From Erysipelotrichaceae bacterium (GTDB lineage: Bacteria; Bacillota_I; Bacilli_A; Erysipelotrichales; Erysipelotrichaceae): a stretch of DNA of 45,965 nt. The translations under genes were made by a program, and so were the position numbers. A model generated the notes under the pieces. It searched no databases and was not told where the DNA came from. It saw only the letters and a program-made list of their open reading frames with translations. The DNA lies in contig JAFWEP010000014.1 in NCBI GenBank assembly GCA_017512885.1, forward strand, positions 1-45,965, read 5' to 3'. Each line of letters starts with the position of its first letter. Position 1 is the first letter of the stretch. Positions 1-45,965 of this stretch are shown in pieces.

Positions 1-80
1 CTCTCACAGAACTCATAGGGTACTCCTAAGGCATCCCCTATTGCTAAACCATAGATCGCATCGGTGAGCTTGCTGTTCAT
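1..80 (-). CDS. ADP-ribosylglycohydrolase family protein, N-terminal fragment
   Basis: Only the first 26 codons are inside the window; the gene continues off the left edge. The visible start reads MNSKLTDAIYGLAIGDALG and then VPYEF, the typical opening of the ADP-ribosylglycohydrolase (DraG/ARH) fold, where the GxxxGDALG stretch forms part of the Mg-ADP-ribose site. Members of this family remove ADP-ribose from proteins or from small acceptors. The start is fixed by a strong Shine-Dalgarno AGGAGG (89-95 region) about 8 nt upstream. A macrodomain gene lies directly upstream on the same strand with a similar promoter, so the two probably act together on ADP-ribose. Family assignment is good, but substrate and full length cannot be judged. 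Confidence 0.8.
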   Translation of the reverse strand, partial: MNSKLTDAIYGLAIGDALGVPYEFCE

Positions 81-106
81 AATGAAATACCTCCTGTACA
101 CTTAAG

Positions 107-141
107 ATTCTAAGCAGCGATGAGGCACAATAACCTGCCTC
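107..141 (-). promoter_or_regulatory. Promoter of the ADP-ribosylglycohydrolase gene with shared upstream element
   Basis: On the minus strand a -10 TAGAAT (107-112) is preceded at 17 bp by GGTTAT (130-135). That weak -35 lies inside the 14-mer GAGGCAGGTTATTG (128-141), which is repeated exactly at 1042-1055 upstream of the macrodomain gene. GAGGCA and TGCCTC also form a hairpin here. The start site would be near position 100, giving a leader of about 20 nt. The shared element suggests a common activator or repressor site. Confidence 0.5.
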
Positions 142-189
142 TCCTCCGCTGCCGGTTTACAATCACCGCTTATTTTCAGTCTTTATAAA

Positions 190-226
190 ACAAAAGATCT
201 TCCGCAGCATATGCTCCAAGGAAGAC
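190..226 (-). terminator. Probable terminator after the macrodomain gene
   Basis: Read on the minus strand, TCTTCC and GGAAGA (198-203 and 220-225) pair around a loop containing the palindrome GCATATGC, and a T-rich tail TCTTTTGTTTT follows. It lies about 25 nt beyond the macrodomain stop codon. The stem is short, so this is moderate evidence. Confidence 0.5.
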
Positions 227-250
227 CCTTATAATCGTTATAAACCTTAT

Positions 251-964
251 TCAGATGCTCTCAAGAGCTTTATTAACTATTCTTGTCGCAAGGGCGACTA
301 TCTTTTTCCGGTTCTCCGGATCATCAAGGAAACGTTGAACATTCTGCAGCTGCTGGTCAAACACTTCTTCAGCGATAGCTGCACTTGAATCAAAGATCTT
401 TCGAATCTTATCTCTTCTGGCCTGCTTCTTCTCTTCCTTCTTCAGATCTTCAGGGATCTCGATGACTTCGTAACCCTGCGTGCGGACAAAAGAAGTGACT
501 TTTTCTCCGAAAAGAACGATCACCGCTTTTTTCAGGTTCGTTCCTTCGAAAGATTCGATGCTTTTGATAGCGATCTCTAAAGCAAGTTCCCGATCAAATC
601 CGTTATTGCCGGAAGCCAGCAAAGGAAAGGCAATAGTGCTGCACCCCATCAGATCGGCTGCCCGCAGAGAAGAAAGATAAGCCGAGCTGAGAAGACCGTA
701 TTCGTTGTGACTGCCGTCGATCCATTTCGGTACGACGGCATGAATGATGTACTTTGCATCCAGATCATACGCCAGAGTAGGAACGGCACTGCCGACTTCA
801 CAGTTGCCGATCTTCCTGCATGCCGTTGTCAGTCTCTTTCTGCCGGCTGCTTTAAAGATCGCAGCTGAAGCTCCGCTGCCCTCTTTCAGTCCGGTATTTG
901 CCGGCAGAACGATCGCATCGCTGGTCATATTCACGATATCTGTTTTTACGAAATCAAACTGCAT
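251..964 (-). CDS. Macrodomain (ADP-ribose-binding / processing) protein
   Basis: A protein of about 237 residues whose first 160 residues form a macrodomain. The pattern is DAIVLPANTGLKEGSG (loop 1, with Asn of the PANT motif), GNCEVGSAV near residue 55 and FPLLASGNNGFDRELAL near residue 115. Macrodomains bind ADP-ribose and often hydrolyse ADP-ribosyl esters or O-acetyl-ADP-ribose. The last 75 residues are lysine/glutamate-rich and probably helical, with no family I recognise. I chose the second ATG (964) because AGAAAGGA lies at proper distance from it, whereas it abuts the ATG at 970. The ADP-ribosylglycohydrolase gene follows 170 bp downstream, so both probably work in reversing or sensing ADP-ribosylation; no ADP-ribosyltransferase is visible inside the window. 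Confidence 0.85.
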   Translation of the reverse strand: MQFDFVKTDIVNMTSDAIVLPANTGLKEGSGASAAIFKAAGRKRLTTACRKIGNCEVGSAVPTLAYDLDAKYIIHAVVPKWIDGSHNEYGLLSSAYLSSLRAADLMGCSTIAFPLLASGNNGFDRELALEIAIKSIESFEGTNLKKAVIVLFGEKVTSFVRTQGYEVIEIPEDLKKEEKKQARRDKIRKIFDSSAAIAEEVFDQQLQNVQRFLDDPENRKKIVALATRIVNKALESI

Positions 965-1021
965 ATTCATCCTTTCTGACTTCTCTGTATCTTCGCCAAT
1001 ACTTCATAGTCTACCAGAACT

Positions 1022-1055
1022 ATTATATCGCTCTCAGACAGCAATAACCTGCCTC
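1022..1055 (-). promoter_or_regulatory. Promoter of the macrodomain gene with shared upstream element
   Basis: On the minus strand, -10 TATAAT (1022-1027) is preceded at 16 bp by GGTTAT (1044-1049) within GAGGCAGGTTATTG (1042-1055). The same 14-mer sits at almost the same distance from the -10 of the neighbouring ADP-ribosylglycohydrolase promoter (128-141). The weak -35 in both suggests that the element is an activator site or a non-standard -35. Confidence 0.5.
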
Positions 1056-1126
1056 AGAGCCTTCTTTTCCCTTTTCATGACCCTGTACCCCTTTTACAGA
1101 AAAAACCTCTTAAAAGCCTTCTAACG

Positions 1127-1175
1127 GGGTAGGAAAACAGACTCTTGCCGGAAATAATATTTTAGAAAGGAGAAG
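1127..1175 (+). repeat. 49-bp intergenic repeat, copy A
   Basis: This stretch aligns without gaps to 2457-2505: GGGTAGGA, TTGCCG, TAATAT and AGAAAGGAGAAG occur in both at identical spacing (10, 4 and 3 nt between blocks), about 36 of 49 positions matching by eye. Similarity may extend leftwards (AAAAGCCT in both). Copy A precedes the toxin-antitoxin unit and copy B precedes the DUF3800 unit. Function unknown; it could be a conserved border or a regulatory leader. Confidence 0.6.
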
Positions 1176-1190
1176 TTCCTGTCTTGTTTC

Positions 1191-1210
1191 TTTAGCATAA
1201 TTATGCTAAA
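1191..1210. promoter_or_regulatory. 20-bp perfect palindrome, putative antitoxin operator
   Basis: TTTAGCATAATTATGCTAAA is a perfect inverted repeat ending 20 bp before the antitoxin ATG. Phd/YefM antitoxins normally bind palindromes overlapping their own promoter, so autoregulation is the natural reading. No clear -35/-10 pair can be assigned around it. Confidence 0.6.
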
Positions 1211-1230
1211 AGGGAGACGGAGGTGAAGAC

Positions 1231-1500
1231 ATGGATAAGATCCGTCCGGTATCCGATCTGCGCAATCATTTCGCTGAGATCTCCCGTCAGGTACACGAGA
1301 CGAAGGAACCCGTTTTTCTGACCAAAAACGGATATGGAGATATGGTCGTACTCAGTATGGAAGCCTACGAAGAACTGCGTCTGGACTCGGAAGTTTATCA
1401 GAAACTGCTGGAAGCAGAAGAAGGATACCGTCTTCAAGGGAAGACGTATTCTTCCAAAGAAGTGTTAAAAGAACTGAAAGAAAGCCTGAAGAATGTATAA
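1231..1500 (+). CDS. Type II antitoxin, Phd/YefM family
   Basis: An 89-residue protein. Residues 1-55 (MDKIRPVSDLRNHFAEI, then EPVFLTKNGYGDMVVLS and EAYEEL) match the Phd/YefM DNA-binding fold: a dimerising N-terminal half that accepts the operator and a helical acidic/lysine-rich C-terminus that wraps the toxin. The start has a strong ribosome site GGAGGTGAAG. The end overlaps the toxin start by 8 bp, the normal arrangement for translational coupling. A 20-bp palindrome lies immediately upstream. Expected role: neutralises the RelE/ParE-like toxin and represses the pair. Confidence 0.9.
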   Translation: MDKIRPVSDLRNHFAEISRQVHETKEPVFLTKNGYGDMVVLSMEAYEELRLDSEVYQKLLEAEEGYRLQGKTYSSKEVLKELKESLKNV

Positions 1501-1795
1501 GATCGCCTATCAGGAAGCAGCTTTGCACGATCTCAAAGAGATCGTGCACTATATCGCCGAAGCTTCCGGGGAACCTGCAGCCGCTGAAAGACTGGCTGAA
1601 GAGATCATCCAGGCAGCCGACTCCCTGCAGGAGATGCCCTACCGCTGTCCGCTCTATCTGCCGCTGCGCCCTCTGCAGAAAGAATACCGGCGGCTCTTCG
1701 TGCAGCGCTGGTATCTTTACTACTGGGTCGATGAAGAAAAGAAAACGGTCATGATCAGCAGGGTCATCCATGGCCGCAGAAGGTTTTCTGAATAA
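1493..1795 (+). CDS. Type II toxin, RelE/ParE superfamily
   Basis: A 100-residue basic protein. MYKIAYQEAALHDLKEIVHYI is the family opening (strand, then helix with LKEIVHYIA); SLQEMPYRCP near residue 43, RRLFVQRWYLYYWVDEE near residue 65 and the C-terminal VMISRVIHGRR strand with basic residues are typical of RelE/ParE folds. RelE-type members cleave mRNA in the ribosome and ParE-type members poison gyrase. RVIHGRR resembles the ParE-like end, but the sequence alone does not settle the target. It overlaps the antitoxin by 8 bp, has no start signal of its own and should depend on coupling. It appears intact. Confidence 0.88.
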   Translation: MYKIAYQEAALHDLKEIVHYIAEASGEPAAAERLAEEIIQAADSLQEMPYRCPLYLPLRPLQKEYRRLFVQRWYLYYWVDEEKKTVMISRVIHGRRRFSE

Positions 1796-1805
1796 TGTTG
1801 ACCAT

Positions 1806-1863
1806 AACTGTGTACAATAGAGCCGAAGGAGGCAACAATGATCCAGAGAGACTGTACACAGTT
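1806..1863 (+). promoter_or_regulatory. Putative YefM-type operator: two TGTACA sites and a 10-bp inverted repeat
   Basis: AACTGTGTAC (1806-1815) and GTACACAGTT (1854-1863) are perfect inverted repeats flanking the start codon at 1838. Each contains a TGTACA hexamer (1811-1816 and 1853-1858), 42 bp apart, about four helical turns. TGTACA is the known core of YefM-YoeB operators. The -10-like TACAAT (1813-1818) overlaps the first site. This supports retained autoregulation by the downstream antitoxin. Confidence 0.55.
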
Positions 1864-2287
1864 CCGGAAACATATGGAAACAGACCTTGATCTCATTCTC
1901 GAAGACGGTGAGACCCTGATCGTCAGCTGCAAGGATGACCGGAAAGTTGTGATCCTTTCCGAAGAGGCCTATAACAACCTTCTGGAGAATATCTACATCA
2001 TGGAAAACAAGGCCAATCATGACTGGCTCAGCGAATCGCTGAAGCAGTTGGAAAACGGAAAGACCATTGCGGAGAATGAAGATCTGCTGAAGATATCCGA
2101 AGAATTCATCAACAGGAACCGTAAGGCTTATACATGGCTGGCAAAGGGTCACGAAGAACGTCTTTCCCGGGAAGAAAAGATCATCGCGAAGATGAGACGG
2201 GAAGTCGACAGAGCGAAAACAGATCCGACAGTGAAACGTTATAAAGATTACGAGGACTTCTTAACTGACATGAAAAAAGAAGACTGA
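1838..2287 (+). CDS. YefM-like antitoxin with C-terminal extension, no adjacent toxin
   Basis: A 149-residue protein. The first 80 residues match YefM: RKVVILSEEAYNNLLENIYI, then ENKANHDWLSESLKQLENGK, equivalent to the ILSLEDYNSLMETLYLL-type core plus the toxin-binding tail. YefM is usually about 80-90 residues and is followed by a YoeB/Txe toxin. Here about 65 further residues follow, highly charged (KGHEERLSREEKIIAKMRRE, then a DYEDFLTDMKKED end), and no toxin gene follows. The charged tail is not a recognisable RelE/YoeB domain. The start is supported by GAAGGAGG. It could be an orphan regulator, an antitoxin acting in trans, or a remnant fused to unrelated sequence. Confidence 0.75.
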   Translation: MIQRDCTQFRKHMETDLDLILEDGETLIVSCKDDRKVVILSEEAYNNLLENIYIMENKANHDWLSESLKQLENGKTIAENEDLLKISEEFINRNRKAYTWLAKGHEERLSREEKIIAKMRREVDRAKTDPTVKRYKDYEDFLTDMKKED

Positions 2288-2290
2288 TCT

Positions 2291-2316
2291 GCCCCTTCTC
2301 CGGGGCTTTTCTTTTC
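2291..2316 (+). terminator. Terminator of the toxin-antitoxin / YefM-like unit
   Basis: GCCCC and GGGGC (2291-2295, 2302-2306) pair across TTCTCC and run into TTTTCTTTT, a few bases beyond the YefM-like stop codon. Confidence 0.7.
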
Positions 2317-2332
2317 GGTGTACCCTGTATCC

Positions 2333-2429
2333 TCCCAAAGAAAAAAACCCTTCAGAAGGGCTGTAAATGCGTCTAGTCGTTCTTCCGGAGACGGTCCAGG
2401 ACATCACTGATGAGGAAGGTCGTTTCGAT
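2333..2429 (-). pseudogene. Degenerate duplicate of the 3' end of coaD with its terminator
   Basis: Bases 2333-2401 are a direct repeat of 3332-3405: the same CCTCCCAAAGAAAAAA tail, a terminator, and GCGTCTAGTCGTTCTT. Translated on the minus strand the copy reads IETTFLIS joined in frame to DVLDRLRKND and a stop (TAG at 2373-2375). In the real coaD these two stretches (IETVFLVS and DVLDRLRKND) are separated by about 34 residues, so the copy has lost that segment and everything upstream. The terminator stem has diverged while still pairing (CCCTT/AAGGG). It lies in the 358-bp gap between the YefM-like and DUF3800 genes and marks a duplication or recombination border. Confidence 0.8.
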
Positions 2430-2456
2430 CTCAAGTTGCACAAAAAAAGCCTGTTC

Positions 2457-2505
2457 GGGTAGGATTTTCCCCTTTTGCCGACAGTAATATGTCAGAAAGG
2501 AGAAG
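2457..2505 (+). repeat. 49-bp intergenic repeat, copy B
   Basis: Ungapped counterpart of 1127-1175 with the same block order and spacing. It starts 27 bp beyond the coaD-tail remnant and ends 16 bp before the -35 of the DUF3800 promoter. See copy A. Confidence 0.6.
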
Positions 2506-2521
2506 AAACGTTTGTCATACA

Positions 2522-2550
2522 TTGAAAAAGCATTCGACTCATGTTATCAT
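2522..2550 (+). promoter_or_regulatory. Strong promoter of the DUF3800 leader RNA
   Basis: TTGAAA (2522-2527), a 17-bp spacer, then TATCAT (2545-2550) with an extended -10 TGT in front. Transcription should begin near 2557, about 89 nt before the DUF3800 start codon. This is one of the clearest promoters in the window. Confidence 0.75.
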
Positions 2551-2556
2551 GATGCC

Positions 2557-2632
2557 ACGATATTATGGGCTGGTCGTAAGACCCGGGTCCAACTCACGTG
2601 GCGGGAAGACTTCCCGCCATTCTTAATTCTTG
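2557..2632 (+). ncRNA. Structured leader RNA upstream of the DUF3800 gene
   Basis: The predicted transcript holds two hairpins. The first is GGTC-GTAA-GACC (2572-2583) with a GNRA-type tetraloop, running into the self-complementary GACCCGGGTC (2580-2589). The second is an 8-bp G+C-rich stem GGCGGGAA/TTCCCGCC (2600-2607 with 2611-2618), extendable by U-A and G-U pairs, with a 3-nt loop and followed by TTCTTAATTCTT, resembling an imperfect intrinsic terminator. No reading frame of note is present. Families of conserved RNAs named DUF3800-I to -XI have been described next to DUF3800 genes; whether this is one of them needs a covariance search. It could be a separate small RNA, an attenuator or a cis-regulator. 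Confidence 0.6.
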
Positions 2633-2645
2633 ATCGATATGTCTC

Positions 2646-3323
2646 ATGAAAGAACTGAGTATTTTTGTTGATGAAAGCGGTGACCTCGGACCATTCAGCA
2701 ATCATTCACCGTTTTACATTGTTTCCATGGTGTTCCATGATCAACTGTACTCTATAAGCAGAGAGATAGCGTATCTCGATCGCGAACTCGAGATCCTTGG
2801 TCTGGGAGGACACGTCATACATACCGAACCTCTGATACGAAGAGAAGAAGATTACAAAGACCTGTCTCCCAACGAAAGAAGAGCCATCTTCACGAAACTC
2901 TTCTTTTTCCTGATGAAATGCCCGGTTCGATATAAAGCTTTCCTTTTTCGCAAGGATGAATATCATGATCTGTTTAAACTTCAGGGAAGGATCGCTCGGG
3001 AAATATCCCGGTTTATTCGACAGAATCTGGTCTGTTTCCAGACCTACGACCGGGTCATTCTCTACTACGATAACGGCCAGCATGAACTGAATCGGATCCT
3101 GAATACTGTCCTTGCAGCGGAACTGTCACAATACGATGTGCGAAAAGTACTTCCGATCGATTATAAACTTTTTCAGACCGCTGATCTGATCTGTACACTG
3201 ACTCTATTGGAACAAAAATGTACGGATCACCGTTTGTCACGGTCCGAGCTGTTGCTCTTTCACAATGAAAGATCACTCAGGAAGGACTTTTTGAAACCAT
3301 TAAAAAGAAAAGAATGGATTTAG
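2646..3323 (+). CDS. DUF3800 domain protein (predicted RNase H-like fold)
   Basis: A 225-residue protein. The N-terminus ELSIFVDESGDLGPFSNHS carries the DESGD signature of DUF3800; VILYYDNGQHELNRIL near residue 140 and DYKLFQTADLICTLTLLE near residue 180 supply the further conserved acidic residues (D-Q-ADL). The pattern of acidic residues at strand ends is compatible with an RNase H-like metal-dependent nuclease, but catalysis is not proven for the family. DUF3800 genes are common in mobile and defence-rich regions. No Shine-Dalgarno precedes the ATG (GATCGATATGTCTC), so translation may depend on the leader RNA. The gene sits between a coaD-tail remnant and the true coaD, indicating acquisition. 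Product assignment to the family is firm, role unknown. Confidence 0.85.
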   Translation: MKELSIFVDESGDLGPFSNHSPFYIVSMVFHDQLYSISREIAYLDRELEILGLGGHVIHTEPLIRREEDYKDLSPNERRAIFTKLFFFLMKCPVRYKAFLFRKDEYHDLFKLQGRIAREISRFIRQNLVCFQTYDRVILYYDNGQHELNRILNTVLAAELSQYDVRKVLPIDYKLFQTADLICTLTLLEQKCTDHRLSRSELLLFHNERSLRKDFLKPLKRKEWI

Positions 3324-3331
3324 TATCGGTC

Positions 3332-3366
3332 TCCTCCCAAAGAAAAAAGCCCCTGAGAGGGCTTAA
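3332..3366 (-). terminator. coaD terminator
   Basis: On the minus strand AAGCCC and GGGCTT pair (about 3350-3365) and are followed by TTTTTTCTTTGGGAGG. The hairpin lies 10 nt after the coaD stop. The same flank is duplicated at 2333-2365. It could also terminate the converging DUF3800 transcript, although that direction lacks a T-run. Confidence 0.75.
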
Positions 3367-3374
3367 GAATGCGT

Positions 3375-3860
3375 CTAGTCGTTCTTTCTGAGACGGTCCA
3401 GGACGTCTTCGTGGATCGCTGAGGGGATGAAGGAAGAGATGTCTCCGCCGTACTGAGCGACTTCCTTGGCAATGGAGGAACTCAGGAAAGAGTATTCGGG
3501 CTTGCTGACGAGGAAGACCGTTTCGATGTTCGGGTTGACCCGCATGTTGGAGGTAGCCAGGGACAGTTCGTATTCATAGTCGACGACGGCCCGGATGCCT
3601 CTTACCAGTGCCTGACATTCCAGTTTCCTGGCCAGATCGATGGTCAGGCCCTGACCGATGACGACATGGACATTGGGCATGTCTTTGACACACTTTTCGA
3701 TCAGATGCTTACGTTCTTCTTCCGAGAACTCACATTTCTTGTTGGGGTTCTTCATGATGGCGACATAAAGGATGTCGTACATTTTGGCGGCACGTTCGAT
3801 GATATCCAGATGTCCATAAGTGATCGGGTCGAAAGTACCCGGGTACATAGCGATTCTCAC
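3375..3860 (-). CDS. coaD: Phosphopantetheine adenylyltransferase
   Basis: A 161-residue enzyme joining ATP and 4'-phosphopantetheine to dephospho-CoA, the fourth step of CoA synthesis. RIAMYPGTFDPITYGHLDII holds the nucleotidyltransferase TxGH-type motif (TYGH), ALVRGIRAVVDYEYE follows in the middle and SFLSSSIAKEVAQYGGDIS holds the SSS-x-K region. Length is standard. I chose the GTG at 3858-3860 because AAGGAGAA lies upstream and the family begins right there; the in-frame ATG further upstream lies inside rsmD. The start overlaps the rsmD stop by 4 bp (GTGA). Its 3' end is partially duplicated at 2373-2429. Confidence 0.97.
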   Translation of the reverse strand: MRIAMYPGTFDPITYGHLDIIERAAKMYDILYVAIMKNPNKKCEFSEEERKHLIEKCVKDMPNVHVVIGQGLTIDLARKLECQALVRGIRAVVDYEYELSLATSNMRVNPNIETVFLVSKPEYSFLSSSIAKEVAQYGGDISSFIPSAIHEDVLDRLRKND

Positions 3861-4399
3861 GATCGGTTCTCCTTGTAATAACATAAGCGGCTGACTCCAT
3901 ACTTCTTCTGTTTTACCAGTACAAAGGGTCCAACAGTTTCCTCTACCGGAGAAGCAGAGCTCTCCTCGTAGATCAGGGTACCCTCAGCCTTTAAGATACC
4001 CTTTTTGTGAATTAATTCTAATAGTTTTTGTTTATGGATATATGCATATGGCGGATCCAGGAAGATAAGGTCGAAAGAAGCCTCTGTTTTGGCTAAAAAG
4101 GCTTCTGCCGAGAGGTCAGTGACCTCTGCTTCTTCCCTGGCCTTCGTCAGATTCTCCTTAATGACCTTTACGGCTTTGGGAGAATGATCGTTGAAGACGA
4201 CCGGGCAGGCCCCTCTCGAGAGAGCTTCGATGCCGACGGCACCGGAACCGGCGAAGAGGTCGAGGAAGGAGAGATCAGAGATGTTGCCTAAGGAAGAGAA
4301 CAAAGCTTCCTTGAGGGCATCCTTGGAAGGACGGGTATCCTCCCCTTCCGGAGCATTCAGACGTAAGCCCTTGTGCTTACCGGAGATCACTCGCAGCAT
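3857..4399 (-). CDS. rsmD: 16S rRNA (guanine966-N2)-methyltransferase RsmD
   Basis: A 180-residue SAM-dependent methyltransferase acting on G966 of 16S rRNA. MLRVISGKHKGLRLNAPEG is the family opening, TRPSKDALKEALFSSL follows, FLDLFAGSGAVGIEALSRG is the SAM motif, and FDLIFLDPPYA near residue 115 is the catalytic D/N-PP-Y. Start ATG lies 23 bp inside the upstream ftsW and the stop overlaps coaD, so the three genes are translated as a coupled set. rsmD-coaD adjacency is very common in Bacillota. Confidence 0.96.
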   Translation of the reverse strand: MLRVISGKHKGLRLNAPEGEDTRPSKDALKEALFSSLGNISDLSFLDLFAGSGAVGIEALSRGACPVVFNDHSPKAVKVIKENLTKAREEAEVTDLSAEAFLAKTEASFDLIFLDPPYAYIHKQKLLELIHKKGILKAEGTLIYEESSASPVEETVGPFVLVKQKKYGVSRLCYYKENRS

Positions 4400-5573
4400 T
4401 GGCTTTCTCCCGGTTGTAGCGGACGATCTCGGAATCGGCGAGACCGACGGAAGCTAAGGCAGCGATCAAAGATGTGCCGCCTGAAGATAACAGCAGCAGC
4501 GGAACACCGGTCAGCGGGATCAGACCGCTGACGCCGCCGACGTTGAGGATGAAGTGCAGCACGAAATACATGAAGACGCCGACCATGACGAGCCTGGAAC
4601 GTTCCGAGCGCATATGCAGGGAGTAACGGACTAAAGGCAGCAGGATCAGGGCATAGAGGACGACGATCGGGATGAAACCGAAGAGGACGCCCATCTCTTC
4701 GACGATGACCGGCAGGATGAAGTCACTGGAGGGGTTCGGGAAGTTCATGAATTTGTGAATGGACTGCCCGTAACCGAGACCGAACCAGCCGCCGGTCGCA
4801 AAGGAAACGAGGCCCATGATCAGGTGGAAACCGGTATTGTAGGGATCCAGGAAGGGATTGGCCGAGGCCATGAACCTTCCTAAACGGTAGTCCCCTTCGC
4901 CTAAGATGGCGGTCAGGATCGCAGTGCCGATCGGCGAGAGCAGGATGACCGCTCCGGCGATGGCTGCGATGAAGAGCAGCAGCATCCATCTTCTGTACAG
5001 TTCGCAGCCCGGCAGCCGCGATACCAGCAGCATGACGTAGGCGATGCCGATCAATACGATCGCGGAACCGAAGTCCTTTTCGATGAGCACCACGATCCCG
5101 AAAAACATCAGTCCGACCAGGATGAGATGCTGGAAGTTCTTCCGGTTCCTTTCCCTTCCTTCGTCTCTGCCCAAGAGCTTCGCAAAGTAGGCGATCTCGA
5201 AGAGCTTGGCGAATTCGGAAGGCTGGATGGTGAAGCCGCCGAAGTGGATCCAGGCGTAAGCGCCGCCTAAAGGACCGAAGAGACGGGTCGAGATCAGTAA
5301 GGCGGTGATGACGATCAGACCGGTCTTGAAGAGCGGTCTGCGCAAGCGCAAAAGGTCCGTATGGGAGATCACGACCATCGCGGCTACGCCAACACCGGAG
5401 TAGATCAGCTGTTTCAGGATCGAACGCAGGATGACGGTGCTGTCACCGACACTCCGGCTCATCTCGGCCGAGACGATCATGAAGGAACCGTAGACGGTCA
5501 ATAAAAGAGCCGCCAGCAGGACGGTACGGTTACTGTAAGCGGGAAATAAACGAAAAGACCTCTTTTTTGACAT
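4377..5573 (-). CDS. ftsW: SEDS peptidoglycan glycosyltransferase, FtsW/RodA family
   Basis: A 398-residue integral membrane protein with about ten hydrophobic segments. WIHFGGFTIQPSEFAKL near residue 108 is the SEDS signature, ANPFLDPYNTGFHLIMG near residue 238 and FILNVGGVSGLIPLTGVPL then SSGGTSLIAALASVGL near residue 345 are the conserved C-terminal loops. SEDS proteins polymerise lipid II, FtsW at the septum and RodA along the wall. FtsW is preferred from the C-terminal VSGLIPLTGVPL pattern and gene context, but RodA cannot be excluded without a tree. The -10 box lies only 6 nt before the ATG. Confidence 0.88.
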   Translation of the reverse strand: MSKKRSFRLFPAYSNRTVLLAALLLTVYGSFMIVSAEMSRSVGDSTVILRSILKQLIYSGVGVAAMVVISHTDLLRLRRPLFKTGLIVITALLISTRLFGPLGGAYAWIHFGGFTIQPSEFAKLFEIAYFAKLLGRDEGRERNRKNFQHLILVGLMFFGIVVLIEKDFGSAIVLIGIAYVMLLVSRLPGCELYRRWMLLLFIAAIAGAVILLSPIGTAILTAILGEGDYRLGRFMASANPFLDPYNTGFHLIMGLVSFATGGWFGLGYGQSIHKFMNFPNPSSDFILPVIVEEMGVLFGFIPIVVLYALILLPLVRYSLHMRSERSRLVMVGVFMYFVLHFILNVGGVSGLIPLTGVPLLLLSSGGTSLIAALASVGLADSEIVRYNREKANAASDLR

Positions 5574-5579
5574 AGCCTC

Positions 5580-5625
5580 ATTTTAGCATATTCCCTTCGC
5601 ATCAAAGAGGGAAATAGTATATAAT
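5580..5625. promoter_or_regulatory. Divergent promoters of ftsW and def, each abutting its start codon
   Basis: For def, TATAAT (5620-5625) is followed by 7 nt and then the ATG; -35 is weak. For ftsW on the minus strand, extended -10 TGCTAAAAT (core 5580-5585) is followed by 6 nt and then the ATG. A TTCCCT/AGGGAA inverted repeat (5591-5596, 5608-5613) lies between them. Both mRNAs would be leaderless or nearly so. Confidence 0.6.
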
Positions 5626-5632
5626 ACTGACG

Positions 5633-6193
5633 ATGAAGATTAATAACGATACAATCATCAAGGATGATGATCCCCGGATCCGGGAAAAGTCTGTTGACGT
5701 GCCCGTTCCTTTGAACGAAGAAGACCGGCAGTTGATGGAAGACATGCTGACATATGTAAAGAACTCTACGATCGAAGAGATCGCCGAAAAGGAGAATCTC
5801 AAACCGGCGGTAGGCATTTCCGCTATTCAGGTAGCGGTGCCGAAAAAACTGGTCGCGGTCGTCCTGCGGGACGAAGAAGGCAATATCGAAAGAGAATACG
5901 CCCTGGCCAATCCCAAAGTGCTCTCTTCTTCGATCGAGAAAGCCTATATCGGCAGCGGCGAAGGCTGTCTCTCCGTACCGGAGGACCATGAGGGCTATGT
6001 GCCGAGAAGCAGAAGGATCAAGGTCCGGGCTTATGACTGTCTGAAGGACGAAGAAGTGACCTTCCGGGTCAGCGATTACCCGGCCATCGTCCTGCAGCAC
6101 GAGTTCGATCATTTAAAGGGGATCCTGTATTACGACCATATCCAGAAAGATGATCCCTTCCGGAAACCGGAAGGCGCTTTCTGCATTGAATAG
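5633..6193 (+). CDS. def: Peptide deformylase
   Basis: A 186-residue metalloenzyme removing the formyl group from the initiator methionine of nascent proteins. All three motifs are present: VGISAIQVAVPKK (motif 1, GxSAxQ with Ile/Ser variants typical of the longer class), EGCLSVPEDH (motif 2, metal-binding Cys) and VLQHEFDHLKGILYYD (motif 3, HExxH as HEFDH). Length and the insertion between motifs fit the type 2 Gram-positive deformylase. No Shine-Dalgarno precedes the ATG, and the -10 is 7 nt away, so the transcript is probably leaderless. rnjA follows 11 bp downstream. Confidence 0.96.
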   Translation: MKINNDTIIKDDDPRIREKSVDVPVPLNEEDRQLMEDMLTYVKNSTIEEIAEKENLKPAVGISAIQVAVPKKLVAVVLRDEEGNIEREYALANPKVLSSSIEKAYIGSGEGCLSVPEDHEGYVPRSRRIKVRAYDCLKDEEVTFRVSDYPAIVLQHEFDHLKGILYYDHIQKDDPFRKPEGAFCIE

Positions 6194-6204
6194 ACGGAGG
6201 ACTT

Positions 6205-7974
6205 ATGAGCGATAAGACGATAAGAAGCGGCAGACATCCTTCCGGTACTTTTTATGATGCCAGTTATCAGCCGAAGACCGATACCCTGGTCTATGCGCTC
6301 GGGGGTCTCGGAGAGATCGGCAAGAATATGTACTGCTTTGAACACGATGATGAGATCATCATCGTGGATGCCGGGGTCAAGTTCCCGGATGATGAGCTGT
6401 TAGGTGTCGATTACGTTATTCCGGATTACACCCATTTGATCCGCAACAAGGAGAAGATCAAGGCGCTCTTCATCACCCACGGTCATGAAGACCATATCGG
6501 CGGCATCCCCTTCCTGCTTTCAGTATGCCCCATCGAAAAGATCTATGCCCCTCGCTTCGCGAAGGCCTTGATCGAGAAGAAGCTTTCCGAGAAGCGCAGA
6601 CTGGCCAACTGGCCGATCCAGCAGATCGATTCCAATTCAGTCATCAAAACAGAACACTTTACCGTAGAGTTCTACGATACCGTACACTCCATTCCTGATT
6701 CTTTAGGCGTACTGATCACCACCCCCAACGGCAGGATCGTGGAGACCGGCGACTTCAAGTTCGACCTGACCCCGATCGGGACCAATACCCAGTATCAGAA
6801 GATCGTGGAATTCGGAGCCAGAGGGGTCACCCTGCTGATGTCGGACTCCACCAACTCGGAAGTCGAAGGTTTCTCGATCTCCGAGAAGAAAGTTGCAGCC
6901 ACCATTCAGGACATCATCCAGAAGACACCGGGCAGACTGATCGTTTCGACCTTTGCCTCTAACCTCTACCGTCTGGCCCAGATCATCAAGTCCGCCAGGA
7001 ACTGCGGCAGGAAGGTCATCGTCTTCGGCCGATCGATGGAGAACGTCGTCGATATCGGTCTAAGGATGGGGACCATCGATGTCCCGGAAGATACCTTCGT
7101 GCAGGCCAATGCCATTCATTCCCTGGCTCCCAACGAGCTCTGCATCATCTGCACCGGTTCGCAGGGCGAGACCTTAGCCGCTTTATCCAGGATCGCCAAC
7201 GGCACCCACAAGCACGTCAAGATCATGCCCGGCGATACCGTCGTCTTCTCTTCGAACCCGATCCCCGGCAATGCCATCTCGGTCGGCGGCACCATCGATC
7301 TTTTGACGAGAAAGGGTGCGAATGTATTAACGAATGCCATGCTGAACAGTCTGCATACCACCGGTCATGCCTCCAAGGAGGAACAGAAACTGATGCTGCA
7401 GCTGGTGCGGCCGAAATACTTCATGCCGGTCCACGGCGAATACAAGATGCTGAAGCAGCACGCCCAGAGCGGTGCCGAGACCGGCATCCCCGAAGAGAGG
7501 ATCTTCGTCTGTGCCAACGGTGACGCTTTGTTCTTACGCAACGAAGAAGTCTACCGCTGCACGGCCCGTATCCAGACCGATGCCATCTATGTCGACGGCA
7601 ACGATTCTTCCGGTCTCTCGACTTCGGTCATCAAGGACCGTCAGATCCTGGCTGACAACGGCATGGTCGCTGTCATCGTCTGCATCGATTCCCGTCATAA
7701 CAAGATCCTCTGCAAGCCGGGCATCGTCTCCCGCGGCTTCGTCTTCGTCAAGGAGAGCCAGACGCTCTTTAGAGAAGCAGAGACACTGGTCTATGAAGCG
7801 CTGCGCAACGCGATGAAGCAGAAGGTCACCTTCGGAGACCTCAAGAACTGCGTCCGCAATACGCTGGAGCCCTTCCTCTACCAGAAGACCAACCGCAACC
7901 CCATCGTCATCCCGGTCATCCTGAACCACAAGGATGCGATGGCAAAAAGAAAAACAGCCAAAGCTTCTGCCTGA
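6205..7974 (+). CDS. rnjA: Ribonuclease J
   Basis: A 589-residue metallo-beta-lactamase/beta-CASP ribonuclease with 5'-3' exo- and endonuclease activity in mRNA decay and rRNA maturation. FITHGHEDHIGGIPFLL near residue 90 is the zinc site HxHxDH, ETGDFKFDL near residue 182 and SDSTNSEVEGFSISEK near residue 215 are RNase J signatures, VSTFASNLYRLAQI, CTGSQGETLAALSRI and YFMPVHGEYKML are the beta-CASP motifs A-C. A small C-terminal domain follows. The first 25 residues are less conserved. It sits 11 bp after def with GGAGG, and ends in an 11-bp stem terminator. The number of paralogues in this genome is unknown, so rnjA versus rnjB is a best guess. Confidence 0.95.
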   Translation: MSDKTIRSGRHPSGTFYDASYQPKTDTLVYALGGLGEIGKNMYCFEHDDEIIIVDAGVKFPDDELLGVDYVIPDYTHLIRNKEKIKALFITHGHEDHIGGIPFLLSVCPIEKIYAPRFAKALIEKKLSEKRRLANWPIQQIDSNSVIKTEHFTVEFYDTVHSIPDSLGVLITTPNGRIVETGDFKFDLTPIGTNTQYQKIVEFGARGVTLLMSDSTNSEVEGFSISEKKVAATIQDIIQKTPGRLIVSTFASNLYRLAQIIKSARNCGRKVIVFGRSMENVVDIGLRMGTIDVPEDTFVQANAIHSLAPNELCIICTGSQGETLAALSRIANGTHKHVKIMPGDTVVFSSNPIPGNAISVGGTIDLLTRKGANVLTNAMLNSLHTTGHASKEEQKLMLQLVRPKYFMPVHGEYKMLKQHAQSGAETGIPEERIFVCANGDALFLRNEEVYRCTARIQTDAIYVDGNDSSGLSTSVIKDRQILADNGMVAVIVCIDSRHNKILCKPGIVSRGFVFVKESQTLFREAETLVYEALRNAMKQKVTFGDLKNCVRNTLEPFLYQKTNRNPIVIPVILNHKDAMAKRKTAKASA

Positions 7975-7980
7975 AGAAAC

Positions 7981-8010
7981 AAGCACACTTCCGAAGAAGT
8001 GTGCTTTTCT
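7981..8010. terminator. Bidirectional terminator between rnjA and the aldo/keto reductase
   Basis: AAGCACACTTC (7981-7991) and GAAGTGTGCTT (7996-8006) form a perfect 11-bp stem with CGAA loop, followed by TTCTTTA on the plus strand. It serves rnjA; the minus-strand flank has only a short T tract. Confidence 0.85.
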
Positions 8011-9111
8011 TTATTCCAGGACTTCTTTCGCTTCCCTGAGCCGGTCTGCGATCCTGATATGCTGGGGACAGACCGCTTCGCACTGCTTGCAGGCGATGCA
8101 GAGATCGGCTTTATTGCTGATCGCCCGATAGGCTTCTCTGGCCTGCTCCTTCTGCCCGCTGCCCAGATACAGGTTCATCGCCCTGAAGACCTCCGGGATC
8201 GCGATCTGCTGCGGGCAGCCCTTGGTGCAGTAGCTGCAGGCGGTGCAGGGGATCGTGCGGCTGTTGCCCAGGATCCGCTGGGCTTCATGGATGATATGCT
8301 GCTCCTCTTCGTTTAAGGGCGTAAAGGAGGCCATATAGGAGAGATTGTCTCTCATCTGTTCCTGATTCGACATTCCCGATAAAACGGCCAGGATGCCTTC
8401 TAATGAAGCCACATAGCGAATGGCCCAGGAAGCGGGAGACATCTCGGGATGATAGGCTGTAAAGAGATCCTTCACCTCCTGCGGAGGCTTCGCCAGACTG
8501 CCGCCCTTGACCGGTTCCATGACCACCACCGGCTTGCCGTACTTCCGGGCGACTTCGTAGTTGGCCCTCGATCGTACCGAGGGATCTTCCCAGTCCCGGT
8601 AGTTGATCTGCAGCTGCACGAACTCCACTTTGGGGTGTTCCTGCAGGAGCTTCTCCAATAGTTCCGGACCGGAATGAAAGGAGAAGCCGATATGCCGGAC
8701 AAGGCCTTTTTCTTTTAGCTCCCGGACATAGTCCCAGAGCCTGTAGCGTTCGTACCTGCCGACATTGTTGTCCATCAGGGTATGCAGCAGATAGAAGTCG
8801 ATGTACTGCGCCCCCTGTTCTTTCCAGAGAAGTATAGAACTGCTTGCGGGCCGCACTCTCACTGAAAGCGCCGGGACCGTAGAGTTTCGCAGCCAGGGTA
8901 TAGCTCTCCCGGGGACAGCGCTCGACCAGCGCTTTGCGGATGGCTTTCTCGGAACCGGGATAGATGCAGGCGGTATCGAAGTAAGTGCCGCCGGCCGCTA
9001 AAAGGCATCGACCATCTTCGAAGTCTCTTCGATATCGATGGAGAGGCCTTTGCGGGGCAGACGCATCAGACCGAAACCCAGCCTGCAGCTGCCTTTGCGC
9101 AGTTCGCTCAA
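8011..9111 (-). pseudogene. Aldo/keto reductase with C-terminal 4Fe-4S domain, two frameshifts
   Basis: Reading from a TTG start (9109-9111, behind GGAGGAACA) the frame gives SELRKGSCRLGFGLMRLPRK and stops at TAG (8998-9000). One missing base there restores LAAGGTYFDTACIYPGSEKA. That frame continues to SLERTG, where a run of five G (8811-8815 on the plus strand as C) carries one extra base; removing it restores AQYIDFYLLHTLMDN and the rest to the stop. The product would be about 366 residues: an aldo/keto reductase barrel with VVVMEPVKGGSLAKPP and a C-terminal pair of Cys clusters (CTACSYCTKGCP and CIACKQCEAVCP). Both lesions are in homopolymers, so true decay and sequencing error are equally possible. 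Confidence 0.75.
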
Positions 9112-9119
9112 TGTTCCTC

Positions 9120-9524
9120 CTAGTCATTGCTGCCGAGGGTGAAGACCAGGGTGACCTGTTCATACTCGACAGCGAGATAATCAAAAAGGAAGAAGAAAGG
9201 AGACGCTTCTTCGATGCGTTCCTTCATCTTCCCTTCTTCATCGGTATAGATCTGTTTCTCTTCTCCGAAGAGCTCCTGCAGGCCTTTGATCAGAGCTTCT
9301 CTTTTCTGAGGCTCATCGTACCAGGTCTCCAGGATCGTTTCGAAAGAGTCCGTACTTGGCTGCCAGTGCTGTTTCTTTAAAGGGATCCTGTAGAAATCAC
9401 GAAAACTCTGCGGAAAGCCTTCCGTATCGAAACAGACGACATCCACATCGCTTCCGCTGCCTTTGAACTCCCGCAGAGAAGCCAGCAGTTCATCGACCGG
9501 ATCGCAGAGATCTCCCCGCAGCAT
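9120..9524 (-). CDS. Conserved-context hypothetical protein
   Basis: About 134 residues, acidic and without membrane segments or signal peptide. I do not recognise a family. Visible features are LREFKGSGSDVDVVCFDTEG near residue 20, an aromatic-rich HWQPSTDSFETILETWYDEP in the middle and a hydrophobic SPFFFLFDYLAVEYEQVTLV near the C-terminus. The ATG at 9524 overlaps the pfkA stop (TGATG); a GTG at 9527 is the alternative. The following aldo/keto reductase has its Shine-Dalgarno at this gene's stop. The packing means it is co-translated with pfkA, but no function can be deduced. Confidence 0.7.
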   Translation of the reverse strand: MLRGDLCDPVDELLASLREFKGSGSDVDVVCFDTEGFPQSFRDFYRIPLKKQHWQPSTDSFETILETWYDEPQKREALIKGLQELFGEEKQIYTDEEGKMKERIEEASPFFFLFDYLAVEYEQVTLVFTLGSND

Positions 9525-10483
9525 CACACCAGCGAGTTGAAGAGACGGTAGAAAGCCTTCTTCGGCTTGCGCGGAGTCTGCAGCGCTTCTTCGATCGGCA
9601 TCGAGGTGATCTCGTTGTCGACGATGCCGATGCAGTGTCCGCCGACGCCTTCGATCAGAAGGTCGACGGCTTTCTCACCCATCCGCGAAGCCAGGAGACG
9701 GTCACTGGGGGACGGAGAGCCGCCGCGCTGGATATGGCCCAGTACGGTCGCTCTGCCGGCGAAACCGGTGTTGGTGGAGATCTTGCTGGCGAGGGCTGCG
9801 ACATCGGTGATCTTCTCGGAGATGATGACGATGGCGTGGTTCTTGCCGGCATTGTCCAGATGTGCCAGCTTCTCCATGATCATCTCTTCGTCATAGCCCG
9901 TTTCCGGGGTGATCACGATCTCGGCGCCGCAGGAGATCCCGGCGAAGACGGCCAGGTCGCCGCAGTGGTTGCCCATGACTTCGACCACCGAGCAGCGGTG
10001 GTGCGAGGAAGAGGTATCGCGCAGTTTATCGACACATTCGACGATGGTGTTCAGGGCCGTATCGAAACCGATGGTGTAGTCCGTACCGGAGATGTCGTTG
10101 TCGATCGTTCCGGGCAGACCGATGCAGTTGATGCCCTGCTTGGTCAGGGCATTGGCACCCTTGTAGGAACCGTCGCCGCCGATGACGACCAGCGCGTCGA
10201 TCTTCGCTTCGCGCAGGATGTCGGCTGCCTTCTTGACGACTTCTTCGTTCTTGAATTCCGGCAGACGGGCAGAACCGAGGATGGTGCCACCTCTGGCCAG
10301 GATCTCAGAGACACTGGTCTTGCCGAAAGGTACGAAATTCTTCTCGATCAGGCCTTTGTAGCCATTGCGGATCCCGACCACTTCGATGCCCCGGTTCAGG
10401 GCTACGCGGGTGACGGAACGGATCGCCGCATTCATGCCCGGAGAGTCGCCTCCGGAACACAGGACTCCGATCTTACGTATCAT
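9524..10483 (-). CDS. pfkA: ATP-dependent 6-phosphofructokinase
   Basis: A 319-residue enzyme phosphorylating fructose-6-phosphate to fructose-1,6-bisphosphate, the committed glycolytic step. IGVLCSGGDSPGMNAAIRS, the ATP-binding VVIGGDGSYKGA and the catalytic GLPGTIDNDISGTDYTIGFD (PGTIDND) are present, followed by EVMGNHCGDLA and GHIQRGGSPSPSDR at the effector/substrate sites. The G at PGTIDND with GGDGS marks an ATP-dependent enzyme rather than a PPi type. A strong GGGAGG precedes the start. It follows dnaI by 20 bp and shares a 1-bp overlap with the next gene. Confidence 0.97.
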   Translation of the reverse strand: MIRKIGVLCSGGDSPGMNAAIRSVTRVALNRGIEVVGIRNGYKGLIEKNFVPFGKTSVSEILARGGTILGSARLPEFKNEEVVKKAADILREAKIDALVVIGGDGSYKGANALTKQGINCIGLPGTIDNDISGTDYTIGFDTALNTIVECVDKLRDTSSSHHRCSVVEVMGNHCGDLAVFAGISCGAEIVITPETGYDEEMIMEKLAHLDNAGKNHAIVIISEKITDVAALASKISTNTGFAGRATVLGHIQRGGSPSPSDRLLASRMGEKAVDLLIEGVGGHCIGIVDNEITSMPIEEALQTPRKPKKAFYRLFNSLV

Positions 10484-10503
10484 AGGTAATTACCTCCCTT
10501 TAT

Positions 10504-11415
10504 TCAGCCCCGGCGGTCTCGGCCGCCCAGGCAATATGGTCTTGCCAGGATGCGGATCCTCTCCAGGAGACGGTCCGCTTTCAGTTTTTCTTCCTTCAGT
10601 TTCTTATCGTAGGCGTAATGCTGACGAAGGGAATTCAGATCCTGATTGGAAGTGAAGAAGGTCAGCTTCTTCCGTTCCATCCGGTAGTCCAGGACCGTAA
10701 ACAGCAGATCATCACGGGAGAAGGAAGAGACTCCCTCATTGCCGATATCATCCAGGAAGAGCACGTCCGCTCTCTTCAGAGCTTCGATCTCTTTCTCCTG
10801 TTCCTCGATATCTTCGATGATCAGCTTGCGCTGTCTGGCGACAAAGTCGTTGACTTTGACGAAAGCGCAGCTCTTGCCCTGCTGCAGGAATTCATGACAG
10901 AGGGCGATGGAGATATAGGTCTTGCCGGTGCCGAAGTCTCCATAGAGATAATACCCCTTCTTTTCCTCTCCGGTCAGCACTTTTTCCAGATTCAGGATCA
11001 GTTCTTTGTTGTCGGCATCGAAAGTAAGGTCGGCAAAGCGCAGATCCTGCAGATCTTCCGGAATATCGTTATACAATAACTGTTTCTTTTCCTGCTGTTT
11101 CTTCTGTTTCTGCAGGGCATAGGGACAGTATTCGAGGGTCGTATAGGCTTCCCCGCCGGCAAACTGCAGCTGCCAGCGCTCCCCTGCCCTTTCCTGTTGG
11201 CAGTCCGCCAGAGAACGGCAGTTCTGACAGAGCTTCCTTGAAGAAGAAGCATCGTCAAAGATGCGCAGATGATCCTTCAGGTAGTCTCTGTCGAGAGAAT
11301 GTTCCTGCAGGAAGGCAGTCACCAAAGGATCCTGCTGCAGGCGCTGCAGGCGCTCTTCATCATAGCGGCGGATCTTCTCCTGCCTCTTTTGCAGTTCATC
11401 CAGGATATCGCTCAT
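10504..11415 (-). CDS. dnaI: Primosomal helicase loader DnaI
   Basis: About 303 residues; the AAA+ ATPase that loads the replicative helicase. The N-terminal third carries a Cys-rich segment (KLCQNCRSLADCQQ, later CPYA) typical of the zinc domain of DnaI. The ATPase domain has Walker A LYGDFGTGKTYISIAL near residue 160, Walker B ADVLFLDDIGNEGVSS near residue 218, sensor FFTSNQDLNSL and a DRLLERIRILA arginine-finger region. The ATG at 11415 gives an ATGA overlap with dnaB; a start three codons earlier is equally readable. Confidence 0.92.
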   Translation of the reverse strand: MSDILDELQKRQEKIRRYDEERLQRLQQDPLVTAFLQEHSLDRDYLKDHLRIFDDASSSRKLCQNCRSLADCQQERAGERWQLQFAGGEAYTTLEYCPYALQKQKKQQEKKQLLYNDIPEDLQDLRFADLTFDADNKELILNLEKVLTGEEKKGYYLYGDFGTGKTYISIALCHEFLQQGKSCAFVKVNDFVARQRKLIIEDIEEQEKEIEALKRADVLFLDDIGNEGVSSFSRDDLLFTVLDYRMERKKLTFFTSNQDLNSLRQHYAYDKKLKEEKLKADRLLERIRILARPYCLGGRDRRG

Positions 11416-12539
11416 TTCTTCCATCTCTTATAGAAATCATCGATCTCTTCCTGCGTCGGCTGGGAGCTCCTGCCCGGCTCATAGGTCGGCAGGACGTCCT
11501 TATAGGCGGCAGGCTTCGGTGTTTCTTTCTTTTCCTTGTTCAGGTATTCTTTGGCTTTGACAGGATCCTTGATCCCGTTGCGGTTCAGGTCGGCAGCGAC
11601 CGGATCGACATAGTTCTTGTAGAGCCGGTTGTCACAGACCTCCAGGGCGTGTTCCACTAAGACGTTGACCACCGCCGGAGGCAGATGATACTCGTTGACC
11701 AAAGAATCCAGGATCTTCTTGTCGAAGGGGGTGATCTCACTGTTCGGCTGCCTGTTCATCAGGAAACGCAGACAGGGAACGTTGTAGTCGCCGGGGGCGG
11801 AGGCTTCCGCCTGCGGCATGGAAGCCATGCAGAGCCTCTTCAGCTTGTCGATATCGAGCGTCCGGTCTTCCCGTAAGGAACGGTCCAGCAGGATGCGCAT
11901 GCGGTCCTGGGAGATATTGAAGGTATCGGCATAGGAAGCGATGGCCTTCAGGTTCTGGGGCGTCCTTTCCGACAAGGGGAAGAGATTGGTGCTGGCTTCC
12001 CGCAGGAAACGCTGGATGTCGAAGAGCGAGTCGATCGCAAAGGTATCTTCCCGTGCAGGCTTATACTGGGCCTCCAGAGCCTTGTTCCAGGCGGAAAGGG
12101 GTGAGAGGTCCAGACGGGCGGAAACGTCCTGATACGCGCTGTGAGAGGCTGGAAAACGCACCTCACTGCAGCGCCGGCGGAAAGCGTCGCCGCCGATCTC
12201 CCTGGCTAAGAGCCGGCCGTAGATCTCGTGGCGCAGGAAGTCGGCCCGGATCAGAGGAGATTCCAGGACCAGCAGGTAGCTGTCTTCCTTCTGCCAGGTG
12301 GTGACCAGACGGTATTCGTTGAGTTTCTTCAGGTCTCTTTCAAACTGTTCGATGCTGAGCAGCGAGACCTCTAAGAGATCGCCGATGGTCTTAGGCTGAC
12401 CGTCATCGAGGCATAGGAGCTGATAGAGGCAGACCGCTGAACGGGAGACCAGCGGGGCATAGAGACAGAGTAAAGACTTCAGTTTCTCTGAAGTCAGTTC
12501 CCGTGGATTCTCAATGCAGATACGCTCCCTAGCCAGCAT
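11412..12539 (-). CDS. dnaB: Replication initiation / membrane attachment protein DnaB (DnaD-like)
   Basis: About 375 residues. This is the Gram-positive DnaB (helicase co-loader), not the hexameric helicase. The N-terminal 100 residues form a winged-helix-like region (TIGDLLEVSLLSIEQFERDL), and the DnaD/DnaB_2 domain lies near residues 255-330 (FDKKILDSLVNEYHLPP, VVNVLVEHALEV, with YVDPVAADLNRNGIKDPVKA). A charged C-terminus follows. It acts with DnaD and DnaI at oriC and in PriA-dependent restart. I chose the ATG at 12539, inside the end of coaE with AAAGG upstream, rather than the longer frame that would run 60 nt further into coaE. Confidence 0.88.
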   Translation of the reverse strand: MLARERICIENPRELTSEKLKSLLCLYAPLVSRSAVCLYQLLCLDDGQPKTIGDLLEVSLLSIEQFERDLKKLNEYRLVTTWQKEDSYLLVLESPLIRADFLRHEIYGRLLAREIGGDAFRRRCSEVRFPASHSAYQDVSARLDLSPLSAWNKALEAQYKPAREDTFAIDSLFDIQRFLREASTNLFPLSERTPQNLKAIASYADTFNISQDRMRILLDRSLREDRTLDIDKLKRLCMASMPQAEASAPGDYNVPCLRFLMNRQPNSEITPFDKKILDSLVNEYHLPPAVVNVLVEHALEVCDNRLYKNYVDPVAADLNRNGIKDPVKAKEYLNKEKKETPKPAAYKDVLPTYEPGRSSQPTQEEIDDFYKRWKK

Positions 12540-13098
12540 CTTTGACCTTTCTGATCCATTCGGACAGCTGTGTTCGTAACTCTTCCAGCGTGCCGTCATT
12601 ACGGATGACGTAAGAGGCGCGCTTCTTCTTCTCTTTCACCGGCATCTGAGCAGCGATGCGGGAGAGAGACTCTTCTTCACTATACCCTCTTTGACGCAGT
12701 CTTCTCAAGGCTGTTTTTTTCTGACAGCTGATCAGGAGACTATGGCCAAAGTCGGAATCAAAACCGCTCTCAAAAAGCAGCGGGATCTCCGCCAGGAAGA
12801 GCTTCTGCCCTTCGGCTTCCTCTTTCATCTTCTGACGGATCAGAGGATGCATCAGTGATTCCAGTTTCTTTCGTTCTTCTTCATTCTGAAAGACGATCCC
12901 GCTCAGGATCTTCTTCTCCAGTTTCCCTTCCGGGAAAGCAGCCGGAAAGAGCTTCCTCAGTTCTTTCTGTACGTCCTCTTCCTGCAATAACTGCGCATTG
13001 CAGGCATCGGCGTCAAAGACGGAGTAACCCATCTCTCGCAACAAGGCAGCTGCCGTGCTCTTGCCGCTGCCGATCGTTCCGGTGATCGCTGCTTTCAT
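12529..13098 (-). CDS. coaE: Dephospho-CoA kinase
   Basis: A 189-residue P-loop kinase adding the 3'-phosphate in the last step of CoA synthesis. MKAAITGTIGSGKSTAAALL is the Walker A motif, GYSVFDADACNAQLLQEEDV the substrate site, PLLFESGFDSDFGHSLLISC the region of the lid, and RQRGYSEEESLSRIAAQMP the typical distal motif. Length is usual. It overlaps mutM by 4 bp and dnaB by 11 bp. Confidence 0.96.
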   Translation of the reverse strand: MKAAITGTIGSGKSTAAALLREMGYSVFDADACNAQLLQEEDVQKELRKLFPAAFPEGKLEKKILSGIVFQNEEERKKLESLMHPLIRQKMKEEAEGQKLFLAEIPLLFESGFDSDFGHSLLISCQKKTALRRLRQRGYSEEESLSRIAAQMPVKEKKKRASYVIRNDGTLEELRTQLSEWIRKVKDAG

Positions 13099-13916
13099 AT
13101 CTTCTCCTTCTGGCAGTGCGGACAGTAGTGAGTCCCCCGGCCCCCTACCACCGTACGTACGATCTTCTTTCCGCAGCGCCTGCAGCTCAGATCCTTCCGG
13201 CCGTAAGCGCGCAGTTCATTCTGAAAGAGTCCGGTGACCCCTAAGGAAGAGGTATAGCTGCGCACGGTCGTACCGCCGGCGGCGATCGCTTCCCGCAGGA
13301 TCTTCTTCCCCTGCCTTACTAAGGAGCGGATCTCTTTCTCCGATAATCTATTGCAGGGCGTACAGGGATGGATCCTCGCCCCATAGAGCATCTCGTCGGC
13401 ATAGATATTGCCGATGCCGGCACAGAAGTGCTGATCGAGCAGGACTTCCTTGACCTTGCGGGGAGTAGCGGCAAAGTACTCTTTCACATACTGACTGTTG
13501 TATGCAGAGCTTAAAGGTTCGGGACCGAGATCCCGGAAACGGGCATAGCTCTTCCTCTTGGGGATCAGCATCATCCGGCCGAACTTGCGCACATCGTTGT
13601 AGTGCAGCTGCCTTCCGTCGCTGAGCGTAAAGATGACGTGGTCATGTTTGGCCTTCGGTGTTCCCTGGGACTGGATGAAGAACTTGCCTTCCATGCGCAG
13701 ATGCGCTTCGAGCGTCAGATCGTCCATCTCAAAGAGGAGATACTTGCCTCTGCGGAGATAGCGGCGGAAGTGCTGACCTTTTAAACGCTTGATAAAGTCG
13801 GAGGGATCCCCTTCGATCATCTTCGGATAAAAGACCTGCACCTCTTCGATCCCGGCCTCTCCCAGCTGGTATTCCAGCGTACGGAGGACGGTCTCCACTT
13901 CCGGCAGTTCGGGCAT
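13095..13916 (-). CDS. mutM: Formamidopyrimidine-DNA glycosylase
   Basis: A 273-residue base-excision enzyme for 8-oxoguanine and formamidopyrimidines. MPELPEVETVLRTLEYQL begins with the catalytic Pro1 and Glu2 after Met removal, RGKYLLFEMDDLTLEAHLRM carries the conserved Lys, QHFCAGIGNIYADEMLYGA holds the helix-two-turn-helix, and the C-terminal zinc finger is CRRCGKKIVRTVVGGRGTHYC and CPHC. Start overlaps the polA stop (TAATG). Confidence 0.97.
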   Translation of the reverse strand: MPELPEVETVLRTLEYQLGEAGIEEVQVFYPKMIEGDPSDFIKRLKGQHFRRYLRRGKYLLFEMDDLTLEAHLRMEGKFFIQSQGTPKAKHDHVIFTLSDGRQLHYNDVRKFGRMMLIPKRKSYARFRDLGPEPLSSAYNSQYVKEYFAATPRKVKEVLLDQHFCAGIGNIYADEMLYGARIHPCTPCNRLSEKEIRSLVRQGKKILREAIAAGGTTVRSYTSSLGVTGLFQNELRAYGRKDLSCRRCGKKIVRTVVGGRGTHYCPHCQKEKI

Positions 13917-16486
13917 TATTTGGCCTCGTACCAGTCTCTGGCGATGCCCAGGGAGCTTTCAAGGCCGGTCTTCAGGTCCATCGCTCCCAGCATCACTTCC
14001 TGAACGATCTCCTTCATGACTTCGACTTCCTCTTCCGGAACATCGAACAGCAGTTCATCGTGGATCTGCAGGATCATCTTCGCCTTGACGCCCTTCTCCT
14101 GCATCAGCCGGTAGCAGCGGATCATGGCGATCTTCATCAGATCGGCCGCCGAGCCCTGGATCGGTGAGTTCATCGCCGCCCGTTTTCCGGCTTCGCGGGT
14201 CATGTAGTTGCTGTCCTTGATCTCGCGGATATAGCGGCGGCGGTTCATCATCGTTTTGACGTAGCCGTGCTCTTCGCAGTAGCTGACGACACCGTCCATA
14301 TACTCCCGGATACGGGGATAGGTCGCATAGTAGTTCTCGATGAATTCCTGGGCTTCCTTACGGCTGATCCCGACCTGTTTGGCCAGACCGAAATCAGAGA
14401 TGCCGTAGACGATGCCGAAGTTGACGGCCTTGGCCCGGCGGCGCATCTCCGGCGTCACTTCCTCGGCGGAAAGACCGAAGACGTTGCGGGCGGTGGAAGC
14501 GTGGATATCGATATGGGAACGGAAGGCTTCGATCATCTTCTCTTCGTTGGCCAAAGAAGCCAGTACCCGTAATTCGATCTGCGAGTAATCACTGTCCAGT
14601 AAGACATTGCCTTCCTTAGGCAGGAAAGCCTTGCGGACCGTACGTCCCTCCTCATCGCGGACACTGATGTTCTGGAGGTTGGGGTCGTAGGAAGAGAGCC
14701 GGCCGGTCTGGGTGATGGTCTGGGAGAAGATCGTATGGATCTTGCCGTCGGCAGCGATGTATTTCTTCAGTCCTTCGGCATAGGTCGAGTAGAGCTTGGA
14801 CTGTTTGCGGTAGTTGAGGATCTCCGCGGCGATCGGATGGATCGCGGAAAGGTATTCCAGCACCTCTGCAGAAGTGGAACGCTTCTTCCCGCCCGGCAGA
14901 CGCAGGTCATCGAAGAGGACCTCGGCCAGCTGCTTGGGCGAGTTGAGGTTGAAGGGCTTTCCGGCCAGTTCATAGACCGCTTCGGCGGCCTCATCCATCT
15001 TCTGTTTGGTCTCCTTCGCGATCTCGTCGAGGATAGAGACCTCACAGCGGATGCCTTCCTGTTCCATCGCAAAGAGGACCTCGGAAAGAGGCTTCTCGAT
15101 CTCTTCATAAAGGTGGACCAGTTCCTTCTCCTGCAGTTCTTTCTCGCTGCGGATATAAAGATCCTTGCCCAAGGCGGCATTCTGACAGGCAGCCTTGCAC
15201 TGCTCTTCGAGAGAAGGCTCTAAGGGCTTCTTCTCGCTGCCGTAGAGCTCCGCAGGCTGCGGCGGGACTTCCCGGCCGAAATAGGCAGCCAGGACGGGGA
15301 GGGTGTTGTTGTAGTTGTTGATGAGGAAGCCCGTCAGCATCAGATCATCCGCATCCTTCAGGACGAAGCCGTTATCCGCCGCACAGTGCATGCAGGCTTT
15401 GCTGTCGTAGGTGATCTTCTTTTCAGAGGAAGCCAGGAAAGCCAGGGTCTCCTCGTCTTTTAAGAGGTCTTCCAGGGAGATGTATTCTGCTTTCTTTCCG
15501 TCGGAAAAAGCCAGTCCGTAAAGCTTCCGTCCATAGTAACGGAACTGATCGGAATCAAAGTAAACGAAAGGATCGTTTCGCAGCTCTTTCGAGATCTTGC
15601 TGACTCTTTCAGCAGCCAGTGCCGGTTCCGGCTTCTTCGTGGCCGTACGCAGCAGAGAGCGCATATTGTAACGGGTATAGAAGTCATTCATCCCGTTGAT
15701 ATCCGGACGGAAGACGAGATCATCGAGCTTCTGCTCGATCTCGACATCGGTCTTGATGGTCGCTAATTGTTTGGACAGGAAACAGGATTCCTTATCGGCG
15801 ATCAGGTTCTCCTTGACCTTCCCCTTCAGTTCATCGAGGTGTTCATAGACTCCTTCGCAGCTGCCGTAGGAAGCCAGGAGCTTCTCTGCGGTCTTGGGAC
15901 CGATGCCGCGGACGCCCTTGATGTTGTCAGAGGGATCACCCATCAGGCCTTTCAGGTCGATGACCTGCATCGGGGTCAGACCGTATTTCTCTTTTAAGGC
16001 GGCCTCATCCATCCGTTCCATCTCAGTGATGCCCTTGACCATGCGGTAGACGGTGGTCGAATCATCGATCAGCTGCAGCATGTCCCTGTCTCCGGTGAGG
16101 ATATCGGTATCCACGCCGGGATAGGACTTGGAGAGCGTACCGACGATGTCATCGGCTTCGATGTCGTCGAATTCGAGATACAGGATCTTCGTTTCCTTGA
16201 GGTATTCCCGAACCAGGGCAAACTGCGGGATCAGATCTTCCGGGGTGGGCTGCCGGCCGGCTTTGTAGTCGGCAGCGACTTCGTGACGGAAGGTATGTTT
16301 TCCCTTATCAAAAGCCACCGCGCAATGGGTGGGCTTGATCAGATCGATCGCTTTCCAGAGCATGTTGGCGAAAGCGAATACGGCATTGGTCGGTGTACCG
16401 TCCGCAGAGGTCATCGGCCTTCCGTAAGCGGTGGCGTAGTACCCCCGGAACAGCATCGAGTTTCCGTCAATCAGCAGGAGTTTCAT
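13916..16486 (-). CDS. polA: DNA polymerase I
   Basis: An 856-residue repair and Okazaki-fragment polymerase. Residues 1-290 form the 5' nuclease (MKLLLIDGNSMLFRGYYA, AFDKGKHTFRHE, DADDIVG-like IEADDIVGTLS, LTGDRDMLQL, GDPSDNIKGVRGIGPKTA). Residues 300-480 correspond to the 3'-5' exonuclease fold but lack the acidic DxE-type catalytic pattern, as is usual in Bacillota. The polymerase domain has motif A LLDSDYSQIELRVLA, motif B RRAKAVNFGIVYGISDFGLA and motif C ILQIHDELLFDVPEE. Its 5' end overlaps the upstream lipoprotein gene by 20 bp. Confidence 0.97.
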   Translation of the reverse strand: MKLLLIDGNSMLFRGYYATAYGRPMTSADGTPTNAVFAFANMLWKAIDLIKPTHCAVAFDKGKHTFRHEVAADYKAGRQPTPEDLIPQFALVREYLKETKILYLEFDDIEADDIVGTLSKSYPGVDTDILTGDRDMLQLIDDSTTVYRMVKGITEMERMDEAALKEKYGLTPMQVIDLKGLMGDPSDNIKGVRGIGPKTAEKLLASYGSCEGVYEHLDELKGKVKENLIADKESCFLSKQLATIKTDVEIEQKLDDLVFRPDINGMNDFYTRYNMRSLLRTATKKPEPALAAERVSKISKELRNDPFVYFDSDQFRYYGRKLYGLAFSDGKKAEYISLEDLLKDEETLAFLASSEKKITYDSKACMHCAADNGFVLKDADDLMLTGFLINNYNNTLPVLAAYFGREVPPQPAELYGSEKKPLEPSLEEQCKAACQNAALGKDLYIRSEKELQEKELVHLYEEIEKPLSEVLFAMEQEGIRCEVSILDEIAKETKQKMDEAAEAVYELAGKPFNLNSPKQLAEVLFDDLRLPGGKKRSTSAEVLEYLSAIHPIAAEILNYRKQSKLYSTYAEGLKKYIAADGKIHTIFSQTITQTGRLSSYDPNLQNISVRDEEGRTVRKAFLPKEGNVLLDSDYSQIELRVLASLANEEKMIEAFRSHIDIHASTARNVFGLSAEEVTPEMRRRAKAVNFGIVYGISDFGLAKQVGISRKEAQEFIENYYATYPRIREYMDGVVSYCEEHGYVKTMMNRRRYIREIKDSNYMTREAGKRAAMNSPIQGSAADLMKIAMIRCYRLMQEKGVKAKMILQIHDELLFDVPEEEVEVMKEIVQEVMLGAMDLKTGLESSLGIARDWYEAK

Positions 16487-17528
16487 CGGGTTCCTCCGTG
16501 GTTTCCGGTGCTTCCGGTTCTTCCGTCGTTTCCGGGATCGCGCTTTGGATCTCGGCGGTAGCCATATTTTCCAGAACGCTGAGGTTCTCGTACATCAGGG
16601 TGAAGTAATCTTTGTTGTCGGCGATCTGGGTGGTGGTCAGACTGGAGACATTGGACAGGTTGACCCGCTTCAGTCCCAGTTCGCTTTCCAGGCGGGTATA
16701 GAGATCGATCATCTGATCGGTCATGTTCGGTTCAAAGGCGATGTACTGAACGCCGTCAGCCACGATCCGGGCCTTGATCAGTTCCAGTTCTTCCTCTGTC
16801 GGCAGAGAACCGTACTTGGAGAGACAGACCGGGTAGACCTGGAAGCCATAGGCTTTCTGCCAGTTGCCGAAACTGGCGCTCATGGAGACGAACTTGATGG
16901 TCTTGTTTTCCTTCTTGAGACGGGCTGAAAGGTTCTGATAGGAAGCATCCAGCTCGATCAGTTCCGATTCCAGTTTCTTGTAGTTGGCCTGGAATTCGGA
17001 GGACATCTCGACATAGTTGGAAGAAAGGAGCGTATAGACGTCTTTCGCCATCGACAGCATCCCGATCGGGTCGATCCACAGCAGCAGATCCTGTTCGTTG
17101 GTATCGATCAGAGAAAAGACATCTCCGTTATAGTAAGGAGATTCTACGAAAGATTCCTTTCCGTCGACATAGACCATCGTGTAGCGTTCAAACTTGTAGA
17201 TCGCATTCAGTACCGAAAGATCCACATCGACCGCCCCGCTCTCGGTGATCTCTTCCTCATAGAGATCGAGATAGGGTTCCAGTCTTCCAATATGCAGGAA
17301 ATAGGAAGAATCCTCCAGGATCTCCTTATAGTCCTCGCGGATATTGGCAGTCTGGACGATGGCATTGTTCTGGACGGATACGGATTCGATCCTTCCCCCG
17401 CCGATGCGTTCCAGCAGATAGCCGACCGGATAGACCGTATAGGCTACATAGCGGCGGGCGCTGCTGCAGGATGTCATCCCCAGCAGCAATGTCAGACAAA
17501 GGAACAGTGTCCCCAGTTTTTTCATCAT
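16467..17528 (-). CDS. ZnuA-like (metal ABC substrate-binding family) lipoprotein lacking the usual histidines
   Basis: A 353-residue secreted lipoprotein: signal MMKKLGTLFLCLTLLLGMTSC with lipobox Cys near residue 21. The body has the order of cluster A-I metal-binding proteins: VAYTVYPVGYLLERIGG at the start, SYFLHIGRLEPYLDLY, LLWIDPIGMLSMAKDVYTLL, FVSMSASFGNWQKAYGFQVY and YIAFEPNMTDQMIDLYTR near the end. The metal-binding His residues expected before W(L/I)DP and in the H-x-A-F-xY motif are replaced (LLWIDP, SMSASFGNW), so Zn or Mn binding is doubtful. An acidic Pro/Glu/Thr tail (ETTEEPEAPETTEEP) ends the protein. No permease or ATPase is adjacent. A TATAAT lies 6 nt before the ATG. Confidence 0.7.
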   Translation of the reverse strand: MMKKLGTLFLCLTLLLGMTSCSSARRYVAYTVYPVGYLLERIGGGRIESVSVQNNAIVQTANIREDYKEILEDSSYFLHIGRLEPYLDLYEEEITESGAVDVDLSVLNAIYKFERYTMVYVDGKESFVESPYYNGDVFSLIDTNEQDLLLWIDPIGMLSMAKDVYTLLSSNYVEMSSEFQANYKKLESELIELDASYQNLSARLKKENKTIKFVSMSASFGNWQKAYGFQVYPVCLSKYGSLPTEEELELIKARIVADGVQYIAFEPNMTDQMIDLYTRLESELGLKRVNLSNVSSLTTTQIADNKDYFTLMYENLSVLENMATAEIQSAIPETTEEPEAPETTEEPDETPAD

Positions 17529-17535
17529 AGCCTTA

Positions 17536-18171
17536 TTATACCCTGTTTCGGACGGGATTGACGCAAAGCGCGTAGTAGATCGGCTTGCCTTCCGCCATGA
17601 ACTTCTTTTCGTATTCGGTCAGAGGACCTTCCTGGACTTCCCGGTGCAGATCGACCGAGATCTTCTCGAGATGCCAGTCCTGCAGCTGCAGCAGGGAATA
17701 CTCAAAGAGACCGGCATTGTCGGTCTTCAGGATCAGTTCCCCTTCCTCCTTCAGGATCGTCTGATACAGTTCCAGGAAGGAAGGAGCCGTCAGTCTTCTT
17801 TTGGCGTGGGCCTTCTTGGGCCAGGGATCCGAGAACTGCAGATAGATCCGGTCCACTTCCTGCGGAGCGAAGTACTCACAGAGATCCTTCGCATCGGCAT
17901 TCAGGACCAGGAGATTCTGCAGACCGAGCTCTTCGGCTTTGCGGATCGCTTTGGCTACACAGGTCGCATCCTTTTCCAGTCCTACAAAAAGGATATCAGG
18001 AAAAAGGGAGGCGCTCCCTGTCAGGAAGTCGCCCATCCCCATTCCGATCTCCAGATGCAGTGCATGGCATCCGCTCTCCGAGAGCCAACGGCCTTTGCGG
18101 AGATCGCGGACAAGATAGCGGTCTTCACTCTCTAGATAAGGAGCGACCCACTTTCTTTTGCGCATGCGCAT
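17536..18171 (-). CDS. trmB: tRNA (guanine46-N7)-methyltransferase
   Basis: A 211-residue SAM-dependent enzyme. HLEIGMGMGDFLTGSASLFP is the SAM motif, FVGLEKDATCVAKAIRKAEE follows, and DRIYLQFSDPWPKKAHAKRR near residue 112 is the TrmB signature; GLFEYSLLQL and LTEYEKKFMAEGKPIYYA close the domain. The start at 18171 is preceded by AAGGAC at 8 nt; ATG at 18165 is the alternative. It follows pnp by 3 nt. Confidence 0.95.
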   Translation of the reverse strand: MRMRKRKWVAPYLESEDRYLVRDLRKGRWLSESGCHALHLEIGMGMGDFLTGSASLFPDILFVGLEKDATCVAKAIRKAEELGLQNLLVLNADAKDLCEYFAPQEVDRIYLQFSDPWPKKAHAKRRLTAPSFLELYQTILKEEGELILKTDNAGLFEYSLLQLQDWHLEKISVDLHREVQEGPLTEYEKKFMAEGKPIYYALCVNPVRNRV

Positions 18172-18174
18172 CGT

Positions 18175-20373
18175 TTATTGTCCTTTTTTTCCGAAGAAAC
18201 GCTTCTCCCCCGAAGGACGCGCTTTCTTCTCTTCTTTCTTTTCGCTCTTTTCGCTTTCGCTCTTTTCCGGCTTGGGCAGCAGTTCCTTGGCGGAAACATT
18301 GACGCGGCCCTTCTCGTCGATCTCGGTGACCTTGACCTTGATGATATCGCCCAGTTTCAGGACGTCTTCCGGCTTCTCGACACGTTCGTGCGAGATCTTG
18401 GAGACATGCAGCAGGGCATCGGTGCCCTTGAAGAGTTCCACGAAGGCGCCGTACTTCTCCAGACGGACGACCTTGGCATCATAGATCTCACCGACCTTGG
18501 CTTCACGGATGATGTTTTCGATCATCTCCTTGGCCTTGTTGATGGCGGCACGGCTCGTATGGTAGATGACGCAGCGTCCGTCATCGTCGATATCGATCTT
18601 GACCTGATCGCATTCCTCGATGATGGCGTTGATGGTCTTTCCGCCGGTACCGATGACTTCACGGATCTTGTCGACCGGCAGGTGCAGGACATCCATCTTC
18701 GGAGCGTATTCGCTGACATCCGGACGCGGCTCGGAGATCGCGCTCATCATGTTGTCGAGGATCTCCAGACGGCCCTTCTTCGCCTGAGCGAGAGCTTCGC
18801 GCAGGATATCCTTGGAGATGCCTTCGATCTTGATATCCATCTGCAGGGCAGTGATGCCTTCCTTGGTACCGGCGACCTTGAAGTCCATATCACCGTAGTG
18901 GTCTTCCATACCCTGGATATCGGTCAGGATGGTGTAGTGGTCACCGTAGGTGATCAGACCCATGGCGACACCGGCGACCGGAGCCTTGATCGGGACACCG
19001 GCAGCCATCAGGGACATCGTACCGGCACAGATCGAAGCCTGTGAGGAAGAACCGTTGGATTCGGTGACTTCCGCGACGGTACGGATGCAGTACGGGAATT
19101 CGTCTTCACTCGGCAGTACCTGGGAGAGCGCTCTCTCACCTAAGGCGCCGTGACCGATCTCGCGGCGTCCGGGAGAGCCCATGCGGCCGACTTCACCGAC
19201 ACAGTAAGGCGGGAAGTTGTACTGATGCATGAAGCGCTTCTCTTCGACTTCGGTCAGGTCGTCGATGATCTGGTTGTCGCCTAAGGGACCTAAGGTCGTT
19301 ACGGAGATGACCTGAGTCTCGCCGCGGGTAAACATGGCGGAGCCATGGGTACGCGGCAGGAGGTCGACCTGAGAGTTCAGCGGACGCAGTTCGTCGACGG
19401 CTCTTCCGTCCGGACGGATCTTTTCGACAGAGATCAGGCGGCGGACTTCGTCAGCCACGATCTCGGTGCAGTATTCCTTGGTCTGGGAGATGATCTTGTT
19501 GAGTTCCTTTTCGGACTCGAAGGTCTCTTCCTGGAAGTGAGCGACCATCTGTTCGGTGATCTCGTCGATCTTGCCGTAGCGCTCGAGCTTCTCCTTGATG
19601 GAGACGGCTTCCTTCAGAGCTTCCTTGGCATTGGCATCGACATAGGAAGTGACACGCTCATCGATCTTGTAGAGGGTGACTTCCATCTTTTCCTTGCCGA
19701 CAGCCTTGATGATCTCTTCTTCGAATTCGCAGAGTTTCTTGATGTTTTCATGACCGAACATCAGACCGTCCAGCATCATCTCTTCCGAGACTTCCTTGGC
19801 ACCGGCTTCGACCATGTTGATGGCATCGTGGGTACCGGCAACGGTCAGATGGATCAGGGAACGTTCGGAATCTTCCACGCTGGGGTTGATGACGTACTGT
19901 CCGTCGACATAGCCGACGATGACGCCGGCGATCGGACCGTCAAAGGGGATCTCGGAGATACCTAAAGCCAGCGAAGAACCCAGCATGGCAGCCATGCCGG
20001 CATCGCAGTCGGTATCTACGGATAAGACCGTGTTGACGACTAAGACTTCATTTAAGAAGCCTTCCGGGAACAGCGGACGGATCGGCCGGTCGATCATGCG
20101 GGCCGTCAGGGTCGCATGTTCGGAGGGACGGCCTTCCCGACGGAGGAAGCCTCCGGGGATCTTGCCGACCGCGTAGAGTTTTTCTTCAAAGCGGACTGTC
20201 AGCGGGAAGAAATCCTGTCCTTCCTTGACGGTTTTGGCGGCAGTGACAGCAGAGAGCACGACTGTGTCTCCGTAGCGGACTAAGACAGAACCACCTGCCT
20301 GCTTAGCGATCTCACCGGTCTCGACAGTTAAATTACGACCGCAGAAATCTAAGGTAAATACTTGTTTTGCCAT
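18175..20373 (-). CDS. pnp: Polyribonucleotide nucleotidyltransferase (PNPase)
   Basis: A 732-residue phosphorolytic 3'-5' exoribonuclease. Two RNase PH-like domains ([19 protein letters not shown] in the first; [40 protein letters not shown] and [20 protein letters not shown] in the second, which holds the catalytic acidic residues) flank an alpha-helical linker. The KH domain ([20 protein letters not shown]) and S1 domain ([20 protein letters not shown], then LLHVSKIS) follow, then a Lys/Glu-rich tail of about 30 residues. It heads the long minus-strand run and has an extended -10 TGCTAGAAT upstream. No strong Shine-Dalgarno is visible; only a purine-rich AAGAGAAAGAGAA precedes the ATG. Confidence 0.97.
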
Positions 20374-20440
20374 TTCTCTTTCTCTTTCTTTTTTTACAAC
20401 GTTTCTATTCTAGCACATTTGTCACTGTTTCGATAGAAAA

Positions 20441-20458
20441 AGACAGGTCTCCCTGTCT
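20441..20458 (-). terminator. Terminator of the Alg14/Alg13-like pair
   Basis: AGACAGG (20441-20447) pairs with CCTGTCT (20452-20458); on the minus strand TTTTTCT follows. The 3' arm includes the last bases of the Alg13-like stop codon. Confidence 0.8.
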
Positions 20459-20930
20459 ATAGTACTTCTGTTAAATAGCGATTGAGTTCCTGCAGGAAGT
20501 GTTCGTGGTTGCCCCGGAAAGGTTCGGGAACGAAATCTTCTGCTTTCTTTAATACCTCATCGAGGTCATCTCCGTCATAGTAAGGCAGCAGGTAGCCCTT
20601 CGCCGCAAAGCTCTCGACGATATCGGCCTGGTGGTCGTTCTGGTGTTCGCCGTAGCGGCCGTAACGGGGCGCAGCGATCACTTTCTTGCCGAAGGAGAGG
20701 GCCTGCATGATCGTGCCCACACCGCCGTGGGTGATCACGAGATCGGCTTCCTGCAGGGCCTTCTGAAAGTCTTCCTGACCAAGGTAGTCCACGACCTTCA
20801 TCTTCGCTGAGGAGTAAGCGGTAAAGCCGCTCTGGGCCAGGATCTCCCCTGTGAGCGAAGAAGCCTCTACGGCTTTCAATAAGCGCGGGAAGGCCTTATC
20901 CTGCGTACCCAGGATCACGAACGTCTTCAA
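20457..20930 (-). CDS. Alg13-like / PssE-type glycosyltransferase catalytic subunit
   Basis: About 157 residues corresponding to the C-terminal half of a GT28-like (MurG/Alg13) UDP-sugar transferase. KTFVILGTQDKAFPRLLKAV opens the domain, ADLVITHGGVGTIMQALSFG is the UDP-sugar-binding core, and IAAPRYGRYGEHQNDHQADI is the HQ-D region. It normally needs an Alg14-like partner, encoded just upstream. The TTG at 20928-20930 overlaps the partner's TGA (TTGA) and is preceded by GGGGTGG; a GTG two codons earlier is possible. Likely to add a sugar to a lipid-linked intermediate on the inner membrane face. Confidence 0.82.
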   Translation of the reverse strand: MKTFVILGTQDKAFPRLLKAVEASSLTGEILAQSGFTAYSSAKMKVVDYLGQEDFQKALQEADLVITHGGVGTIMQALSFGKKVIAAPRYGRYGEHQNDHQADIVESFAAKGYLLPYYDGDDLDEVLKKAEDFVPEPFRGNHEHFLQELNRYLTEVL

Positions 20931-21397
20931 AATAACCACCCCCAGCAGACTGCTTTGGGATAGAACTCCTTCATCTCTTCCCACTGGACGACAAAGAGAT
21001 CGGCGATCTTATAGACCATCCGGCCGGCCTTGGTCGGGGAATGACGGTTCGCAAAGGTCTCGATGTAGATCACTTTCTTTCCGAAGAGATGAGCGATGTA
21101 GCACATCGGTACGGCGGTATGGGTGCCGGTCGTGATGACACAGTCCGGACGGTATTTCAGGAACAGGAAAAAGGAACGCAGGATGTTGAAGGGAAAGATG
21201 AAGAGGTAAGGCAGCAGGTGGTCCTGCGTACCGTAGACCAGGTAATCGGTCTTTCCCGGATAACGTTCCTGTAAGAATAAGGTCGATGCCGTCTTTTCGG
21301 TGATATAACGGCAGTCATAGTCTTTCTTTAAGCTTTCCAGCTGCAGCAGTTCCTGCAGGTGGCCTCCTTCGGAGGAGATGAACAGGATCTTTTTCAT
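20927..21397 (-). CDS. Alg14-like / PssD-type membrane-associated partner
   Basis: About 156 residues. MKKILFISSEGGHLQELLQL is the Alg14/PssD opening, DCVITTGTHTAVPMCYIAHL and KKVIYIETFANRHSPTKAGR are family motifs, and a hydrophobic helix LFIFPFNILRSFFLFLKY near residue 75 is the likely membrane anchor. It recruits the Alg13-like subunit to the membrane to form a bipartite transferase, as in extracellular polysaccharide synthesis. The ATG at 21397 was chosen because the longer frame would start inside a terminator. There is no Shine-Dalgarno: the T-run of the upstream terminator touches the ATG. Confidence 0.82.
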   Translation of the reverse strand: MKKILFISSEGGHLQELLQLESLKKDYDCRYITEKTASTLFLQERYPGKTDYLVYGTQDHLLPYLFIFPFNILRSFFLFLKYRPDCVITTGTHTAVPMCYIAHLFGKKVIYIETFANRHSPTKAGRMVYKIADLFVVQWEEMKEFYPKAVCWGWLF

Positions 21398-21401
21398 AAA
21401 A

Positions 21402-21428
21402 AATGAGGACTGTCTTCCAGTCCTCATT
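21402..21428 (-). terminator. Terminator of hpf operon, nested with alg14-like promoter
   Basis: An 11-bp stem (21402-21412 with 21418-21428) followed on the minus strand by TTTTTT and then directly by the alg14-like ATG. The upstream -10 box (21429-21434) abuts its first arm, so transcripts starting at that promoter would lack part of the stem. Confidence 0.8.
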
Positions 21429-21458
21429 ATTATACGTAGCCTTTTCCTCCTTTGACAA
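21429..21458 (-). promoter_or_regulatory. Promoter of the Alg14/Alg13-like pair
   Basis: On the minus strand TTGTCA (21453-21458), an 18-bp spacer and TATAAT (21429-21434). The start site should fall near 21422, inside the 5' arm of the terminator hairpin, leaving a leader of about 25 nt. Confidence 0.7.
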
Positions 21459-21464
21459 GGAGAT

Positions 21465-21785
21465 CTACTGTCCCAGCTCCTCCAGGAAAGCCCGGTAAGC
21501 TGCTTTGCGGCGGCGGTAGTAGGTCGAAGAAGTGTAGAACTCTTCGTACCATTTCCCCTTCCGTCCTTCGATCACTTCCTTCTGAATGATCAGTTTATCC
21601 TTTTCATCCATGCTGCGCAGGATCGCTTCCATGTGTTTCACGATATAGAGACTGTGTTCCAGTTCCTCTGCCCGATAGCGGTACGTACCGGCTATATCTT
21701 CTTCCAGTTTACGCTTGCTGCGGCTGTAGGACTTCGTCAGTGCTCGGATAAGCTCAGGATCACTGACGTGTTTGGAACACTTCAC
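21465..21785 (-). CDS. Small HTH-like protein, possibly MG284/MPN403-type
   Basis: A 106-residue basic protein with no signal or membrane segment. The N-terminal half is helical and charged (ALTKSYSRSKRKLEEDIAG); the C-terminal part RSMDEKDKLIIQKEVIEGRK then TSSTYYRRRKAAYRAFLEEL resembles a sigma-70 region 4 / ArpU-like helix-turn-helix (the S-S-T-Y-Y-R-R-R-K recognition helix). I believe similar proteins in mollicute-related genomes are called MG284/MPN403 family, but this is from memory. The GTG start shares one base with the hpf stop (TAGTG), so it is translated with hpf. Function unknown. Confidence 0.65.
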   Translation of the reverse strand: MKCSKHVSDPELIRALTKSYSRSKRKLEEDIAGTYRYRAEELEHSLYIVKHMEAILRSMDEKDKLIIQKEVIEGRKGKWYEEFYTSSTYYRRRKAAYRAFLEELGQ

Positions 21786-22312
21786 TATTCATCTACCTCG
21801 ATCAGGCCATAGCCTCCGTCATGCCGTTCATAGACGACGGCGATCTTTTCGGCATCGCTGTCCTTGTAGATGAAGAAGGAATGTCCCAGCATCTCCATCT
21901 TCATGATCGCGTCATCCAGTGTCATCTCTTCGGCGGCAATGTTCTTGGTGCGGACCACTTCGTCGCTCTTGGCCAGTTCCTCATCTTCCGTGATGAAGGT
22001 CTCTGCCAGCGAATCTTTATGACGACGGGAAAGTCTGCTCTTCTGCCGGCGGAGCTGGTCTTCCAGTTTCTCGATCGCAAGATCGACAGCCTGATTGAAG
22101 TCCGCGTTGGTCACTTCGGAACGCAGGATGCCTACTTTCGTAGGAATGGTGACCTCGACTTTGAGGTCGGTTGGATAGGTCTTTACGGCCAGACGTGCTT
22201 TCAGGTTCGGGTCGATCAGAAGATACTTCTGCAGGAACGACAGTTTTTCTTCGATCATCGCGCGCTCTGTCTCAGTAATGTTGACCTTGTCTCCGTAAAT
22301 TTCGAATTTCAT
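21785..22312 (-). CDS. hpf: Ribosome hibernation promoting factor, long form
   Basis: A 175-residue protein. Residues 1-95 are the ribosome-binding domain (MKFEIYGDKVNITETERAMI, then a KVEVTIPTKVGILRSEV strand). A charged linker leads to the C-terminal dimerisation domain near residues 115-175 (MTLDDAIMKMEMLGHSFFIY, then VVYERHDGGYGLIE). Long HPF forms 100S ribosome dimers in stationary phase. The start at 22312 is set by AAGGAGATAACC; the earlier in-frame ATG lies before that site. A structured leader and a strong extended -10 promoter lie upstream. Confidence 0.96.
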   Translation of the reverse strand: MKFEIYGDKVNITETERAMIEEKLSFLQKYLLIDPNLKARLAVKTYPTDLKVEVTIPTKVGILRSEVTNADFNQAVDLAIEKLEDQLRRQKSRLSRRHKDSLAETFITEDEELAKSDEVVRTKNIAAEEMTLDDAIMKMEMLGHSFFIYKDSDAEKIAVVYERHDGGYGLIEVDE

Positions 22313-22346
22313 TAGGTTATCTCCTTCCATTCTATTATTTACGTCA

Positions 22347-22421
22347 AATGCACAAAATCCTACGGACTTCCCGTCATTTTCCCTAAGATTTTTCCCTGTG
22401 CATTAGCTTACTCATATTATA
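22347..22421 (-). promoter_or_regulatory. hpf promoter and structured leader
   Basis: Extended -10 TGCTATAAT (core 22416-22421) gives a start near 22409 and a leader of about 97 nt. Within it AATGCACA and TGTGCATT (22347-22354 and 22397-22404) close a stem, AAAATC pairs with GATTTT inside it, and ACGG/CCGT forms an inner hairpin. Structured RNAs upstream of raiA/hpf genes have been reported in Bacillota; membership in those families is untested. Confidence 0.55.
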
Positions 22422-22438
22422 GCATTCCTCTCTCTTAA

Positions 22439-22453
22439 AGTGAAATGTTTCAC
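22439..22453. promoter_or_regulatory. Rex-like inverted repeat at the hpf promoter
   Basis: On the minus strand GTGAAACATTTCAC, i.e. GTGAA-N4-TTCAC, overlaps the -35 region of the hpf promoter. This matches the core of Rex operators (TTGTGAA-N4-TTCACAA), but the outer bases differ. It could also be an unrelated repressor site. Confidence 0.35.
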
Positions 22454-22472
22454 ACTGTTTTCAGAAAAGAAA

Positions 22473-22491
22473 AGACCGAAATTTTCGGTCT
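22473..22491 (-). terminator. Terminator of the 2-hydroxyacid dehydrogenase
   Basis: AGACCGAAA pairs with TTTCGGTCT; on the minus strand TTTTCTTTTC follows, 2 nt beyond the stop codon. Confidence 0.8.
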
Positions 22492-22493
22492 GT

Positions 22494-23438
22494 TCAGTTC
22501 ACGACATTGATGGCTGCACCTTTGCGGTAAGCTTCGATATCTTCCTTCAGGATGGAGACCATCCGTCTGCGGGTATCAACGCCCTTCCAGCCGATATGCG
22601 GAGTCAGGATGACGTTGTCCAGTTCGAATAACGGACTGTCTTCTGCCAGCGGTTCTTCTTCCTGTACGTCTAAGGCTGCGCCGGCGATCCTGCGCTCCTT
22701 CAGGACTTCGATCAGCGCTTTCTCGTCGATCAGAGGCCCGCGGGAAGTATTGATCAGGAAGGCGGTCGGCTTCATCAGGGCCAGGGTATCCTTATTGATC
22801 AGATATTTCGTAGCCGGGGTCAGCGGGCAGTGCAGAGAGACGTAATCGCTCTCTTTCAGCAGTTCTTCAAGGGAGACGTGTTTTACGTTCTCAGTGTCTT
22901 CCTTCGGGGTACGGGTATAGACCAATACTTTCATGCCCAGATGCAGGGCAGTATCGATGACCAGTTTTCCGATCCGGCCTTCGCCGATCACACCCAATGT
23001 CTTTTCATAGACTTCGTTATGCGGAACGGAGAGGCAGCGCGAGAAGTTGGACTTGTCTCCCCTCTCCAGCATCGTGACCTGGGAATGCATGCTGCTGGAA
23101 AGCATCAGCAGAAACATGACCGTCATCTCCCGTACGCCTTCCGAGGAGTAAGCCGGGACATTGCAGACGGTGATGCCCTTCTCACGGGCGGCGGCAGTAT
23201 CGATGTTGTTGTAGCCGGTGCCGGCTTCTACGATCAGTTTCAGTCTTTCCGGGAAAGCGTTGATCATCTCACGGGTCACCGGATTCTCCTTGGTGATCAG
23301 GATATCGCAGTCCTTCACTCTTTCCTGCAGCTTCGTTTCATCGGCATCGTCATAGACAGTAACTTCTTCGGACAGGCAGGAGAAGTCCAGCAGCTGGTCG
23401 TAATTCATTTTGGCACCATAAAGCACGACGGTCTTCAT
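22494..23438 (-). CDS. D-isomer-specific 2-hydroxyacid dehydrogenase, NAD-dependent
   Basis: A 314-residue oxidoreductase. LKLIVEAGTGYNNIDTAAAR lies in the substrate domain, KTLGVIGEGRIGKLVIDTAL is the Rossmann GxGxxG, and the catalytic trio is present: Arg in INTSRGPLIDEKALIEVLK, Glu in AALDVQEEEPLAEDS and His in NVILTPHIGWKG. The family reduces 2-keto acids such as pyruvate, glyoxylate or hydroxypyruvate. The specific substrate cannot be read. It is a single-gene unit with AAGGGGA before the start, an extended -10 TGTTATACT, and its own terminator. Confidence 0.92.
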   Translation of the reverse strand: MKTVVLYGAKMNYDQLLDFSCLSEEVTVYDDADETKLQERVKDCDILITKENPVTREMINAFPERLKLIVEAGTGYNNIDTAAAREKGITVCNVPAYSSEGVREMTVMFLLMLSSSMHSQVTMLERGDKSNFSRCLSVPHNEVYEKTLGVIGEGRIGKLVIDTALHLGMKVLVYTRTPKEDTENVKHVSLEELLKESDYVSLHCPLTPATKYLINKDTLALMKPTAFLINTSRGPLIDEKALIEVLKERRIAGAALDVQEEEPLAEDSPLFELDNVILTPHIGWKGVDTRRRMVSILKEDIEAYRKGAAINVVN

Positions 23439-23479
23439 TGTGTGATCCCCTTTTCTTTACACCCAGTATAACATGTCAC

Positions 23480-23507
23480 ATAAAAAAGGAGTTCCTCAGA
23501 ACTCCTT
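23480..23507 (-). terminator. Terminator of the 39-residue small ORF
   Basis: AAGGAGTTC (23486-23494), loop CTCA, GAACTCCTT (23499-23507), followed on the minus strand by TTTTTT. The 3' end of the small ORF lies inside the hairpin. Confidence 0.8.
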
Positions 23508-23615
23508 CGCTGATCTCTGTACCAGTTCTTTTCCGCAGAGGTATTCTTCGCTGCAGAAAGCGAACGCAGTCCGGATCAGCCCGACCATCAGGATGATCAT
23601 AATGAGACTTTTCAT
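23496..23615 (-). CDS. 39-residue small membrane-like protein
   Basis: The peptide is MKSLIMIILMVGLIRTAFAF followed by CSEEYLCGKELVQRSAKEF. The N-terminal half is a single hydrophobic segment resembling a signal/anchor; a CxxxxxC pair follows, then a charged tail. It has a good Shine-Dalgarno GGAGGTAAAT, a promoter TTGCAT-N16-TAGAAT upstream, a GGTGAC/GTCACC hairpin (23626-23641) just before the ribosome site and an intrinsic terminator at its end, so it has the layout of a real stand-alone gene. No family recognised. The alternative is a leader peptide or small RNA. Confidence 0.6.
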   Translation of the reverse strand: MKSLIMIILMVGLIRTAFAFCSEEYLCGKELVQRSAKEF

Positions 23616-23741
23616 ATTTACCTCCGGTGACTTCTGTCACCTCAGGTTATTCTAGTCTCTTTTTATAAGAATGCAAGCCTTTTTGACCCCTGTAACCGTT
23701 AACATTTTTCAAAATCTGTAAGAAACCGTTTCCAGAAGAAA

Positions 23742-23760
23742 AAGCAGGGAGTTCCTGCTT
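23742..23760 (-). terminator. Terminator of the desulfoferrodoxin gene
   Basis: AAGCAGG pairs with CCTGCTT around GAGTT; on the minus strand TTTTTCTTC follows. The stem overlaps the stop codon. Confidence 0.75.
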
Positions 23761-24118
23761 AATCGTTCTTCCAGAGGCCGTGCAGATTGCAGTAAGCGTA
23801 GAGGGCGGAAGGTCTCTTTTCCAGGGCGACTTTCGGTTCCTTGTCAGCACCGAGCGGGTAGACGCTGTAATGGTCTTCGTATTCGGCCAGGACCCAGTCG
23901 ATGTAGTGTTCCGGAGTCACCGGATGCGGGACGGAACCGACTACGGCATAATACTTTCCGTCTTCCTCGACCAGGACCGGTTTATGTTTCTCGGTGGCAG
24001 CTTCCTGGGTATTGGGCTCCAGGACCGTCATCTCTTCTCCGCAGCAGCGCGGGGTGCAGGCTCCTACCGAAAGTTTGATGACCAGGTTCGGGCATTTCTT
24101 GCAGCGATAGAACTTCAT
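23759..24118 (-). CDS. dfx: Desulfoferrodoxin (superoxide reductase)
   Basis: A 119-residue iron protein reducing superoxide to peroxide in anaerobes. Residues 1-30 carry the desulforedoxin-like centre (FYRCKKCPNLVIKLSVGACT then RCCGEEM: CxxC and CC). The active centre II ligands are His in TEKHKPV, HPVTPEHYIDWV (HP-x-x-x-EH) and YAYCNLHGLWKND (C-x-x-H). All expected ligands are present. It has its own promoter (TATAAT about 25 nt upstream of the ATG) and GAGGAGG, and its own terminator. It lies close to an oxygen-sensitive hydrogenase operon, a sensible pairing for an anaerobe. Confidence 0.92.
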   Translation of the reverse strand: MKFYRCKKCPNLVIKLSVGACTPRCCGEEMTVLEPNTQEAATEKHKPVLVEEDGKYYAVVGSVPHPVTPEHYIDWVLAEYEDHYSVYPLGADKEPKVALEKRPSALYAYCNLHGLWKND

Positions 24119-24164
24119 GAAGGTACCTCCTCTTTGCCCTATTATACCATAGCCAAGAACGAAA

Positions 24165-24187
24165 AAAGGGATCCGGGGATCCCTTTC
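24165..24187 (-). terminator. rpsO terminator
   Basis: AAAGGGATCC and GGATCCCTTT pair almost without loop; on the minus strand TTTTTTC follows, 10 nt after the rpsO stop. Confidence 0.8.
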
Positions 24188-24195
24188 CTTCGTGC

Positions 24196-24462
24196 TTACT
24201 TTCTCAGGCCGAGGTTCTTGACCAGTTCACGGTAACGGTTGACGTCCGTGTTCATCAGGTAAGTCAGGAAGCTTCTGCGCTTACCGACCTTCATCAGCAG
24301 GCCGCGGTTGGAATGGAAATCCTTCGGGTGCTGCTTCATGTGGGCGGTGAGACGGTTGATCTCTTCGGTCAGGACAGCGACCTGTACTTCAACGGAACCG
24401 GTGTCCTTCTCGTCGCGGGCAAACTTCTTGATGATAGCCTGCTTTTCTTCTTTTGTCAGCAT
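24196..24462 (-). CDS. rpsO: 30S ribosomal protein S15
   Basis: An 88-residue protein of standard length. [60 protein letters not shown] and [16 protein letters not shown]-like end ([16 protein letters not shown]) are all canonical. It binds the central three-way junction of 16S rRNA. The start at 24462 follows AAAAAGGAGAAAG. It is monocistronic here; pnp, often beside it in Bacillota, lies 4 kb away. Confidence 0.98.
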
Positions 24463-24486
24463 TTTACTTTCTCCTTTTTCTATGAC

Positions 24487-24535
24487 CTTCTGTTCCGGGT
24501 AAGGGATCGGAGAGTTCCCGGACTCAGGACAGAAG
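24487..24535 (-). promoter_or_regulatory. Structured rpsO leader (possible S15 autoregulatory site)
   Basis: CTTCTGT/ACAGAAG (24487-24493 with 24529-24535) stacks on TCCGGG/CCCGGA (24494-24499 with 24517-24522), with a 6-nt bulge on one side (24523-24528), upstream of the rpsO ribosome site. S15 represses its own translation through leader RNA in several bacteria. An extended -10 TGCTAGTAT lies just upstream. Confidence 0.55.
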
Positions 24536-24583
24536 CGTATATATACTAGCACGGCTCCCCTTCTTCAGGCAAGAGAAACCGTA

Positions 24584-24609
24584 AGAAAGCCGTCTCTTGA
24601 CGGCTTTCT
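24584..24609 (-). terminator. Terminator of the hydrogenase operon
   Basis: An 11-bp stem AGAAAGCCGTC/GACGGCTTTCT with TCTT loop, ending just after hydA; the minus-strand tail is TTAC, so the T-tract lies mainly within the stem. Confidence 0.7.
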
Positions 24610-24616
24610 GAGGGCT

Positions 24617-26374
24617 TTACTTGAAGCGCGGCTTCGGAGCGTAGGTGGTGTGCAGGTAGTGATGCGAGAGTTCACCGCCCGGTTCACCCAGATAATCCCG
24701 GTAGAGTTCCTGGATCTGCTGGTTCTCGTGGGATTTGCGCTTGGGCATGATCTTGTCTTCGTCGTAGAGGGCCTTGGCTCTCTTCAGACGGTAGGAATCA
24801 AGACCTTCCTTATTCTTGATGACCGAGGAGACGATCGGCTGACCGCCGCCGTTGATGCAGCCGCCCGGGCAGCCCATGATCTCAATGAAGTGATACGGGG
24901 AGGTGCCGTTGCGGATCTGATCCAGCAGAGGCTTGGCATTGGCCATACCGGAGGTGACAGCGATCTTCACTTCCATGCCGGCGATGTTCAGGGTCGCTTC
25001 CTTGACGCCCTTGAGACCGCGGACGGCTTCGTATTCGAAGTCCGGCAGGTCCTTCTTCTCGAGGACATCGGCAACGGTACGCAGAGCGGCTTCCATGACT
25101 CCGCCGGTCGCACCGAAGATGACGCCGGCGCCGGTGTATTCACCGAAGAGATCCTGATCGAATTCTTCGTCTTCCAGATTGACGAAGTCGATGCCGAAGC
25201 TCTTGATCAGACGGGCACATTCACGGGTGGTCAGGACGATGTCGACATCCTGGATGCCATCTGCTTCCTGCAGTTCCGGCTTGATGATCTCGGCCTTCTT
25301 GGCGGAGCAGGGCATGATCGAAACGGTCACGATCTTTTTGGGATCGATGTTGTGGACTTCCGCAAAGCGGCGCTTGATCATCGCTCCCAGCATCATGTGC
25401 GGAGACTTGCAGGTGGAGAGGTGCGGCAGGATATCGCCGTATTCGAATTCGGCATAACGGACCCAGCCCGGAGAACAGGAAGTGATCATCGGCAGGACAC
25501 CGCCGTTCTGTAAACGGTCGATGAATTCGTAGCCTTCTTCCATGATGGTCAGGTCAGCACCGAAGTTGGTGTCATAGACCCGGTCGAAACCGCATTTCTT
25601 CAATGCTGCAGCCATCTTGCCGGTGACTCTCGTACCGATCGGCAGACCGAATTCTTCGCCTAAAGCGGCACGGACAGCCGGAGCGGTCTGAACAACGACG
25701 AACTTCTCCGGATCGGAGAGCGCTTCGACGACCTTGGCGGTATCTTCCTTGACGGAGAGCGCAGCAGTCGGGCAGTTGATGACGCACTGACCGCACTGCA
25801 TGCAGTTGACTTCCGCGAAAGCCTTGCCGTAGATCGGGGCTACGACGGTATTGAAACCGCGTTCCTCGTAACCGAGGATGCCCAGGCCCTGCAGCTTCTT
25901 GCAGGTCTCGACACAGCGTCCGCAGAGGACACACTTACTGGCATCGCGCTGGATGGCGATGACCAGCTCGTCGATCGTCTTTTCCTTCTTCTCGCCGCTG
26001 AAGGGCTGTTCACGGATGCCCAGCTCTTCGGTCAGACGCTGCAGTTCACAGTTCTGGTTGCGGACGCAGGACAGACAGTCCTTGGAGTGGTTGGAAAGGA
26101 TCAGTTCGACGGTATTCCTGCGGGCATCGAGGACCCGCTTGTTGTGGGTGAAGACTTCCTGTCCTTCTGCGACCGGAGTGGTGCAGGCGGACAGCAGATT
26201 TCTCGCTCTCTTGACTTCGACGAGACATACCCGGCAGGCACCGGACTTGTTGATGTCTTTCAGGTAGCAGAGCGTCGGGATATGGATACCGGCCTTGATC
26301 GCTGCTTCGAGGATAGTATCGCCTTCCTGGGCGGTGACATCGATATTATCGATCTTTAAATGTACTTCTGCCAT
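24617..26374 (-). CDS. hydA: [FeFe]-hydrogenase catalytic subunit (HydA)
   Basis: A 585-residue hydrogenase. Domains in order: [2Fe-2S] (IPTLCYLKDINKSGACRVC, later SACTTP), His/Cys-type [4Fe-4S] (SNHSKDCLSCVRNQNCELQ), two [4Fe-4S] clusters (CVLCGRCVETCK, CMQCGQCVINCP), then the H-cluster domain with L1 ITSCSPGWVRYAE, L2 SIMPCSAKKAEI and L3 FIEIMGCPGGCINGGGQP. L1 has Cys-Ser where many monomeric enzymes have Cys-Cys, a variation common in multi-subunit HydA. With hydB and hydC this forms a trimeric, probably electron-bifurcating enzyme coupling NADH and ferredoxin to proton reduction in the cytoplasm. Last gene of the operon; maturases hydE/F/G are not in the window. Confidence 0.95.
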   Translation of the reverse strand: MAEVHLKIDNIDVTAQEGDTILEAAIKAGIHIPTLCYLKDINKSGACRVCLVEVKRARNLLSACTTPVAEGQEVFTHNKRVLDARRNTVELILSNHSKDCLSCVRNQNCELQRLTEELGIREQPFSGEKKEKTIDELVIAIQRDASKCVLCGRCVETCKKLQGLGILGYEERGFNTVVAPIYGKAFAEVNCMQCGQCVINCPTAALSVKEDTAKVVEALSDPEKFVVVQTAPAVRAALGEEFGLPIGTRVTGKMAAALKKCGFDRVYDTNFGADLTIMEEGYEFIDRLQNGGVLPMITSCSPGWVRYAEFEYGDILPHLSTCKSPHMMLGAMIKRRFAEVHNIDPKKIVTVSIMPCSAKKAEIIKPELQEADGIQDVDIVLTTRECARLIKSFGIDFVNLEDEEFDQDLFGEYTGAGVIFGATGGVMEAALRTVADVLEKKDLPDFEYEAVRGLKGVKEATLNIAGMEVKIAVTSGMANAKPLLDQIRNGTSPYHFIEIMGCPGGCINGGGQPIVSSVIKNKEGLDSYRLKRAKALYDEDKIMPKRKSHENQQIQELYRDYLGEPGGELSHHYLHTTYAPKPRFK

Positions 26375-26386
26375 TTCTTTTTCCTC

Positions 26387-28183
26387 CTATCCTCTCGAGA
26401 TCGCACCGAAGCGGCAGTTGCTCATGCAGGTACCGCACTTGATGCACTTGTCGGTATCGATGACGTACGGGACCTTGCCCGGAACGCCGGTGATCGCATT
26501 GACCGGGCAGTTGCGTGCACACATGGAGCACTTCTTGCACTTATCCGGATCGATCTTATAGGTAAGCAGGGCTTTGCAGACACCGGCCGGACATTTCTTG
26601 TCGACGATGTGGGCAATGTATTCGTCACGGAAGTGGTTCAGGGTGGAGAGGATCGGGTTCGGTGCCGTCTGTCCCAGACCGCAGAGCGCCGTATCCTTGA
26701 TCTCGTAGCAGAGCTTCTCCATCTCGTCCAGCATCTCCATCGTGCCTTCGCCGTTGCAGATCTTGGTCAGCATCTCAAGCAGCCGCTTGGTACCGACCCG
26801 GCACGGCGTGCACTTGCCGCAGGATTCTTCGACGATGAATTCGAGGTAGAAACGGGCAACGTCGACCATACAGTTGTCTTCATCGAGGACGATCATACCG
26901 CCGGAGCCCATCATCGAACCGGCAGCCACCAGGTTGTCGTAGTCGATCGGAGTATCCAGTTCCTTTTCGGTCAGACAGCCGCCGGACGGACCGCCGGTCT
27001 GGACCGCTTTGAAAGCCTTGTTGTTGGGGCAGCCGCCGCCGATCTCATAGATGATCTCGCGCAGGGTGGTACCCATCGGGATCTCGACGAGACCCGTATT
27101 CTTGATCTTGCCGCCTAAGGCGAAGACCTTGGTGCCCTTGGACTTTTCGGTACCGATGGAGGCATACCAGTCAGCACCCTTGTAGATGATCTGAGCGACG
27201 TTGGCCAGCGTTTCGACGTTGTTGATGCTGGTCGGACGCTTCCAGACACCGGAGACAGCCGGGAACGGCGGCTTCGGGTTCGGCATGCCGCGCTTGCCTT
27301 CGATGGAAGAGATCAGAGCGGTCTCTTCACCGCAGACGAAGGCGCCGGCACCCAGACGCAGTTCCAGATCGAAATCGAAACCGGAACCGAAGATGTCCTT
27401 GCCTAAGAGGCCGTATTCCTTAGCCTGTTCGATAGCGATCTCCAGACGATGGACCGCGATCGGATATTCGGCACGGATGTAGATGTAACCCTGATGAGCA
27501 CCAACGGCATAAGCCATGATGGCCATGCCTTCCAGGATCGCATGCGGATCGCCTTCCAGGATGGAACGGTCCATGAAGGCGCCCGGGTCACCCTCGTCGG
27601 CGTTACAGATGACATACTTGTCTTCGCCCGGCTGATCCTTTTCAAACTGCCATTTGAGACCGGTCGGGAAACCTGCGCCGCCGCGTCCGCGGAGGCCGGA
27701 CTTCTTCATCTCGTCGATGACCTGCTGCGGGGTCATCTCGGTCAGGACCTTGCCTAAGGCCTGATAACCGTCCATGGCGATGTATTCGGTGATGTCTTCC
27801 GGGTTGATCTTGCCGCAGTTGCGTAAAGCGATACGCTGCTGCTTCTCATAGAACTTGATCTTGTCGATATCGTAGATCTTTTCCTTGGTCTCCAGATCTT
27901 CATCGGAAAGTTCCAGATCCTTGACGACACGGCCCTTGTAAAGATGTTCGGAAACGATCCTTTCCGCATCTTCCGGCTTGACATGACAGTAGTAGACCTT
28001 ATCCGGGTAGATCGCTACGATCGGACCCTTCTGGCACAGACCGAAGCAGCCGGTCTTGACGACCTTGACTTCACTGTCGATGTCGTATTTCTTTAAAGCT
28101 TCCTGCAGGTTTTCAACGATCTGCGCGGAATTGCTGGCGGAACAGCCTGTTCCGGCACAGCAGAGCACGTTCATTCGATACAT
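26387..28183 (-). CDS. hydB: HydB / NuoF-like NADH-binding subunit
   Basis: A 598-residue subunit. Residues 1-100 are a thioredoxin-like [2Fe-2S] domain (CCAGTGCSASNS, then TGCFGLCQKGP). The NuoF core follows: RGRGGAGFPTGLKWQFE (NADH), YVICNADEGDPGAFMDRS (FMN), GAGAFVCGEETALISSIEG, and ESCGKCTPCRVGTKRLLE ([4Fe-4S]). A C-terminal ferredoxin domain carries two [4Fe-4S] motifs (CKKCSMCARNCPVNAI, CIKCGTCMSNCRFGAI). Such composite HydB proteins sit at the NAD(H) and bifurcation site of trimeric hydrogenases. hydA begins 12 bp downstream. Confidence 0.95.
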   Translation of the reverse strand: MYRMNVLCCAGTGCSASNSAQIVENLQEALKKYDIDSEVKVVKTGCFGLCQKGPIVAIYPDKVYYCHVKPEDAERIVSEHLYKGRVVKDLELSDEDLETKEKIYDIDKIKFYEKQQRIALRNCGKINPEDITEYIAMDGYQALGKVLTEMTPQQVIDEMKKSGLRGRGGAGFPTGLKWQFEKDQPGEDKYVICNADEGDPGAFMDRSILEGDPHAILEGMAIMAYAVGAHQGYIYIRAEYPIAVHRLEIAIEQAKEYGLLGKDIFGSGFDFDLELRLGAGAFVCGEETALISSIEGKRGMPNPKPPFPAVSGVWKRPTSINNVETLANVAQIIYKGADWYASIGTEKSKGTKVFALGGKIKNTGLVEIPMGTTLREIIYEIGGGCPNNKAFKAVQTGGPSGGCLTEKELDTPIDYDNLVAAGSMMGSGGMIVLDEDNCMVDVARFYLEFIVEESCGKCTPCRVGTKRLLEMLTKICNGEGTMEMLDEMEKLCYEIKDTALCGLGQTAPNPILSTLNHFRDEYIAHIVDKKCPAGVCKALLTYKIDPDKCKKCSMCARNCPVNAITGVPGKVPYVIDTDKCIKCGTCMSNCRFGAISRG

Positions 28184-28555
28184 TTAGGCCTCCCTCTTGG
28201 CGGCATCCACGGTGTACTCGTCAACGACTTCACCCTTGCCGATATGCTGTTCCAGCACCTTGACCGCTTTCTCCGGAGTCATATGGACATAGGTGGTGTG
28301 GGAACCATCTTTTCCGTAGACTTCCACGATCGGTTCATAGACGCACATGCCGATGCAGCCGGTCTGGGTCACGACGCAGTTGTAATCTTTCTCTGCAGTC
28401 TCTTCGACCAGACGGTTCAGCACCGGACGGGCACCGGCAGCGATCCCGCAGGTAGCCATGCCTACGACTACCCGGTAATCCTTGCCTTCCTCGCGCATCT
28501 CGACCTTTTTCAAAGCGGCTTCTCGCATCTTCTTCAGTTCTGCCAAACTTTTCAT
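28184..28555 (-). CDS. Thioredoxin-like [2Fe-2S] ferredoxin
   Basis: A 123-residue protein of the thioredoxin-like 2Fe-2S family. Four cysteines are placed as expected: VVVGMATCGIAAGARPV (C-x-x-x-GAxP) and VTQTGCIGMCVYEPIVEVYG. It resembles the N-terminal domain of hydB and hydC and is often a separate small gene in bifurcating hydrogenase operons, where it may pass electrons or act as an accessory subunit. Directly joined to hydB (stop adjoins the hydB start region). Confidence 0.9.
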   Translation of the reverse strand: MKSLAELKKMREAALKKVEMREEGKDYRVVVGMATCGIAAGARPVLNRLVEETAEKDYNCVVTQTGCIGMCVYEPIVEVYGKDGSHTTYVHMTPEKAVKVLEQHIGKGEVVDEYTVDAAKREA

Positions 28556-28559
28556 TTCC

Positions 28560-29108
28560 TCAGCCCTCCTCTAAAGCTTTGATGTTCTGATTGATATATT
28601 CTTTGATCCACAGCAGGATCTCCGGTTCCAGCATGCTGACGCCATCCAGTTCCTTCCTGACTTCCGTGGAGCGAAAGACGAATTCGTTTTGATCATTGCG
28701 GTAAGACAATGTGTAGTTGATATCTTCGTTAGCCTGGATCGCATACATCATCATCGCTCCCAGGTCTCCCAGGGGCGGTGTATCCAGGTGACTCTTCCGG
28801 ACTTCCGAGCGGACCTTCGTCCCTTTCCCTTCTTCGCTTTCGATCGCGAAGCTGCCGTCACAGGACTCACAGAGTCCTTTCATGAAAGAAACGCCCAGTC
28901 CGACCTTCCGGGTCTTGCGGGTGGTGGTGAAGGGATCGCTGACTCTTTCCAGCAGTTCCTTCGACATCCCTTTCCCATCATCTAATAATAACATGACTAT
29001 GCAGTCGTTACGTAATGAGTCGGTGATCTCCAGCGTGATATTTTCGGCTCCTGCCTGGATGCTGTTCATCAGCAGTTCCAGCATCTGCATGGCCAGATCT
29101 TCCATCAT
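28560..29108 (-). CDS. ATP-binding (GHKL / histidine-kinase-type) protein in the hydrogenase operon
   Basis: About 182 residues with a GHKL ATPase fold: LELLMNSIQAGAENITLEI (N-box), MLLLDDGKGMSKELLE (G1), FTTTRKTRKVGLGVSFMKG (F/G2 region). No dimerisation or phospho-acceptor His domain is visible, so it is an isolated ATP-binding module like those beside sensory hydrogenases. The ATG at 29108 overlaps the PHP gene stop (ATGA) with GGAGG upstream; a GTG at 29123 is less likely. Suggested role: part of a signal pathway reporting on redox or hydrogen status. Confidence 0.85.
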   Translation of the reverse strand: MMEDLAMQMLELLMNSIQAGAENITLEITDSLRNDCIVMLLLDDGKGMSKELLERVSDPFTTTRKTRKVGLGVSFMKGLCESCDGSFAIESEEGKGTKVRSEVRKSHLDTPPLGDLGAMMMYAIQANEDINYTLSYRNDQNEFVFRSTEVRKELDGVSMLEPEILLWIKEYINQNIKALEEG

Positions 29109-29806
29109 GACAGTTTCCTCCACATCTTCTGCAGTTCACTGTGCGGCAGAGAGTTCACTCTTTCCGACATATCGATCAGCCGATGGGCATCGGAATCGAT
29201 CAGCCAGAAGGTCTCTTCATCCCTGATCCAGGGATGGGTCTTACAGACCTGCTGCCGCTGGTACTCATCCTTGACCTCGAGACCGTCATAGGCCAGTCCT
29301 TCGGGGATGAAGCCTAACTGGTTGGTCACCGAGTTCTTGCGGTCCAGCACATGAGCCAGGATGGCCTTGCCGCCGGTCGCATGGATCGCTTCGATGCAGG
29401 ACTCCAGATCCTGATCCAGCGAGATGATCAGCAGTCTCTCTTCTTTGCCGATCAGTTCATCGTTCTCATCCCGCAGCTCTTCCTTGCCGAAGTAGTGCTC
29501 ATCGTTGGGGATGAAGGGCAGATGCTGATCGAGCCAGGGCTGCAGAGACATCGCTTTTTCCAGTTCGTCGTAGAGTCCTAAGACGTGGACTTCCTCGCTG
29601 CTCTCCAGCTCAGCCCCGTACAGCATCCTCAACCCCATCGCTTCCGCCACCTTTGCAACCGCCGGCAGCTGCCTTACGGAGTTATGATCGGTGACGGCAA
29701 TGAGGTCCAGTTCCTTCAATAAGGCCATATTGACGATATTGTTGGGGGTCATCTCCTCTTCCGCACAGGGTGACAGACAGCTGTGGATGTGCAGGTCATA
29801 AAACAT
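29105..29806 (-). CDS. PHP-domain phosphoesterase
   Basis: A 233-residue metal-dependent phosphoesterase. FYDLHIHSCLSPCAEEEMTP provides the H-x-H metal motif, LIAVTDHNSVRQLPAVA the D-H-N, GGKAILAHVLDRKNS a further His, and FWLIDSDAHRL the closing D-x-H. Between residues 85 and 125 lies an acidic insertion. The PHP family includes polymerase-associated and histidinol-phosphate phosphatases; this small stand-alone type has been seen in hydrogenase operons, substrate unknown. It shares overlapping start/stop with both neighbours. Confidence 0.88.
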   Translation of the reverse strand: MFYDLHIHSCLSPCAEEEMTPNNIVNMALLKELDLIAVTDHNSVRQLPAVAKVAEAMGLRMLYGAELESSEEVHVLGLYDELEKAMSLQPWLDQHLPFIPNDEHYFGKEELRDENDELIGKEERLLIISLDQDLESCIEAIHATGGKAILAHVLDRKNSVTNQLGFIPEGLAYDGLEVKDEYQRQQVCKTHPWIRDEETFWLIDSDAHRLIDMSERVNSLPHSELQKMWRKLS

Positions 29807-30132
29807 CAGATCCCCGTTTCGTGCAGTTTCAGAGCCGTCTCATAGACCGGCAGTTCACTGCAGAGCAGACAGAGACCTTCGTTCTCTGCCCTCTCGATCA
29901 CTTCCGGCGGGAACTGTGCTCCCTCAGCCAGGATCAGGCAGGAGAATTCCCGCAGGACAGCGACAGCGATCACGTTCAGATGGCTCTGAACGGTGATCCA
30001 GGCCTGTCCCGGCTGGCCCTTGCCCATGACCCAGGAAAGCAGGTCGCCGCAGTAGATGCCTTCGATCTCCTGGTCTTCACCCGGAACGATCACCTGAAAT
30101 CCGGCTTTTTGCGCTGCTTCGCTTACTTTCAT
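29806..30132 (-). CDS. DRTGG-domain protein (first of two)
   Basis: A 108-residue protein. IEGIYCGDLLSWVMGKGQPG is the hallmark of the DRTGG fold (as in the middle of some phosphotransacetylases), followed by VQSHLNVIAVAVLREFSCLI and an ELPVYETALKL end. No catalytic residues can be assigned; such domains are thought to bind small ligands or mediate protein contacts. Start and stop overlap neighbours. Confidence 0.82.
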   Translation of the reverse strand: MKVSEAAQKAGFQVIVPGEDQEIEGIYCGDLLSWVMGKGQPGQAWITVQSHLNVIAVAVLREFSCLILAEGAQFPPEVIERAENEGLCLLCSELPVYETALKLHETGI

Positions 30133-31307
30133 ACTCTTTCCTTACTAGCCGCCAGTACACGGCAATCGCTGAGCTTTTTATGTCCGCGGGCGATCTCTTC
30201 CGCCATGATCCGGCAGGTCTGCATGCCGCAGGCGCTGCAGTCGTAGCGCGGAAGCTTCTCCAGCACTTCGTTGACCCGGCGGAACTCGTCCATCTTCTCC
30301 GTAAAGGAGCGGGTATCCTCATTCTCGATGACCATCTCCTTATAGAGATCCTCGATCGGGTAATCCGCCACCGGCAGGTTCTCCTCCCCGGTCAAAGCAT
30401 CGATGTGATTCCTGGTCAGGTAGGAGTTGCCCCAGAGCAGATGGCCGCCGATGCAGCCGTTGAAGCACGGAAAGAGATACAGCATCCTGAAATCATTCAG
30501 CAGGTTGAACTCTTCCATGGAGAGGATGTCGTTGATCTTGTCGAAACCGTCAGCGATCAGGTATTCCTGCTTCTGGACGATGACCGAAGGATTGGCCGCC
30601 TGCAGTCCCGAACGGCAGAAGTGTACTTCTTCCCTTCCTTCCGGGAAGTGGGCCCGCAATTGCGGGAAGAGGTCCACGATCGCCAGGGTGTGGTCGACTT
30701 CGTAGGTATCGTTCTTGTAAGGTTCCTTAGCCAATGCCAGTTTGGCTTCGCATTCGCACATCAGGAAGATCCCGGTCTCTTTGCCGTTCTCCCGTTTGCG
30801 GATCTGTTTGGCCATGACTTCACTGGGATAGTTGAGCGGGACCAGGTTGTCCATCAGCATCGGATAACTGGTCTCGATCAGCCGTTTGATGACCGGACAG
30901 AAGGAAGCGATGCCGTTGCCGTGATCCAGCTCTTCGCAGATGCGCTGGGTCTCCCGCTTCAGCTGTCCTTCCACCGGAGAAAGGTCGATGACTTCATCAA
31001 AACCTAACTGTTTGATGGCATAGAAAAGCCGTTCGGCTTCTTCAAGAGACTTGCAGACCGAACTCAGGGCACTGGGGACCAGACATACCGTATAGGGATA
31101 ATCTCTGATCGCTTCCAGTGAACTGCCGCTGGCCACCAGACCTTTGGAATGACAGGCTTTGATGCACTGACCGCAGTTGATGCAGCGGTCCTTGTTGATG
31201 GAGATCCTGTCATCCACCAGGGTGACTGCCGAGACCGGACAGGCCTTGACACACTTCAGACAGTGGACACAGTGGGACAACGTATAAGTGATCGATGTCC
31301 TTCTCAT
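30129..31307 (-). CDS. HydA-like iron-sulfur protein, putative sensory hydrogenase
   Basis: A 392-residue protein. Residues 1-60 are a two-cluster ferredoxin (CVHCLKCVKACPVSAV, CINCGQCIKACHSKGL). Residues 70-320 align with the [FeFe]-hydrogenase C-terminal domain but with altered motifs: ASFCPVIKRLI for L1, FLMCECEAKLALA for L2 and LFPCFNGCIGGHLLWG for L3. The four cluster-type Cys appear retained. The end (YDCSACGMQTCRIMAEEIARG) is a single [4Fe-4S] domain of the FeS/PF04060 kind. This order fits the group-D-like putative sensory hydrogenases found with bifurcating enzymes. Whether it carries an H-cluster and is active is uncertain. Confidence 0.85.
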   Translation of the reverse strand: MRRTSITYTLSHCVHCLKCVKACPVSAVTLVDDRISINKDRCINCGQCIKACHSKGLVASGSSLEAIRDYPYTVCLVPSALSSVCKSLEEAERLFYAIKQLGFDEVIDLSPVEGQLKRETQRICEELDHGNGIASFCPVIKRLIETSYPMLMDNLVPLNYPSEVMAKQIRKRENGKETGIFLMCECEAKLALAKEPYKNDTYEVDHTLAIVDLFPQLRAHFPEGREEVHFCRSGLQAANPSVIVQKQEYLIADGFDKINDILSMEEFNLLNDFRMLYLFPCFNGCIGGHLLWGNSYLTRNHIDALTGEENLPVADYPIEDLYKEMVIENEDTRSFTEKMDEFRRVNEVLEKLPRYDCSACGMQTCRIMAEEIARGHKKLSDCRVLAASKERV

Positions 31308-31732
31308 GATTTTTCTTTAAACAGCAGATCCAGGATCGTGCCCTCCGGAGAGCTTTCGATGTGGAACACATCGGCATTCCGTTTGATGTTGGGCAGACCC
31401 ATACCGGCTCCGAAACCCAGTTCCATCGCTTTCTTGCTGGCGGTGGAGAAACCGGGCGTCAAAGCCTTCTCGATGTCCGGGATGCCCGGACCGTTATCTT
31501 TGGCCAGAAGGTGGATGGTCCCGTCGTCACCGATCTCCAGGGTGATCGTTCCGCCGTAGGCATGGATGATCATATTGATCTCCGCCTCGTAAGTAGCGAC
31601 CGCTACCCGGCGGACCACCGCCGGCGAGATCCCCATATAGCGCAGTGATTCCTTGATCAGCGAACTGACCAGACCGGCACTCGCGTAATCATCCTGCTCA
31701 ACCGTAAATATGCGCTGATATACTGCCGTCAT
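31304..31732 (-). CDS. RsbW-like ATP-binding protein
   Basis: A 142-residue GHKL ATPase of the anti-sigma/serine-kinase type. VAVATYEAEINMIIHAYGG is the N-box (EAEINMI), LAKDNGPGIPDIEKALTPG the G1 box, LGFGAGMGLPNIKRNADVF the G2 box. RsbW-like proteins phosphorylate or sequester partner proteins. Within this operon it is the second ATPase next to the sensor hydrogenase, suggesting a signal relay; no cognate sigma or anti-anti-sigma protein is visible nearby. Overlaps both neighbours by 4 bp. Confidence 0.88.
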   Translation of the reverse strand: MTAVYQRIFTVEQDDYASAGLVSSLIKESLRYMGISPAVVRRVAVATYEAEINMIIHAYGGTITLEIGDDGTIHLLAKDNGPGIPDIEKALTPGFSTASKKAMELGFGAGMGLPNIKRNADVFHIESSPEGTILDLLFKEKS

Positions 31733-32088
31733 ACGATCGCTTTCAGTCCCCTCTGGTACAGTTTTCCGCAGGCTTCATACATCGTAAAATGCGTCGAAAA
31801 AACATTGACGCCCATATTGCGGCTCATTCGCAGAACTTCTTCATTGAATTCTTTTCCCCGCACGATGATGATCAGTTCAATATCCAGCATCTGCGCTGTA
31901 CGCAGCGCCTGCTGATTGCATAACCCTGTCAGCAGGACAGTATCTTCCGGAGATTCCTGGATCATGGCCAGGGCATCGCTCATCAGATCTGTCGCAAATG
32001 CCGAAACATATTCTTTGGTCAGCGGGTGAAAATCCGAGACGGCCAGCGGCTTGGCGCCGAGGGTCTCTACGATCTCCGCAGCTGTCAT
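31729..32088 (-). CDS. DRTGG-domain protein (second of two)
   Basis: A 119-residue protein. FATDLMSDALAMIQESPED matches DRTGG openings (the D-L-M-S-D in place of CGDLL), followed by VLLTGLCNQQALRTAQMLDI and a VNVFSTHFTMYEACGKLYQR end. It resembles the first DRTGG protein of the operon in fold but not closely in sequence. No enzymatic motif. It starts 1 nt after hydC. Confidence 0.82.
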   Translation of the reverse strand: MTAAEIVETLGAKPLAVSDFHPLTKEYVSAFATDLMSDALAMIQESPEDTVLLTGLCNQQALRTAQMLDIELIIIVRGKEFNEEVLRMSRNMGVNVFSTHFTMYEACGKLYQRGLKAIV

Positions 32089-32089
32089 C

Positions 32090-32590
32090 TTATGCTTCGG
32101 CGGTCGCTGCCTCCGCAGCCCGGATCGCCGCGATCTCTTCAGCTACTTTCGCCGGTGTGCAGTTGCCGATGACCCGGCCGTCGATGACGCAGACAGCTGC
32201 CAGGCCGCAGGCGCCCAGGCAACGGGTCGCATCGACCGAGAACAGTCCGTCCTCACTGGTCTTGTTGATGTCGGCACCGGTCAGTTCGACCGCCTTATCG
32301 ACCAGAGCCTGAGAACCCTTGACATAGCAGGCCGTTCCCAGACAGACATTGATCACGTGTTTTCCCTTGGGCTGGGTCGTGAACTGGGTGTAGAAGGTAA
32401 CGACACCGTAGACTTCTGCCGGAGAGACTCCGCTGCCGGCAGCGATCTTTTCGATCGCTTCAAAAGGAATATAGCCGAGTTCGCGCTGTACATCGTGCAG
32501 CATCAGTTTGACCGGACCGGGCCGGCCCTGATGTTTGGCAACGATCTCATCGATCGTCTTTAATGCTGCCGCATTCAATTTTCTTTCCAT
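32090..32590 (-). CDS. hydC: HydC / NuoE-like [2Fe-2S] subunit
   Basis: A 166-residue subunit with the NuoE fold. VQRELGYIPFEAIEKIAAGS and VSPAEVYGVVTFYTQFTTQ are conserved; the cluster ligands are in INVCLGTACYVKGSQAL (C-x4-C) and TRCLGACGLAAVCVIDG (C-x3-C). It passes electrons between hydB and hydA. First gene of the ten-gene operon, with GAGG upstream of the ATG. A short low-complexity Ala/Glu tail ends the protein. Confidence 0.94.
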   Translation of the reverse strand: MERKLNAAALKTIDEIVAKHQGRPGPVKLMLHDVQRELGYIPFEAIEKIAAGSGVSPAEVYGVVTFYTQFTTQPKGKHVINVCLGTACYVKGSQALVDKAVELTGADINKTSEDGLFSVDATRCLGACGLAAVCVIDGRVIGNCTPAKVAEEIAAIRAAEAATAEA

Positions 32591-32621
32591 AGGTTTCCTC
32601 TCTTTCCCTATTAACTATCCT

Positions 32622-32661
32622 ATTATAGCAGAGAAGTACAGTATTGTTAAAGAGTTGTCAA
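32622..32661 (-). promoter_or_regulatory. Hydrogenase operon promoter with overlapping Rex-like site
   Basis: On the minus strand -35 TTAACA (32645-32650), 17-bp spacer, extended -10 TGCTATAAT (core 32622-32627). The plus-strand reading TTGTTAA-AGAG-TTGTCAA (32644-32661) resembles the clostridial Rex operator TTGTTAA-N4-TTAACAA with two mismatches in one half, and it covers the -35. Rex (NADH-sensing repressor) commonly controls hydrogenase genes. No rex gene is in the window. Confidence 0.5.
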
Positions 32662-32679
32662 AAGATGAACAGAAAGAAA

Positions 32680-32695
32680 AAGCGGTCTCCCGCTT
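32680..32695 (-). terminator. Terminator of the Crp-ABC transporter operon
   Basis: AAGCGG/CCGCTT with loop TCTC, followed on the minus strand by TTTCTTTC. It begins 1-2 nt after the ATPase stop codon. Confidence 0.75.
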
Positions 32696-32696
32696 T

Positions 32697-33233
32697 TCAG
32701 AATTCAATGATCTTCGCCCCCATCCGCAGGGCTTCTTCCGGAGAATGAGAACTCATCAGGACCGGTTTTTTCCGGGCCAGGATCAGCTCAGCTGCCTCCG
32801 TGATCAGCTCACTGTCCATGCCCTTGAACGGTTCGTCCAATATCAGCAGATCCCCTTCATAAGCCAGCGTCCGGGCCAGAGCGACCCTGCGCTTCATCCC
32901 GCCGGAGAGCGAAGAGATCCTGGCTGCCGGATCGATGTGCAGTTTTTCCAATAACTCCCTGGCTTTCTCTTCCTCAGCTACCAGAGAGACATTGTGCAGG
33001 GCATCATACCAGGGCAGCAGACGGTCTTCCTGAAAGAGGAAGGACGGCTTTTCCGGGGCTCCTTCGATCTTCCCGCCCTGCAGCTCTAAGAGCCCGCCGA
33101 TCAGCTTCAGCAGCGTGGTCTTGCCCCGGCCGGAAGGCGCTTTAAGACAGATCACCGGCTCTTCGAGATCGAGATCCAGATGAGAGAAGACTTCCTTGCC
33201 TTCATAGGCAAAAGAGAGATCGATGATCTTCAT
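32697..33233 (-). CDS. ABC transporter ATPase, SsuB/TauB-like (short)
   Basis: A 178-residue ATPase, shorter than the usual 240 or so. LKAPSGRGKTTLLKLIGGL is Walker A, PSFLFQEDRLLPWYDAL the Q-loop with the LPW signature of nitrate/sulfonate/taurine importers, RISSLSGGMKRRVALARTLA the signature motif, DLLILDEPFKGMD Walker B, and PVLMSSHSPEEAL the H-loop. It therefore has every catalytic element but lacks a C-terminal extension. Overlaps the permease by 4 bp. Confidence 0.93.
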   Translation of the reverse strand: MKIIDLSFAYEGKEVFSHLDLDLEEPVICLKAPSGRGKTTLLKLIGGLLELQGGKIEGAPEKPSFLFQEDRLLPWYDALHNVSLVAEEEKARELLEKLHIDPAARISSLSGGMKRRVALARTLAYEGDLLILDEPFKGMDSELITEAAELILARKKPVLMSSHSPEEALRMGAKIIEF

Positions 33234-33982
33234 GCCTTCCCCTCCTGTCTCTTCAAGAACGTACGGACCAGCTTTTCGATCAGGATGCTGAAGAAGATCA
33301 CACTGAGCGTCCAGGCAAAGAGCTCCGGGGTCTCCAGATAGATCTTGGCATAGTAGAGCTGGGAGCCGATCGCTTTGGAAGGCTGCGCCAACACTTCCGC
33401 AGCGATGCCGCTCTTCCAGGCCAGACCGATCGAAGTCAGTGCAGCCGAACGCAGAGCCGGACGCAGTGAGGGAACGATGATGCTGCCGAAGGTCTTCATC
33501 CGGGAGAAGCGAAAGGCTCTCGCCATCTCCAGCAGATCAGGATCGAGGGCTTTGACTCCTTCGCTGAGATTGCCCCAGACGACCGGGACGACCATCAGCG
33601 TACTGAGCAGCGTCGGGACCCGCTCCTTGCCCATCCACAGCATAGCTAAAATAATGAAGGATGCGACGGGCGTGGCCCGGATGATGCGGATCAAAGGCGA
33701 CAGCAGGGCATCCAGCAGCTGCGAGACAGAAGTCAGGATGCTGAAGAGGATGCCCAGCACGATCCCCAGCAGATAGCCGAAGAGGATCCTGAGCATCGTT
33801 GCACCGGCACTCTGCCAGTAGGCAGCCGTCGGCAAGAGCGCCAGAAAGGCCTGCAGAACGCGAAAAGGCCCGGGCAGGATCAGCTCTTTGCCGATCATGC
33901 GGGCCGCTGTTTCCCAAAGCAGCAGCCAGAAGGCTGCTGCCAGGAAGGGATAGAGTTTTTTACTTGTAGCTGTAGAAGTCAT
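33230..33982 (-). CDS. ABC transporter permease, SsuC/TauC-like
   Basis: A permease of about 250 residues with six hydrophobic segments (FLAAAFWLLLWETAARMIG, ILFGYLLGIVLGILFSILT, ASFIILAMLWMG and ELFAWTLSVIFFSILIEK among them). LPPVWWGNLSEG-like loop VVWGNLSEGVKALDPDLLEM with EMARAFRFSRMKTFGSIIVPSL is the EAA contact loop. The ATG at 33982 overlaps the end of the substrate-binding gene by 23 bp; an upstream in-frame start at 34021 is less likely. Confidence 0.9.
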   Translation of the reverse strand: MTSTATSKKLYPFLAAAFWLLLWETAARMIGKELILPGPFRVLQAFLALLPTAAYWQSAGATMLRILFGYLLGIVLGILFSILTSVSQLLDALLSPLIRIIRATPVASFIILAMLWMGKERVPTLLSTLMVVPVVWGNLSEGVKALDPDLLEMARAFRFSRMKTFGSIIVPSLRPALRSAALTSIGLAWKSGIAAEVLAQPSKAIGSQLYYAKIYLETPELFAWTLSVIFFSILIEKLVRTFLKRQEGKA

Positions 33983-34970
33983 CACCGGGGAGCTTTCCGC
34001 CGATCGAAGTCGGATCGGCATCGAAAAGGACCTGGTAATAGGGTTCCAGCTGGGTGCGGATCTCTTCGCCGGAGACGAAGATCAGACTGCTGTCCGGGAT
34101 CGCTTTCACGGCGACCGGAGCGGAAGGAGTGATCTCATATTTGGCGCAGAGCTCGCCGGCAGCGGCCGGATCGGCCTTGACCGCTTCGATCGAAGCTTCG
34201 TATTCCGTTAAGAAGGCATCGACGGCTTCCGGATGTTCGGCAGCGAATTCACTGCGTACGACGACGCAGCCCATCGTCGGCATGCCTTCGGCACCGGTCT
34301 TTTCCCACTCTTCGTTGAGATCCAGGGCGATGCGGGTATTCTCGTTCTTCAGCATGACTGCTGTGACTGCCGGTACCGGCAGCAGGCAGAGCCGGTCAGT
34401 GCCGTTGACCATCTGGGTGGAGATGGTGTTGCTGTCAAAGAACGTGACCGTCAGATCCTGACGCGGGTCGATCCCGTTTGCCTTCAGTAGGTAGTTCAGC
34501 AGGAATTCCGGGTTGGCGCCCGCTCCGGTCGACATGATCGTCTTTCCCTTGAGATCTTCAAAGGAGTGAACGGTATCGCCGTTCTCCAGGACATACAGCA
34601 CGCAGCCGGTATTCAGGGCGATGACCTTTACGCCGCCGCTCGTCTTATTGTAGAGAGCGGAGGCAACGTTGGTCGGCATGGCCGCGATATCCACGCTTCC
34701 GGAAGCAACTTCCGCGACCATATCCTGCGCATTGGCCAGCAGGGTGACTTCGTAATCGTTGACAGTTTCTCCCTTTTCATCCTGTCCCAGCAGAACGCTG
34801 GCGCCGATGCCGGTCGGACCCTTTAAGAGACCGAGGCGGACCGTCGTCTTTTCGGCAGGCACTTCCGGAACTGCCGTTTCCGAAGCAGGTGTTTCCGAAG
34901 AAGCCGGCTTTGAGCAGGCTGCTAAAGCCAGCAGAGAGAATGCTAAGAGGATCGTGATCAGTTTTTTCAT
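33960..34970 (-). CDS. ABC transporter substrate-binding lipoprotein (SsuA/TauA-like)
   Basis: A 336-residue lipoprotein: signal MKKLITILLAFSLLALAACS with lipobox LAAC. The mature part is a periplasmic-binding-like fold of the nitrate/sulfonate/taurine/thiamine-precursor group: VRLGLLKGPTGIGASVLLGQ, SGSVDIAAMPTNVASALYNK, LKGKTIMSTGAGANPEFLLN and TMGCVVVRSEFAAEHPEAVD. A Ser/Glu/Pro linker follows the lipid-anchored Cys. Ligand unknown. The start at 34970 is supported by AAGGAG at 7 nt. Confidence 0.92.
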   Translation of the reverse strand: MKKLITILLAFSLLALAACSKPASSETPASETAVPEVPAEKTTVRLGLLKGPTGIGASVLLGQDEKGETVNDYEVTLLANAQDMVAEVASGSVDIAAMPTNVASALYNKTSGGVKVIALNTGCVLYVLENGDTVHSFEDLKGKTIMSTGAGANPEFLLNYLLKANGIDPRQDLTVTFFDSNTISTQMVNGTDRLCLLPVPAVTAVMLKNENTRIALDLNEEWEKTGAEGMPTMGCVVVRSEFAAEHPEAVDAFLTEYEASIEAVKADPAAAGELCAKYEITPSAPVAVKAIPDSSLIFVSGEEIRTQLEPYYQVLFDADPTSIGGKLPGDDFYSYK

Positions 34971-34984
34971 GCTTAACTCCTTCT

Positions 34985-35674
34985 TCACTGCAGCCGGGAC
35001 GCATTCTTGATCTGAATGGTATGTCCCCTGCGGGCAATGACATTTTTCTGTTCCAGTTCTTCCAGTCCCCGGTAAAGAGAAGAACGGCTGATATTCAGCG
35101 ACCTGGCCAGTTCGCTGTAAGAGATGCCGAGCGTAAATTCGTCCCCTTCTTCTTCGCGCATGCGCAAGAGCCAGGAATTCAGGGAATCCCTGCTGTCGCT
35201 GCCGGCCAGGAGGCCGATGCGCTGGTTGAGGAAACGGATGCGGCCGGCCTGGAAACGGATGTAGTTCAGGGTCAGCCGGGGCGAGAGATCGAAAGTCTCG
35301 AGCAGCAGGCTCTCCGGGAAGAACAGGATCCGGGTCTCCTGCCGTACTTCGATATGCGTCACATATTTCTCTCCGTCATTGAAGAGTGCGGCAACGCCGA
35401 AACAGTCTCCCTGACGCAGGATGCGCAGCGGAAGCTGACTGCCGGAATCCGAATGCATCGTGACCCGGGCGGAGCCTTCCAACAGGAAAGCCAGCGAACG
35501 GGAATACTCTTCCGGTTCGTAGACGCTCTCGCCTTTTTCGTAACGGCTGATCCGGGTCCTTTCATCCTCCAGCATGCCTTCCAGCACGCCCTCCTCCAAA
35601 GAGGCAAAGATCGCACTGTTCTGCAGGAGCCGGATCTCTTTTTCAGTCAAAAGATCTCGCATAATTTGTCTCAT
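34985..35674 (-). CDS. Crp/Fnr-family transcription regulator
   Basis: A 229-residue regulator. Residues 15-140 form the cyclic-nucleotide-binding-type barrel (GESVYEPEEYSRSLAFLLEG, LRILRQGDCFGVAALFNDGE); a long dimer helix follows and the HTH is near residue 175-215 (ISYSELARSLNISRSSLYRG, LEELEQKNVIARRG). The Cys pattern of Fe-S Fnr is absent (only one Cys, in GDCFG), so it is not an oxygen-sensing Fnr. It is the first gene of the transporter operon, 15 bp before the lipoprotein start, which suggests it senses the imported compound. Start at 35674 or 35662; neither has a strong ribosome site. Confidence 0.88.
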   Translation of the reverse strand: MRQIMRDLLTEKEIRLLQNSAIFASLEEGVLEGMLEDERTRISRYEKGESVYEPEEYSRSLAFLLEGSARVTMHSDSGSQLPLRILRQGDCFGVAALFNDGEKYVTHIEVRQETRILFFPESLLLETFDLSPRLTLNYIRFQAGRIRFLNQRIGLLAGSDSRDSLNSWLLRMREEEGDEFTLGISYSELARSLNISRSSLYRGLEELEQKNVIARRGHTIQIKNASRLQ

Positions 35675-35693
35675 ATGGAACAGTTACAGGTAT

Positions 35694-35721
35694 ATTCTAC
35701 ACCTTCTGTACTTACTGTCAA
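35694..35721 (-). promoter_or_regulatory. Promoter of the Crp-ABC operon
   Basis: On the minus strand TTGACA (35716-35721), 16-bp spacer, TAGAAT (35694-35699), with an expected leader of about 13 nt to the first ATG. Confidence 0.65.
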
Positions 35722-35776
35722 TCATTGTACCCTATTTTGTGAAGTTTTTGACGGATCGTTATGCTAAGATGGGTCC

Positions 35777-36493
35777 ATGAGATTATTATTCATCCGGCAC
35801 GGAGATCCGGATTATGCGATCGACGGTCTGACCGATCAGGGTCAGAAAGAAGCGCTGGCCCTTTCCGAAAGGCTGCAGGAAGAGAAGATCGACTTCCTCT
35901 ACTGTTCTCCCTTAGGCCGGGCAAAGCGCACCGCTTACCCCTATCTGAAGAACGCAAACCGAAAAGCAGCGATCCTGCCCTGGCTGCAGGAATTCAATCA
36001 TCCCTGTCAGATGCCGCAGGGCGTCCATACCTGCTGCTGGGACTGGCTGCCGCAGGATCTGCAGGACCGCGAGATCCTCTTCAGCAAGGACTGGCTGTCT
36101 GATCCGGCTTACGAAGGAGAAGCCCGGGAGTCTGTCCGCGAAGTCTTCGCGGCTTTTGACGGACTCTTGGAGAAACACGGTTACCGCAAGGACGGACGTT
36201 ACTATAGAGTCGAAAGAGCCAACCACGATACGCTCTGCTTCTTCTGCCACTTCGGCATCGAATCCCTGCTGCTGAGCCGCCTCCTGGACGTTTCAGCGCT
36301 CGTCTTCTGGCAGGGCTGCGCAGCGCCGCCTGCTTCGGTCACGACCGTGTACAGCGAAGAGCGGCGGGAAGGTCTCGCTTCCTTCCGCATCCAGTCCTTC
36401 GGGGATGTCTCGCACCTGGCAAAAAAGGGCTATGCCCCTTCTTTCTCTGCCCGCTTCTGCGAGTGTTTCTCGGACGATACCCGTCACGATTAA
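35777..36493 (+). CDS. Histidine phosphatase family protein (phosphoglycerate-mutase-like)
   Basis: A 238-residue enzyme. MRLLFIRHGDPDYAIDGLTD contains the RHG catalytic motif, IDFLYCSPLGRAKRTAYPYL the second Arg, and CFFCHFGIESLLLSRLL the second catalytic His (FCHFG). Members dephosphorylate small molecules or act as mutases; substrate unknown. The -10 TAAGAT ends 6 nt before the ATG, with no Shine-Dalgarno. Its stop overlaps the converging hemW stop by 3 bp with no terminator between them. Confidence 0.9.
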   Translation: MRLLFIRHGDPDYAIDGLTDQGQKEALALSERLQEEKIDFLYCSPLGRAKRTAYPYLKNANRKAAILPWLQEFNHPCQMPQGVHTCCWDWLPQDLQDREILFSKDWLSDPAYEGEARESVREVFAAFDGLLEKHGYRKDGRYYRVERANHDTLCFFCHFGIESLLLSRLLDVSALVFWQGCAAPPASVTTVYSEERREGLASFRIQSFGDVSHLAKKGYAPSFSARFCECFSDDTRHD

Positions 36494-37578
36494 TCCAGGA
36501 ATTCCAGCAGTACCGTATTGAGGATCTCCCGGTCGTTCACGACCCAGTGATCCTCTTTTTTGCAGATCCAGCCCTTCTCCTGCAGCTTCTGTAAAGCCTC
36601 CGGATAGACGTCCGCGAAGTCCCGGCCGAAACGTTCACGGAAACGTTTTTCGGAAAGCCCTTCTTTCAGCCGCAGGTTCATCATCGTCATCTCGAACATC
36701 TCATCCTTCTCACAGAGCGGGATGCGTTCTTTGATCCAGTTCCCTCTGCAGTACTCTTCCAGGGAACGGGTGTTGTCGCTGCGCTCATGGCCCAGTTTGG
36801 AGCTGGCTCCCATCGAGAGCCCCAGAAAATCTTCATAGTGCCAGTAGACCAGATTGTGACGGGAATACTGTCCGTCTTTCGCAAAGTTGGCCACTTCGTA
36901 CTGTTCGTAACCGTTCCTCTCCAGGAAGGAGACCGCATATTCATAGAAGTCGGCTTCGGTATCTTCCGGCAGCGGCTGTTTCCCCTGCTTGCCGAAGACG
37001 CTGTTCTCTTCGATCGTCAGCGAATAGAGCGAAAGATGGGCCGGAGCGAGTGAGACCGCCGTCTGCAGTGTGTTTCGGAAGGACTCTTTTGTCTGTCCCG
37101 GGAAAGAATAGAGGATATCCAGCGAGACATTGTCGATCCCGACCGCATGCAGCAGCTGCAGCGTCCTTTTTACATCTTCCAGGTCATGATGCCTGCCCAG
37201 TGAGCGCAGCTCTTCTGCCGAAGCGGACTGCAGGCCGATGCTGGCGCGGTTGATGCCGTGTCTTTTCAGACACTCCGCTTTCTTTTCATCGAACGTCTCG
37301 GGATTGATCTCGATCGTATATTCCTTTACGTCCTTATAAGGGTCGAGCAGGCACAGCAGTTCATCCAGCTGATCGAGGGGCAAAACGGTCGGGGTCCCTC
37401 CTCCGAGGTATATCGTAAAAGGCTGAAATGTCAGCCTTTCTTTCATCTCTTGACGCAGGGCAGAAAGCCAGCGTTCCGCCTTCTTCCGGTCATAGACCTG
37501 GTGGCAGAAATCACAGTAAAAACAGATATGTGCACAGAACGGCACATGCAGGTAGAGAGCCGGACTATTTGTCATCAT
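36490..37578 (-). CDS. hemW: Radical SAM protein HemW (heme chaperone-like)
   Basis: A 362-residue radical SAM enzyme. [20 protein letters not shown] has the CxxxCxxC cluster with the HemW YCDF variant, [18 protein letters not shown] the GGGTPS-like SAM motif, [20 protein letters not shown] and [20 protein letters not shown] further family motifs; a HemN C-terminal winged helix near residue 300 closes the protein. Often misannotated as coproporphyrinogen oxidase. Overlaps lepA by 14 bp and lacks its own Shine-Dalgarno, so coupling to lepA is likely. Confidence 0.93.
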
Positions 37579-39370
37579 TCATACTGAGGACAGCCATGAA
37601 AGCTTCCTGCGGGATCTCGACCGAACCGACTGCCTTCATGCGCTTCTTGCCCTCTTTCTGCTTCTCCAGCAGTTTCTTCTTGCGGGTGATATCGCCGCCG
37701 TAGCACTTGGCCAGGACGTTCTTGCGCAGGGATTTGATGTTGGTGCGGGCGATGACCTTGGAGCCGATCGCGGCCTGGATCGGGATCTCAAACTGCTGGC
37801 GGGGCAGCAGTTCCTTCAGCTTGGAAGTGATCATCTGACCGCGGCGATAGGAATCGCTGCGGTGTACGATGACGCTCAGAGCGTCGATCGGATCGCCGTT
37901 GATCAGGATATCCAGCTTGATCATATCGGCCTGCCGGTAACCCAGCCATTCATAGTCCAGGGAAGCGTAGCCCTTGGAGACGCTCTTCAGTTTATCGAAG
38001 AATTCAAAGATGACTTCCGAGAGCGGCATCTCATAGATCAGCTGGTTGCGGTTGTCATCGATGTAGATCATTTCCTTATAGATGCCCCGTTTGTCCTGTG
38101 CCAGTTCCATGACGGCGCCGATGTAGTCATTGGGCACCATGATCGAGGCCCGGACATAAGGTTCTTCCAGATGGTCGATCAAAGAAGCATCCGGCAATAA
38201 GGACGGGTTATCGATCTCCATGACCGTACGGTCGGTCAGGAAGACCTTGTAGACGACGCTGGGGGCGGTGGCGATGAGATTCATGCCGTATTCCCTTTCC
38301 AGCCGCTCTTCGACGACGTCCATATGTAAGAGGCCTAAGAAGCCGCAGCGGAAACCGAAGCCCAGAGCCTTGGAGGATTCCGGTTCATAGACCAGGGCGG
38401 AATCGTTGAGCTGCAGTTTCTCCAGCGCATCTCTTAAGTCATCGTATTTGGCATTGTCCGTCGGATACAGACCGCAGTAGACCATCGGCAGCATCTTCCG
38501 ATACCCTTTTAACGGTTCTTCCGCCGGTCTTTCGGCAGAGGTGATCGTATCACCTACCGCGATATCCCGGATCGATTTGATGGAAGCACAGAGGTAGCCG
38601 ACTTCCCCAGCAGACAGCTTCGGACATTTCTGCTCTTCCGGGCACTTGATGCCCAGTTCCGTAACTTCGAACTCTCTGCCGGAAGCCATGAAACGGATCT
38701 TGTCCCCTACCTTGACTTCACCGTCGCGGATACGCAGATAGACGACGACGCCCCGGTAGGAGTCATAATAACTGTCAAAGACCAGCGCCTTCAAGGGAGC
38801 CTTCTCATCCCCGCCGGGAGCCGGCAGCTGATGAACGATCCCTTCCAGGACCTGATCGATATTGAGCCCGGTCTTGGCGCTGATGCAGGGTGCTTCGGAA
38901 CAGTCCAGACCGATGATGTCCTCGATCTCTTTCTTGACCTTGTCGGGATCGGCGGAAGGCAGATCGACCTTGTTGATGACGGGCAGGATCTCCAGATCAT
39001 TGTCCAATGCCAGATAGACGTTGGCCAGAGTCTGGGCTTCTACGCCCTGCGTTGCATCGACGACCAGGACCGCTCCGTCACAGGCTGCCAGCGAACGGGA
39101 GACTTCATAGGAAAAGTCGACATGGCCGGGCGTGTCGATCAGATGAAACAGATACTCTTCTCCGTCCTTAGCCTGATAGTGCAGCTGAACGGAGTTCAGT
39201 TTGATGGTGATGCCTCTTTCTTTCTCCAGTTCCAGAGAATCCAGGAACTGATCTTCCATCTCCCGCTGGGTCACGGTATGCGTGGCTTCCAGGATACGGT
39301 CGGCCAGTGTGGATTTGCCGTGATCGATATGGGCAATGATGGAGAAATTACGTATCTTGGAACGATCCAT
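37565..39370 (-). CDS. lepA: Elongation factor 4 (LepA)
   Basis: A 601-residue translational GTPase that back-translocates or stabilises ribosomes. [20 protein letters not shown] is G1, [14 protein letters not shown] the switch I region, [21 protein letters not shown]3, and [17 protein letters not shown]4. EF-G-like domains II-III-V and the LepA C-terminal domain ([40 protein letters not shown]) follow. Start at 39370 is preceded by AGGAG inside the end of fmt; the longer frame is part of fmt. Confidence 0.97.
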
Positions 39371-39372
39371 AG

Positions 39373-40317
39373 TCACTCCTGTTCTGCCGCAAAGAGGAGA
39401 CCAATCAGACTGCGGCCTCTGCCGTTGTAGAAGCTCTTCGCATCGGTGCACTTCTTGCCGGGCGCCTGGATGGCTGCCAGATAGACCGTGCCGCCTTCTG
39501 CGGCAACAGCGATCTTCCCGTTGATCAGACCGAGGAAGGTGCCGGGCTCTCCGCGTACCTCCTCATCCCAGGAGGGAGAGAAAAGCTTGTAGTTCTCGCC
39601 GTTCAGGATGCCGTAGGCACCGGGATCATCCAGCAGTCCCCGGATATGGTCAGAGGTCGCCTTGGCGCTCTCCCGGAAGGAGATGAACTCATCGGCCTTC
39701 TTCAGGTTCCAGGCATAGGTAGCCTCTGAATGATCCTGGGGAACGGGAGTGATCTTTCCGGCAAAGATGTCGGGAAGATGCTGCAGCAGCATATCCGCTG
39801 CCACATGGCTCAGTTTCTCGAATAAGGTGGTATTGGTATCGGAGGGATCGATCGTCACTTCCTGCTGGAAGAGGATGTCCCCTTCGTCCATCTTTTCATC
39901 CATATACATCAGGGTGATCCCGGTCACGGTCTCCCCGTTGATGATCGCCCGCTGAATGGGAGCGCCGCCGCGGTATTTCGGCAGGAGAGACGCATGCGTA
40001 TTGATGCAGTGATAGGCCGGGGCCTCCAGCAGTGCCTTCGGAATGATCTGGCCGTAGGCACAGGTGATGATCAGATCCGGAGCATAGGAAAGGATCTCTT
40101 CATATTCCTTGCGGACCTTCTCCGGCTGTAAGACCGGCAGACCGTACTTCAGAGCGGTCACTTTGACCGGAGGGGCGGTCAGGATCTTCTTGCGGCCGGT
40201 GTAGGTATCCGGCTGGGTCACGACAGCGACGATATCATATCCGACCTGCAGCAGGGCTTCGAGCACAGTTGCCGCAAAGGTCGGGGTTCCCATAAATACG
40301 ATGCGTTCTTTTTTCAT
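39373..40317 (-). CDS. fmt: Methionyl-tRNA formyltransferase
   Basis: A 314-residue enzyme formylating initiator Met-tRNA, the counterpart of def elsewhere in the window. [20 protein letters not shown] opens the domain, [20 protein letters not shown] is the folate/catalytic motif (with N and H), and [20 protein letters not shown] carries the catalytic Asp. The C-terminal OB-like domain ends the protein. The ATG at 40317 matches the family start; a -10 TATAAT lies 7 nt upstream of it, so the mRNA is near-leaderless. Confidence 0.96.
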
Positions 40318-40324
40318 ACCTTCG

Positions 40325-40330
40325 ATTATA
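40325..40330 (-). promoter_or_regulatory. -10 box abutting the fmt start codon
   Basis: Extended -10 TGTTATAAT with 7 nt (CGAAGGT) before the ATG. AAGG could act as a minimal ribosome site if transcription starts slightly upstream of the expected point. Confidence 0.55.
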
Positions 40331-40379
40331 ACAATACTTTCCCGCAAAGAAAAGTTATCCGGAGCCCCGAATCTCCGTG

Positions 40380-40408
40380 TTGATTTTGTGAAGGAGGTAT
40401 GCTAGAAT
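40380..40408 (+). promoter_or_regulatory. rpsT promoter
   Basis: TTGATT (40380-40385), 17-bp spacer, TAGAAT (40403-40408) with TGC in front. The leader is about 25 nt and holds GGAGGAAAC before the ATG. Confidence 0.75.
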
Positions 40409-40439
40409 TTGTAAGCGTAAATGTGGATAAGGAGGAAAC

Positions 40440-40712
40440 ATGGCGAATATCAAGTCTCAGAAGAAGAGAGCTCTGACGAATGTCAAGAAGAATCTGGCCA
40501 ATACCGCTGAGAAGAGCCGCTTGAAGACATCCATCAAGAAGGTTCTGAAGGCTGTTGAAGCGAAGGATCACGAACAGGCCGTCGCTCGCTATAAAGAATG
40601 CTGCTCTTTGCTGGATAAGGCCGTCGTCGACCATATCAAGCATAAGAATTATGCTGCACGTCAGAAATCCCGTCTGGCAAAAGCTGTCGCATCGATCAAA
40701 GAAGCAGCGTAA
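40440..40712 (+). CDS. rpsT: 30S ribosomal protein S20
   Basis: A 90-residue basic protein of usual length: MANIKSQKKRALTNVKKNLA, NTAEKSRLKTSIKKVLKAVE and KNYAARQKSRLAKAVASI, with the Lys/Arg/Ala-rich helices typical of S20. Binds 16S rRNA early in assembly. Monocistronic with a clear promoter and terminator, diverging from fmt. Confidence 0.97.
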   Translation: MANIKSQKKRALTNVKKNLANTAEKSRLKTSIKKVLKAVEAKDHEQAVARYKECCSLLDKAVVDHIKHKNYAARQKSRLAKAVASIKEAA

Positions 40713-40726
40713 GGCTGCTTTTTGCA
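40702..40726 (+). terminator. rpsT terminator
   Basis: AAGCAGC (40702-40708) and GCTGCTT (40714-40720), loop GTAAG containing the stop codon, then TTTTTG. Confidence 0.8.
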
Positions 40727-40732
40727 TACACA

Positions 40733-40757
40733 AAAAGAGAGGGTCACTCCCTCTCTT
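40733..40757 (-). terminator. Terminator of the glyS-dnaG-rpoD-trmK operon
   Basis: AAAGAGAGGG and CCCTCTCTTT pair around TCACT; on the minus strand TTTTTG follows. The stem spans the last trmK codons and the stop. Confidence 0.75.
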
Positions 40758-41403
40758 TAATGATCTTTTCCAGAAGATCCGCCCGGCGGCGGGAAGATCC
40801 CTTTCCGCTCACGGCCGCGATCTTCTTTTCTTTTTCCCACAGATCACGGAAGTACTGTCCGACTTCCGGACTTTTGTCCTGCAGGAGACAGGGCCCGAAG
40901 AGGATCTCCTCCTCGCTCAGCGGCCTTCCTTCGTCAGGAGTAAAGCTGACGATCTCGTAGTCCCGGCCGTCTTCCCGGACCAGTCTCTCTTTGGTGATCG
41001 TATAACGATGATCGGAGAGATACTGCCGCAGGAATTCCGTATGCCGGTTGATCTGGATGACGAACTGCCGGTATCTTGTGATATCCGCTGCCTCCAGGAT
41101 CTCCTTGACGTTGTCGTAGCCCATGCCGGAGATCACTACGATCTCCGCATCCTTTGGAGCCTTCTGCAATCCGGCGCCTAAGAGCGGGATCACCTTTCCT
41201 TCGAGGCCATACTCCGCGATATGGGCTTTCGCCCGTTCCAGCGGTCCTTCCCGCAGATCGGAAGCATAGGCCCTGGGGCACTTCCCCTCCTGCACCAGAT
41301 AGCAGGGCAGATAGGCGTGATCGGTGCCGACATCGATCAGGATCCCTGCTTCGCAGAGATCGGCGATCGTCTGCAGTCTTTCCGACAGCTTAATGCTTGT
41401 CAT
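40744..41403 (-). CDS. trmK: tRNA (adenine22-N1)-methyltransferase TrmK
   Basis: A 219-residue SAM-dependent enzyme modifying A22 of t[26 protein letters not shown] begins the fold, [20 protein letters not shown] is the SAM motif, [20 protein letters not shown] includes the catalytic region (GMGG variant GMGY), and [16 protein letters not shown] follows with an unusual N-R-H where many have P-Q. A C-terminal coiled segment ends it. The ATG overlaps the rpoD stop by 14 bp. The rpoD-trmK pairing is standard in Bacillota. Confidence 0.92.
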
Positions 41404-42601
41404 CCATGAATTCTTTCAGACGCTTGGACTTGGTCGGGTTCTTCAGTTTCCGCAGAGCCTTGGCTTCGATCTGACGGATACGTTCACGGGTGACGTCGAA
41501 TTCCTTGCCGACTTCTTCCAGGGTACGGGTACGTCCGTCATCGAGACCGAAGCGCAGACGCAGGACCTTCTCTTCACGGTCGGTCAGAGTCTTTAAGACC
41601 AGATCGATCTCATCCTTCAGCATCTGGTTGTTGGCGTACTGATCGGGCGACATCGCATCCTTGTCTTCGATGAAGTCACCGAGGTGGGAATCATCTTCCT
41701 CACCGATCGGCGTCTCCAGCGAGACCGGATCCAGAGCGATCTTCTGGATCTCACGGACCTTTTCGGCCGTCAGCGGAGAGCCCATCCTTTCGGCGATCTC
41801 TTCCGGCGTCGGATCTCTGTCCAGTTCCTGGATCAGCTGACGCTGGATACGGGTCATCTTGTTGATGGTCTCGACCATGTGGACCGGGATACGGATCGTA
41901 CGGGCCTGGTCAGCGATAGCACGGGTGATGGCCTGGCGGATCCACCAGGTGGCATAGGTCGAGAACTTGAAGCCCTTGCGGTAATCGAACTTCTCGACCG
42001 CCTTGATCAGACCCATATTGCCTTCCTGGATCAGATCCAGGAACAGCATCCCTCTGCCGGTATACTTTTTGGCAATGGAAACGACGAGACGCAGGTTGGC
42101 GGAGATCAGTTTCTTCTTGGCTTCTTCGTCGCCGTCTTCGATCTGTTTGGCGATCTCGATCTCTTCCTGGGGATTTAAGAGCGGCACCCGGCCGATCTCC
42201 TTAAGATACATCTTGACAGGGTCATTGATCTTGGCGGAGGAAGGATTGTTGTCGGGATTGAGGTCCGGAAGCAGTTCCAGGCTCTCCCCTTCTTCTCCGA
42301 TGTCATCCCCGTCATCGACCAGGAAATCATCTTCCGCTTCAAAAGCTTCGACTTCGCTCTCGTCTTCCGCCAGATCGACGTTATTGGCAGAGAGCCAGTC
42401 GTAGAATTCATCGATGTCATCATCACTCATCTCAAAGCGGTCCAGGGCATCGACGATATCCTTCTGATAGATCTCTTCTTTCTTCTTATCCAGAGCGAGG
42501 ATCTGTTCCTTCAGCTCTTCCAGCGACTTCAGTTCCTTGACGTTAAAGGCCGGTTTCCGTGCTGCTTTTTCATTCTTACTGCTTTTCTTTTTTGTACTCA
42601 T
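41390..42601 (-). CDS. rpoD: Primary sigma factor SigA (RpoD)
   Basis: A 403-residue vegetative sigma factor. An N-terminal 1.1-like region ([20 protein letters not shown] and an acidic [17 protein letters not shown]) precedes region 1.2 ([20 protein letters not shown]), region 2 ([40 protein letters not shown]), region 3 ([20 protein letters not shown]) and region 4 ([30 protein letters not shown]). The start ATG at 42601 follows GGAGGATCCA and lies inside dnaG by 26 bp. Confidence 0.98.
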
Positions 42602-44336
42602 TGGATCCTCCAATCTCTTTGCTGATATCGGCGTATTCTTTCAAGATGCGTTCGGCTTCGGTCGGATCGAGGACTTCGATCTTTTTCAGCTTTTCCTGCA
42701 GGACAGCCAGTTTCCTTCGTTTCATCTCTTCCTTGACCTTCAGTAAGGATCCTTCCAGGATCATTTCGTCATACTCCTGCGGTAAGGTAGGATTCCCCGA
42801 GAGATCGGTGATCAGTTCCTTCAGGACAGGATCTTCACACTGGTCATAGAGACGGGCGAAGGAGCAGCTGCCGTAGCGGCGGTAATCTTCCAGGATCATG
42901 ACCGCCAGCCGGGCGCAGTTCTCATTCAGCAGGGTACCGAGCTCCTGCTTGTACAGCTCTGCTCCTCTGCGGTTCTCAGCCATCGAGACCAGGATCGTAT
43001 ATTCGGCCTTGGTCAGTCCGTCCAGAGAAAACTGCGGGAGCGGAACGCGCGGATCGCGCGGTTCCCGATGGGAAGCCGTCGCTGTCTGCACCTTATGCAG
43101 ACGGGTGATCCGATAGAGTTCCTCACTGTAGTTGGTCTTGTCGTAGTCGTCGCGCAGCAGATCGATCAGGGCTCCGACCCGGATCGCCATCTCTTTGCGG
43201 TCGTTGTAGTTATCGAGATTCAGACGTTTCTGATAGTAGCGTAAGACGAAGTCCATGAAGGGGATCGCCTGTCCGACCAGATCGGAAAGGCCCTTGCCTT
43301 CGTAGACGGTCACGATCTCATCGGGATCGAGGCCGGTCTCATTGTTGAGGACCGTGATGTTCATGCCTTCCTGCAGAGCCATCGTTCCCAGTTTCAGGAT
43401 CGCATTCTGTCCGGCATCATCGCCGTCATAGGCCAGGAGCAGGTTGTTGGAGAGCTCCTTCAGCAGTTCCAGCTGTCTTCTGGAACAGGCCGTTCCCAGG
43501 GTAGCGACCGCATAGGAGATCCCGGCCCGGGCAAAGGCGATCACATCCATGACTCCTTCGCAGACGATGACCCTTCCGGAATCTCTTACCGCCGGGCGGG
43601 CCCGGTGATAGTTGTAGAGGACATTGCCCTTGGTGTAGATCTTCGTTTCCGCGGTGTTGATGTACTTGCTGACATCGCGGCCGGAGATGTCCCGGGCGGT
43701 AAAGGCGACATAGTTGCCTTCCGGATCCTGGATCGGGAAGAGCACCCGCTCGCCGAAGACGTCATACATCCCGTTTGCGCCCAGTCTTCCCAGATTGGCT
43801 TCGATGACTTCCTGGTCGCTGTAGCCCTTGGAATGTAGGAACTTGTAGAGGACCGAACCGGAGGGATCGTAGCCGATCTCAAAGGTCGAGATGATCTCTT
43901 CGCTGAGTCCTCTCTTCTCCAGATAAGCTTTGGCGGCAGAACCGCCTTTGGAAGACAGCAGGTAGTTGCAGAAGGCTGCCGTTTCCTTATGGACATCATA
44001 GAGCCGCTGGTTCGGCAGGACCTTCTTCTCTTCGAGAGCCAGATCGATGTCGATCTGCTTTCCGATGATCTTCGCCACTTCGGCGACTGATTCCGGAAAG
44101 CTCAGCTTCTTGTAGTTCATGACAAAAGTGAAGACATTGCCGCCGTTGCCGCAGACGAAGCATTTGTAGATCTGCTTGTCTTCGGAGATCGAAAGCGAAG
44201 GATCGTGGTCGTCATGGAACGGACAGACCGCGGTATAGCTCCTCCCCTTCTTCACCAGAGGCAGGTAATGCCCGATCACTTCCGTAATGGAAGCTTCTGA
44301 GCGGATCTCATCGATTAGTTCCTGGTTCAGTTTCAT
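42576..44336 (-). CDS. dnaG: DNA primase DnaG
   Basis: A 586-residue primase. The zinc-binding domain ([41 protein letters not shown]2 type) is followed by the RNA polymerase core ([20 protein letters not shown], the [43 protein letters not shown]) and a short C-terminal helicase-interaction region. It starts 1 nt after the glyS stop and overlaps rpoD. Confidence 0.97.
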
Positions 44337-45710
44337 TTAGAAACGGATCTTCTCCTTGATACAGTCTTTCAGTTCACTGATCGCGACTCTCTCCTGGCTC
44401 ATATCGTCACGGTGACGGACGGTGACACAGTGGTCTTCCAGAGAATCGAAATCGAAAGTCAGACAGAACGGGGTGCCGATCGCATCGTTACGGCGGTAAC
44501 GCTTGCCGATCGAACCGGCTTCATCGAATTCCACCGGGAACTCCTGCTGCAGAGCTTCATAGACTTCCTTTGCCTGCGGAGAAAGTTTCTTGGACAGTGG
44601 CAGGACACAGGCCTTGACCGGAGCGAGGGCCGGATGCAGATGCATGACTACCCGGGAATCGTTTCCTTCCAGCTGTTCCACATCATAGGCATCGCAGCAG
44701 ATCATCAGGAACAGACGCTCGACACCGACCGAAGGTTCGATGCAGTAAGGGATATAGACTTCGTTGGTGTTGGGATCACGGTAGTTCAGTTCCGTACCGG
44801 AGTACTCGCTGTGCTGTTTCAGGTCATAATCAGTACGGTCGGCGATGCCCCAGACTTCACCCCAGTCGGTAAAGGGGAAGGCATACTCGATATCGTTGGT
44901 ACCCTTGGAATAGAAAGCCAGTTCCTCTTTCGAGTGCTCCCGGATCCGCAGGTTCTCTTCCTTGATGCCCAGTCTCCTGACGAAGCTGTAGCAGGTATCG
45001 GTCCAGTACTTGTACCATTCCAGATCGGTGCCGGGTTCACAGAAGAACTCCAGTTCCATCTGTTCGAACTCTCTTACCCGGAAGATGAAGTTGCCGGGCG
45101 TGATCTCGTTGCGGAAGCTCTTGCCGATCTGACCGATCCCGAAGGGGATCTTCTTACGGGAAGTACGGGCAACGTTGTTGAAGTTGACGAAGATGCCCTG
45201 AGCCGTTTCCGGACGCAGATAGACGGCAGACTTGCTGTCTTCCACAGTACCGATAAAGGTCTTGAACATCAGATTGAAAGGTCTGGCATTAGTAAATTCA
45301 TGCTTGCCGCAGCGCGGACATACGACATGATTCTCTTCGATGACTGCATCCATTTCTTCCGGGGTCTTGCCTTCGACCGAAAGACCGGTCGCATTCTCGA
45401 CCAGTTTGTCAGCCCGGAAACGGGCCTTGCAGCCCTTGCAGTCGACCATCAGGTCACTGAAGCCCTTCAGATGACCGCTGGCTTCCCAGGTACGGGTATT
45501 CATCAGGATCGCCGCATCGATGCCGACGTTGTAGGGAGAACGTTCAATGAACTCTCTCCACCAGAGATCCTTGATATTCTTCTTCAGTACAGAACCGAGA
45601 TTTCCGAAATCCCAGCTGTTGGAAAGACCGCCGTAGATCTCAGAACCCTGATAGACATAACCGGATGTGCGCAGATGGTTGACGATCTCGTCAAAACTGT
45701 ATTTCACCAT
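44337..45710 (-). CDS. glyS: Glycyl-tRNA synthetase (single-chain, class II)
   Basis: A 457-residue dimeric-type Gly[62 protein letters not shown] and [20 protein letters not shown] (motif 2 region), [33 protein letters not shown]-type motif, and [17 protein letters not shown] (motif 3) are all present, with a Cys-rich insert ([20 protein letters not shown]) likely binding zinc. The C-terminal anticodon domain begins near residue 355. Start follows AAGGAG. dnaG follows directly, so translation-factor and replication genes share an operon. Confidence 0.97.
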
Positions 45711-45800
45711 AGTAACTCCTTCTATAGGTCAGAACCGTCCATGTAATAGTATACTCCTAACAAAGCCCTTCTGAAAGGACAATTCTCCGGATAAGAAAAA

Positions 45801-45824
45801 GCAGGACTGCTTCCGCAGTCCTGC
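45801..45824 (-). terminator. Terminator hairpin right of glyS
   Basis: GCAGGACTGC, loop TTCC, GCAGTCCTGC; the minus-strand tail TTTTTCTTAT follows. It would stop transcription entering glyS from the right-hand side. Confidence 0.7.
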
Positions 45825-45827
45825 CTC

Positions 45828-45858
45828 AGCCTGTTGACAAACTCAGCAGGCTTTTCTT
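45828..45858 (+). terminator. Plus-strand terminator-like hairpin
   Basis: AGCCTG (45828-45833) pairs with CAGGCT (45847-45852) across 13 nt and runs into TTTCTTTTC. No plus-strand gene ends here in the window, so its role is unclear. Confidence 0.45.
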
Positions 45859-45872
45859 TTCGAAAAGAAAAG
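45851..45872. repeat. 22-bp perfect palindrome
   Basis: From CTTTTCTTTTC to GAAAAGAAAAG centred on the CG at 45861-45862, a perfect inverted repeat of A/G and C/T tracts. It overlaps the -35 region of the plus-strand promoter at 45881 and could be an operator. Confidence 0.5.
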
Positions 45873-45880
45873 GATGGATA

Positions 45881-45940
45881 TATAATTAATGCGGCAGGAT
45901 ACCTTCTTTTCAACCAACTGAACGCTGTCCTGCCTTTTTC
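45881..45940 (+). ncRNA. Possible short RNA or attenuator leader at right edge
   Basis: -10 TATAAT (45881-45886) predicts a start at about 45893, exactly where GGCAGGA (45893-45899) begins; this pairs with TCCTGCC (45928-45934), which runs into TTTTTCT. The result would be an RNA of under 50 nt with a 28-nt loop containing CCTTCT, which could pair with a Shine-Dalgarno. Then the direct repeat TATCAC-GGTGG-TATCAC (45949-45965) runs to the edge. The downstream gene is outside the window, so this may equally be its attenuator. Confidence 0.35.
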
Positions 45941-45965
45941 TATGCGCTTATCACGGTGGTATCAC

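Follow-up and report, generated by a model that had tools for sequence, protein, structure and literature searches.

Does the small structured RNA that precedes a DUF3800 gene serve that gene alone, or does it have a role that reaches beyond it? To our knowledge, DUF3800 RNAs have been recorded for years beside DUF3800 genes with no function found, and we know of none for RF02975, which Rfam lists as an sRNA. The window analysed here, a stretch of 45,965 nucleotides from an Erysipelotrichaceae bacterium (assembly GCA_017512885.1, contig JAFWEP010000014.1), holds one such pair. An initial annotation had described it as a protein-RNA module, with a promoter, a DUF3800-type RNA and a DUF3800 gene in a row.

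A covariance search against Rfam narrowed the RNA precisely to DUF3800-XI (Table 1). Its score is well above the gathering cut-off of 37.8 bits and a PF12686 gene lies directly downstream, the gap between the RNA and the ORF being 31 nt. The RNA is present in a single copy, at the locus and in the whole genome. Weak Rfam matches below the cut-off, such as ES239, were disregarded. Folding of the 2556-2632 segment gave −29.8 kcal/mol (z −3.4), a value equalled by 0 of 200 shuffles, in agreement with the GNRA hairpin and terminator-like hairpin proposed at the outset. The loop of hairpin 1 is a GUAA tetraloop in the window copy, and this hairpin is the part common to the phage RNAs and to the 3′ end of cow-rumen-3, both described below. 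Hairpin 2 had been read as an 8-bp GC-rich stem with a U-rich tail; the hairpin and a T-rich tail are present, but the computed stem has 10 bp. In relatives a classical terminator stands at the same position, for instance GTGGGTAAGACACCCACTTTTTTT. Hairpin 2 and its T tail look like an intrinsic terminator, and because of this likeness we take it as probable that the RNA is transcribed as a short, separate molecule and that the gene is reached by read-through. The promoter that had been proposed, with its extended −10, is found upstream of the RNA; three promoter-like sites were counted in the stretch, against 0.6 +/− 0.8 in shuffles, a count that is only suggestive.

Table 1. Coordinates of the DUF3800-XI module and of its borders in the window.
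Feature	Position	Strand	Evidence or remarks
coaD 3′ end and terminator, diverged copy, upstream side of the module	2327-2405		86% identity over 80 columns with 3329-3407
Putative sigma-70-like promoter of the RNA, TTGAAA-N17-TATCAT, extended −10	2522-2550	+	10/12 consensus positions, TG ahead of the −10
DUF3800-XI RNA	2566-2615	+	RF02975, 58.2 bits over model positions 1-48
Hairpin 1: outer stem UGGGCU/GGUCCA (G.U and U.G wobbles conserved), inner stem variable, loop of GNRA type	2566-2591	+	
Hairpin 2: 10-bp G+C-rich stem, terminator-like, followed by a T-rich tail (2621-2631)	2598-2620	+	Fold and sequence pattern
DUF3800 protein, 225 aa, predicted RNase H-like fold	2646-3323	+	PF12686, E 1.2e-7, 32.9 bits, cut-off 21
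coaD 3′ end and terminator, downstream side of the module	3329-3407		coaD gene at 3375-3884, − strand

The module is flanked by the two coaD 3′ end/terminator copies, of which the upstream one is decayed; the module's arrival at this site seems to have come with a duplication. Annotated neighbours in the window are coaD, ParDE-like genes and a macro-domain gene (251-970). Just upstream of the module, at 1231-1795 and 1838-2287, come a Phd/YefM-ParE pair and another Phd-like gene that stands alone, and the stretch next to coaD looks like a small toxin-antitoxin gene island. Two loci have the DUF3800 gene flanked by the RNA at either end, with both RNAs pointing the same way in L102:1302-2145 and towards each other in L140:5892-6754. 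A mobile-element reading, considered because of these two loci and of the position of the module between coaD tails, was rejected, as consistent ends were not found.

Covariation was seen in both hairpins when 22 RNAs were aligned: 10 of the 17 pairs change on both sides and 93.9% of the cells are paired, whereas pairing falls to 33-54% when the partners are shifted by 1 to 3 columns. Homologues found through the protein (n = 86, a few of them from viral contigs found likewise) were not picked by their RNA sequence. Among these, the outer stem of hairpin 1 keeps a G.U in 82 of 86 and a U.G in 84 of 86, rather than Watson-Crick pairs, and most loops are of the GNRA type. Wobbles kept so constantly suggest that a protein specifically recognises the RNA. 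The self-complementary GACCCGGGTC, pointed out in the initial annotation, does occur in the window sequence, but it is made of the 3′ side of hairpin 1 plus the bulge and is not conserved among the 86 homologues; since the bulge varies (CA in 39, CG in 30, CT in 5), a conserved dimer site was rejected. One subgroup of RNAs (L114, L118, L120, L122, L127, L132 and L140) has an additional hairpin between hairpin 1 and the terminator.

The DUF3800 protein had been likened to RNase H, and its structural model agrees with this. An AlphaFold2 model computed from 61 homologues reached a pLDDT of 93.8, and the closest solved folds are RNase HII (Foldseek E 1e-4; VIA Z 9.0, rmsd 3.6 over 159 residues), so that the protein models confidently as an RNase H fold nearest RNase HII. 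Residues D9, E10, D142 and D180 are conserved in the homologue alignment; they are proposed as catalytic, and in the predicted model they fit, together with the strand/helix order, the acidic active-site pattern of the fold. A published model of another DUF3800 is also an RNase H fold (PMC10910872). At the sequence level Pfam gives DUF3800, with no RNase HII match in NCBIfam or among PDB sequences; NCBIfam and PADLOC returned no matching model at all for the protein. Against named plasmids and phages, the protein had a single distant match on a plasmid (32%) and a single partial one in a phage. Entries for Hsp70, integrases and Argonaute also came up when folds were compared; they were set aside as reflecting the general RNase H-like fold or as lower matches. 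ToxN-type folds are absent from the fold-search lists shown, although absence from such a list is not proof. The start codons of the homologues are ATG (49), TTG (23) and GTG (5). The lack of a Shine-Dalgarno sequence before the ATG holds for the window copy, but as a family property it is ruled out, 64 of 80 homologues having a core of at least 4 nt.

How tightly are the two partners linked? Scanning bacterial genomes with the protein alignment yielded 80 loci (Lachnospiraceae, Spirochaetes, Fibrobacter, Flexilinea and others). With the RNA model, the RNA was found directly upstream of the gene, on the same strand, in 80/80 of these protein-selected loci, one of them cut by a contig end; homologous loci have a single RNA unit upstream of the gene. 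The initial annotation was right in seeing a protein-RNA module, for which a link with defence is plausible. The converse count was made on 100 RNA loci drawn from two bacterial groups, here called the order and the second family: 33 adjoin an intact DUF3800 gene, 24 a broken copy, and 43 none (one of the 43 at a contig end). Within the order, the RNA occurs in 33/316 genomes versus 16/311 for the protein, with many copies broken; the figures for the second family are 44/299 and 38/299. Genomes with the RNA and no protein match anywhere number 19 in the order and 10 in the second family. The linkage is one-sided: the protein is almost never without the RNA, the RNA is often without the protein.

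Among the apparent cases of protein without RNA that were followed, the fragments G780, G787 and G800 being left out of the count, the only real exception is G902:C30, where an intact gene has a degenerate hairpin 1 upstream and two further RNA copies exist in the genome. Four other candidates were dismissed: a weak RNA is present in G722 (32 bits) and in G009, the locus in G720:C142 is cut by a contig end with hairpin 2 still visible, and the G071 match reaches only 14 bits and lies beside a broken gene.

Orphan RNAs of bacteria keep their fold, with 95.0% of cells paired and 54 double changes in a set retrieved by the model, which favours well-kept copies; some are clearly decaying (L057, L060). 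An intact RNA next to a broken gene says little by itself and is partly to be expected: the gene offers a target some 12 times as large, and for this reason we rejected the combination as proof of a toxin-antitoxin pair. By eye, three orphan RNAs (L041, L057, L060) lie directly ahead of a Phd/YefM-toxin pair, two of these RNAs showing decay, and another (L061, 8014-8072) adjoins two DarT-/DarG-like (macro domain) genes.

These counts bear on the possibility that the RNA is a cis-acting leader, whose hairpin would either attenuate transcription or be a binding site through which the protein regulates the mRNA that encodes it. Its constant position, 17-75 nt ahead of the start codon of intact DUF3800 genes, and the terminator-like hairpin lying between promoter and gene are what one would expect of a leader. 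However, 43 of the 100 bacterial RNA loci have no downstream DUF3800 gene, nor has any of the phage tRNA-array copies described next, some of which have lost the U-tract and still keep hairpin 1. The attenuation proposed in the initial annotation is weakened by this, and we regard a cis-acting leader as very unlikely.

Copies of the RNA without DUF3800 were present in viral contigs with our initial exact pattern. Two looser patterns leave the inner stem free, its pairing being a built-in control; the matches listed represent 80 of 114 stretches. Among these matches, a same-strand tRNA lies within 1 kb in 23 of 35 loci with a paired inner stem and no DUF3800, compared to 1 of 46 with an unpaired inner stem, this one being the second L216 copy (Fisher p 1.7e-10, loci treated as independent). 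When loci were grouped by flanking similarity, 11 of 16 groups among the matches listed adjoin tRNAs. In all eight large tRNA-rich contigs examined whole, the RNA lies inside a tRNA array of its own strand or at its border. The RNAs from viral contigs that score above the Rfam cut-off are L168, L172, L207, L216, L217, L222, L294, L307, L314, L329, L330, L332, L335, L337, L342 and L353. In the phage set 95.4% of the cells are paired, with 25 double (compensatory) changes. Terminase, portal, T4-type topoisomerase, tail and virion genes identify several of the contigs as phages. No PF12686 was found in 23 RNA-bearing viral contigs searched whole, which may be fragments. Of 13 viral loci that do carry the protein, none is in a tRNA array, and a lone tRNA occurs in one. 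When the RNA was compared by BLAST with named phages and plasmids, all matches were at chance level.

Several phage RNAs abut the next tRNA and have lost the T tract, which suggests that they are processed together with the tRNAs. Other RNAs are found in these arrays. One array has two copies of the RNA (L216, 3258-3308 and 5486-5541); in another, which also holds ROOL, a drum RNA (Rfam RF02958) adjoins a DUF3800-XI-like hairpin (L215:2985-3134); and tmRNA-like genes lie near the RNA in L356 (3478-3775) and L220 (6578-6865), the tmRNA match of L220 scoring just below the cut-off. One could therefore consider an independent small RNA, for example one processed with phage tRNAs, with DUF3800 as the nuclease that processes or destroys it, the bacterial unit being an RNA and its maturase. 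An RNase H-fold nuclease, RNAs without protein in phages and bacteria, and a place within tRNA arrays next to ROOL, drum and tmRNA would all suit such a scheme. It leaves unexplained that the protein hardly ever occurs unless an RNA copy adjoins it, and that phages keep one partner only, and we judge it distinctly unlikely.

One branch of the phage RNAs has something else in place of hairpin 2, and its hairpin 1 corresponds to the 3′ end of the Rfam family cow-rumen-3 (RF03083). L328, in a phage tRNA array, scores 115.1 bits against cow-rumen-3 (cut-off 86.7), while L220, L224, L356, L304 and L310 score 39-71 bits, below the cut-off. The window RNA reaches 15.6 bits, over positions 104-139 of 141 only, and falls outside the family. 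The last ~36 positions of cow-rumen-3 correspond to hairpin 1 of DUF3800-XI; it differs in being a 141-nt RNA with extra upstream structure and, in the contigs seen, no DUF3800 gene. Since the hairpin matches both families, cow-rumen-3 and DUF3800-XI have a module in common, which joins two unexplained families. The larger RNA built around hairpin 1 in the cow-rumen-3-type phage branch may have a role of its own.

Known systems offer partial parallels. Type III toxin-antitoxin systems (ToxIN and others) have the same order of promoter, RNA, terminator and nuclease gene, the terminator between RNA and DUF3800 gene being recognised here by its sequence pattern. There too, phages carry RNA mimics without the toxin, and such a pseudo-ToxI defeats ToxIN (PMC3475682). 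In contrast to type III, there is here a single RNA instead of tandem repeats, hairpins instead of the ToxI pseudoknot, and a predicted RNase H fold instead of the ToxN fold; with its single RNA and apparently different fold, the DUF3800-XI locus is not a classical type III system. The RNA antitoxin RCd22 neutralises AbiF (Abi_2) in cis and in trans (PMC12373285), and is thus also a small structured RNA tied to a defence protein, toxic in the case of AbiF. That protein is unrelated to DUF3800, and neutralisation, shown for AbiF, is here our inference. Finally, RNA anti-CRISPRs (Racrs), which block CRISPR, are solitary copies of a defence RNA on phages; they mimic CRISPR repeats and not a DUF3800 RNA, and the Racr paper makes no mention of tRNA (PMC10651486).

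The Racrs demonstrate a decoy principle (PMC10651486) that could apply if DUF3800 were a ribonucleoprotein defence effector that needs the RNA as cofactor or scaffold, the phage copies being decoys that form inactive complexes. From the protein's side the two partners are nearly inseparable, RNase H-fold nucleases frequently work with RNA, and DUF3800 has been found with Cas12a2 and in V-A2 and VI-F loci (PMC10910872, PMC12669027). Yet many phage RNAs retain the full hairpin 1, often hairpin 2 too, as if they needed the function of the original, and a complete cofactor copy would supply defence, not block it. The intact fold of many bacterial orphans is a further difficulty. The cofactor role suggested in the initial annotation is thus weakened by phages that have the RNA without the protein, and we consider it unlikely.

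On balance, the evidence speaks for an RNA that inhibits in trans. Considering the parts of the locus, their one-sided linkage, the structure that orphan and phage RNAs retain, the place of the phage copies in tRNA arrays and the fold predicted for the protein, we infer that the RNA acts in trans to inhibit a toxic defence effector of RNase H fold, and that the phage copies are decoy antitoxins; we give this about an even chance. A short structured RNA would be made from its own promoter and end at the terminator-like hairpin, whereas the nuclease mRNA would arise when transcription now and then reads through, or from a separate weak promoter; its translation start is often a weak one, TTG or GTG being used in relatives. 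The RNA would bind the nuclease through hairpin 1, with its wobble-marked outer stem and GNRA loop, and hold it inactive. Phage infection or loss of the module would upset this balance, so that free enzyme would cut nucleic acid and growth would stop. Phages with the RNA alone, usually in tRNA arrays, would keep the enzyme inhibited, a form of RNA counter-defence. We favour inhibition because a purely activating RNA would not obviously help a phage, and because an inhibitor with its decoys explains together the one-sided linkage, the location in trans and the phage copies; it accounts for more of the facts than a cofactor, a cis leader or a processing substrate. Counting against it are the degenerate hairpin 1 of G902:C30, the decaying orphan RNAs and the larger target offered by the gene.

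An RNA family beside DUF3800 was already known. What is new here is the asymmetry of the linkage, the phage copies, the link with cow-rumen-3 and a confident RNase H-fold model; in the literature searched, we found neither the one-sided linkage nor the copies in phage tRNA arrays nor the tie to cow-rumen-3. One-sided linkage and phage copies turn the puzzle of the DUF3800 RNAs into a testable two-gene question. It is possible, somewhat short of an even chance in our estimation, that phage tRNA arrays carry decoy antitoxins, DUF3800-XI and cow-rumen-3 being counter-defence RNAs against a new class of RNA-restrained RNase H-fold toxins of gut and rumen bacteria. If true, an RNase H-fold toxin would join the RNA-neutralised systems, one unexplained RNA of phage tRNA arrays would be accounted for, and tRNA arrays would be a place where phages store RNA counter-defences.
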